From the IMG/VR virus record IMGVR_UViG_3300044732_000560, positions 1 through 31,977 of that record: 31,977 bases of DNA; one strand, written 5' to 3'. A program made the position numbers and the translations under genes. The notes under the pieces were generated by a model that saw only the letters and a list, made by a program, of their open reading frames with translations, was not told the origin of the DNA and did no database searches. This DNA is from a virus. Shown here piece after piece: positions 1-31,977 of the stretch; the first letter of the stretch is position 1; every line of letters begins with the position of its first letter.

Positions 1-127
1 TTATCTTTGACGGGTACAAATGTACACGCTTTTTTGGATAGTGCAAGTATTTACACCGATATTTTTAAAATTTAACAAATCGACTGCGTAAGTTGCCACA
101 TAGGGAAACACTATAACGCATGGCTGG
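1..127. repeat. Terminal direct repeat, left copy (contig circularises)
   Basis: These 127 bases are identical to 31851-31977. An exact repeat of this kind at both ends is what a de Bruijn assembler leaves when it walks round a circular or circularly permuted molecule, and 127 is a common maximum k-mer size. The unique genome would then be about 31,850 bp. A real short terminal repeat is less likely but not excluded. The repeat covers the divergent control region between the early (minus) and late (plus) genes, so no gene is broken at the window ends. Confidence 0.93.
34..67 (+). promoter_or_regulatory. Weak candidate rightward promoter
   Basis: A TTG at 34-36 lies 23 bases before TATTTTTA at 60-67, which is one mismatch from the Bacteroidota -7 box TAnnTTTG. 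The spacer is longer than the 19-21 bases seen in this phage's clear promoters. It is the only candidate I see for the plus-strand genes that begin near 199. It would start transcription near 73. An alternative is that these genes use a phage-specific promoter. Confidence 0.3.
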
Positions 128-198
128 ACAAAGCCAGTAGGCTTGCACACGATAAACAGAAAGGAAGTGATCTACTACATGAGGTACTTGCCCGGTTG

Positions 199-633
199 AT
201 GGATAGACCACGTGAAGACATTGAAGATATAGTGTGCAGGGGCAAAGTAGAATCATACGTGAACAGGGCTTTGTGGTTATCATGGCACAGTGCACGCAGT
301 GACTACGCTATCAAATATCGCAAATACTACGAACTGCATGTAGAAAGGCAGGTAGATGACAGCAAACAGGATGAAACATGGATAGGTGCATTCATAGATG
401 GTGAATATCTATACAACGCAATCGGGCGTTTAAATGAATTTGATGCAATCCTTTTGCGTCTATACAGCAAACCCGATTTTGACTACAAAGAATTGAGCGC
501 AGAAACTGGTATACCATACAGCTACCTGCGCACTAGCATACATAGAGCATTAAAACGAATAAGAGAATATGTTAAACTTCAACGTTCCCTCTCACATACA
601 GCGCGAGAGATTGAATACTTGCAAAAAATGTAA
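199..633 (+). CDS. Sigma-70-like / HTH transcription regulator
   Basis: The C-terminal part reads as a sigma region-4-like helix-turn-helix: LNEFDAILLRLY, then YKELSAETGIPYSYLRTSIH followed by a basic RALKRIREYVK. The N-terminal part, with DRPREDIEDIV and a Trp/Tyr-rich stretch, resembles small sigma-like proteins of Bacteroidota phages. The first ATG is at 199, preceded by an in-frame TTG at 196. The frame stays open back to 76 (TAA at 73), and this upstream stretch encodes a plausible region-2-like helix with SDLLHEVLARLMD, so the real protein probably starts earlier at a non-ATG codon. As first gene of the late strand, it could direct host RNA polymerase to late promoters (inference). Its 3' end overlaps the next gene by 65 bases. 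Confidence 0.6.
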   Translation: MDRPREDIEDIVCRGKVESYVNRALWLSWHSARSDYAIKYRKYYELHVERQVDDSKQDETWIGAFIDGEYLYNAIGRLNEFDAILLRLYSKPDFDYKELSAETGIPYSYLRTSIHRALKRIREYVKLQRSLSHTAREIEYLQKM

Positions 634-1018
634 GTTTTACAACGGCACATTTGGCACATGCGGTACACCCATAGTCGGTAACAACGTCAATGAAGAAGAA
701 AATGATGTTACCTACTACAAGGAAAAGATAAAGCTGTGCGGTTGCTTCATGGATGTAAAAACAAAGTTCCGCTTTGCATCATGCCCAGCCCGCAAGTGGT
801 TTGCTCAGGATATGAAAGAAGAAGAAATAGCTGCGCTGGATGAATTCATTAAACGAATAAGCAAAACGAACCGGATAGAACAGGAAGATTTACAGATGCT
901 CTACTATTGGTATAGCAAGATAACAAAGAAGCACGAACGCCCAAGTGGATGCGCATCGTGTATTCGTGATCTAATAACCGAATTCCGCAGACAACTAGGA
1001 AAAGTCGATAAACCATAA
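569..1018 (+). CDS. Cys-rich (zinc-ribbon-like) protein
   Basis: This 149-residue protein carries CKKC near residues 18-21, further Cys residues around 31, CGC near 57-59, a Cys in SCPARKW, and a late CASC pair. That pattern suggests one or more structural zinc sites. The middle has an acidic helical segment (KEEEIAALDEFIKR). It overlaps the sigma-like gene by 65 bases in another frame; the first CKKC lies at the end of that overlap, which supports a start inside it. Similar Cys-rich proteins sit near terminase and portal genes in Bacteroidota phages, but no enzymatic function can be read from it. Confidence 0.65.
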   Translation: MLNFNVPSHIQRERLNTCKKCKFYNGTFGTCGTPIVGNNVNEEENDVTYYKEKIKLCGCFMDVKTKFRFASCPARKWFAQDMKEEEIAALDEFIKRISKTNRIEQEDLQMLYYWYSKITKKHERPSGCASCIRDLITEFRRQLGKVDKP

Positions 1019-1022
1019 TAAC

Positions 1023-1163
1023 ATGCCCCTACCAACACCCACACCCGAAGAAGAAAAGAACGCATTTATTGCACGCTGCATGAGTGATGCTAAAACGCAA
1101 AGCGAATTCCCGGATGCACAACAGCGCATCGCGGTATGCATTGCGCAGTATGATGCTAAATAA
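1023..1163 (+). CDS. Small conserved-type protein with EFPD..QR.AVC motif
   Basis: This 46-residue protein starts with MPLPTPTPEEE and carries FIARCMSD, then SEFPDAQQRIAVCIAQYD. The motif 'F..RCM.(D/N)....EFPD..QR.AVC..Q' is one I know from short phage proteins and from N-terminal extensions of head genes, usually near packaging or head genes. The two Cys residues could be structural. The ATG follows the previous stop by 4 bases and the TAA is at 1161-1163. The gene is too short for most length cut-offs. Function unknown. Confidence 0.7.
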   Translation: MPLPTPTPEEEKNAFIARCMSDAKTQSEFPDAQQRIAVCIAQYDAK

Positions 1164-1187
1164 TTGTTTTAAACAAATCTTTACAAT

Positions 1188-1457
1188 ATGCCATTTCCAA
1201 AAGGTACATCAGGAAACCCTAATGGTAGACCACAAGGCGCAGTCAGTGACAAGGTGCGAATGTGGAATGAATTAGGCGAATGGTTCGTGCAAGAAGGCGC
1301 AGCTAAATGCATGCGAATCATGAATGATATGGAAGATGAAGAATACATCAAACACTATACTGCACTGCTAGAATACTTCAAGCCAAAGCAAGCACGTGTA
1401 ACGCATGCAGGCGATGACAAAGCACCCGTAATCATTCAGGTGCATTCGGACTTGTAA
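1188..1457 (+). CDS. DUF5681-like protein, possible small terminase subunit
   Basis: The protein opens with PFPKGTSGNPNGRPQG, the hallmark of DUF5681-type proteins, a sequence often seen at the start of small terminase-like DNA-binding proteins. A helical segment follows, and then LLEYFKPKQARV, resembling the end of small terminase proteins in Bacteroidota phages. At 89 residues it is shorter than most small terminases. The large terminase lies on the other strand at 25201-26505, so if this is its partner, the two subunits are expressed from opposite strands. That role is inferred only from the motif and from closeness to morphogenesis genes. Confidence 0.6.
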   Translation: MPFPKGTSGNPNGRPQGAVSDKVRMWNELGEWFVQEGAAKCMRIMNDMEDEEYIKHYTALLEYFKPKQARVTHAGDDKAPVIIQVHSDL

Positions 1458-1480
1458 CAAATTTATTTCTTTTATGTTAC
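1454..1480 (+). other. Inverted repeat between genes
   Basis: GTAACA (1454-1459) and TGTTAC (1475-1480) can form a 6-bp stem with a 15-base AT-rich loop, starting at the end of the preceding gene. No T-run follows directly, so this is not a convincing terminator. It could be an operator or RNA processing site. Otherwise the 67 bases up to 1525 hold nothing I recognise. Confidence 0.3.
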
Positions 1481-1524
1481 AAAATTGCCACAAATAAGAA
1501 CCAAAAACTACAATACAACAGAGC

Positions 1525-2127
1525 ATGAAATTAAATTTCAGCATAGCAGCAAACGCCAAAGGCATCACACTTGGCAAATACATCGACTATCAGAACGCAG
1601 TCGATAAGGTGGAGCGCGTGCACATCATTACAGGCAAGAGCAGTGAGAGCATTCGCCTGCTTCAGGTGCATGTGATAGATGAAATCATTGAGCAGTTTGA
1701 AGCTGCGATAAGACTAACCAGCCAAGACTTCGAACGCACAGTTCGCGTTGGTGCATACGAATTAGGATTCATTCCTGATTTGAGCAGCATGTCTTTTGGC
1801 GAATATGTGGATCTAGACACTGCATGTACTGAAGTGTACAAGGATGGGCAGATAATAGGTGAAGCTGCGCAAAAGTTGATGTGCATACTGTATAGACCGA
1901 TAGTTGCAAAGTTCGGTAAGTACTACGACATAGAGCCTTATAAGACAAGTGATAAGCGCAAGTACGAAGGCGCAGTATGTGAATTAACTTTAGACCACGT
2001 GTTAAATACGCTGCTTTTTTTTTCGACTTTAGAACTCGAACTATACAACGATTCCCTCGTTTATTTGGCAAAGGAGATAACGGAGATAGTGAAGGAGATG
2101 AAGGAACAGCAACACCAGATGGTTTAG
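1525..2127 (+). CDS. Tail assembly chaperone, 0-frame product
   Basis: This 200-residue protein has the layout of tail assembly chaperones in Bacteroidota siphoviruses: a segment with MSFGEYVDLDTA, then a conserved-looking YRPIVAKFGKYYDIEPYKT, followed by a helical C-terminus. Chaperones of this type coat the tape measure before tail tube polymerisation. The reading frame crosses nine consecutive T residues at 2015-2023, where a -1 shift leads into a second open frame ending at 2291. The 0-frame product ends at TAG 2125-2127. The start is the first ATG after the intergenic repeat. The tape measure lies downstream on the same strand. Confidence 0.6.
   Translation: MKLNFSIAANAKGITLGKYIDYQNAVDKVERVHIITGKSSESIRLLQVHVIDEIIEQFEAAIRLTSQDFERTVRVGAYELGFIPDLSSMSFGEYVDLDTACTEVYKDGQIIGEAAQKLMCILYRPIVAKFGKYYDIEPYKTSDKRKYEGAVCELTLDHVLNTLLFFSTLELELYNDSLVYLAKEITEIVKEMKEQQHQMV
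2015..2023 (+). other. T9 slippery run: predicted -1 frameshift site
   Basis: Nine T residues occur inside the chaperone gene (codons CTT TTT TTT TCG). A one-base backward slip moves ribosomes into a frame open from 1983 to 2291. The downstream frame has no ATG and encodes a coherent protein segment whose stop overlaps the next start. A paired G/G-T type product is typical of siphovirus tail assembly chaperones. Transcriptional slippage, or a miscounted homopolymer in the assembly, would also explain the shift. Confidence 0.6.
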
Positions 2128-2291
2128 GTGTGTACGGTTGGTTCCATATCATTGAATCTTTGGCTGATAGAGACATATCAAAGTTCGATGCAGTGACAGA
2201 GCGCAGGTGTTATGAAGTGTTCACGCACTTAACGTATTTAGCAGATTACGTGTATGTGCAGAAAATGGAAATGAAAAAACGCAATAGATAA
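2021..2291 (+). CDS. Tail assembly chaperone, -1 frame extension
   Basis: This is the downstream part reached by the -1 shift at the T9 run. It starts with a hydrophilic Gly/Asp/Glu-rich linker (GKGDNGDSEGDEGTATPDG), then VYGWFHIIESLADRDISKFD and HLTYLADYVYVQKMEMKKRNR. The final segment resembles the second half of chaperone pairs in related phages, where a Trp-Phe helix is followed by a short domain and a basic tail. Its TAA (2289-2291) overlaps the next ATG as TAATG, the same junction used across this operon. That argues that ribosomes really arrive in this frame. The exact first codon depends on where in the T-run the slip occurs. Confidence 0.6.
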
Positions 2292-4891
2292 TGACTAGCT
2301 ACAACTACAGCTATAACGTTCTCATCAATCGACTAGAAGCATTTGCTGCTGGTCACTTTTTGATTAAGCGATTCACACATGGTCAAATTGATTTAGCAGA
2401 TCAGTTGCAAGACGATCAATACCCATTCATGCACGTAACGCCCGATACTATCACACCTATTCAGGGTGGTATGCAGTTCGGCTTCATGATCATGTTTGCT
2501 GATATCCCACGCGACAAAGAATACAAAGCAGAATACCAGCGTGAAGTAATAAGTGATTGCGTGCGCTTAGGTCAGGACTTGATAGCTGAAGTGCGCAACG
2601 GATTGCAGCTGTTTGGATTCGATGTGCAGCTGGTAAACAACCCAACGTTTGAACCATTCATCGAAGAATACAAGAACACTGTTACAGGTGTAGCTTTCAC
2701 GATTCAATTAGAAGTACCCTGGGACTGGTCAGCGTGTGACATCCCTGCGGTGTGGACAGTAGGCGGTTCATCAAGTGGTGGAAGCGGTACAGGTTACGGC
2801 ATTACGCTACGCACGAATGGCGTAGATAACGCAGTTCAAAACATACTTGATTTAGTAGAAGGAACGAACGTAACTATCACTGATAACGGAGATGGAAGTG
2901 TTACAATAGATGCAGCAGGTGGAGGAGGTGGAGGTGGTGAATACGTTAGCACCGAATGGAACGCTAACCACACTACAGCACAGGGCAATCCGTATCAAAT
3001 CGGAGATAGGGTATGGTATAGCGGTAGCGTGTACAGATGCATAGCAAACAATGATGGTATTAACCCATCAAACCCTTCATACTGGACATTGCAAGCCGTA
3101 GGCTATCGCTTGCGTCAAACGCCCGTAGACTGGAATGCTTCAAGTGGTGACTATCAAATACTGAATAAGCCGACCATACCTGCAGCACAGGTTAATTCGG
3201 ACTGGAATAGTGTAAGTGGTGTATCGGAGATATTGAATAAACCAACTATACCAGCTGCGCAAGTAAACAGCGATTGGAACGCAGTTAGTGGTGTAGCTGA
3301 AATTTTAAACAAGCCAACTATACCGGTTAATCTTGATGACCTTGCAGATGTAAATGCACCAACGCCTAGCAATGGGCAGGTGCTAACCTACAATACTACA
3401 ACGAGCGATTGGGAAGCAGCCACACCTTCAGCGGGTGGAAGCGGAACGGTTACATCGGTAGGGCTTACTATGCCTGCACCAACTAACGCTGCATTTAGTG
3501 TAACCGGTTCACCTGTTACCACAACGGGCACGCTGGCAGTAGGGGCAAATGGCACGGTTGATCAATACATTGATGGCACAGGTGCACTACGCACGCTGCC
3601 TTCAACGGGTGGAGGTGGTGGGCAAGTATTCTACTTTAACGGAAATGTAGCGCAGCCTTCAATAGGTGGAAATGATTATTACGAATTAGGCATAGCTGCT
3701 AACACAGGGCCAGCTGCAAACTTCACACGTGCCACTACAGGTGCAATCGCTCGTTTTATTACCGATGTAGGCTCACCTAACCATGTGCTAATACCTGCAG
3801 GTGTTTGGACTATTGATGTGTATTTAAGTGAAACAGGCGGTGGTTCTAACCATGCGCAGATACTTGCTAAGCTTTACACATACAACGGCAGCACGTTCAC
3901 GCTGGTTGCTACTTCCACAATGGAAGAAATCACAAACGGCAACGTGCCTGATTTGTACACCTTCACTATTTCAGTACCTACCACAGTAACGGCTTCAACC
4001 GACAGAATACACATTGAATTCGATATTCAAAACACGAATGGTAAGACTGTTACACTTTACACTGAAGATGGGCGCATCGGTGAGGTGCATACCACTTATG
4101 CAATAGGCATCAGTTCTTTGAATGGCTTAACTGAAAGCACGCAAAACTTTGCAGTAGGTACAGCGGGCACTGACTTCGCAATCAGTAGTGCAGGAAGCAC
4201 ACACACGTTCAACCTGCCCACAGCAAGCGCAGCAAATCGTGGTGCATTGAGCAGCGCAGATTGGTCAACTTTTAATGGCAAGCAGAACGCAGTTGGATTT
4301 ACCGATGTCGGTACAGCACTGGCAACCATTCCGAACCCAAGCGCAACACGTTACATCAAAATAAATTCGAACAACTCTGTTAGCGCAATCACTGCGAGTC
4401 AATTATTAAGTGACTTAGGTATTTCGTCGAACATCATAATTAACCGCAGTTTCGCAGATACAGCAGCGGTTACAGGAACGACTGCGGTAACTTTAATTTT
4501 TAGCGTGTTAATCCCAGCGAATACTTTTCAAACAGATGACTGGATGACGACGCGACTTAATGCAAGAATCTCCGGGACAGGCGGTGCAGACTTTCGCATT
4601 TATTTAAACACATCTGCCGCAATCGGTGGAACCATTATCGGGACTTGGAACGCTGGGGTGAATTCAGCGGGTATGTTTGAGCGAAATTATATGGTAACTG
4701 CAATCGGCACTTCAGGCTCAATTAAATATGCACCTTTTGCGGGTGTTTCTCCTTATACGGCTAACAACGTGGATTTTACATCACTCACGTTCAACACCAC
4801 GATTAACCAGTATTTAGTTTTTGCAGTTCAAAATAATAATGTAGCGGGATCGTCAAGAACACATGGAAATTTAATTACAATAACACGATGA
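2291..4891 (+). CDS. Modular tail protein / receptor-binding fibre
   Basis: This 866-residue protein is mosaic. Residues 1-155 form a compact domain (LINRLEAFAAGHF, MQFGFMIMFADIPRD, VPWDWSACDIPAVW) that I take as the virion-attachment part. Gly/Ser linkers follow, ending in a run of seven Gly near 210. Around 220-270, YQIGDRVWYSGSVYRC and NPSYWTL look like a CBM5/12-type carbohydrate-binding module. Three 24-residue repeats ending in ILNKPTIP follow at about 276-346. Later segments (GTVTSVGLTMPAP, SSADWSTFNGKQNA) are typical of Bacteroidota phage fibres. The last 170 residues look beta-rich and may bind the receptor. It is coupled by TAATG to the chaperone frame and by ATGA to the next gene. 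Confidence 0.7.
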   Translation: MTSYNYSYNVLINRLEAFAAGHFLIKRFTHGQIDLADQLQDDQYPFMHVTPDTITPIQGGMQFGFMIMFADIPRDKEYKAEYQREVISDCVRLGQDLIAEVRNGLQLFGFDVQLVNNPTFEPFIEEYKNTVTGVAFTIQLEVPWDWSACDIPAVWTVGGSSSGGSGTGYGITLRTNGVDNAVQNILDLVEGTNVTITDNGDGSVTIDAAGGGGGGGEYVSTEWNANHTTAQGNPYQIGDRVWYSGSVYRCIANNDGINPSNPSYWTLQAVGYRLRQTPVDWNASSGDYQILNKPTIPAAQVNSDWNSVSGVSEILNKPTIPAAQVNSDWNAVSGVAEILNKPTIPVNLDDLADVNAPTPSNGQVLTYNTTTSDWEAATPSAGGSGTVTSVGLTMPAPTNAAFSVTGSPVTTTGTLAVGANGTVDQYIDGTGALRTLPSTGGGGGQVFYFNGNVAQPSIGGNDYYELGIAANTGPAANFTRATTGAIARFITDVGSPNHVLIPAGVWTIDVYLSETGGGSNHAQILAKLYTYNGSTFTLVATSTMEEITNGNVPDLYTFTISVPTTVTASTDRIHIEFDIQNTNGKTVTLYTEDGRIGEVHTTYAIGISSLNGLTESTQNFAVGTAGTDFAISSAGSTHTFNLPTASAANRGALSSADWSTFNGKQNAVGFTDVGTALATIPNPSATRYIKINSNNSVSAITASQLLSDLGISSNIIINRSFADTAAVTGTTAVTLIFSVLIPANTFQTDDWMTTRLNARISGTGGADFRIYLNTSAAIGGTIIGTWNAGVNSAGMFERNYMVTAIGTSGSIKYAPFAGVSPYTANNVDFTSLTFNTTINQYLVFAVQNNNVAGSSRTHGNLITITR
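3118..3330 (+). repeat. Three 24-residue repeats in the tail fibre
   Basis: The fibre contains three tandem units of the type VNSDWN(S/A)VSGV(S/A)EILNKPTIPAA; the first is more divergent (TPVDWNASSGDYQILNKPTIPAA). The period is 72 bases. Units two and three are nearly identical as protein but differ at many synonymous positions, for example AATAAACCAACT against AATAAGCCGACC. Such DNA divergence with conserved protein is common in fibre shaft repeats and limits recombination between the copies. Confidence 0.8.
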
Positions 4892-5148
4892 GAGAAATAC
4901 AACCTTTAGACATTTGGAGTAATGGCGAAACTAAAACAGCCGTATGCTTAAAGCTTTATATCAGTTATGATAACCTTGAAAGTCTAGCTGCTTTGCAGTA
5001 TTCGCTGTGCGATGTTGATGGCGTGACTATCTACGAAGGGCAGGTAATGATTGCAGGTGATGACTATTTGAATTGGGGCGCAACCAGTGATTCAAATACT
5101 GAAGCATATGTAATAGCGGCAACACAGCTTAACTTGTCATTGGTATAA
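4888..5148 (+). CDS. Hypothetical protein downstream of tail fibre
   Basis: This 86-residue protein begins MREIQPLDIWSNGETKTA and has a beta-rich look (LKLYISYDNL, VDGVTIYEGQVMIAGDDY) with a Trp-Gly element near residue 64. The start overlaps the fibre stop (ATGA) and its own stop overlaps the next start (TAATG), so it is translated with the tail genes. I recognise the type as a common small neighbour of fibre genes in Bacteroidota phages. It could be a fibre chaperone or a small structural protein, but nothing in the sequence decides this. Confidence 0.55.
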   Translation: MREIQPLDIWSNGETKTAVCLKLYISYDNLESLAALQYSLCDVDGVTIYEGQVMIAGDDYLNWGATSDSNTEAYVIAATQLNLSLV

Positions 5149-5678
5149 TGGCGAGTGAGTTTGACAAAATACTAAACGAATACGCAGCCACTGTGGTAGA
5201 GCGTGCGCAATCTAACCTGCGCATAAAACGTCGCGTGCGTGGTAAGATTGTCAATCGTGTTTCATCGGGCACGTTACTCAATTCACTTATCTACAAAATC
5301 AAAGTGCGTTACGGCAAGCCTACTATTGATTTCACTGTGGACAATGATGCAGCTGGTAAGTATGCAGATGTAATTGAGTTTGGGCGCAAGCCGTATCCGG
5401 GGCAACCTACTAAACGCCCACCATACAAGGACATCATGAATTGGATTCGCATGAAGCCATTAAAGCTGCGCAATAGACAGGGCGAATTCATAAAGTCAAC
5501 AGAGAGCGCAATCAAAAGTGCTGCTATTGCCATTGCAAAAAGTATTGGTGAACGTGGTATAGTAGGAATTAACTACTACGGAGAAGCAATAGACGATACG
5601 TGGGACGATTACAAGGATAAGCTGATGGATGCTTACATAAAAGACATTGAACAAAGATTACTCTTAAACAAAAGATAG
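5148..5678 (+). CDS. HK97 gp10-like tail completion/neck protein
   Basis: This 176-residue basic protein has the features of the HK97-gp10/tail-completion family: an N-terminal helix (DKILNEYAATVVERAQ), a TLLNSLIYKI element, then VIEFGRKPYPGQPTKRPPY ahead of an Ile-Trp helix. In related proteins the 'E(F/Y)G....PP.P' stretch lies in the central sheet. Such proteins cap or terminate the tail, or join it to the connector. Junctions on both sides are tight. The assignment is at family level and rests on motif and position. Confidence 0.6.
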   Translation: MASEFDKILNEYAATVVERAQSNLRIKRRVRGKIVNRVSSGTLLNSLIYKIKVRYGKPTIDFTVDNDAAGKYADVIEFGRKPYPGQPTKRPPYKDIMNWIRMKPLKLRNRQGEFIKSTESAIKSAAIAIAKSIGERGIVGINYYGEAIDDTWDDYKDKLMDAYIKDIEQRLLLNKR

Positions 5679-6983
5679 ATGGCATTAACAATCGTAGATG
5701 AACCGTATAACTGGGTAGTGCGTGGTCAAAAGATTATGCTCATTGCATCGAGCACCGAAACTGCACAGCAAGGTTTTCGTTATGGCTTAGTGATTACAAT
5801 CGATGCAAAGACGTATCAGTTCTATTTGACACCTGCGCCCGATGGGAATATGTACTTTGACATATCGCCACTAGTCGATGACCTGCGCAACCAGCAGCAT
5901 CACTTTGCTACGGATAACACAGTTGACGATTTAAGCAAGTACGCATTGAGCGCAGCAATCACTGAATGGTGGTTAGTCAATGTACCAGGTAGTGGTTTAG
6001 TTCTAACTGAAAACGAAGGCAGCGAAGTAACCACAAGTGGGCGCATTGTTATCAATGGCTACTATCAGGTGTACGATGGATACAAGCCCAATCCTGAAGT
6101 AGGCAATGATCGCATCAAATACGTGTTGCAGTTTAGTGCTAACTACGCCATGAGCGATAGATTAATTACTACGCATTCATGGTATTTAGCAGGCTCATGG
6201 GGCGCAGGCAATCCAACGAACGCAGGTGTGGTGTGGATACCTTCATTTGAAAATGACTACGGCACATTAAGCATACCGGGCAACGCTAGCTATATGTACA
6301 ATAACTTAATTGATAACATGCGCATTGTGATATATAAAGCAGCTGGTTCTACCACTACTGAAACTGTTAGTTTATCAGGTTACGATATTGAAGCTTTGCC
6401 TGTTTATCCGGGTAACTTAAATGATTGGGCAACACTTAGCATAAAGCCAAACGAAAATGATACACCTGGCTGGCGTTACTACGAAGTATGGTTGCGTGAA
6501 GGTGGTACACAAAGAAGTGCTAAGTACCGATTCTATAACGCGGCTTTGTATGGTCAAAAGGATTGCCAACATGATAAGATTCGACTAGGCTGGGTAAATA
6601 GTCGCGGTGGATGGGATTACTTCAACTTCATCAAAAAGTCAGAAATGAATGATGAGATTGAGCGCAAGAAGTATCGCAAGGTTCTATTCAATGGTAGCAC
6701 TAGCGTATTTGATAAAGAAGATAGGGGATTGTACGAGCGTAGAAACTTAGTGCAGCAAGTGCTGACAGTTACAAGTGACTACATTCAGGAAGGTGAGTTT
6801 TTGTTTTTGCGTTCGCTCTTAGTTAGCAATCAAGTTGTGTGGTTAACTACTGACTTCGGCGGTAACAACATTGCACTGCCTGTGAACCTAGACGATACAT
6901 CGTACACTGAACGTAAAACACGCGATGGAAAGCTATACAACGTATCTTTCAAAGTAAGAATGGCAAACGAATACTGGACATAA
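5679..6983 (+). CDS. Tail protein (probable distal tail/tip component)
   Basis: This 434-residue protein is rich in beta-type sequence, with many Tyr, Trp and Asn (EPYNWVVRGQKIMLIASS; DISPLVDDLRNQ; WYLAGSWGAG; YRFYNAALYGQKDC; LGWVNSRGGWDYFNF). The 'W.N..GGWD.F.F' stretch recalls tail-tip proteins of Bacteroidota siphoviruses. It starts directly after the previous stop and ends one base before the next gene, in the order neck, distal tail, tip, tape measure. Enzymatic motifs are absent. Position, size and composition are the basis for the call. Confidence 0.5.
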   Translation: MALTIVDEPYNWVVRGQKIMLIASSTETAQQGFRYGLVITIDAKTYQFYLTPAPDGNMYFDISPLVDDLRNQQHHFATDNTVDDLSKYALSAAITEWWLVNVPGSGLVLTENEGSEVTTSGRIVINGYYQVYDGYKPNPEVGNDRIKYVLQFSANYAMSDRLITTHSWYLAGSWGAGNPTNAGVVWIPSFENDYGTLSIPGNASYMYNNLIDNMRIVIYKAAGSTTTETVSLSGYDIEALPVYPGNLNDWATLSIKPNENDTPGWRYYEVWLREGGTQRSAKYRFYNAALYGQKDCQHDKIRLGWVNSRGGWDYFNFIKKSEMNDEIERKKYRKVLFNGSTSVFDKEDRGLYERRNLVQQVLTVTSDYIQEGEFLFLRSLLVSNQVVWLTTDFGGNNIALPVNLDDTSYTERKTRDGKLYNVSFKVRMANEYWT

Positions 6984-6984
6984 C

Positions 6985-9900
6985 ATGAACGGAGAAGTAC
7001 AACTGATAGTAAGAATACCGGGCACGGCGCCAAGCGGTATAGTAACGGCAACAGAATCTGGTGTTTTAGATGAAACCGTAAGTCCGCAGGTAGCGTTCAG
7101 CTATCCAAACGATATGAGCGCATACGTTGGTGGTTATGTGCAAATTGAAAGCTTGACATATGGTGATTTGGGCACATACTTTATTCAAAGTGTTGCGCTA
7201 GATAATCCAGCGTATGCTTATATCAGTCCTACTAACACGCAAATCTTTAGTAATGTCCCCTTTAATTTTCCGATAGACAATTACGACTTACCGAATTTTA
7301 ATTACATGGAGGCAGTGCCTTCATCAACGGAGTATTACTTAGACTTATTCGAAAACGAAAGTATTAGCCAAAACTGGAAGTTTCAGGATTTATCAAACTT
7401 CACTGCGCAGGGTGCATTTAGTCGCGAGTTTAGAATCCCGATGTCCGATAACAACATCAAAGCTATCGGTCCGTTATTCGATACCAACTCCGAACAAGGA
7501 GAACAGAACTATTTTTTCTACAAACTGCCTGCGGAAATTCGTGTAGATACACTGCCGATTGCTAGTGGTTACTTGCGTGTGCGTAAAGTGTACAAGCAAA
7601 TGAATCGAATTAACGAAGTAGAAGTTGCCTTCTATGCTGAAACGCCTGATTTGGTGCGAACCATTGGTGAAAAAAAGCTAAGTGATATTGCAGCACTTGC
7701 AGATTTGAATGAAGTAGTAAACTATGCCAACGTTACTACTGAAACAGCCGATAGAGTGTGGACATTATGTGACAGAGGGCAAAGATGGAGTAATGATGGA
7801 TCTGCTAATTCACGCCCAATACTTAACCCAAATGCACCCATTAATGCTGCTGATTTAACGCCTGCGGTTAGTTGGTGGTATCTGCTACGTAACATAGTAA
7901 CGGAAGCAGGCTTTGACCTTGTTGCATCTTCACTTGAGAATATCATTGAAGATTATTTCATGCCTTGGTGCAATACGCAACAGTTAAGCAATACAGGTGG
8001 TAGCAATCAATTCTTTTTCCGAGCATATCCAACTGATCCATTTTTAGTTGAAGATAATATCACATCTTCATCTATTTATGAGAATATGACAGAGGTGTTT
8101 GATAACAGCAATGACTTTAATCCAGTAACAGGTATTTATACAGCATCAGCAGCAGGTACGTTTACTTTTCATATTCATCAATACTTTCAAACACCCGGAG
8201 GTGCACTTGGAACAAATTACGTTGTGATTGCATTACGGACATATAAAAATGGCGTTTTCTACAATTTGCGTGAAACCTATTTTTATCTGAATCAATTTGT
8301 TGGTACAACTGGTTTACTAGATACAACGTTTAATATTGATTTACAGATAGGAGATGAAATAAATTTTCACATTGTAAGATATCAATCGACAAGTGAACCC
8401 TATGTGATGTCTAACGGAAATTTAACTTGGTCACCTGTAGATTTATTTGAAAACGGTGAAATTGAGTTGTATGGTTTAGCAGGCGATGGTACATCAAACA
8501 CATCTTATATTGAAATCAATTCAGCAACGATTACCATAGGTCAAACTATTGACTATAGGTTAAACGCTCCTGACATGCGACAAATTGATTTCGTCAATGA
8601 TGTAGTTAAGATGCATAACTGTGCAATAGTTCCTAGTCGCATAGTACCTAATCGCATTGCAATCGTGCCGCAAAATAATTATTTAGGCACAGGTGACGTA
8701 GTAGACTGGACAAGCAAACTTGATGTATCAAAAGATGTTGTCATAGGAAGCACAGTAGACATTCAAAAGGCAACATTTCAATTTACCTATACTGCAGGTG
8801 AAGACGCATATAGCAAACTTTATCGTGATGCTGGTCGCGTTTATGGTGACTTTAAACAGGAAGGCTATACTATTAACCCATCAACTTCACCTAGCGATTT
8901 TGCAATAGGTGAACAAAAGATTACACTAGTAACACGCAGCACACCTGCAGCATTTATACCCGGAACAGGTACGCCTATTCCATGTTTTTATAATGAAGAT
9001 TTAGAGTTTGTTGCACCAGGTCCACGCGCGTTATTTTACGCGGGATCAATGAACATCAATTTATTTAATGATGCAACTAGCAGCGCATCGCCCGCAACAG
9101 TGATACCCATACTTAATCACTATAGCGATGCATATCCAACAGTAACTGATTATGATTTGAACTGGGCTCCCGAAACTCCACCACACTTTGCAACTGTCAA
9201 TTCTAATCCATACAACAATCTATTTAATAGCTATTGGCGCAATTACATGAATGAACTTTATTCTCCTGAAGGCAGAATAATGGAAGCGTTCTTTGCACTT
9301 GATTTAAAAGATATTCTTACGTTCAGCTTTGCGGATAAGATTTGGATTCAAGATAGTTATTGGCGCATTCTTGAAATCAGCGACTACAAAGTAGGTTTGC
9401 AGGAAAGCACAAAGGTTAAGCTTATCAAGTTCTTAGATCAAATCAACGATTGTGCTTCAACTCCTGTTGGCGTTACTACGAATGGCGAAGTAGAGTTTGA
9501 AAGTGATGGCACGCCTGTAGAAGCTACTGAAGATTGTTGTTCACGTTACGGGTATTTTTGGGATGAAGTTAATGGTGTGTGTTGGGCATTTAATAATGGT
9601 GGTCAATTTAGAAACTCAATTGTTGCATCAACAACAACACTGATTAATTCACCTACCCTAGCTTTTGCTACTACGCCAAGTTCGGTAGTTGAGGGTGATA
9701 AAGTATCAATAGGCAATGGCAATGGAAATACTTTAGCAGTTGGTCAAGATTTATCACTGACAAAATTTGTAAATGGTAGCAATCTGCTAGGCAAAAATGT
9801 AACAACGAATCTACCCGGATTGCACGTGGGTGGTGGTTATCGCGATGGAGCATCTACTTCACCCTACTTTGGCTGGTCGCAATTTGGATTCTTTGTACTT

Positions 9901-10275
9901 CAAAAACAATTTTCACCCGCTGCATCAGGCGATGTATTTGATTTAGATATCGAAGGTATAATAGGTGAATACATAGATATCGAAGACGATACTGTGTGGA
10001 GCTGTTTATTGAACTTAAACATCCGCGATGCTGCAGGTGTAAGCGAAACATCGCTGCATCACTTTACAATCGAAAAGACAGGCGTGGCATCTGCAAGTGC
10101 CATTAGTACATTGAACACAATAGGGGCAATCGGCTCATACGTGTTCACCGTAGGCATAGACACAACCACTAACACAGCACAGCATAGAATCAATTTGACA
10201 ATTACAGGTGGAACATATCCGGGCACGTTTGTAGCTGGTGCTACCTTGCAATACCAACAATTAAAATTCGCATAA
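6985..10275 (+). CDS. Large tail-tip/baseplate-like structural protein
   Basis: At 1096 residues this is the largest protein of the genome. The first 750 residues hold structural-type sequence (SYPNDMSAYVGGYVQIESL, LFENESISQNWKFQDLS, DIAALADLNEVVNY). Near residue 850 a Cys-rich element, EDCCSRYGYFWDEVNGVCW, matches a motif I know from Bacteroidota phage structural proteins just before adhesin-like C-termini. The last 220 residues are Thr/Gly/Ser-rich and beta-like (LPGLHVGGGYRDG, TIEKTGVASA, GGTYPGTFVAGAT), possibly an exposed host-binding domain. It overlaps the next small gene as TAATG. The exact virion position is inferred. Confidence 0.55.
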   Translation: MNGEVQLIVRIPGTAPSGIVTATESGVLDETVSPQVAFSYPNDMSAYVGGYVQIESLTYGDLGTYFIQSVALDNPAYAYISPTNTQIFSNVPFNFPIDNYDLPNFNYMEAVPSSTEYYLDLFENESISQNWKFQDLSNFTAQGAFSREFRIPMSDNNIKAIGPLFDTNSEQGEQNYFFYKLPAEIRVDTLPIASGYLRVRKVYKQMNRINEVEVAFYAETPDLVRTIGEKKLSDIAALADLNEVVNYANVTTETADRVWTLCDRGQRWSNDGSANSRPILNPNAPINAADLTPAVSWWYLLRNIVTEAGFDLVASSLENIIEDYFMPWCNTQQLSNTGGSNQFFFRAYPTDPFLVEDNITSSSIYENMTEVFDNSNDFNPVTGIYTASAAGTFTFHIHQYFQTPGGALGTNYVVIALRTYKNGVFYNLRETYFYLNQFVGTTGLLDTTFNIDLQIGDEINFHIVRYQSTSEPYVMSNGNLTWSPVDLFENGEIELYGLAGDGTSNTSYIEINSATITIGQTIDYRLNAPDMRQIDFVNDVVKMHNCAIVPSRIVPNRIAIVPQNNYLGTGDVVDWTSKLDVSKDVVIGSTVDIQKATFQFTYTAGEDAYSKLYRDAGRVYGDFKQEGYTINPSTSPSDFAIGEQKITLVTRSTPAAFIPGTGTPIPCFYNEDLEFVAPGPRALFYAGSMNINLFNDATSSASPATVIPILNHYSDAYPTVTDYDLNWAPETPPHFATVNSNPYNNLFNSYWRNYMNELYSPEGRIMEAFFALDLKDILTFSFADKIWIQDSYWRILEISDYKVGLQESTKVKLIKFLDQINDCASTPVGVTTNGEVEFESDGTPVEATEDCCSRYGYFWDEVNGVCWAFNNGGQFRNSIVASTTTLINSPTLAFATTPSSVVEGDKVSIGNGNGNTLAVGQDLSLTKFVNGSNLLGKNVTTNLPGLHVGGGYRDGASTSPYFGWSQFGFFVLQKQFSPAASGDVFDLDIEGIIGEYIDIEDDTVWSCLLNLNIRDAAGVSETSLHHFTIEKTGVASASAISTLNTIGAIGSYVFTVGIDTTTNTAQHRINLTITGGTYPGTFVAGATLQYQQLKFA

Positions 10276-10448
10276 TGGACTCAATCAAAAACTCAATGCG
10301 CTACATCCAGCTAGGAATCGCAGTAAATAAACAGCATAACTATTCGCTTCGCAAATGGCAGCGTGTGCTGTGGTACGTTACACTGTACACGTGGCGCATA
10401 TTGCTAGGACTAAGTGTTATTTATTTAATCTATAAACTCATCTACTAA
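10275..10448 (+). CDS. Small single-pass membrane protein
   Basis: This 57-residue protein has a basic, polar N-terminus (MDSIKNSMRYIQLG; RKWQRVLW) and a C-terminal hydrophobic helix, ILLGLSVIYLIYKLIY. Both junctions are TAATG: its ATG overlaps the preceding stop and its TAA at 10446-10448 overlaps the tape measure start. That makes it a real, translationally coupled gene despite its length. A membrane protein directly before the tape measure could act in DNA entry or in tail assembly at the membrane, but no function can be assigned. Confidence 0.75.
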   Translation: MDSIKNSMRYIQLGIAVNKQHNYSLRKWQRVLWYVTLYTWRILLGLSVIYLIYKLIY

Positions 10449-12277
10449 TGGCTGAACCTATTGTAAGGACATTTGAAATTGACACGTCGAAAAGTGAGCA
10501 GAACCTAAAGCAATTAGGCACTGCTTTCGATAGCGCAGATAACGCTGGTAAATCTCTCAAGGCACAGCTGCGTGAATTACAACAGCAGTTAGCTAATACT
10601 GATCCGCAAACACAGAAGTATCGTGATTTATCGAGGGCAGCGGGTGAACTAAAAGATAAGATTCAGGATGCAGCGCAGGCAGTAGGTACGCAGGCAGGTG
10701 GTGCTTTTGAAAAAGTTAGCGGCTCATTAGGACTGGTCACATCTCGATTAGGCAGTTTAGATTTTCAAGGTGCTGCAGAAGGTGCTAAGTTACTTGCACA
10801 AAATATAACTGAAATAAAGCCAGGTGATATTGCCAATGGCATTAAGGGTATAGGTAGCGCATTAGCATCTATCGGTAAAGCTTTATTGACTAATCCTATT
10901 TTCTTAATAGGTGCATCCATTGCAGCTGCTGTTGTCTATGCTGAAGAATTACTATCGCTTATTGATGGTGTTACGGATGCAGATCAAGAACTGCTAACGA
11001 TTCAAAAGGAACGTGCAGCAGTAGCAAAAGAGAACTTTGATGCTATTGCAGCCAGTGAAGAAACGTTAAAGCGTCAAGGCTTAACTGAAAAGCAAATAAC
11101 TGATTTAAAATTACAGGCACTAAACACTGCGATACTTGAACAGCAGGTCGTACTTCAAACAAATAAAGAACAGGCTGCAGCGCAGATAGCAGCAGCGGAA
11201 CGTAACGCTAAGTATCTGCAAACGTTTTTAGATTTTATCACTTTACCTGCACGAGCACTTACGCAAGTTTTTGAAAGTGCTGTAAATGGAGCAATCAGTT
11301 TGCTCAATACGCTAGGTGCTGACATTGGTAAAATAGAATTATCAGATTCATTTGATGACCTTACTTCTTTTGTTACCAAAAGCATATTTGATCCTGAAGA
11401 AGAACGCAAGAAACAGGAGCAAGTAATTAAAGATAGTGAAAAGGCATTAATCACATTAGTCAACCAGCGCGATGGTATTCTCAATGCACAAGATGCAAAG
11501 GAAAAAGCACAACGCGAAAAGGCTGCAGCGGATGCAAAAGCAGCGGCAGAAAAAGAAGCAGCAGATAGAAAAGCAATAAGCGATAAAGCTACAGCAGATA
11601 GGTTAAAAGCCGAACAAGAAGTAAGTGATTTAGTCAATAAACTTTACGAAGAAAACGTAAAGGAATTTGAAAAGGCTGAACAGGCTAAATTAGATGCTGC
11701 AAAGAAAGCTGCTGCTGAAGAAGAAGCATTAAGATTAAAAGCTATTGCAGATGAACAAGCGGTAAAAGAAGCAAAGATTCAACTTGCTACCAGTACACTT
11801 AGTGCATTGTCTAATATCACTGCGCTATTTGGTAAGAATAATGAGAAGGTAGCAAAGCGTGCATTCCAAATTCAAAAAGCTATTAGTATTGCACAGGCCA
11901 CCATTAGCACCTACGAATCTGCAAACGCTATTTTTGCAAGCACTGCAAAGAATCCAATTACTGTTGCCTTTCCGGGTGCGCCTTTTGTGGCTGCAGGCGT
12001 AGCAGTAGCAGCCGGTTTGGCTAATGTGGCTACTATTGCAGCGCAACAATTTCAAGGCAGTACATCGGGAGGTAACAATGGTGCTAATCCACCTTCATTC
12101 GGTGGAGGCGGAGGTGGTGGAACGGATTCACAACCAGCCACGTTCAATCCATTCGCTGCGCAGTTTGTCACAAATCGACCTGATCAGTATTTACCACGTG
12201 CGTATGTGTTAGCTAGTGATGTATCAAGTCAGCAAGAGGTACGCGAAAACGTTGAAGACTTAGCAAGAGTAGGATAA
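10448..12277 (+). CDS. Tail tape measure protein
   Basis: This 609-residue protein has tape-measure features: an N-terminal coiled coil (NLKQLGTAFDSADNAGKSLKAQLRELQQQL), a hydrophobic central stretch near 130-170 (GIGSALASIGKALLTNPIFLIGASIAAAVVY), a long Ala/Lys/Glu-rich coiled coil at about 335-435, and a Gly-rich segment with GGGGGG near 555. Tape measures set tail length, at roughly 1.5 angstroms per residue, so a tail of about 90 nm is expected. Located after the tail-tip genes and before the head genes. The antisense open frame at 11155-11637 is a by-product of its Ala/Lys-rich composition. Confidence 0.8.
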   Translation: MAEPIVRTFEIDTSKSEQNLKQLGTAFDSADNAGKSLKAQLRELQQQLANTDPQTQKYRDLSRAAGELKDKIQDAAQAVGTQAGGAFEKVSGSLGLVTSRLGSLDFQGAAEGAKLLAQNITEIKPGDIANGIKGIGSALASIGKALLTNPIFLIGASIAAAVVYAEELLSLIDGVTDADQELLTIQKERAAVAKENFDAIAASEETLKRQGLTEKQITDLKLQALNTAILEQQVVLQTNKEQAAAQIAAAERNAKYLQTFLDFITLPARALTQVFESAVNGAISLLNTLGADIGKIELSDSFDDLTSFVTKSIFDPEEERKKQEQVIKDSEKALITLVNQRDGILNAQDAKEKAQREKAAADAKAAAEKEAADRKAISDKATADRLKAEQEVSDLVNKLYEENVKEFEKAEQAKLDAAKKAAAEEEALRLKAIADEQAVKEAKIQLATSTLSALSNITALFGKNNEKVAKRAFQIQKAISIAQATISTYESANAIFASTAKNPITVAFPGAPFVAAGVAVAAGLANVATIAAQQFQGSTSGGNNGANPPSFGGGGGGGTDSQPATFNPFAAQFVTNRPDQYLPRAYVLASDVSSQQEVRENVEDLARVG

Positions 12278-12296
12278 AACAATATAAATTTAAATC

Positions 12297-12887
12297 ATGG
12301 AAAAAAGAAAAGTAGTTAAGTGTGTAATTGACGAAGAAGGTCGTTTGGGTATTACGGCAATGGGTTTAGTAGACATGCCTGCAATCGAAGAAAACTGGAT
12401 TGCACTTTCTAAAGTGCAGTTAAGCGCAATAAATGATGAACGCAGAATGCTATATGGACCTGCATTGATACCGGATAAAGAGATACTGCGTTACGATGAC
12501 AAGGGCGAGCCATACTATGTGTACTTCGAAAAGGCAACAGTGCAAGCTATCGCGCATCAGTTCTTCAAAAAGAATCTGCAGCATACCACAAACCTGCAGC
12601 ATGAAATACCTGTAACAGGTGTGACAGTGGTTGAATCATGGTTGAAGGAAGGTAAGAATGATAAAAGCATCGAACTGGGTTTACCTGATCTACCAGATGG
12701 CACATGGTTCATCGGAACTAAAGTCGATGAAGACCACGTATGGAATGATGTGAAGGAAGGAAAGGTGAAAGGCTACAGCATTGAAGGCTTTTTTAATGAA
12801 GTAGGTGTAGCCATGAGTGGTGTAAAAAACTACGAAGCAGAATTGGTTTTGGAATTAGACCAAATACTTGCAGGTTTGAACAAATGA
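12297..12887 (+). CDS. XkdF-like prohead protease
   Basis: This 196-residue protein contains MLYGPALIPDKEILRYDD followed by YYVYFEKATVQAIAHQFFKKN, the arrangement seen in the XkdF-type putative serine protease domain of phage prohead proteases. A later stretch, WFIGTKVDEDHVWNDVKEGKVKGYSIEGFF, matches the 'kV.GYSIEGFF' end of that family. It lies just before scaffold and capsid genes, as expected for a maturation protease. Catalytic residues cannot be named with confidence; Ser of GYSIEG and His of the central helix are candidates. The 20 bases upstream are A/T-rich, without a Shine-Dalgarno match. Confidence 0.75.
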   Translation: MEKRKVVKCVIDEEGRLGITAMGLVDMPAIEENWIALSKVQLSAINDERRMLYGPALIPDKEILRYDDKGEPYYVYFEKATVQAIAHQFFKKNLQHTTNLQHEIPVTGVTVVESWLKEGKNDKSIELGLPDLPDGTWFIGTKVDEDHVWNDVKEGKVKGYSIEGFFNEVGVAMSGVKNYEAELVLELDQILAGLNK

Positions 12888-12897
12888 TATATATTTG
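12868..12897 (+). promoter_or_regulatory. Bacteroidota-type promoter (plus strand)
   Basis: TTG at 12868-12870, 19 bases, then TATATTTG at 12890-12897 match the -33 and -7 boxes of Bacteroidota promoters exactly, with the same spacer as the phage's early promoters. Transcription would begin near 12902. It sits across the end of the protease gene. The first thing downstream is a hairpin and a strong terminator, so it either makes a small RNA or feeds the capsid genes through an attenuator. Confidence 0.75.
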
Positions 12898-12901
12898 CCG
12901 A

Positions 12902-12980
12902 ACGTTGGTTATATAAACGTCATAAGAGATTTAGGTTTTAGATTAAAAGATAGGGGCAAACGAGCCCCTTCTTTTTTTTT
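12902..12980 (+). ncRNA. Candidate small RNA or attenuated leader (about 78 nt)
   Basis: The segment lies between a consensus promoter and an intrinsic terminator. Its 5' end can form a 5-bp hairpin (ACGTT 12902-12906 with AACGT 12916-12920). An A/T-rich single-stranded linker follows, then the terminator stem. There is no ATG-led open frame of note. It may be a stand-alone phage small RNA or a 5' leader whose terminator limits capsid transcription. Its 3' end meets, tail to tail, the antisense ribbon-helix-helix-like gene. Confidence 0.5.
12952..12980 (+). terminator. Intrinsic terminator
   Basis: AGGGGC (12952-12957) pairs with GCCCCT (12964-12969) around an AAACGA loop. It is followed by CTTTTTTTTT. 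The stem plus T-run is a strong rho-independent terminator on the plus strand. The overlapping end of the antisense gene at 12979 means the A-run of that strand lies just past its stop codon. Confidence 0.85.
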
Positions 12981-13113
12981 ACAGCATACACGCACGCGAG
13001 TATTCTGCAACAGTCATCTTACTTGCTTTCGCATTTTTCATCACAGCCTTGTACTGCTTTTCAGTGAGTCTTACTGAAATCTTCTTTGTCATGAATTCAG
13101 GGTTTGCTTTCAT
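12979..13113 (-). CDS. Small ribbon-helix-helix-like DNA-binding protein, antisense in head cluster
   Basis: Reading the minus strand gives a 44-residue protein: MKANPEF, then MTKKISVRLTEKQYKAVMKN, AKASKMTVAEYSRACML. The pattern 'ISVRLTEKQY..V...A......VAEYSR' is that of a ribbon-helix-helix fold (beta strand, then two helices), as in Arc/MobC-type proteins. A second ATG gives 37 residues starting at the strand. It is the only minus-strand gene inside the late region. Upstream is a promoter-like pair (13137-13167) with two ACATGT sites 10 bp apart in its spacer, which suggests autoregulation. The C-terminus ends beside the terminator of the plus-strand small RNA. The target beyond its own promoter is unknown. 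Confidence 0.75.
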   Translation of the reverse strand: MKANPEFMTKKISVRLTEKQYKAVMKNAKASKMTVAEYSRACML

Positions 13114-13136
13114 AATATGGGTATTTATTTATACTG

Positions 13137-13169
13137 CTAAGATAAGACATGTGGCTACATGTAACAAAA
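13137..13169 (-). promoter_or_regulatory. Promoter of the antisense RHH gene
   Basis: On the minus strand TTTTG (13165-13169 reversed), 20 bases, then TATCTTAG (13137-13144 reversed) match the Bacteroidota promoter with one mismatch in the -7 box. Transcription would start about 20 bases before the ATG at 13113. The spacer holds the paired ACATGT sites, so a bound protein would block polymerase. Confidence 0.55.
13147..13162. promoter_or_regulatory. Paired ACATGT operator (10-bp spacing)
   Basis: ACATGT occurs at 13147-13152 and again at 13157-13162, exactly one helical turn apart. A third copy lies at 13201-13206, over the start codon of the scaffold gene. Each hexamer is a palindrome. Ribbon-helix-helix repressors typically bind such paired short boxes as dimers side by side, and the RHH-like gene begins 34 bases away. 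The third copy could let the same protein affect scaffold expression (inference). Confidence 0.55.
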
Positions 13170-13202
13170 CACTGTTTTTGCTACTATACCCAAATACCAA
13201 AC

Positions 13203-13811
13203 ATGTCGAATATAAAAGAACAAATCAAATCCGTATTCAATAAGTACGGCATTGATCCTTCAACAGTGGGTATCAAGTTCGAAGAAGAAACTACAGCAAG
13301 CGAAGCACCGGCAACGGAATTGAAATTTGCAGTAGAAGGCACTTTGGCTGATGGTACTAAAATCTATTCTACCGCTGATGAGTGGGTAGTAGGTGTGGAC
13401 ATCTACACAATGGATGCTGAAGGAAACCCAGTGCCAGTACCTGCAGGCGAATACCTCCTTGAAGACGGTGTTACCAAAGTCTATGTAGGCGAAGAAGGTA
13501 CCATTACTGAAATCGAACGTGAAGAACAATCTACCGAAATGAGCAGCGAAGATTTAGTTGCTGTAATCGGTAACTTGTCTGAGCGCATTGCCGCACTAGA
13601 AGTTGAAAAGACTGAACTAGCTGCAGCAGTAGAAACTGCTAAGAAGGATGCGGAAGCTTTGAAGACTGAACTTGCTTCAGTTAAGAAAGCACCTGCTGTT
13701 CCATCTGTAAAATCACAAGAATTTAAGAAAAACGCAGCACCTGTAGTTGCATCGAATGGTTCATCATTCAGCGACTTCATGGCTGATTTGCGTGCTAAAC
13801 AAGTAAATTAA
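13203..13811 (+). CDS. Capsid scaffold protein
   Basis: This 202-residue protein starts with SNIKEQIKSVFNKYGIDPST, contains an acidic beta-like middle (LADGTKIYSTADEW; PVPAGEYLLEDGVTKVYVGEEG), then a coiled coil (LSERIAALEVEKTELAAAVETAKKDAEALKTELASV) and a basic C-terminal end (FSDFMADLRAKQVN). The sequence lies between protease and capsid genes. Acidic character, coiled coil and a small helical C-terminus are usual for phage scaffolds, which the XkdF-like protease would degrade. ATG 13203 is favoured over an upstream frame extension because the extension runs through the operator region. Confidence 0.7.
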   Translation: MSNIKEQIKSVFNKYGIDPSTVGIKFEEETTASEAPATELKFAVEGTLADGTKIYSTADEWVVGVDIYTMDAEGNPVPVPAGEYLLEDGVTKVYVGEEGTITEIEREEQSTEMSSEDLVAVIGNLSERIAALEVEKTELAAAVETAKKDAEALKTELASVKKAPAVPSVKSQEFKKNAAPVVASNGSSFSDFMADLRAKQVN

Positions 13812-13836
13812 TCAAAGAATAAAAAAGTAAAGTAAT

Positions 13837-14733
13837 ATGGCAAATCCAGTTTTATTAAACAACTCCTACGCAGGACAGCTTGCGGGAGAAATCGTAGCAA
13901 AGGCTCTGCTATCTAACGTATCAACTCAGTACGTTACAATGAAGCCAAACGTACCATACAAATCAGTAGTACGTAAAATTGATGACACTGTAACTTTCGC
14001 TGCAGGCACATGTGATTTCACCCCAACAGGTACAATCAATTTGAGCGAGCGTGTATTGACTTTGGAAGAATTCCAAGTACAGCGCGAAATCTGTAAGAGA
14101 GAATTGTTTGCCGATTGGTCAACAGCCGATGTAATGAGCGGTCGCGTAAGCACTCAAATCCAAGATGCTATTATCGAGCGTTTGGTAGGTGGTATCGCTG
14201 CAGCTAACGAAAACGTTATGTGGAATGGTGTAAACGCCACAGCTGGTCAGTACGATGGATTCTTGACCTTGATTAAGGCAGGTGGTTCAGGTGCTGTATC
14301 TGCAGGTTCAGGCGCACTCACTAGCCTTAACATCATTGCTACCATTTGGGATGTAATCAACACTGCTCCTACTGCTGTTAAAGGTGCTTCTGAAAAGCCA
14401 ATCCTTTACATGGGACAGGCTGCATGGGAAGCTTATATCCAAGCGCAAATTGCTGATGGAAACGGATGGTATGCAACTGCTGGTCCTGAAGTACAAAAGC
14501 GTTTCGTTGGAATGTACGAAATTGCAGTATGTCCGGGTATGGCTGCTGACAACATCGTGTTTGCACAGAAGTCAAACTTGATGCTTGGTACATGGCAAGA
14601 AAACCAAATGAACGAAGTGTTCATTTTGGACATGCAGAATCTTGATGGATCGCAGAACGTGCGTTACGGTGCTCGTTTCTACTTGGGCGCACAGATTGCT
14701 GTTGCTGAAGACATCACCTACTGGGGTGCATAA
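13837..14733 (+). CDS. Major capsid protein
   Basis: This 298-residue protein begins ANPVLLNNSYAGQLAGEIVAKAL. It includes VRKIDDTVTFAAGTCDFTP, LSERVLTLEEFQVQREICKR, and IIERLVGGIAAANENVMWNG, which I recognise as the major capsid type of Bacteroidota siphoviruses. Size and its position straight after protease and scaffold fit an HK97-like fold. An A-rich leader (AAAAAAGTAAAGTAAT) precedes the ATG in place of a Shine-Dalgarno site. A strong terminator follows, as is common after highly expressed capsid genes. Confidence 0.8.
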   Translation: MANPVLLNNSYAGQLAGEIVAKALLSNVSTQYVTMKPNVPYKSVVRKIDDTVTFAAGTCDFTPTGTINLSERVLTLEEFQVQREICKRELFADWSTADVMSGRVSTQIQDAIIERLVGGIAAANENVMWNGVNATAGQYDGFLTLIKAGGSGAVSAGSGALTSLNIIATIWDVINTAPTAVKGASEKPILYMGQAAWEAYIQAQIADGNGWYATAGPEVQKRFVGMYEIAVCPGMAADNIVFAQKSNLMLGTWQENQMNEVFILDMQNLDGSQNVRYGARFYLGAQIAVAEDITYWGA

Positions 14734-14743
14734 TCATTAACCA

Positions 14744-14769
14744 AAGAGGGGGTGTAACAGCCCCCTTTT
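14744..14769 (+). terminator. Intrinsic terminator after capsid gene
   Basis: GGGGG (14748-14752) pairs with CCCCC (14761-14765) around an 8-base loop. The flanking AAAGA/TTTT bases extend the stem, and TTTTA ends it. Its position between capsid and tail-tube-like gene suggests it reduces but does not abolish downstream transcription, since no clear promoter follows. Confidence 0.8.
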
Positions 14770-14790
14770 AACACTTTAAAAAATAATAAT

Positions 14791-15369
14791 ATGGCTTGTG
14801 AATTAACTCAAGGCTTTCCGCTATCGTGCCTCGAAGGTATCGGTGGTGTGAAGGAAATACTACTAGCTAACGCTATTTTACCAGATGGTTCAGAGTTTAT
14901 GTCGGGTGTAACCTATGATGCAACAACTGGCATGGTAGAAACATTGCCGGGTACACCAATCGCTCCAGTAACTATCTATCGATACGTTCCTTTCCGTAAT
15001 TCAGGTTCATACGTGGAAACTGTACAGAAGAATTTGGAAACAGGTACATTGTTTTTTTCACAGGAAGTAAGCTGGACATTTGGTAAGTTAGATCAAGATT
15101 TGCGCAATGAGTTTTTAAACATTGCAAAAGCTAGAATGATTGTGTTTGTTCGTACTAATGACGACCAAATACTTTTGATTGGTGCAACTGAAGGAGCACA
15201 GCTTACTGCAGGTACTGTTCAATCAGGACAGCAGAAGGCTGATTTGATGGGTTATCAGGTAACAGTTACTGCTGAAAATCTTGTTCCTGCAGTACACTTG
15301 GAAGCTCCTATTGCTGGTCAATTACCATTTTCGAATTTTACTGGTATTGAAGTAGAACCTGCTTACTAA
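14791..15369 (+). CDS. Probable major tail (tube) protein
   Basis: This 192-residue protein opens with ACELTQGFPLSCLEGIGGVKEI and is beta-rich, with SYVETVQKNLETGTLFFSQEVSWTF and GYQVTVTAENLVPAVHL. The pattern of a paired-Cys N-terminus followed by a tube-like sheet is one I associate with major tail proteins of Bacteroidota siphoviruses. It is flanked on both sides by intrinsic terminators, consistent with an independently controlled, high-copy product. A capsid decoration role is the main alternative. Confidence 0.6.
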   Translation: MACELTQGFPLSCLEGIGGVKEILLANAILPDGSEFMSGVTYDATTGMVETLPGTPIAPVTIYRYVPFRNSGSYVETVQKNLETGTLFFSQEVSWTFGKLDQDLRNEFLNIAKARMIVFVRTNDDQILLIGATEGAQLTAGTVQSGQQKADLMGYQVTVTAENLVPAVHLEAPIAGQLPFSNFTGIEVEPAY

Positions 15370-15405
15370 GAATTTGTTTTCCGTTTTTGTGTTCTTGTTG
15401 TATTG

Positions 15406-15442
15406 AAAAAAGGGCAGGTTATTTATGACTTGCCCTTTTAAT
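15406..15442 (+). terminator. Intrinsic terminator after tail-tube-like gene
   Basis: GGGCAGGT (15412-15419) pairs with ACTTGCCC (15428-15435), with one G-T wobble. Flanking A-run and TTTT extend the stem, and the AATTT end completes it. It separates the tail-tube-like gene from the portal group. No promoter of the standard type was found between it and 15454. Confidence 0.8.
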
Positions 15443-15453
15443 TTAAAAAGACT

Positions 15454-15843
15454 ATGATATATTTACAGACCGATACACCTGCACAAACTGTCTATTTACA
15501 ACTAGACGAAACAAGGCAGTACTTTGCCACACCATTCACGCACTACTTGTTTATTTTAACACACGAAGAAAATAGCACAACGGGAGATAAGCTTGCACAG
15601 GTAGCGCAGATAGTGAATGAGAATGTGCGAATAACAGAACTATTGGTTACAACTGATAGACTAACGCTAGCAGGTCGCTATCGTTATGATGTATACGGTC
15701 AAAATTCAGGCGGTAACATCAACCCAAATAACCCAAGTGTAGTAGGTTTGTTGAAACGTGGCTATGTTGTGCTAACGGCAAACACGCAGTTCTTTGATGT
15801 ACCTTCTATCACAATACCAAATGATATAATCTATGAGCCATAA
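15454..15843 (+). CDS. Hypothetical virion-associated protein
   Basis: This 129-residue protein looks all-beta: MIYLQTDTPAQTVYLQLDETRQYF, THYLFILTHEEN, YRYDVYGQNSGGN. The 'Q..YLTLDE...YF..PFTHYLF.LT.E' style is common to a family found beside portal genes in Bacteroidota phages. The last 11 bases overlap the portal gene. It may be a head fibre or neck component; nothing in the sequence distinguishes these. Confidence 0.55.
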   Translation: MIYLQTDTPAQTVYLQLDETRQYFATPFTHYLFILTHEENSTTGDKLAQVAQIVNENVRITELLVTTDRLTLAGRYRYDVYGQNSGGNINPNNPSVVGLLKRGYVVLTANTQFFDVPSITIPNDIIYEP

Positions 15844-17797
15844 CGAATCAAATATAGTTTCATTGAAGCTTAGCGAGTATGTTGCTAAGAGCGATGCAGA
15901 AAAAGTAGACCGCAAAGGGTGGGTTAACTACGGAGATCAAAACGATTTCCCACAATACCTGCGTGATTTGGCGCATGAATCACCTGTGCATGGTTCATTG
16001 GTGGTTGCTATTGGTGACATGATAGCCGGAAAGGGTATAAAGTCGGAGCAGTATCAAGCAGAACTAGATGCACTTGATGTAAATGCTTTGACGTATGCAT
16101 GTGCGCATGACTTAAAGTTGTTTGGTGGTTTTTATATTGAAGTAATTTGGAGCAATGACAGGACAGTTATATCCAAGCTAAACGCTATACCATTTGAAGA
16201 ATGCCGTATCGCAGTGAATCAAGATGATGATAGCGAAATAGGTATTTTCCACAGCTACGACTGGTCTAATACACGCAAGAAAAAGAACACACCCGAATTC
16301 ATACCCAAATACAACTATTTAACACGTGAGCAAGAGCCACGTCAAATATATTGGTGCTTCACATACACAGGCAGCGATGTATATCCACGACCTGACTACT
16401 GGTCTGCTATTAACTACATTGAACTAGATAAGCAGATTTCGATATTCCACATCAACCAAATATCAAACGGTCTTTTCCCTTCCACTATTATCAACTTCTA
16501 CAATGGACAGGCAACCCCTGAACAGAAGCAGCAGATGATGATGGATTGGGAGAACAAGATGAGTGGTGCACGCAACGCAGGAAAGGTGGTTATGTTCTTT
16601 AACGAGCGTGATCAGCCTAAAACTGAAATCACACCATTCCCGGTTAATGATGCAGATAAGCAGTATCAGTTGATGGATACTACTGCTACGCAAAAGATTA
16701 TTACTGCGCATCGCGTTACTACGCCACTGCTTTTCGGTATTCGCGAAACATCAGGATTCGGTAGCAACAAAGATGAAATGGCTACAGGTTTAGAGATATT
16801 CAACAAGCAAGTGATTCAACCATATCAGGAGAAGATAAACACTAGCATTGAAGAATTGTTGAGCAATCAGTTGCCCGGTGTGAACTTTACCATTGTGCCA
16901 AACACACCACTTGCAGTGGAGCAGGCAGAAGCAGTTGTGGATGCGACAGGTGGAACTACTGATGTAGCTGCAACAGCTTTGAATGGTGCGCAGATAGCAT
17001 CGCTTGTAGACATCGTAATGCAATCGGCTGCAGGTGCTGTACCTGTGACAAGTGCAAAGGCAATCGTACAGGCTGCGTTCCCAACATTGCCACCTGCAAC
17101 AGTGGATGCAATCTTCGCTGATGTGTTGCCCGGTAGCTTGCAGCCGCAAGAAGTCATCATGAGTGACGAAAAAAAAAAAGTAGATGCTGATTTCGATGAT
17201 AACAAAGTAGCAGATGCATTAATTGCATTAGGTGAGGATCAAGATGAAGATTGGGTGTTGATTGATGAATACGATGTGGATTATGATACGGATGATGAAG
17301 ATAACGAGCGTATCGAATCGCACAACTTTGCAACTAGCACAGGTACTGCACGCCCTAACGCGAAGTCTACACAAGATGAAACCATTGACGATGTAAAGTT
17401 CTATACACGCTATAAATACAACGGTGAAATACGCGACAATTCACGTGAGTTTTGCCGTAAGATGATAGCAGCTGATAAGCTTTATCGTAAAGAAGACATC
17501 ATGCAAATGGGTAAGCAAATAGTCAATGAAGGATGGGGTCCACGAGGTGCTGATACCTACTCGGTCTGGCTCTACAAAGGCGGTGGGGCATGTGGCCACA
17601 CATGGCGCAAGATGACCTTTGCAAGTGCAAAAGGTTTTGGTTTGGACTTAACTAATCCAAACATCAAAGAAGCTATGGATGTGCGTGTAAAGAAAGCAGG
17701 ATACAAAGTGCGCAACAATCCGAAGGTAGCTATTGAGCCACGCAATATGCCTTATGAAGGTTTCCTGCCCGATAATCCAAGATTCGCCAATAAATAA
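15833..17797 (+). CDS. Portal protein with C-terminal extra domain
   Basis: Residues 1 to about 400 resemble portal proteins: KGWVNYGDQNDFPQYLRDL, then SPVHGSLVVAIGDMIAGKGI, a LKLFGGFYIEVIW core, and QISNGLFPSTIINFYNG with QKIITAHRVTTPLLFGI further on. A low-complexity acidic linker at about 443-500 follows an A11 run. The C-terminal 130 residues (VKFYTRYKYNG; SREFCRKMIAADKLYRKEDI; YKGGGACGHTWRKMTF) match a domain often attached to head proteins, with conserved Cys/His. In many phages this is a separate minor head protein, so here it appears fused. An in-frame ATG at 17159 sits at the junction. Confidence 0.75.
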   Translation: MSHNESNIVSLKLSEYVAKSDAEKVDRKGWVNYGDQNDFPQYLRDLAHESPVHGSLVVAIGDMIAGKGIKSEQYQAELDALDVNALTYACAHDLKLFGGFYIEVIWSNDRTVISKLNAIPFEECRIAVNQDDDSEIGIFHSYDWSNTRKKKNTPEFIPKYNYLTREQEPRQIYWCFTYTGSDVYPRPDYWSAINYIELDKQISIFHINQISNGLFPSTIINFYNGQATPEQKQQMMMDWENKMSGARNAGKVVMFFNERDQPKTEITPFPVNDADKQYQLMDTTATQKIITAHRVTTPLLFGIRETSGFGSNKDEMATGLEIFNKQVIQPYQEKINTSIEELLSNQLPGVNFTIVPNTPLAVEQAEAVVDATGGTTDVAATALNGAQIASLVDIVMQSAAGAVPVTSAKAIVQAAFPTLPPATVDAIFADVLPGSLQPQEVIMSDEKKKVDADFDDNKVADALIALGEDQDEDWVLIDEYDVDYDTDDEDNERIESHNFATSTGTARPNAKSTQDETIDDVKFYTRYKYNGEIRDNSREFCRKMIAADKLYRKEDIMQMGKQIVNEGWGPRGADTYSVWLYKGGGACGHTWRKMTFASAKGFGLDLTNPNIKEAMDVRVKKAGYKVRNNPKVAIEPRNMPYEGFLPDNPRFANK

Positions 17798-17805
17798 TTA
17801 CAACT

Positions 17806-18375
17806 ATGCCTGAAGTATTACTAATATCCGAAAACTACGTCAAGAAGTACACAACTGTCAATGGCAGTTTAGATCCTAACTTGCTCTATCCATCCATCTA
17901 TTTGGCACAGGACAAATGGTTACTTCCCTTTTTAGGAACTGACCTGCTGAATAAGATAAAAGCGGATGTTGCTGCAGGTACGATTAGCGGTAACTACGAA
18001 ATTCTATTAGAAGATTACATCCAAAAGATGCTGCTTTGGTGGGTGATGGTAGATGTAACGCCTAACCTGTGCTATCGCATGGACAATGGCACGCTAGTTC
18101 AGCGTCAAAGTGAAGACACTGTGCCTGTATCGGATGTGGTTATGAAGGATATGATTGACCGGGCACGCCAAAATGCAGAGCACTACACCACTTTGCTAGT
18201 CGATTATTTGTGTGCTAACAGCAGTTTGTTTCCTGAATACTCAACTGCGCAGTGGCCTGATCGCTCACCACGTACAGACGTGACTAATACACTGAATTAT
18301 CAGTTCAGCACAGGCAATACTGCTACAAGCTTTCGCCCTACTTACTCACGTAATATTATTAATCGCATACCATGA
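17806..18375 (+). CDS. Head-tail connector / head completion protein
   Basis: This 189-residue protein begins PEVLLISENYVKKYTTVNGSLD and has LYPSIYLAQDKWLLPFLGTDL, a 'DKWL.P.LGT.L' pattern typical of the DUF6712-like gp6-type connectors of Bacteroidota phages. A helical core (EDYIQKMLLWWVMVDVTP) and a disordered C-terminus ending in SRNIINRIP follow. It stands directly after the portal gene, where the ring bound below the portal is usually encoded. Its TGA overlaps the next small gene (ATGA). Confidence 0.65.
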   Translation: MPEVLLISENYVKKYTTVNGSLDPNLLYPSIYLAQDKWLLPFLGTDLLNKIKADVAAGTISGNYEILLEDYIQKMLLWWVMVDVTPNLCYRMDNGTLVQRQSEDTVPVSDVVMKDMIDRARQNAEHYTTLLVDYLCANSSLFPEYSTAQWPDRSPRTDVTNTLNYQFSTGNTATSFRPTYSRNIINRIP

Positions 18376-18491
18376 GTGATAAAAAGACACTGAAGCAAGA
18401 ATACACTGAACGTTTGCGCAAGTATGAGCGTGAACTATCACTAAAACTACGAGCCAATGTCAGCAAAGAAGCAGACAAAACCAAAAAGTAA
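18372..18491 (+). CDS. Small charged helical protein
   Basis: This 39-residue protein, MSDKKTLKQEYTERLRKYE followed by RELSLKLRANVSKEADKTKK, is almost wholly charged and helical. Its ATG overlaps the connector stop (ATGA), and its last 35 bases overlap the next gene in another frame. It is small, but both junctions suggest real translation. No function recognised; it could assist the membrane protein that follows. Confidence 0.55.
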   Translation: MSDKKTLKQEYTERLRKYERELSLKLRANVSKEADKTKK

Positions 18492-18879
18492 GCAACCTGC
18501 AAGTGTTACTTACAAGTCCATTCGCTATTACTTTCAGTTATTCGATGGCTTGTGGTCTATTCCGATAGCGTTTGCGCTGTTCATCATTGCAGGTACACTC
18601 AGTGCAGAATACTTTGGCGATGCTTTAATAAGCACCGAATACGTGCAATACATCGTGCTGGCTTCACTCATCATGGTGTTTGCTAACTTCGTTACCTTCT
18701 TGGGAATTCGTTTCAATTTTAAGGCACTACAGCGTGCTGTGTACGATCGTGAAATCAACTATGAAATAAACACCTACCTAACCACATGGCAAAAAGTTGT
18801 TTTATATCTGTTGCTTTATGCATTCTACTTTGCTGCATTCCTGTTTGTTGTACGCATGCTGATGACGGCTACTGCGTAA
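18457..18879 (+). CDS. Holin-like membrane protein
   Basis: This 140-residue protein has a very basic N-terminus (AKKQTKPKSKQ), then three hydrophobic helices: about 33-48 (WSIPIAFALFIIAGTL), 64-85 (VQYIVLASLIMVFANFVTFLGI) and 112-136 (VVLYLLLYAFYFAAFLFVVRML). A transmembrane protein directly ahead of the endolysin is the usual place for a holin. It overlaps the endolysin by 94 bases. It could also be an unrelated membrane protein, so the holin call rests on position. Confidence 0.5.
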   Translation: MSAKKQTKPKSKQPASVTYKSIRYYFQLFDGLWSIPIAFALFIIAGTLSAEYFGDALISTEYVQYIVLASLIMVFANFVTFLGIRFNFKALQRAVYDREINYEINTYLTTWQKVVLYLLLYAFYFAAFLFVVRMLMTATA

Positions 18880-19364
18880 GAGTTACTGCTTCATCATTTG
18901 TAGGCGTTAAGGAAAAGGGTGGTAACAACAAAGGTTTTAATGATGCTGCTTTGCAAGTATTGATGAAACAAGAAGGTTGGTTGCCCGGTTACGCATGGTG
19001 CTCATTCTTTGTCATGGCTATGCTCAACGAGTGTGGCGTTCCAAATACAATCACAGGCTGGTCACCGACTGCATACAATCAGCGCGATGTGATTTTTACC
19101 GATGGTAAATTCAAGCAATCGTATAGTGATAAGGATGTGCTGGTAATGACCTTAAGCTATAGTGAATTTAAGCGCAAAAGATTCAAGGGTATAGGGCACA
19201 CTGGCATCGTGGATAGGATAGGCAAGCATTCAGTGCGCACTATTGAAGGCAACACGAATGAACAGGGCATGCGCGATTCAAGGTCACGCGATGGAGTGTA
19301 TTACAAGATTCGCCCACTAACTAAAAATCTACACATTACGCGATGGGGAAAAGGACAAAGCTAA
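18786..19364 (+). CDS. Secreted CHAP-like endolysin
   Basis: This 192-residue protein has an N-terminal hydrophobic segment (CFISVALCILLCCIPVCC) ending near a THA site, consistent with a signal peptide or signal anchor. The mature part contains GYAWCSFFV with Cys72, GIGHTGIV with His138, and IEGNTN with Glu154/Asn156, the order of catalytic residues in CHAP-type amidase/peptidase domains. It would cut cell-wall peptidoglycan. The start at 18786 is favoured because no other in-frame ATG gives an intact domain, though it means a 94-base overlap with the membrane protein gene. Confidence 0.75.
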   Translation: MAKSCFISVALCILLCCIPVCCTHADDGYCVRVTASSFVGVKEKGGNNKGFNDAALQVLMKQEGWLPGYAWCSFFVMAMLNECGVPNTITGWSPTAYNQRDVIFTDGKFKQSYSDKDVLVMTLSYSEFKRKRFKGIGHTGIVDRIGKHSVRTIEGNTNEQGMRDSRSRDGVYYKIRPLTKNLHITRWGKGQS

Positions 19365-19753
19365 TTATCGCAGTCGCTGTTGTAATTGTCGCGCTGGCTA
19401 TAGTGTTCAGCGTTCGCACCTGCAACAAGCCTGTAATAAATCCAGCTATACAAAGATTACAGGACATCAATGATTCGCTCTATCAAATCATTGAAACCAA
19501 CAACGCCAAAACCGACAGCCTATTCTTAAAAATTGACAGCTTACAGATTCATCAGGACACTATTATTCAACGCCAACAAATCACTAACGAAATCTACCGC
19601 AATGAAACTTACAATATACTTTCTGCTTCTCCTACTAACGCCACTCGTCAGTACCGCACAACCATCCAAAAATCGGACAGCCTACTTAAAGCAGGATTTT
19701 ACACCAGAACTTACAACCTACGATCAGCAACTTTTCAATCTGAACTTCAATAG
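19343..19753 (+). CDS. Inner-membrane spanin-like protein
   Basis: This 136-residue protein has an N-terminal transmembrane helix (KLIIAVAVVIVALAIVFSV) followed by a long polar, helix-prone periplasmic region (DINDSLYQIIETNNAKTDSLFLKIDSL). This is the plan of an i-spanin. It overlaps the endolysin by 22 bases, and from 19602 it overlaps the next gene in another frame by 152 bases. Such heavy overlap is typical of spanin pairs. A repeat of 'DSL' spacing fits a coiled coil. Confidence 0.6.
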   Translation: MGKRTKLIIAVAVVIVALAIVFSVRTCNKPVINPAIQRLQDINDSLYQIIETNNAKTDSLFLKIDSLQIHQDTIIQRQQITNEIYRNETYNILSASPTNATRQYRTTIQKSDSLLKAGFYTRTYNLRSATFQSELQ

Positions 19754-20042
19754 CATGTTGTATTGGTATCGGACTGCGTTTGAAATTGACAGTTTATACC
19801 AAATGGAACGGCTGAAGGTTACATACTACGCGAAGATTACAGGCATTCAGGCGACGAGTTATGAAACGCTGGCAGAAATCTATAAGAATAAGCAAAGCAT
19901 TGAAAAGGCTATAAATGCGGAGAAAGATGCGGAGATTAATAAGCTAAAAAAAAGCAATAGGCGGTTAATAATTTCCAACACAGCACTAACATTAGGTATC
20001 ACAGGACTAGCTTTTTCTACTATATATTTTGCAATACTATAG
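19602..20042 (+). CDS. Second spanin-like/envelope protein, nested start
   Basis: The start ATG 19602 gives 146 residues with a clear signal peptide (MKLTIYFLLLLLTPLVSTAQ). An upstream frame extension exists but would bury that signal. The body is helical (TYDQQLFNLNFNSMLYWYR; IEKAINAEKDAEINKLKK) and the C-terminus is a transmembrane helix (LTLGITGLAFSTIYFAIL). No lipobox Cys follows the signal, so it is not a classical o-spanin. Exported N-terminus plus C-terminal anchor suggests a second lysis protein or a variant of a u-spanin. Similar proteins occur after endolysins in Bacteroidota phages. Confidence 0.6.
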   Translation: MKLTIYFLLLLLTPLVSTAQPSKNRTAYLKQDFTPELTTYDQQLFNLNFNSMLYWYRTAFEIDSLYQMERLKVTYYAKITGIQATSYETLAEIYKNKQSIEKAINAEKDAEINKLKKSNRRLIISNTALTLGITGLAFSTIYFAIL

Positions 20043-20044
20043 CT

Positions 20045-20335
20045 ATGGAATTCGAACTACGTGATTTGATTACTTTAATAGGTGCTAGTGTATCACTTGC
20101 ATCACTTTATTTCGCTTTAAAGCGCAGCGTTGATAAGGTAGCCGGGCAGGTGCGCAGCATTGAAACGTTCCACAAAAGAGAAATTGAAATGATTAACGAT
20201 GCAATCAAAGAGCAGAAAACCGAATTGAATTCGAAAAACGCAAAGCTTGAAGGGAAGATAGACGCGATTCAATCGCATATAGCGCAGATCAGCACATCAC
20301 TTGCTGAACTGAACGGCTATTTGAAGGCTAAATAA
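20045..20335 (+). CDS. Membrane-anchored coiled-coil protein (XhlA/holin-like)
   Basis: This 96-residue protein has one hydrophobic segment near 7-25 (DLITLIGASVSLASLYFAL) and a charged coiled coil to the end (EMINDAIKEQKTELNSKNAKLEGKIDAIQSHI). The layout is that of XhlA-type or small accessory holin proteins. It follows the spanin-like pair by two bases and closes the lysis cassette. Confidence 0.5.
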   Translation: MEFELRDLITLIGASVSLASLYFALKRSVDKVAGQVRSIETFHKREIEMINDAIKEQKTELNSKNAKLEGKIDAIQSHIAQISTSLAELNGYLKAK

Positions 20336-20343
20336 CAACTAGT

Positions 20344-21372
20344 ATGGATAAAATAAGTCGTGAGAAGTACCATCGTGAAATACATGATGGAACAGGATTC
20401 CTTTCTCATCGCGTTCGCGCAGTGATTGAAAAGTATAAACTTGACATGACGCTGGATTCATTAGAAAAAACCTATCGCAGGTGGGTGGTAAAGTTTGATG
20501 CAAAAGAGACAAAGCCTGTTAGCCAGCTAAACAAGTTGGACAATCATTTAGGTGAATTCACCAACATGATGAATGAGTTGATTCCTGAAGAAGCGAATCC
20601 ACTTGACCTGCCACCTTCACAGGAAGCCAACTATAAACCATTCAAACTTCCGATAAATCATAACAACATACTGCTGCTATCGGATATTCACGTGCCCTAT
20701 CACAACATACAGGCATTGACGCTGGCATTAAAGTACGGACTTGACAACGATGTCAATACTATTCTGCTCAATGGTGACATAATAGACTTCTATGCTATTA
20801 GCCGTTTCGAGAAGGATCCACGCAAACGAAACTTTGGGCATGAAGTCTTAATGACACGCCAGTTCTTAGGCACGCTACGCAAGTTGTTTCCTAATGCTGC
20901 TATATATTACAAGTGTGGTAATCATGATGTGCGATATGACCACTACATCATGCGCAATGCACCCGACCTTTTGGGCATGGATGAATTCAACTTTGAATCA
21001 TTGATGCATCTAGACAAGTACAACATCACATTTATACCGGATAAGCAGATTATTCATGCAGGCAAGCTTACGATTTTACATGGGCATGAGTTAGGCGCAT
21101 CTGTATTCAGTCCTGTAAACATTGCACGTGGTCTATTCTTGCGTGCAAAAGACAGTGCATTGTGTGGACACCACCACCAGGCAAGCGAGCACACAGAACC
21201 AAACATCAATGGCAAGATAACAACGTGCTGGTCGGTAGCTTGTTTATGCGAACTGCATCCCGATTACATGCCCATTAACAAGCACCATCATGGATTTGCA
21301 CACGTCAAAGTATTAGATACAGGTGAATTTGAAGTAAGTAACTATCGCATTGTTAATGGTAAGATTAGATAA
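20344..21372 (+). CDS. Calcineurin-like metallophosphoesterase
   Basis: The 342-residue protein has the complete metal-binding set of the family: LSDIHVP (Asp114, His116), LNGDIIDFY (Gly144-Asp145), CGNHDVR (Asn193, His194, Asp195), ILHGHELG (His246/His248) and CGHHHQ (His276-278). Residues 1-100 form a helical N-terminal region with no recognised domain (DSLEKTYRRWVVKF, TNMMNELIPEE). The substrate cannot be read from sequence; relatives act on phosphodiesters in nucleic acids, cyclic nucleotides or proteins. In phages such enzymes are found in DNA repair or host signalling roles. It follows the lysis genes, on the late strand. Confidence 0.85.
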   Translation: MDKISREKYHREIHDGTGFLSHRVRAVIEKYKLDMTLDSLEKTYRRWVVKFDAKETKPVSQLNKLDNHLGEFTNMMNELIPEEANPLDLPPSQEANYKPFKLPINHNNILLLSDIHVPYHNIQALTLALKYGLDNDVNTILLNGDIIDFYAISRFEKDPRKRNFGHEVLMTRQFLGTLRKLFPNAAIYYKCGNHDVRYDHYIMRNAPDLLGMDEFNFESLMHLDKYNITFIPDKQIIHAGKLTILHGHELGASVFSPVNIARGLFLRAKDSALCGHHHQASEHTEPNINGKITTCWSVACLCELHPDYMPINKHHHGFAHVKVLDTGEFEVSNYRIVNGKIR

Positions 21373-21374
21373 TG

Positions 21375-21400
21375 AAAAAGCCCCCGACGTTTCGAGGGCT
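21375..21400 (-). terminator. Intrinsic terminator (minus-strand direction)
   Basis: The arms 21379-21387 and 21392-21400 form a 9-bp stem with one mismatch and a 4-base loop. On the minus strand the stem is followed by TTTTT; on the plus strand no T-run follows. It therefore best serves leftward transcription: either the end of the early transcript, or of the short RNA that starts near 21445. Confidence 0.65.
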
Positions 21401-21445
21401 AGTCCAATCAATAAACAAAAACAAATTAGCAGAGTTACACACTAA
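21375..21445 (-). ncRNA. Candidate small RNA, antisense side of late 3' region
   Basis: A Bacteroidota-type promoter (21451-21482) points leftward, and a terminator lies about 70 bases further on. The RNA would start with a 5-bp hairpin (ATTAG 21425-21429 with CTAAT 21442-21446 on DNA), then a T-rich linker, then the terminator stem. This is the same plan as the candidate at 12902-12980, without sequence identity. There is no open frame of note. Confidence 0.4.
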
Positions 21446-21450
21446 TATCG

Positions 21451-21482
21451 CAAAGATAGCATGAAACGCAAACAACATCCAA
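21451..21482 (-). promoter_or_regulatory. Leftward promoter overlapping start of 21461 gene
   Basis: On the minus strand, TTG (21480-21482 reversed), 21 bases, then TATCTTTG (21451-21458 reversed) match the consensus with a spacer at the long end. It overlaps the first codons of the plus-strand protease-like gene and would transcribe away from it. Confidence 0.45.
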
Positions 21483-21706
21483 AAGTCATCCAGCGAAAGT
21501 TAGGCAGAGAAAAGGCTGATGGATTGTACTGCGATAACATCATTGAGATTGATCCAACGTTGCCACCTATGCGCTATATGATAGTTCTCATACATGAATA
21601 TCTGCACCACATTCAACCAGAGTGGAGCGAAGAAAAGGTGGATGCTGAAGGCGAAGCACTGGGAAGGTTTCTTTGGAAGCAGGGCTATCGTAAAGTGTCA
21701 CAATAA
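21461..21706 (+). CDS. Small HExxH metalloprotease-like protein
   Basis: This 81-residue protein has IHEYLHH at residues 44-50, an HExxH zinc motif, followed by EEKVDAEGEALGRFLW, which can supply a third ligand (Glu). It starts with a basic segment (KRKQHPKVIQRKLGRE) and has the compact plan of SprT-like or mini-zincin proteins found in phages. Substrate unknown. It is the last late-strand gene and lies only 17 bases from the convergent early gene end, so leftward early transcripts would cross it in antisense unless stopped inside. Confidence 0.7.
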   Translation: MKRKQHPKVIQRKLGREKADGLYCDNIIEIDPTLPPMRYMIVLIHEYLHHIQPEWSEEKVDAEGEALGRFLWKQGYRKVSQ

Positions 21707-21723
21707 TTCGAAGATTTGTGACA

Positions 21724-21936
21724 TCAATGTAATTCCAATCCTTCAACTATTTCACACATTTCATCGTATAGTTCAGCAATCACTTCAGCTGTCATTCCAT
21801 CGTAGTTATTCCACTTATCCTTTTTGCGCATCATGTTCATGATTTCGCTAAGTGCATCCTTGTACCGGGCAGCGTTCAAAGTGTATTCGTATTCTACTGC
21901 TTCTTCAGGTAGATTAAACGTCAGTGTTGCTTTCAT
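21724..21936 (-). CDS. Hypothetical protein, common small early family
   Basis: This 70-residue acidic protein starts with KATLTFNLPEEAVEYEYTLNA and continues with YKDALSEIMNMMRKKDKWNNY. I recognise 'M(K)ATLTF.LPEE..E...A......Y...L.......R' as a widespread small protein of Bacteroidota phages, of unknown role. It ends the early strand and overlaps the gene before it by 23 bases. Confidence 0.7.
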   Translation of the reverse strand: MKATLTFNLPEEAVEYEYTLNAARYKDALSEIMNMMRKKDKWNNYDGMTAEVIAELYDEMCEIVEGLELH

Positions 21937-22138
21937 TTTCTGCTTTGTTTGGTAATCCTGCTTTATGATCTGTGTAACCTTCGTTGTAGGAATTAAGTAT
22001 GTTCTCCATTTCCCATGTTTGGGCTTTCATCATGAAGGCATCTAGTTCAATCCATGTTATGTTTACGGATGGACCTTGAAACCTTTTGCGCAGGGCTTTG
22101 CTTAGTCTACGCATTGCCGTTTCTTTTTTCTCACTCAT
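21914..22138 (-). CDS. Hypothetical early protein
   Basis: This 74-residue protein begins SEKKETAMRRLSKALRKRF, a basic helix, then VNITWIELDAFMMKAQTWEMENILNSYNEGYTDH. The C-terminal end is polar and probably disordered. The ATG overlaps the stop of the 35-residue gene upstream (ATGA). Function unknown; the 'N.Y.EGY.DH' part recalls short early proteins of related phages. Confidence 0.6.
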   Translation of the reverse strand: MSEKKETAMRRLSKALRKRFQGPSVNITWIELDAFMMKAQTWEMENILNSYNEGYTDHKAGLPNKAENESNTDV

Positions 22139-22242
22139 AGGTATTTTGTTTCTTTGGTTAGCGTGAATAGTTCTTTATTCACTGATTTGATTTTGTGGTG
22201 CAGGTTATCCTTCACATATCTAGTCTTAGCTGTGACGAACAT
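22135..22242 (-). CDS. Very small basic early protein
   Basis: This 35-residue protein, MFVTAKTRYVKDNLHHKI then KSVNKELFTLTKETKYL, is basic and helix-prone. Its ATG lies inside the end of the upstream gene, a 17-base overlap, and its TGA overlaps the next ATG. Without it there would be an unexplained 87-base gap in an otherwise packed operon. Function unknown. Confidence 0.5.
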   Translation of the reverse strand: MFVTAKTRYVKDNLHHKIKSVNKELFTLTKETKYL

Positions 22243-22546
22243 CTGCAGCAGGTTCGTTCGCTCTAGTCTCAGCTCGTCTATTGAGCGCATCTTCTTTGCT
22301 CCCATTCATTTTTAGTATTTCGTTTTTGACATGGTGGTAGTATGCTTTGACGCTGTAGTATTCGCCTGTTCCATCAAAGTCGTTTACGATGTCATCAGGT
22401 GCATTTGTCAATGCTTCATCTACGCAATACAGCGCAGCGTTAATGGCACGCATATGCATAATTGCTAAATCTCCATGCTGGTCACCAGCTTCCACTATAT
22501 CAAAATAGTTCGAGTACAGTTGCCATGCCTTTTCTTTTGCTTTCAT
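22226..22546 (-). CDS. Hypothetical early protein
   Basis: This 106-residue acidic protein starts KAKEKAWQLYSNYFDIVE and contains MHMRAINAALYCVDEAL and YYSVKAYYHHVKNEILKMNG. The pattern of 'A..L...F............A...ALYCVDE.L.......YW..VK.EI' is known from a common Bacteroidota phage family without assigned function. It shares 47 bases with the small gene upstream. Confidence 0.65.
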   Translation of the reverse strand: MKAKEKAWQLYSNYFDIVEAGDQHGDLAIMHMRAINAALYCVDEALTNAPDDIVNDFDGTGEYYSVKAYYHHVKNEILKMNGSKEDALNRRAETRANEPAADVRHS

Positions 22547-22640
22547 CTTTTAGTTTATTGATTAGTTCTATTACTTGCTCTTTGTTGTAGTAGTGCTGCA
22601 TGCTGTTGCGCACGTGGTCTTTTAGTTGGTCAGTTGACAT
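22500..22640 (-). CDS. Small hypothetical early protein
   Basis: This 46-residue protein, MSTDQLKDHVRNSMQHYYNK followed by EQVIELINKLKDESKRKG, is helical and charged. It starts inside the end of the HTH gene upstream (19-base overlap) and ends 47 bases inside the next gene. It fills the 75-base gap between those two genes. Protein-like composition and position support it, but an overlap on both sides leaves some doubt. Confidence 0.5.
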   Translation of the reverse strand: MSTDQLKDHVRNSMQHYYNKEQVIELINKLKDESKRKGMATVLELF

Positions 22641-22870
22641 ATTCGTTTTGCTTTTCGTTTTTTAGGTTTAGGCAGACTCACTGAATAGTTGCCAAAGAGG
22701 TTTTGTGCTATTGGTATGCCCGATTCTCTAATAGCTTTTAAATAGCGGTATGCTGTGCGGTCTGTTACGTTCAATTCTTTTGCAATGATTCGTATAGGCA
22801 TAGCTCTATAGTTCATTTCCTTAACAAGGTACAAAGCTTTAGTAAGTGCATTTTTATTGCTAGGTTTCAT
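22622..22870 (-). CDS. HTH transcription regulator
   Basis: This 82-residue protein has a helix-turn-helix of the HTH_11/DeoR type: YLVKEMNYRAMPIRIIAKEL, then NVTDRTAYRYLKAIRESGIPI, ending with a wing-like NLFGNYSV. The C-terminus is strongly basic (PKPKKRKAKRICQ), suiting DNA binding. It lies near the end of the recombination block, overlaps the gene upstream by 4 bases (ATGA) and may control late or early phage transcription (inference). Confidence 0.7.
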   Translation of the reverse strand: MKPSNKNALTKALYLVKEMNYRAMPIRIIAKELNVTDRTAYRYLKAIRESGIPIAQNLFGNYSVSLPKPKKRKAKRICQLTN

Positions 22871-23139
22871 TGCTCACCTCCTTTGTATGTTTCGTTGTAG
22901 TATTTTTGCCCTGCATCATCACCGCCTTTGTCTATATGTTTAGATTGTTGCAGTATTACATCTTGCCCATCGTGCCAACCATTTGAATAAGCATCTATCA
23001 TCTGCTCACGCTCCATTGCTTTACAATCTCTATAGGCTGAATTCAAGAATGTTTTATCTGGTTCTGACAACTTCAGTCCCATTGCTATAAGGTGTCTAAT
23101 GTGTCTGTGATAAACATCAACCGCTGTTTGTTTACTCAT
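22867..23139 (-). CDS. Hypothetical protein, 'QYYNETF'-type small family
   Basis: This 90-residue protein starts SKQTAVDVYHRHIRHL and has AKAMEREQ-like helix AYRDCKAMEREQMIDAYSNG and QKYYNETYKGGEQ at its end. It belongs to a small family that is very common in Bacteroidota phages, of unknown function. A second member of the same type lies at 27969-28214 in this genome. It overlaps the exonuclease gene by 4 bases, so it is translated with the recombination genes. Confidence 0.7.
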   Translation of the reverse strand: MSKQTAVDVYHRHIRHLIAMGLKLSEPDKTFLNSAYRDCKAMEREQMIDAYSNGWHDGQDVILQQSKHIDKGGDDAGQKYYNETYKGGEQ

Positions 23140-23903
23140 AGTGCCAAAGTATTAAGGTATTCACGCCACATTGGTACACGCTCCTGAAGCTTTGCGATAG
23201 CTTCACTATCAAACTCTACTACCTTTTCGTGGATGCGTTCAGCGATAGGTATATCGAACGCCCATTCATCGCGTGGTGTTTCAAGGTTTGCATCCGGGTA
23301 TTCACGAAGGAAACGTGGCATGTCGTATATCATGTTGCGTTCGATGCTCTTTGCCTTCTTTAAGAATACAGGGTCACCTTGCGGATCAATAAGATTGAGC
23401 CTGCGTGATAGTCTATACTTCTCATCGTTAATCATTTCAATGGGTGCGCTAACTAGCACATAGCAAAAGGTAGCACGTGGTGCGCCTGTTAGCCAGCAGT
23501 AGGCTTGACCTTGCCAATAGTAGTCTTTGCTAATGTCGCTGGTCTTAGCATCCATGAAGGTGTGTATATCCCAACTGCTTTTGATATCGGGCACATTGAT
23601 AACTGCGCCTGCTTCATCTTTGATAAGCAAATCGGGCGTGCCTTTGATGAAGTCGTTAGTGAACATCTGCTCATTCTTGAATACGATTTCACCACGTGAC
23701 CTGCGCCACATGTCAATCGCATCATTCTCTACGGCTAAACCTTTCTCGATGTACTTGTTGCTAATCTCTTTGTACCGGTTGTACTTCTGCTGCACATAGA
23801 CTTCGAGCAATGCGCTCTTAGTCGTTTCGGATAAACCTGATTTGGTTCGTGCATCGGTCATTAGCTTACCAAGCTGCGATGCTCTAAATAGTGTGTTGTT
23901 CAT
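23136..23903 (-). CDS. YqaJ/lambda-type exonuclease
   Basis: This 255-residue protein has the PD-(D/E)xK core of YqaJ/lambda exonucleases: Glu59 (AVEN), IKGTPDLLI with Asp91, VPDIKSSWD with Asp106 and Lys108, and YYWQGQAYCWLTG near 128-140. Enzymes of this family resect double-stranded ends 5' to 3', leaving tails for an annealing protein. Such a protein is encoded just upstream (23975-24643), so the two form a Red-like recombination module. A hairpin lies between them. Confidence 0.85.
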   Translation of the reverse strand: MNNTLFRASQLGKLMTDARTKSGLSETTKSALLEVYVQQKYNRYKEISNKYIEKGLAVENDAIDMWRRSRGEIVFKNEQMFTNDFIKGTPDLLIKDEAGAVINVPDIKSSWDIHTFMDAKTSDISKDYYWQGQAYCWLTGAPRATFCYVLVSAPIEMINDEKYRLSRRLNLIDPQGDPVFLKKAKSIERNMIYDMPRFLREYPDANLETPRDEWAFDIPIAERIHEKVVEFDSEAIAKLQERVPMWREYLNTLAL

Positions 23904-23928
23904 GTTATATTGATTGATGGGGTAAAAA

Positions 23929-23961
23929 TAGCAGATAGTTACAATCGGTAACCACCTGCTG
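23929..23961 (-). terminator. Hairpin between annealing protein and exonuclease
   Basis: AGCAG (23930-23934) and CTGCT (23956-23960) plus an inner GTTAC/GTAAC pair (23938-23942, 23948-23952) form a two-part stem. On the minus strand it is followed by ATTTTTA, which can also pair with an upstream A-run. This may be a leaky terminator that lowers exonuclease relative to annealing protein. No promoter of standard type follows. Confidence 0.5.
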
Positions 23962-23974
23962 TAATTTTTAACAT

Positions 23975-24643
23975 TTATTCGATGCCGTACTGATCCTTCT
24001 TAGCGTTTAGTTCATCAGCCACTTCAGCTAATACTTCAGGACTGCATGCTTTGAAGATTTTGTGCAGCTGTGTTAGGTCGGTTGCCTGCTGGATGAGTTC
24101 GCGCACATACGCTACATCCTGTTCATGCCCACGACCAAGCGCACCTTTCAACTTAAATGGCTTGTATGTATCCTTATTGACGCGATTAACGTCACGTCCG
24201 AACACCTTACCTAATGACAGCGCAGCATTTTTAAGGCACTCTGCTTTGAGTTTACCGAATGCAAGGTCCATTGCATTAGCTTTTTTATTATCGGGGTTTA
24301 ATGCCCATCTATTGCGCTCCGTTCCGGTCACGCCATCAGGCACGCGATCCACCATAATGATAACTGAAGCTGCACCTACCCTGCGTATTTCGTAACCACT
24401 TATCGGATGTATCACTACAAGGTCAAGTGATGCCTGCACTTCATTGGCTAATACTGCCCACTTAAAGTTTTCAGTGCGCCAATGACCAAAGAACAGTTCA
24501 TCTAACGTGGTTTCAACGTGGCTAATAACTAGCGTGCGTGCTTTCTTATCGGGCGTAGATTCGATACCTGCCTGGTCAGGTTCTGCGTTCAGCATCTGCT
24601 GAAACTTCTGCAGTGCTTCTAAATTGTCTTTGTGAAAATTCAT
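23975..24643 (-). CDS. Single-strand annealing protein (Rad52-like)
   Basis: This 222-residue protein resembles Rad52/DdrA-like annealing proteins of phages: LDELFFGHWRTENFKW, then LDLVVIHPISGYEIRRVGAASV, and KANAMDLAFGKLKAECLKNA with ALSLGKVFGRDVNR. The 'A.....A...AL..AA..LGK.FGRDLNR' segment is the part I rely on most. The C-terminal helix set (YVRELIQQATDLTQLHKIFK) is usual for the family. It would pair complementary single strands made by the adjacent exonuclease. Confidence 0.7.
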   Translation of the reverse strand: MNFHKDNLEALQKFQQMLNAEPDQAGIESTPDKKARTLVISHVETTLDELFFGHWRTENFKWAVLANEVQASLDLVVIHPISGYEIRRVGAASVIIMVDRVPDGVTGTERNRWALNPDNKKANAMDLAFGKLKAECLKNAALSLGKVFGRDVNRVNKDTYKPFKLKGALGRGHEQDVAYVRELIQQATDLTQLHKIFKACSPEVLAEVADELNAKKDQYGIE

Positions 24644-24661
24644 GTTGTTATTGTTTATTGA

Positions 24662-24766
24662 TTAGTATTTCATTAGGCAATCATTGATTTCTTGGCAGTA
24701 GCTAAGCACTGCGTAAAGGATAACTGCGGCTACGATGTAGCGAAGGATTTTAGATGCTGTTTTCAT
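24662..24766 (-). CDS. Very small single-pass membrane protein
   Basis: This 34-residue protein, MKTASKILRYIVAAVILYAV then LSYCQEINDCLMKY, has one hydrophobic helix and two Cys residues after it. It fills an otherwise empty 180-base gap between the annealing-protein gene and the 71-residue gene. An A-rich leader precedes the ATG. Composition is that of a real membrane peptide; function unknown. Confidence 0.55.
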   Translation of the reverse strand: MKTASKILRYIVAAVILYAVLSYCQEINDCLMKY

Positions 24767-24795
24767 GTTGTGTTGTTTTTTTAAGTTTAAAGATT

Positions 24796-24812
24796 GCGCG
24801 TTACAGTCGCGC
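24796..24812 (-). terminator. GC hairpin, weak terminator
   Basis: GCGCG (24796-24800) pairs with CGCGC (24808-24812) around a 7-base loop. On the minus strand it is followed by AATCTTTAAACTT, a poor T-run. It lies just after the 71-residue gene and may be a partial terminator. Confidence 0.35.
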
Positions 24813-24823
24813 CCCTAAATAAA

Positions 24824-25039
24824 TTATACTTCTAAGAAGACACAAGTCATATCACATTCTATATCATATTCTGCTTCTATTGATTTTGCCTCTTTTGAAA
24901 AATACTTTACAATAGCATTCATTGCGTAGTTATTTGATCCTTCAAAATGAAAGGTAAAAGAACGTTCACCACGAATACACAATTCAACTTTAATACCTGC
25001 GATTCGTGACATCATTGATTCTAACATTTGCTTTTTCAT
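24824..25039 (-). CDS. Hypothetical early protein (71 residues)
   Basis: The protein begins MKKQMLESMMSRIAGIKVEL and includes RGERSFTFHFEGSNNYAMNA and a C-terminal acidic beta-like end (EYDIECDMTCVFLEV). A longer frame from 25096 exists, but a promoter -7 box lies at 25071-25078 and would start transcription near 25064, inside that extension. The start at 25039 is therefore preferred. It is the first gene of the recombination block. Function unknown. Confidence 0.65.
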   Translation of the reverse strand: MKKQMLESMMSRIAGIKVELCIRGERSFTFHFEGSNNYAMNAIVKYFSKEAKSIEAEYDIECDMTCVFLEV

Positions 25040-25070
25040 TGCTTTGTGTTTTTGTTGTTGTTTGACCTGA

Positions 25071-25100
25071 CAAATGTAGTGTAACTTTTTACACACGCAA
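25071..25100 (-). promoter_or_regulatory. Early promoter of recombination block
   Basis: On the minus strand, TTG (25098-25100 reversed), 19 bases, TACATTTG (25071-25078 reversed) match the Bacteroidota consensus perfectly. The same TTGC start, spacer length and TACATTTGT end occur at 31867-31896. The leader to the ATG at 25039 is about 25 bases and A-rich. Confidence 0.85.
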
Positions 25101-25200
25101 GAAAATGACTGTTAAAATTTGTTAAAATTTCAATTCCGATTTATACCATCAAGGGTACAAAAGTGAAATAACTACCTTCTAATATACCTTTAAGGGTACG
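25101..25200. promoter_or_regulatory. Non-coding control region with direct repeats
   Basis: This 100-base gap between terminase and the recombination promoter holds two kinds of repeat. GTTAAAATTT occurs twice in tandem (25111-25130), an AT-rich stretch directly upstream of the promoter. TATACCnnnAAGGGTAC occurs at 25142-25158 and 25183-25199, 41 bp apart (about four turns), each with imperfect dyad symmetry (TACC/GGTA). GGGTACAA also appears at the divergent early promoter (12-19). Operators for an early regulator are the simplest reading. A packaging or cos site near terminase is another possibility. Confidence 0.5.
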
Positions 25201-26505
25201 CTACGCCCACGAATAGCTGCCGTAGTTCGGGAAAAGTTCAAAGTACATGCGCATCATGATAGCATCAGCGTAGTCAGGAGACTTGCCATGCATACGTGCT
25301 ATTTCATCTTTGCTAATTACTGCAAGCTTTCCATCCGCTTCAGGTGTTCGCCTGCGGATCATGTCCAGTTCTTGCACTATCACATCCCGGAATCGGTCTA
25401 CTTTAAACACGACTTTGTTCTGCTCTATCAGTTCTGCAAGCTTGAAATAGCATTCCGCTTTTTGATTGCTGAATTTATCGGGTTGCTTAGCACGCCCACC
25501 ATTAAGGAAGCCGCGACACTTTAGACTATCGACTACACCACCACCTACACCATCTTCATCGCAGATCACATTTGTCAATCGAACACTATGCCTATCGCAT
25601 AGCTGGCGTATGGTAGTGACTACTGTTGTGATAGGTTGCTTTCGCAGTTCGTGAATCTCGATGAGGTGCAGGCCATGCCACACGCAAATGACCGTTCTAT
25701 CTTTTCCTAGTCGCGCAATGTCGGCACTGATGTACTTATCACCTTTGCTTTCTTCATCGCGGAAGCAGCGTAATAAATCTTCATAGTCATATATCCAGTC
25801 AATGCTCTCATCATAGTCCCAATCACCTTCTAGTAATCGCTTACGGTCTGCTTCAGGTAGTCGCATCATCTTAGCTTCATAGACTTCATCAGGGCTTACT
25901 GTGTTATCCTTTAGCAATGCTTCAACAAATGCTTTGTGTGGTGGTAATAAATCCTTTTTCCAAGGATACCAAATGTCATTGTATAGCCAACCTTTGGAAG
26001 GGTTACAACTCATTAAGCCTTTTGGAATACCACCAACTAAATTGTAACGCACACGTGTATCAATAATGTCTACTGCCTTCTTTGTCATTTCAGCTACTTC
26101 ATCAAGAAAGTAATCTGTAATTTCAAGTGATCCAAAGCGATGAAAGTCCGGGTCACTGGGTGTAGCTGCCATGTCCATTAGTATTGTTTCGCTACCATTG
26201 AACCAACGTATCATGTTTAGCTGTCCATTATACGTGTAGTGTTCACCTGCTTTCAATCCCATTTGGCTACACAACTCCCAAAAGCGAAGCATAGTAGATA
26301 GTTGAAGCTTCTTTAATTCAGCACGACCAATAAGACCACGTGTATTAGGATGCTTTATCCTGCGCATGATTTGCCAATAGCAACCTAGCCACGTTTTCCC
26401 ACCGTATACACCACCACCGTACAGCACTTGTTCTACTTTGCTAGATGTAGATAAGTGCCGTAAAGCAGTTTGCTGTTTCGTATTAAATGTCGGATTGTAA
26501 CTCAT
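25201..26505 (-). CDS. Terminase large subunit
   Basis: The 434-residue protein has both terminase domains. The ATPase has a Walker A-like GGGVYGGKT (residues 30-38), Walker B YFLDEVAEM with Asp135-Glu136, and coupling motif SCNPS (166-170). The nuclease has ISADIARLGKDRT with Asp262, ICDEDGVGGG with Asp316-Asp318, and SPDYADAIMM with Asp411/Asp414. It cuts concatemers and drives DNA into proheads through the portal. Unusually it is on the early strand, far from portal and putative small subunit. Its ATG overlaps the HNH gene's stop. Confidence 0.9.
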   Translation of the reverse strand: MSYNPTFNTKQQTALRHLSTSSKVEQVLYGGGVYGGKTWLGCYWQIMRRIKHPNTRGLIGRAELKKLQLSTMLRFWELCSQMGLKAGEHYTYNGQLNMIRWFNGSETILMDMAATPSDPDFHRFGSLEITDYFLDEVAEMTKKAVDIIDTRVRYNLVGGIPKGLMSCNPSKGWLYNDIWYPWKKDLLPPHKAFVEALLKDNTVSPDEVYEAKMMRLPEADRKRLLEGDWDYDESIDWIYDYEDLLRCFRDEESKGDKYISADIARLGKDRTVICVWHGLHLIEIHELRKQPITTVVTTIRQLCDRHSVRLTNVICDEDGVGGGVVDSLKCRGFLNGGRAKQPDKFSNQKAECYFKLAELIEQNKVVFKVDRFRDVIVQELDMIRRRTPEADGKLAVISKDEIARMHGKSPDYADAIMMRMYFELFPNYGSYSWA

Positions 26506-27077
26506 TGTACGTGCTTCCAGCTACGCAGTATAGCATCTTTAATAGTGTTTGCTTTTACACCATATTCTTTGGCTAGCATTTCTCTAGTATACTTATATGG
26601 TTTAAACTTCATACGTATTTCACGCACTTGTTCTTCATTCAATTTAGCACCACCATTTTTACTTCCTCGCATTGGTGGAGCATTTTTAGGCATTTTAATT
26701 CTTCCGTTATTATAGCTATGCAAAGTATTTTCTTGTGGAGTACACCATTCTAAATTTTCAATCCGATTGTCATTGCGAATAAAATTGATATGATTGACCT
26801 GTGCTTTATTTAATGGATTTTCAATCCAAGTTTGAGCTACTAAACGATGTATAACTACTTTTTTTAATTTACCTTCAGAAACAATCAAGGTGTGTAAATA
26901 TCCATTTTGATTTGTTGCTGGTCGCATAACGCTAGCCCGTTTGCTATTTTTAAAATTAAGCGTTAGCAATCGACCTTGATTGCTAATCAAATAACGGTTA
27001 TCTGTATTTGGAACATACTTCCAAAATTCATTAGGCAAATCTTCAATGCCTATGTTCAGTGACTTTAATGTAATCAT
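26502..27077 (-). CDS. NUMOD4-HNH homing endonuclease
   Basis: Starting at ATG 27077 the protein has 191 residues. A NUMOD4 motif (LPNEFWKYVPN..YLISNQGRLL) occupies about 14-38. The HNH core follows: VVIHRLVAQTW with His77, VNHINFIRNDNRIENLEW with His96, then TPQENTLHS. The C-terminal part (LNEEQVREIR; LAKEYGVKANTIKDAI) is a helix-turn-helix for target binding. The longer frame from 27188 reads through a promoter-like and palindromic segment, so the shorter start is chosen. It overlaps the terminase start by 4 bases and probably entered as a free-standing mobile gene; a packaging-related nicking role is an alternative. Confidence 0.85.
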   Translation of the reverse strand: MITLKSLNIGIEDLPNEFWKYVPNTDNRYLISNQGRLLTLNFKNSKRASVMRPATNQNGYLHTLIVSEGKLKKVVIHRLVAQTWIENPLNKAQVNHINFIRNDNRIENLEWCTPQENTLHSYNNGRIKMPKNAPPMRGSKNGGAKLNEEQVREIRMKFKPYKYTREMLAKEYGVKANTIKDAILRSWKHVQ

Positions 27078-27097
27078 AGTGCAATATACTTTTATAC

Positions 27098-27126
27098 TTT
27101 GGATGGGCATCCAAAATACAAAAGTA
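27098..27126 (-). promoter_or_regulatory. Palindrome and promoter-like box before HNH gene
   Basis: TTTGGATG-GG-CATCCAAA (27098-27115) is a perfect 8-bp inverted repeat. Just upstream on the minus strand is TACTTTTG (27119-27126 reversed), a full -7 box match, but no TTG lies at the right distance. The pair looks like a promoter with an overlapping operator belonging to the inserted HNH gene. It could also be a transcript hairpin. Confidence 0.45.
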
Positions 27127-27145
27127 ATTGCAAACATGTTATTGA

Positions 27146-27382
27146 CTAAGTGAACAGCCCGATGTACACGCCCACTAACCCACCGCAAAGGGTAGCTATC
27201 ATGTCACCGTTACTGAATGGTCTTTCATTCCAAACTGAATCGTACAATTCTTTTCCAACACCACAGGCGAACACAGCACACATGGCGAATGGTGCAGCGA
27301 AGATTGATGCTGATAGTGCATAAATGACTAATCCATACAGCGCATGATTAGCTTTGTCTTCAGGTAGGATAGGCAGGTTCAT
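27146..27382 (-). CDS. Small two-helix membrane protein
   Basis: This 78-residue protein has KANHALYGLVIYALSASIFAAPFAMCAVFACGVGKE, containing two hydrophobic helices, then NGDMIATLCGGLVGVYIGL. The 'DK.NH..YG......' start and 'G..KE.YD' centre are familiar from a membrane protein family found beside replication genes in Bacteroidota phages. Role unknown; an early holin-like or superinfection function is speculation. Start overlaps the SSB-like stop (TAATG). Confidence 0.65.
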   Translation of the reverse strand: MNLPILPEDKANHALYGLVIYALSASIFAAPFAMCAVFACGVGKELYDSVWNERPFSNGDMIATLCGGLVGVYIGLFT

Positions 27383-27624
27383 TAGAAGGGTAGGTCGTTT
27401 GAATTATCGTTACCATTTTCCTGATCTCGGGAAGATGGTTTTTCAAGTGGCTCGCTCATCTTGCCTGAAAAGAATTTGCCGCTCTTGCCTTCTTTAACCC
27501 ATGCAGCTAAGCGCATCTTTTTACCATTGACCATGATCTCACCTGTGTATTCAGGTGCGTTGTTTGTTGTTTTGTTGTTTTTGAAAAGGGTAAACTGCCC
27601 TTCTTGCATTTGATAGTTGCTCAT
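27382..27624 (-). CDS. SSB-like protein with acidic C-terminal tip
   Basis: This 80-residue protein has GQFTLFKNNKTTNNAPEYTG, then EIMVNGKKMRLAAWVKEGKSGKFFSGKMSEP, which fits a short OB-like sheet. It ends in NDNSNDLPF, close to the DDD(I/L)PF tip by which SSB proteins recruit replication partners. I take it as a phage single-strand DNA-binding protein of the minimal type. It lies in the replication block between the initiator and terminase genes. Confidence 0.7.
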   Translation of the reverse strand: MSNYQMQEGQFTLFKNNKTTNNAPEYTGEIMVNGKKMRLAAWVKEGKSGKFFSGKMSEPLEKPSSRDQENGNDNSNDLPF

Positions 27625-27628
27625 TGAT

Positions 27629-27811
27629 TTAATTATTTATGATGTTGATGTCTTCGTACATCAGTGAAACTGTTTTTTTGCCACCAAACTCTGTTGTCTC
27701 AACAACATCAAAGTTCATTTGCTGGATGCTGTGCCCTTGTATGTACCCGATGTATACTTCCGTTTCATCCGGGTAGTGTGCTAATGCATCCCACAGTTCA
27801 CCGATAGTCAT
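27629..27811 (-). CDS. Hypothetical early protein
   Basis: This 60-residue protein starts TIGELWDALAHYPDETEVYI, resembling a short family in which 'T(V/I)GEL...L..YPDDTEV' precedes a small sheet (GYIQGHSIQQM; KTVSLMYED). Start overlaps the 53-residue gene upstream (ATGA). Function not known. Confidence 0.65.
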   Translation of the reverse strand: MTIGELWDALAHYPDETEVYIGYIQGHSIQQMNFDVVETTEFGGKKTVSLMYEDINIINN

Positions 27812-27969
27812 AGCTTGTATTCGTCTTTATCAGTTAGCATGTAAAGTTCTTCAAAGATAAGACGCATTGTTAGATTATCGGTCATAGCTGGGCGCATGCT
27901 TCGTCTAGCTGTTAGCACGAACAACTTGCGTAGCAGTTCGGTTTCTTTTTGCTTATCGTAGTATTTCAT
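27808..27969 (-). CDS. Small basic early protein
   Basis: This 53-residue protein begins MKYYDKQKETELLRKLFVLT and continues ARRSMRPAMTDNLTMRLIFE, all helical and basic, ending in an acidic tail (DKDEYKL). Its ATG overlaps the upstream stop (TAATG) and its TGA overlaps the next ATG (ATGA). Both junctions make it a firm gene in spite of its size. No function recognised. Confidence 0.7.
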   Translation of the reverse strand: MKYYDKQKETELLRKLFVLTARRSMRPAMTDNLTMRLIFEELYMLTDKDEYKL

Positions 27970-28214
27970 TATTCAGAATTGTATTTGTTTTTATAATAGT
28001 CTAATGCGTCTTGCAAAACATCCTTGTTTTTAGCAGACTGATAGCCGTTTTTTTGACCATCCGCAAAGCCTTGAAAAATTGCCTTTTCTTCAATTAGTTT
28101 TGCATGTCTATAAGCATTATATGCTGGTATGCCTTCAGTAGTATAGGCATCAATGTGACCTGTTTCACCATAGATTGCTTTAAACAAGTAATCTACTGCA
28201 GTTTCTTTTTTCAT
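27969..28214 (-). CDS. Hypothetical protein, paralogue of 22867-23139 type
   Basis: This 81-residue protein starts KKETAVDYLFKAIYGETGHI and contains NAYRHAKLIEEKAIFQGFAD, then a C-terminal LDYYKNKYNSE. The plan (K.TAV.... ; AK..E...I..(A/F)...G ; YY...Y.SE) matches the protein at 22867-23139. Two members of one family at either end of the early operon suggest duplication or separate acquisition. Function unknown. Confidence 0.65.
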   Translation of the reverse strand: MKKETAVDYLFKAIYGETGHIDAYTTEGIPAYNAYRHAKLIEEKAIFQGFADGQKNGYQSAKNKDVLQDALDYYKNKYNSE

Positions 28215-28215
28215 T

Positions 28216-28932
28216 TTAGTATTCGCTTTGTGTTTCTATCAATTCGCGGTATCGTTCCTTCCGATATTCAGTAAACTGATACGGCTTGTTTTTATACACC
28301 CGGAAGCGCATGTCATTGTCCCACCTTTGCAATGCATCGTATTCATCTAATAGCATTTGCTCTAGTTCATTTGGCTTCGGTCGATTCGATTCCTGTACTG
28401 GCTGTTCCCGTATGCTCAATTTATCTGCAGCTGTCTGCATTGCTTCCATCATTTGTGGATGCTGAAACATTTCGTAGATATTATTCTGCTGCTTATTGTT
28501 TTCATTGATAGCATCGCTTATGGTTTGACGTTGCGCATCGTACAAAGGAAACCATGCAAGTATCGTAGCTGGATCAATACGATTGTATATCGTGCCGTAT
28601 TCACCTATCGCACCACGATCTAAACACAGCTGGACATCTTCGAGTGAATACATCCACATTTTTTCTAAGATGTTTTCTGCGCAGAATTCAATCTGCAGTG
28701 CGTTCATGTTATTCTGCACATTGACAAGTTGAGTACAACGTGTAACCAGCTCCATGATTTTAACCTTTGTGGTTATCCGGTCAAGTTTACGAAGCAGTGA
28801 AATCTTGTCTTGCTTCATCGCGTGCGCGACTGATAGCGACTGCATCGCGGAAAAGTGCTTCAGCTTTTGCAATGTGTTCTGCTGTTGTAGTTGGTTGTTT
28901 TGCATGTTGATTTGGTTTTTTATTTGATTCAA
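28216..28932 (-). CDS. Replication-block protein of unknown function
   Basis: This 238-residue protein starts with a Gln/Asn-rich segment, then helices (ISLLRKLDRITTKVKIMELV; LEDVQLCLDRGAIGEYG) and YNRIDPATILAWFPLYDAQRQ. The 'LEDV..C...G..GEYG..YNR.D...I..W...Y...R' part is a pattern of a protein often found beside initiator-like genes in Bacteroidota phages, possibly a primase or helicase-loading partner (inference). The start at 28932 means a 146-base overlap with the initiator gene; a later ATG at 28818 would reduce this to 32 bases and drop the low-complexity segment. Confidence 0.55.
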   Translation of the reverse strand: MNQIKNQINMQNNQLQQQNTLQKLKHFSAMQSLSVAHAMKQDKISLLRKLDRITTKVKIMELVTRCTQLVNVQNNMNALQIEFCAENILEKMWMYSLEDVQLCLDRGAIGEYGTIYNRIDPATILAWFPLYDAQRQTISDAINENNKQQNNIYEMFQHPQMMEAMQTAADKLSIREQPVQESNRPKPNELEQMLLDEYDALQRWDNDMRFRVYKNKPYQFTEYRKERYRELIETQSEY

Positions 28933-29503
28933 ATTTAGAATTATTGTTCATCCAGTTTCGAATAGCAGCTTCCCAATTTTTCATTTTGTTTTTTCCTACC
29001 ATCCAACCATTGCTTTCGTAATGATTAAAAAACGCTTTAGCTTCAGTTACTACTTTGACATCATTCCAAACATTACCAGCTAATGCATTTTTCATTTTCA
29101 TAAATTCAAATATCTCATCATACGTCGGAGCGCGAAAGCGCGACCTTGAAACATTATCATTTGGATTTACATTTTGATTATCATTCACATTAGGATTATC
29201 ATTTACATTATCATTTACATTTACATTAGCTTCAACTTTGCTTTTAGTTTGCTTCGGTTTTGCTTCTGCTTTGCTTTCGTTTTGCTTCACCTTTGCTTTA
29301 GTTCCGTTTTCGTATCGCTTTAGGTTAGCATCTAGTTGGGGCTTGATTAGGGTAAAGACAGTCTTAGCTAATCCTTTTACTTCTACTTCGTTAAAGTTTA
29401 ATGCATATTCAAAAATGGCAGAATAGACTTTAGACTGTGTTTCTGCATCAAGTTCTTTAATCGCTTCGTAAAACGATCTATAAAAGATTGTAGATTCTCT
29501 CAT
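28787..29503 (-). CDS. DUF6291-like replication initiator/organiser
   Basis: This 238-residue protein begins with FYRSFYEAIKELDAETQSKV and FEYALNFNEVEVKGLAKTVF, the start of DUF6291-type proteins, which I associate with phage replication initiation. A Lys-rich then Asn-rich linker (residues about 68-116) includes a NVNDN repeat. The C-terminal domain has PTYDEIFEFMKMKNALAGNV, then WEAAIRNWM, similar to the C-terminal domain of replisome organisers. It is the first gene after the promoter at 29610-29639 and after a structured leader. Confidence 0.65.
   Translation of the reverse strand: MRESTIFYRSFYEAIKELDAETQSKVYSAIFEYALNFNEVEVKGLAKTVFTLIKPQLDANLKRYENGTKAKVKQNESKAEAKPKQTKSKVEANVNVNDNVNDNPNVNDNQNVNPNDNVSRSRFRAPTYDEIFEFMKMKNALAGNVWNDVKVVTEAKAFFNHYESNGWMVGKNKMKNWEAAIRNWMNNNSKFESNKKPNQHAKQPTTTAEHIAKAEALFRDAVAISRARDEARQDFTAS
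29145..29234 (-). repeat. AT-rich tandem repeats inside initiator gene
   Basis: The coding strand has repeated AATGTAAATGAT units (12 bases), interrupted by short variants and encoding NVND steps. The stretch is AT-rich and lies in the disordered linker of the initiator. In lambdoid phages the origin lies inside the initiator gene as iterons, so this could be the replication origin. A plain low-complexity linker is the null explanation. Confidence 0.5.
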
Positions 29504-29605
29504 AAACTAAATACCCACCACTACACACAAAGGCTCGTCCGCGCACGAAAGTGCTATGGCAATGCGGTAGTGATGGGATTTAAAAATGTTTTCATTCGAA
29601 CGAGC
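29504..29605 (-). ncRNA. Structured leader RNA with interlocking helices
   Basis: The leader between promoter and initiator ATG can form helix 1 of 9 bp (29597-29605 with 29533-29541) and helix 2 of 11 bp (29567-29577 with 29514-29524). Their order 1-2-1'-2' makes an H-type pseudoknot or two alternative folds. Local hairpins also occur: GCAC-TTTC-GTGC (29543-29554) and AATG-AAAA-CATT. Each long helix has a single non-Watson-Crick pair. It is G-U in minus-strand RNA but would be A-C in plus-strand RNA, so selection seems to act on the transcribed strand. It may control initiator translation or act in replication. Confidence 0.6.
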
Positions 29606-29609
29606 GTTG

Positions 29610-29639
29610 CAAATATAGTCAAACTATATCTACTTCCAA
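29610..29639 (-). promoter_or_regulatory. Early promoter of replication block
   Basis: On the minus strand, TTG (29637-29639 reversed), 19 bases, TATATTTG (29610-29617 reversed) match the consensus exactly. Transcription would start near 29604, just before the structured leader. ATATAG-TCAAA-CTATAT (29613-29629), a perfect inverted repeat, overlaps the -7 box and spacer and is a likely operator. Confidence 0.85.
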
Positions 29640-30052
29640 ATAATTGTTGCGACTAAAAAACCAATTGCAGCACCAACAGCCATGATCAAAAACATTTTGC
29701 TGTTGCTATTATCGCAGATAGGTTCTTCATGCACCGGTGCTGGCTGTGTGCGCTCAACACGTTTGATGGGTGTAAGCTTCATCTGCTGCGTACCTGCTTT
29801 GCTTTGTGCATTAGCAATACGCGATTCCTTTAGGCATTCTTTAGCAAATGCCACAGCAATAGCTTGCGTAGGCTTGTCACCTATCCAGCGTGTCACATTG
29901 CCATCGCGCTTAATCATGTTGTGTTCGCGCATCAGCGTAATCAATCGCGCACCTACACGATACTCATTGCGCATTTGTTTGATGTCAAATTCTTTCGCGT
30001 CATGTAATACGCACATGAATTCGTAATACTTGCTTTTTGTGTTTTTTCTCAT
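29630..30052 (-). CDS. Membrane-anchored protein with N-terminal HTH-like part
   Basis: This 140-residue protein begins RKNTKSKYYEFMCVLHDAKE and FDIKQMRNEYRVGARLITLMREHNMIKRDGN, a winged-helix-like pattern. A polar Pro-rich linker (VERTQPAPVHEEP) follows, and the C-terminus is a single transmembrane helix (FLIMAVGAAIGFLVATIIW). A DNA-binding head tied to the membrane could anchor phage DNA or act as regulator; both are inference. Start overlaps the nuclease gene by 4 bases. Confidence 0.55.
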   Translation of the reverse strand: MRKNTKSKYYEFMCVLHDAKEFDIKQMRNEYRVGARLITLMREHNMIKRDGNVTRWIGDKPTQAIAVAFAKECLKESRIANAQSKAGTQQMKLTPIKRVERTQPAPVHEEPICDNSNSKMFLIMAVGAAIGFLVATIIWK

Positions 30053-30411
30053 TGCTCTAAATAAGTTTTAATTGTAATTGTAAATTCTTCAAATGACCTG
30101 CACACCTTAACTGCATAACCTGCATTGATAAGTTGTGCGTGAACGATTTTTTGTGTGTCGGATAGTTTACCCTTTTCGGTTTTCATTTCGATGAACAGTG
30201 CATGGTATGGTCCACTGCTCATGCAGATCATCAAATCAGGCATACCGGGCATAGCACCTTCTGCTTTCAACAGGTTCCAGCGTTTGGCTCTTTGCACAGG
30301 TGTACCACCGATGTACACACCATTAGGGAAGGAAGCGATTAGCACACGTGGGAAGGAATATCTAAACCATTCCACGCAGCGTTGTTGTATCTTGCTTTCT
30401 TCATGCTTCAT
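30049..30411 (-). CDS. VRR-NUC domain nuclease
   Basis: This 120-residue protein is a complete stand-alone VRR-NUC domain. It has ESKIQQRCVEWFR with Glu5, then NGVYIGGTPVQRAKRWNLLK, GMPDLMI with Asp59, FIEMKTEKGKLSDTQK with Glu75 and Lys77, and Gln87. This family of PD-(D/E)xK enzymes cuts branched or flapped DNA. In phages it is usually encoded beside replication and recombination genes. Overlap with the gene upstream is 11 bases. Confidence 0.85.
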   Translation of the reverse strand: MKHEESKIQQRCVEWFRYSFPRVLIASFPNGVYIGGTPVQRAKRWNLLKAEGAMPGMPDLMICMSSGPYHALFIEMKTEKGKLSDTQKIVHAQLINAGYAVKVCRSFEEFTITIKTYLEQ

Positions 30412-31009
30412 GCTGCAGGGTATTAGATATTGCTAACCAAAATTTACCTATGTAGTCTTCATCTGCTTGTATGTTTATCACAGGCAAATGTGATTCTAGC
30501 TCCATATACTCCCATTGGCCTAGTGAATTCACCTGATAATCACAACCTAATGTGATTGGGCAGTATTGCACGCTGCTACGTTCTACGGGAATATCAAAGC
30601 GAACTATCACATGCTGGTCGTTATTGATCGTAACAAGATAGCACATGCGATTCTCATTGACTATCTTTTTCTTAAGCACGTACATATTCACACCATTGAC
30701 TGCTCGGACATCCTGAACATCGTATTCACTTTGCATTGATTCGCTAAAGTTTTCATGAAACTCTAAGTTGTTAAGGCTCTGTTCTATTTCGCGCCAACGT
30801 TTTTCTTTATCGTCTACGCTAAATATCAGTTTGCACCATTCCATCAACTTTGAATTGCTTACATGCAGTTCCTTCCGCAGATCCTGAAAGCTAACCTTGT
30901 TAAACTTCTTCATGATAGTAAGGATATCGCTGCGTGTGGGTAGCTTAGTAGTGCGCAGTTTCTTGCCTTGTGTCTTTATATGCTTTTGGTATTCATTCAT
31001 CGCCTTCAT
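30401..31009 (-). CDS. Hypothetical early protein, possible winged helix
   Basis: This 202-residue protein has a basic start (KHIKTQGKKLRTTKLPTR), then SDILTIMKKFNKVSFQDLRKELHVSNSKLMEW, which reads as a winged-helix DNA-binding unit. The remainder is beta-rich (VNMYVLKKKIVNENRMCYLVTI; HVIVRFDIPVE) and ends ISNTLQHEA. It starts inside the Cro-like gene (17-base overlap; a second ATG at 31000 would give 8). No clear family; a regulator or host-takeover protein is possible. Confidence 0.5.
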   Translation of the reverse strand: MKAMNEYQKHIKTQGKKLRTTKLPTRSDILTIMKKFNKVSFQDLRKELHVSNSKLMEWCKLIFSVDDKEKRWREIEQSLNNLEFHENFSESMQSEYDVQDVRAVNGVNMYVLKKKIVNENRMCYLVTINNDQHVIVRFDIPVERSSVQYCPITLGCDYQVNSLGQWEYMELESHLPVINIQADEDYIGKFWLAISNTLQHEA

Positions 31010-31229
31010 GTTTAATGGTTATACAATCGACTATTTCACACACTGGCACATCCATTACCCGGCTAAGGTTAATCAGCTGCCGTAGCTTGATGCTGCCCGG
31101 GTCATCGCACCAGTTGTGAAGTGTCTTCTTTACTATTGGCGTGTTGCTTCTTTGCATCGCACGAAGTAGGGCAGCTTTACTGCCCACTGTTCGCGCGATT
31201 AGTTGGTTCAGTTCCTGTCGCTTTCTCAT
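30993..31229 (-). CDS. Cro/CI-like HTH regulator
   Basis: This 78-residue protein is mostly one helix-turn-helix domain: LNQLIARTVGSKAALLRAMQ, VKKTLHNWCDDPGSIKLRQLINLSRVMDVPVCEIVD. The 'LHNW...P..IKL..L..L...L.V.......' pattern is typical of XRE-type repressors. It is in the first early operon and is the best candidate to bind the palindromes at the early promoters (GTACA-AA-TGTAC, ATATAG-N5-CTATAT). Start overlaps the stop upstream by 4 bases. Confidence 0.7.
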   Translation of the reverse strand: MRKRQELNQLIARTVGSKAALLRAMQRSNTPIVKKTLHNWCDDPGSIKLRQLINLSRVMDVPVCEIVDCITIKHEGDE

Positions 31230-31555
31230 TCGATTGGTTTTAGTTTTGGGTTTGCCGTGTAGAATACTTCGCGGTGTGCTTCGCTGAACTTATGCATGAA
31301 CACTGCTTCATCGATTGGCTCGTATAGTTTGTCACGCATTTCACGTTCTAAGCGGAAGGCTACATCATCTTCATCATCGTAAACTTTAGTCTCGATGTTA
31401 CAAGCATACTTGTGATGGTACACTGTGATAAGCTTCATGTCTTCAGTCATGCAGCAGTAAAACTTTACATAATCGCCACTGATGTAGTAATGTGGCAAAC
31501 TGATTTGGGTAGTACCTACTCGTACCGGTGCTGTGTGTGTTACTTCGATTAACAT
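31226..31555 (-). CDS. Hypothetical early protein
   Basis: This 109-residue protein starts LIEVTHTAPVRVGTTQISLP and includes YYISGDYVKFYCCMTEDMKLITVYHH and an acidic stretch (YDDEDDVAFRLEREM). Nothing identifies a function. It is second in the first early operon, where host-takeover proteins are common. Confidence 0.55.
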   Translation of the reverse strand: MLIEVTHTAPVRVGTTQISLPHYYISGDYVKFYCCMTEDMKLITVYHHKYACNIETKVYDDEDDVAFRLEREMRDKLYEPIDEAVFMHKFSEAHREVFYTANPKLKPIE

Positions 31556-31576
31556 TGTATTGAGGTTTTAAATTGT

Positions 31577-31834
31577 TTACTGATTTTCTTCGTCTTGCCA
31601 AATAGCTGCAGTAACTGCATCTTCTATTTCACCGATTAACTTTTTATTATTGCTATTCATGATGCACTTAGTCATGTCAATTCCAGCGCAAAGCAGTGTG
31701 TATTTACACTGATCAATAGTTGTTTCTTCAGGTGTCCAGTAATCTCCCCTAGAAAATGCGATTACGTATTCAACTTCGATAGTAAGTGTGAGTGGTGCAT
31801 TGCTGCAGTCGTGTTCAAAAGTGAAATAGCTCAT
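31577..31834 (-). CDS. Hypothetical first early protein
   Basis: This 85-residue acidic protein begins SYFTFEHDCSNAPLTLTIEV and contains YVIAFSRGDYWTPEETTIDQ, which suggests a small sheet plus helix. It is the first gene behind the strongest early promoter, with a leader of about 28 bases. No family recognised. First early genes of phages often act on the host, but that is only context. Confidence 0.55.
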   Translation of the reverse strand: MSYFTFEHDCSNAPLTLTIEVEYVIAFSRGDYWTPEETTIDQCKYTLLCAGIDMTKCIMNSNNKKLIGEIEDAVTAAIWQDEENQ

Positions 31835-31850
31835 TGTGTTTTGTTTTTGA

Positions 31851-31977
31851 TTATCTTTGACGGGTACAAATGTACACGCTTTTTTGGATAGTGCAAGTAT
31901 TTACACCGATATTTTTAAAATTTAACAAATCGACTGCGTAAGTTGCCACATAGGGAAACACTATAACGCATGGCTGG
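31851..31977. repeat. Terminal direct repeat, right copy
   Basis: Exact copy of 1-127. It carries the first early promoter and its palindrome, which appear in the window twice but exist once in a circular genome. Confidence 0.93.
31864..31896 (-). promoter_or_regulatory. First early promoter with overlapping operator
   Basis: On the minus strand, TTG (31894-31896 reversed), 19 bases, TACATTTG (31867-31874 reversed) match the Bacteroidota consensus. The perfect inverted repeat GTACA-AA-TGTAC (31864-31875) covers the -7 box, so a bound repressor would block it. Duplicate positions are 14-46. It drives the genes from 31834 leftward. Confidence 0.85.

Follow-up and report, generated by a model that had tools for sequence, protein, structure and literature searches.

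A putative 5'-terminal pseudoknot leader RNA at the head of a replication-type operon in Bacteroidota phages

Results

The window, meaning the whole 31,977-nt stretch of DNA analysed (IMG/VR record IMGVR_UViG_3300044732_000560), carries an exact 127-bp direct terminal repeat (window 1-127 and 31851-31977) and, because of this repeat, seems to be a complete phage genome, circular-mapping and ~31.85 kb long. Judged by its terminase (43% identity), Flavobacterium phage 11b is the nearest cultured relative. The leader described here is present in one copy in this genome and lies on the minus strand between a 140-aa gene (29630-30052) and the gene of a 238-aa DUF6291 protein (28787-29503; PF19808, Pfam E 1.7e-19). 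The DUF6291 protein matches phrog_15768 and gives a weak DnaD-like match (E 0.029), and a role as replication initiator is plausible but unproven. Its AlphaFold2 model has a pTM of 0.33, and comparison of this pTM 0.33 model with the PDB produced no match. DUF6291 is rare in bacterial genomes (4/396), and full-text literature searches found no paper on it.

The leader is preceded by a promoter of the Bacteroidota sigma-A type, for which a consensus of the TTTG / TAnnTTTG kind has been described (PMC7366714, PMC9723704). The -33 box TTTG (29637-29640, minus strand) lies inside the final codons of the 140-aa gene upstream, and the -7 box TATATTTG (29610-29617, minus strand) follows it after 19 nt, in agreement with the consensus TTTG-N19-TAnnTTTG. 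In Flavobacterium psychrophilum the TAnnTTTG element occupies -12 to -5 (PMC9723704), and on this basis the transcript of the window is predicted to start at 29605, the first base of helix P1. The gap between the TTTG of the -7 box and the first G of P1 is exactly 4 nt in 93/94 leaders, with variable letters, the 94th leader being cut off at a contig end.

A consensus promoter followed by a leader with a 9-bp and an 11-bp helix whose strands alternate had been claimed in a preliminary description of this DNA, and every part of that outline is present on the minus strand. The 5' strand of P1, GCUCGUUCG (29597-29605), makes up nucleotides 1-9 of the predicted transcript and pairs with CGGACGAGC (29533-29541) to give 9 bp with one U-G (29605-29597 with 29541-29533). 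Loop L1 (29578-29596) contains AUGAAA, at which a 13-codon leader ORF (MKTFLNPITTALP, then a stop) might begin. The 5' strand of P2 (29563-29577) consists of an 11-nt part, CCCAUCACUAC (29577-29567), and a further 4 nt; its 3' strand (29514-29529) has a bulged U at 29525 and an 11-nt part, GUAGUGGUGGG (29524-29514). The 11-nt parts form 11 bp with one U-G (29577-29567 with 29524-29514), and four more pairs beyond the bulged U (29566-29563 with 29529-29526), missed in the preliminary description, bring P2 to 15 bp in total. Between the P2 5' strand and the P1 3' strand there is a 4-bp hairpin, P3 (GCAC-UUUC-GUGC, 29543-29554), and between P2 and the start codon a U-rich stretch, UAUUUAGUUU (29504-29513), so that the ATG at 29503 lies 10 nt past the end of P2. 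All of these elements are on the minus strand.

Estimated energies are -13.6 kcal/mol for P1, -22.4 for P2 and -3.5 for P3. The helices are not a product of chance: the folding z-score of the window leader is -3.98, better than all 200 shuffles, and its pseudoknot score is the highest among 1,594 segments taken from both strands of the same genome. The strand order 1-2-1'-2', with both helices conserved, is consistent with an H-type pseudoknot. The two helices had been suggested either to form together as a pseudoknot or to exclude each other as a switch. The pseudoknot half of this suggestion stands, while mutual exclusion is not supported because no nucleotide belongs to both P1 and P2 and the two helices have each been preserved. 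An upstream promoter, a downstream gene on the same strand and covarying helices together fit a structured cis-acting leader. An HDV-like ribozyme, which has a similar strand order, was rejected, as the stretch from P1' to P2' has no space to hold a P4/J4-2 core.

Together, proteins related to DUF6291 and a pattern-based scan of DNA yielded 103 leaders, 94 of them distinct, and related leaders are present in ~100 other phages, with the pairing kept and the letters changed. Standard pairs occupy 99.9% of the 2,596 pair cells of P1, P2 and P3 in the 94 distinct leaders, compared with a baseline of 82% in shuffles and 29-49% after sliding by 1-3 columns, and 0/500 shuffles match the observed pairing or covariation score. 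Both sides have changed in 17 of the 28 pairs. P1, which exists in 15 sequence types, is 99.9% paired, with double changes in 7/9 pairs, and is paired 9/9 in every complete leader except one (8/9); P2 is 100% paired over its 15 pairs, six of which show double changes; and P3 has double changes in 4/4 pairs. Rather than losing both helices, then, the homologues retain them. P1 was not built into the alignments, one (A2) being retrieved by a model of P2 and P3 only and the other (A1) being a plain MAFFT alignment, and covariation is likewise seen in a 26-sequence alignment. At several helix positions U-G alternates with C-G or U-A across the homologues, and therefore the gene strand (minus) is the selected strand, as the preliminary description had supposed from the G-U positions of the single sequence; an RNA on the plus strand is ruled out, since many of the U-G pairs would turn into A-C. 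The case made there for an RNA function of the gene strand is thus strengthened by covariation in 94 leaders, and a covarying family of transcribed leader RNAs, as indicated by the helices and their evolution, is well supported.

A variant of this leader, which we call the kissing type, occurs in more distant phages and at two bacterial-genome loci (L223, L224). In its plan, the loop of a 5'-terminal hairpin pairs (6-8 bp) with the apical loop of a terminator hairpin that carries a U-tail, within a total length of 72-87 nt. In 15/15 distant leaders checked, the 5' part pairs over 6-8 nt with a hairpin loop, and the hairpin ends in U residues. In eight related kissing-type leaders 98.6% of cells are paired, a count biased towards structure by hand-picking of the strands, and double changes, which as letter changes are present in the sequences themselves, occur in 19/27 pairs. 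For the distant DUF6291 leaders the interleaved-helix score was reached by 0-2/400 shuffles in most; L041 and L242 are not significant individually, and L042, L231, L232, L234 and L251 are intermediate. On close inspection the majority of these distant leaders belong to the kissing type. Among control regions upstream of other genes, 1/99 scored >=18, and this one was a second leader copy. A promoter-anchored scan retrieved further kissing-type leaders, some of them likely chance hits, including L223 and L224 and others ahead of different first genes (L065, L052). Two leaders (L041, L046) resemble intermediates between the types, their P1 lying on the predicted +1. Features shared by the two types are the promoter, the pairing of a 5' segment with the apical region of a strong hairpin, and U-rich sequence directly after that hairpin.

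The leader occupies a characteristic position in the genome. Towards the terminase, VRR-NUC and the 140-aa gene usually come first, followed by the leader, the replication-type gene and one more conserved gene. Three alternative families fill the replication-type slot: DUF6291, a DUF1376-like family (starting KDPAFLFY) and a family starting KNNGY/KINGY. Small genes, a GIY-YIG gene, a DUF4326 gene or a 751-aa SNF2-methyltransferase may be inserted between leader and replication gene. A first count that placed the leader ahead of ten unrelated genes was discarded as a sign of varied context, as these genes are merely inserted before the replication gene and leave the operon unchanged. One leader (L098) is identical to that of the window over its full length and has a 71-aa gene as its first gene. 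Gene order thus indicates that the leader heads the same operon whatever its first gene and is not a DUF6291-specific site. An initiator binding site, one of the functions suggested earlier, is accordingly hard to maintain: genes are swapped behind the same leader, in one case a full-length identical one, and it precedes three alternative replication-type families, so that an initiator-specific site is not supported and autoregulation by the initiator is rejected. Neither does the leader look like part of an origin, as had also been considered, for it can occur twice per genome, once on each side of a methyltransferase insertion, and its covariation is that of an RNA; a search for iterons in the leader region found only chance repeats. 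As a side observation, three replication-type proteins with different N-terminal parts seem to substitute for one another at this one locus (the first genes of L129, L130 and L151, and window 28787-29503), and they appear to have a C-terminal motif in common (like MKDWxAxVRNWM). One contig (L015) retains only the 3' part of the leader; at ~2830-3000 of it the leader has apparently recombined, leaving P1' and P2' behind a methyltransferase-like coding end.

The SNF2-methyltransferase accompanies an additional leader copy in L002, L014, L030, L109 and L117/L207, where another leader, whose P1 is of a different type, lies downstream of the methyltransferase gene. Could the leader then act in trans, as a small RNA released by termination that uses its 5' segment to pair with a loop in a second molecule? 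Intermolecular pairing would yield the same covariation, and the two copies differ in P1 type in 5/5 contigs. Chance alone would give such an outcome in roughly half of cases, however, and it is not significant, and an intramolecular partner is always available 50-70 nt away; we regard a trans-acting or multimeric RNA as highly improbable.

Discussion

What might a leader RNA of this kind do at the head of an early replication operon? In its spacer after P2, T accounts for 68% of the first 8 nt (103 leaders), unlike in the start context of the 35 other genes of the window, which has 23% T and 46% A at -12 to -1. A stable hairpin with a direct U-tract and a positive terminator score is found in most kissing-type and some window-type leaders. 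Attenuation is favoured because the U-rich spacer is unlike the A-rich starts and because relatives have terminator-type hairpins, and we propose, with a probability of about 0.5, that the leader is a transcription attenuator that would tune read-through into the operon. As a cis-acting RNA with its own promoter, beginning at P1, it would pair its extreme 5' end with a segment within the apical region of P2, the long hairpin, and so form a 5'-terminal pseudoknot. P2 and the U-tract would halt or slow RNA polymerase ahead of the operon. Because P1 is complete before the 3' strand of P2 is made, the pairing between 5' end and P2 loop would form earlier and may alter the speed or quality of P2 closing, which in turn would set the fraction of read-through, perhaps under the influence of a phage or host factor. 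Several features speak against an attenuator. The terminator-type score of the U-tract of the window is -5.7, under the usual terminator threshold, as are those of L055, L072 and L241; P1 is not a classical antiterminator, as it has no overlap with P2; and in three genomes (L031, L033, L034) the DUF6291 gene stands directly behind VRR-NUC and has no leader.

The main rival to attenuation is translational gating, in which the folded pseudoknot would block or admit the ribosome and be unfolded by a ligand, a protein or translation of the ORF that starts at AUGAAA. In most leaders of the window type, 10-12 nt separate the end of P2 from the start codon, a distance that clusters in this range ahead of many different first genes and also suits translational control, and positions from ~-20 to +20 tend to be unpaired at Flavobacterium starts (PMC6847099). 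AUGAAA is found between P1 and P2 in 93/94 leaders despite variable surroundings, often with a stop just past the P2 5' strand. Most kissing-type leaders, by contrast, have their start codon ~20-28 nt past P2 in an open A-rich context, and several of them have no AUG at the AUGAAA position. The ORF is found in all three frames, with 4 to 29 codons, and its peptide sequence varies. This variation in frame, length and sequence also led us to reject a coding leader peptide, or leader-peptide attenuator, in spite of the conserved AUGAAA. On balance we consider translational gating unlikely.

The position of P1 at the predicted +1 in window-type leaders, and of 5' hairpins that begin within a few nucleotides of +1 in most kissing-type leaders, would also be expected of a 5'-end stabiliser, a P1 helix that takes up the first transcribed base and thereby shields either the mRNA of the operon or a small RNA produced by termination against 5'-end-dependent decay. 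A precedent is a pseudoknot reported elsewhere as an mRNA stabiliser in work cited in PMC9373788. A plain 5' hairpin would suffice for this purpose, and stabilisation leaves both the pairing with a terminator-like loop and the U-tail unexplained, which makes it a distinctly unlikely function. Processive antitermination, where the folded leader would bind the elongating polymerase so that later terminators are ignored, has its model in the put RNA of phage HK022, which is likewise a short structured RNA near the promoter of an early-type operon (PMC9378689). The put RNA consists of two simple stem-loops that contact RNA polymerase, with no pairing to a terminator loop (PMC9378689); the secondary structure of our leaders differs from this, and in most leaders of the kissing type the 3' hairpin is a terminator-type hairpin itself. 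We think this mode of action very unlikely. The late leader of phage lambda at PR'-tR' is comparable in so far as it, like put, is a short RNA between a phage promoter and its operon that acts on termination, although PR' depends on the Q protein.

The attenuator reading places the leader beside terminator-type attenuators and riboswitch expression platforms, with which it shares the succession of promoter, structured leader, hairpin with U-tract (a weak one in the window) and first gene. Unlike in those systems, there is no overlapping antiterminator here, and the terminator loop pairs with the 5' end of the same RNA. Nor do the two leader types have in common an invariant core resembling the ligand pocket of a riboswitch. 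The pseudoknot leader ahead of the repZ replication gene of IncI-type plasmids is also associated with a small leader ORF, and there the pseudoknot activates translation under the control of an antisense RNA; the phage leaders differ in having no conserved leader peptide. The SAM-II riboswitch is likewise an H-type pseudoknot leader, and some SAM-II examples are followed by terminators (PMC9373788), but the phage leader has no Rfam match, differs in sequence, loops and gene context, and has no metabolite gene nearby. The STAXI motif is another pseudoknot motif found near genes for DNA-handling proteins (PMC2864571); it is small and tandemly repeated, whereas the phage leader is single, 5'-terminal and larger.

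Taking both types together, it is possible, and we put it forward tentatively, that a class of RNAs widespread in Bacteroidota phages and prophages uses contact between the nascent 5' end and a terminator loop to decide whether polymerase enters the operon, and so might serve as a self-contained timer. The 5' end would then take part either bare or as a hairpin loop, and the pairing sequences could perhaps change freely. Gene timing in Bacteroidota phages is little understood, and the leader family offers a concrete and testable candidate for an RNA switch: its architecture is compact (~75-105 nt) and modular, it heads the replication operon and outlasts swaps of the replication protein, and it links the 5' end of the transcript to a terminator-like loop.

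Comparison with Rfam 15 covariance models gave no relevant match to the window leader up to E 10 and none to the leaders up to E 1 at 12 loci with distant leaders, and no description of the RNA was found in the papers searched. The family is apparently undescribed, which agrees with the earlier suggestion of a new leader class, and at least one well-supported class of phage RNA is missing from common RNA libraries. Known RNAs were also met in the phage contigs: a Type II hammerhead ribozyme at L055:1473-1550 that exceeds the Rfam gathering score (41.4 vs 37), and a DUF805b RNA motif, likewise over its gathering score, at L041:2087-2119.
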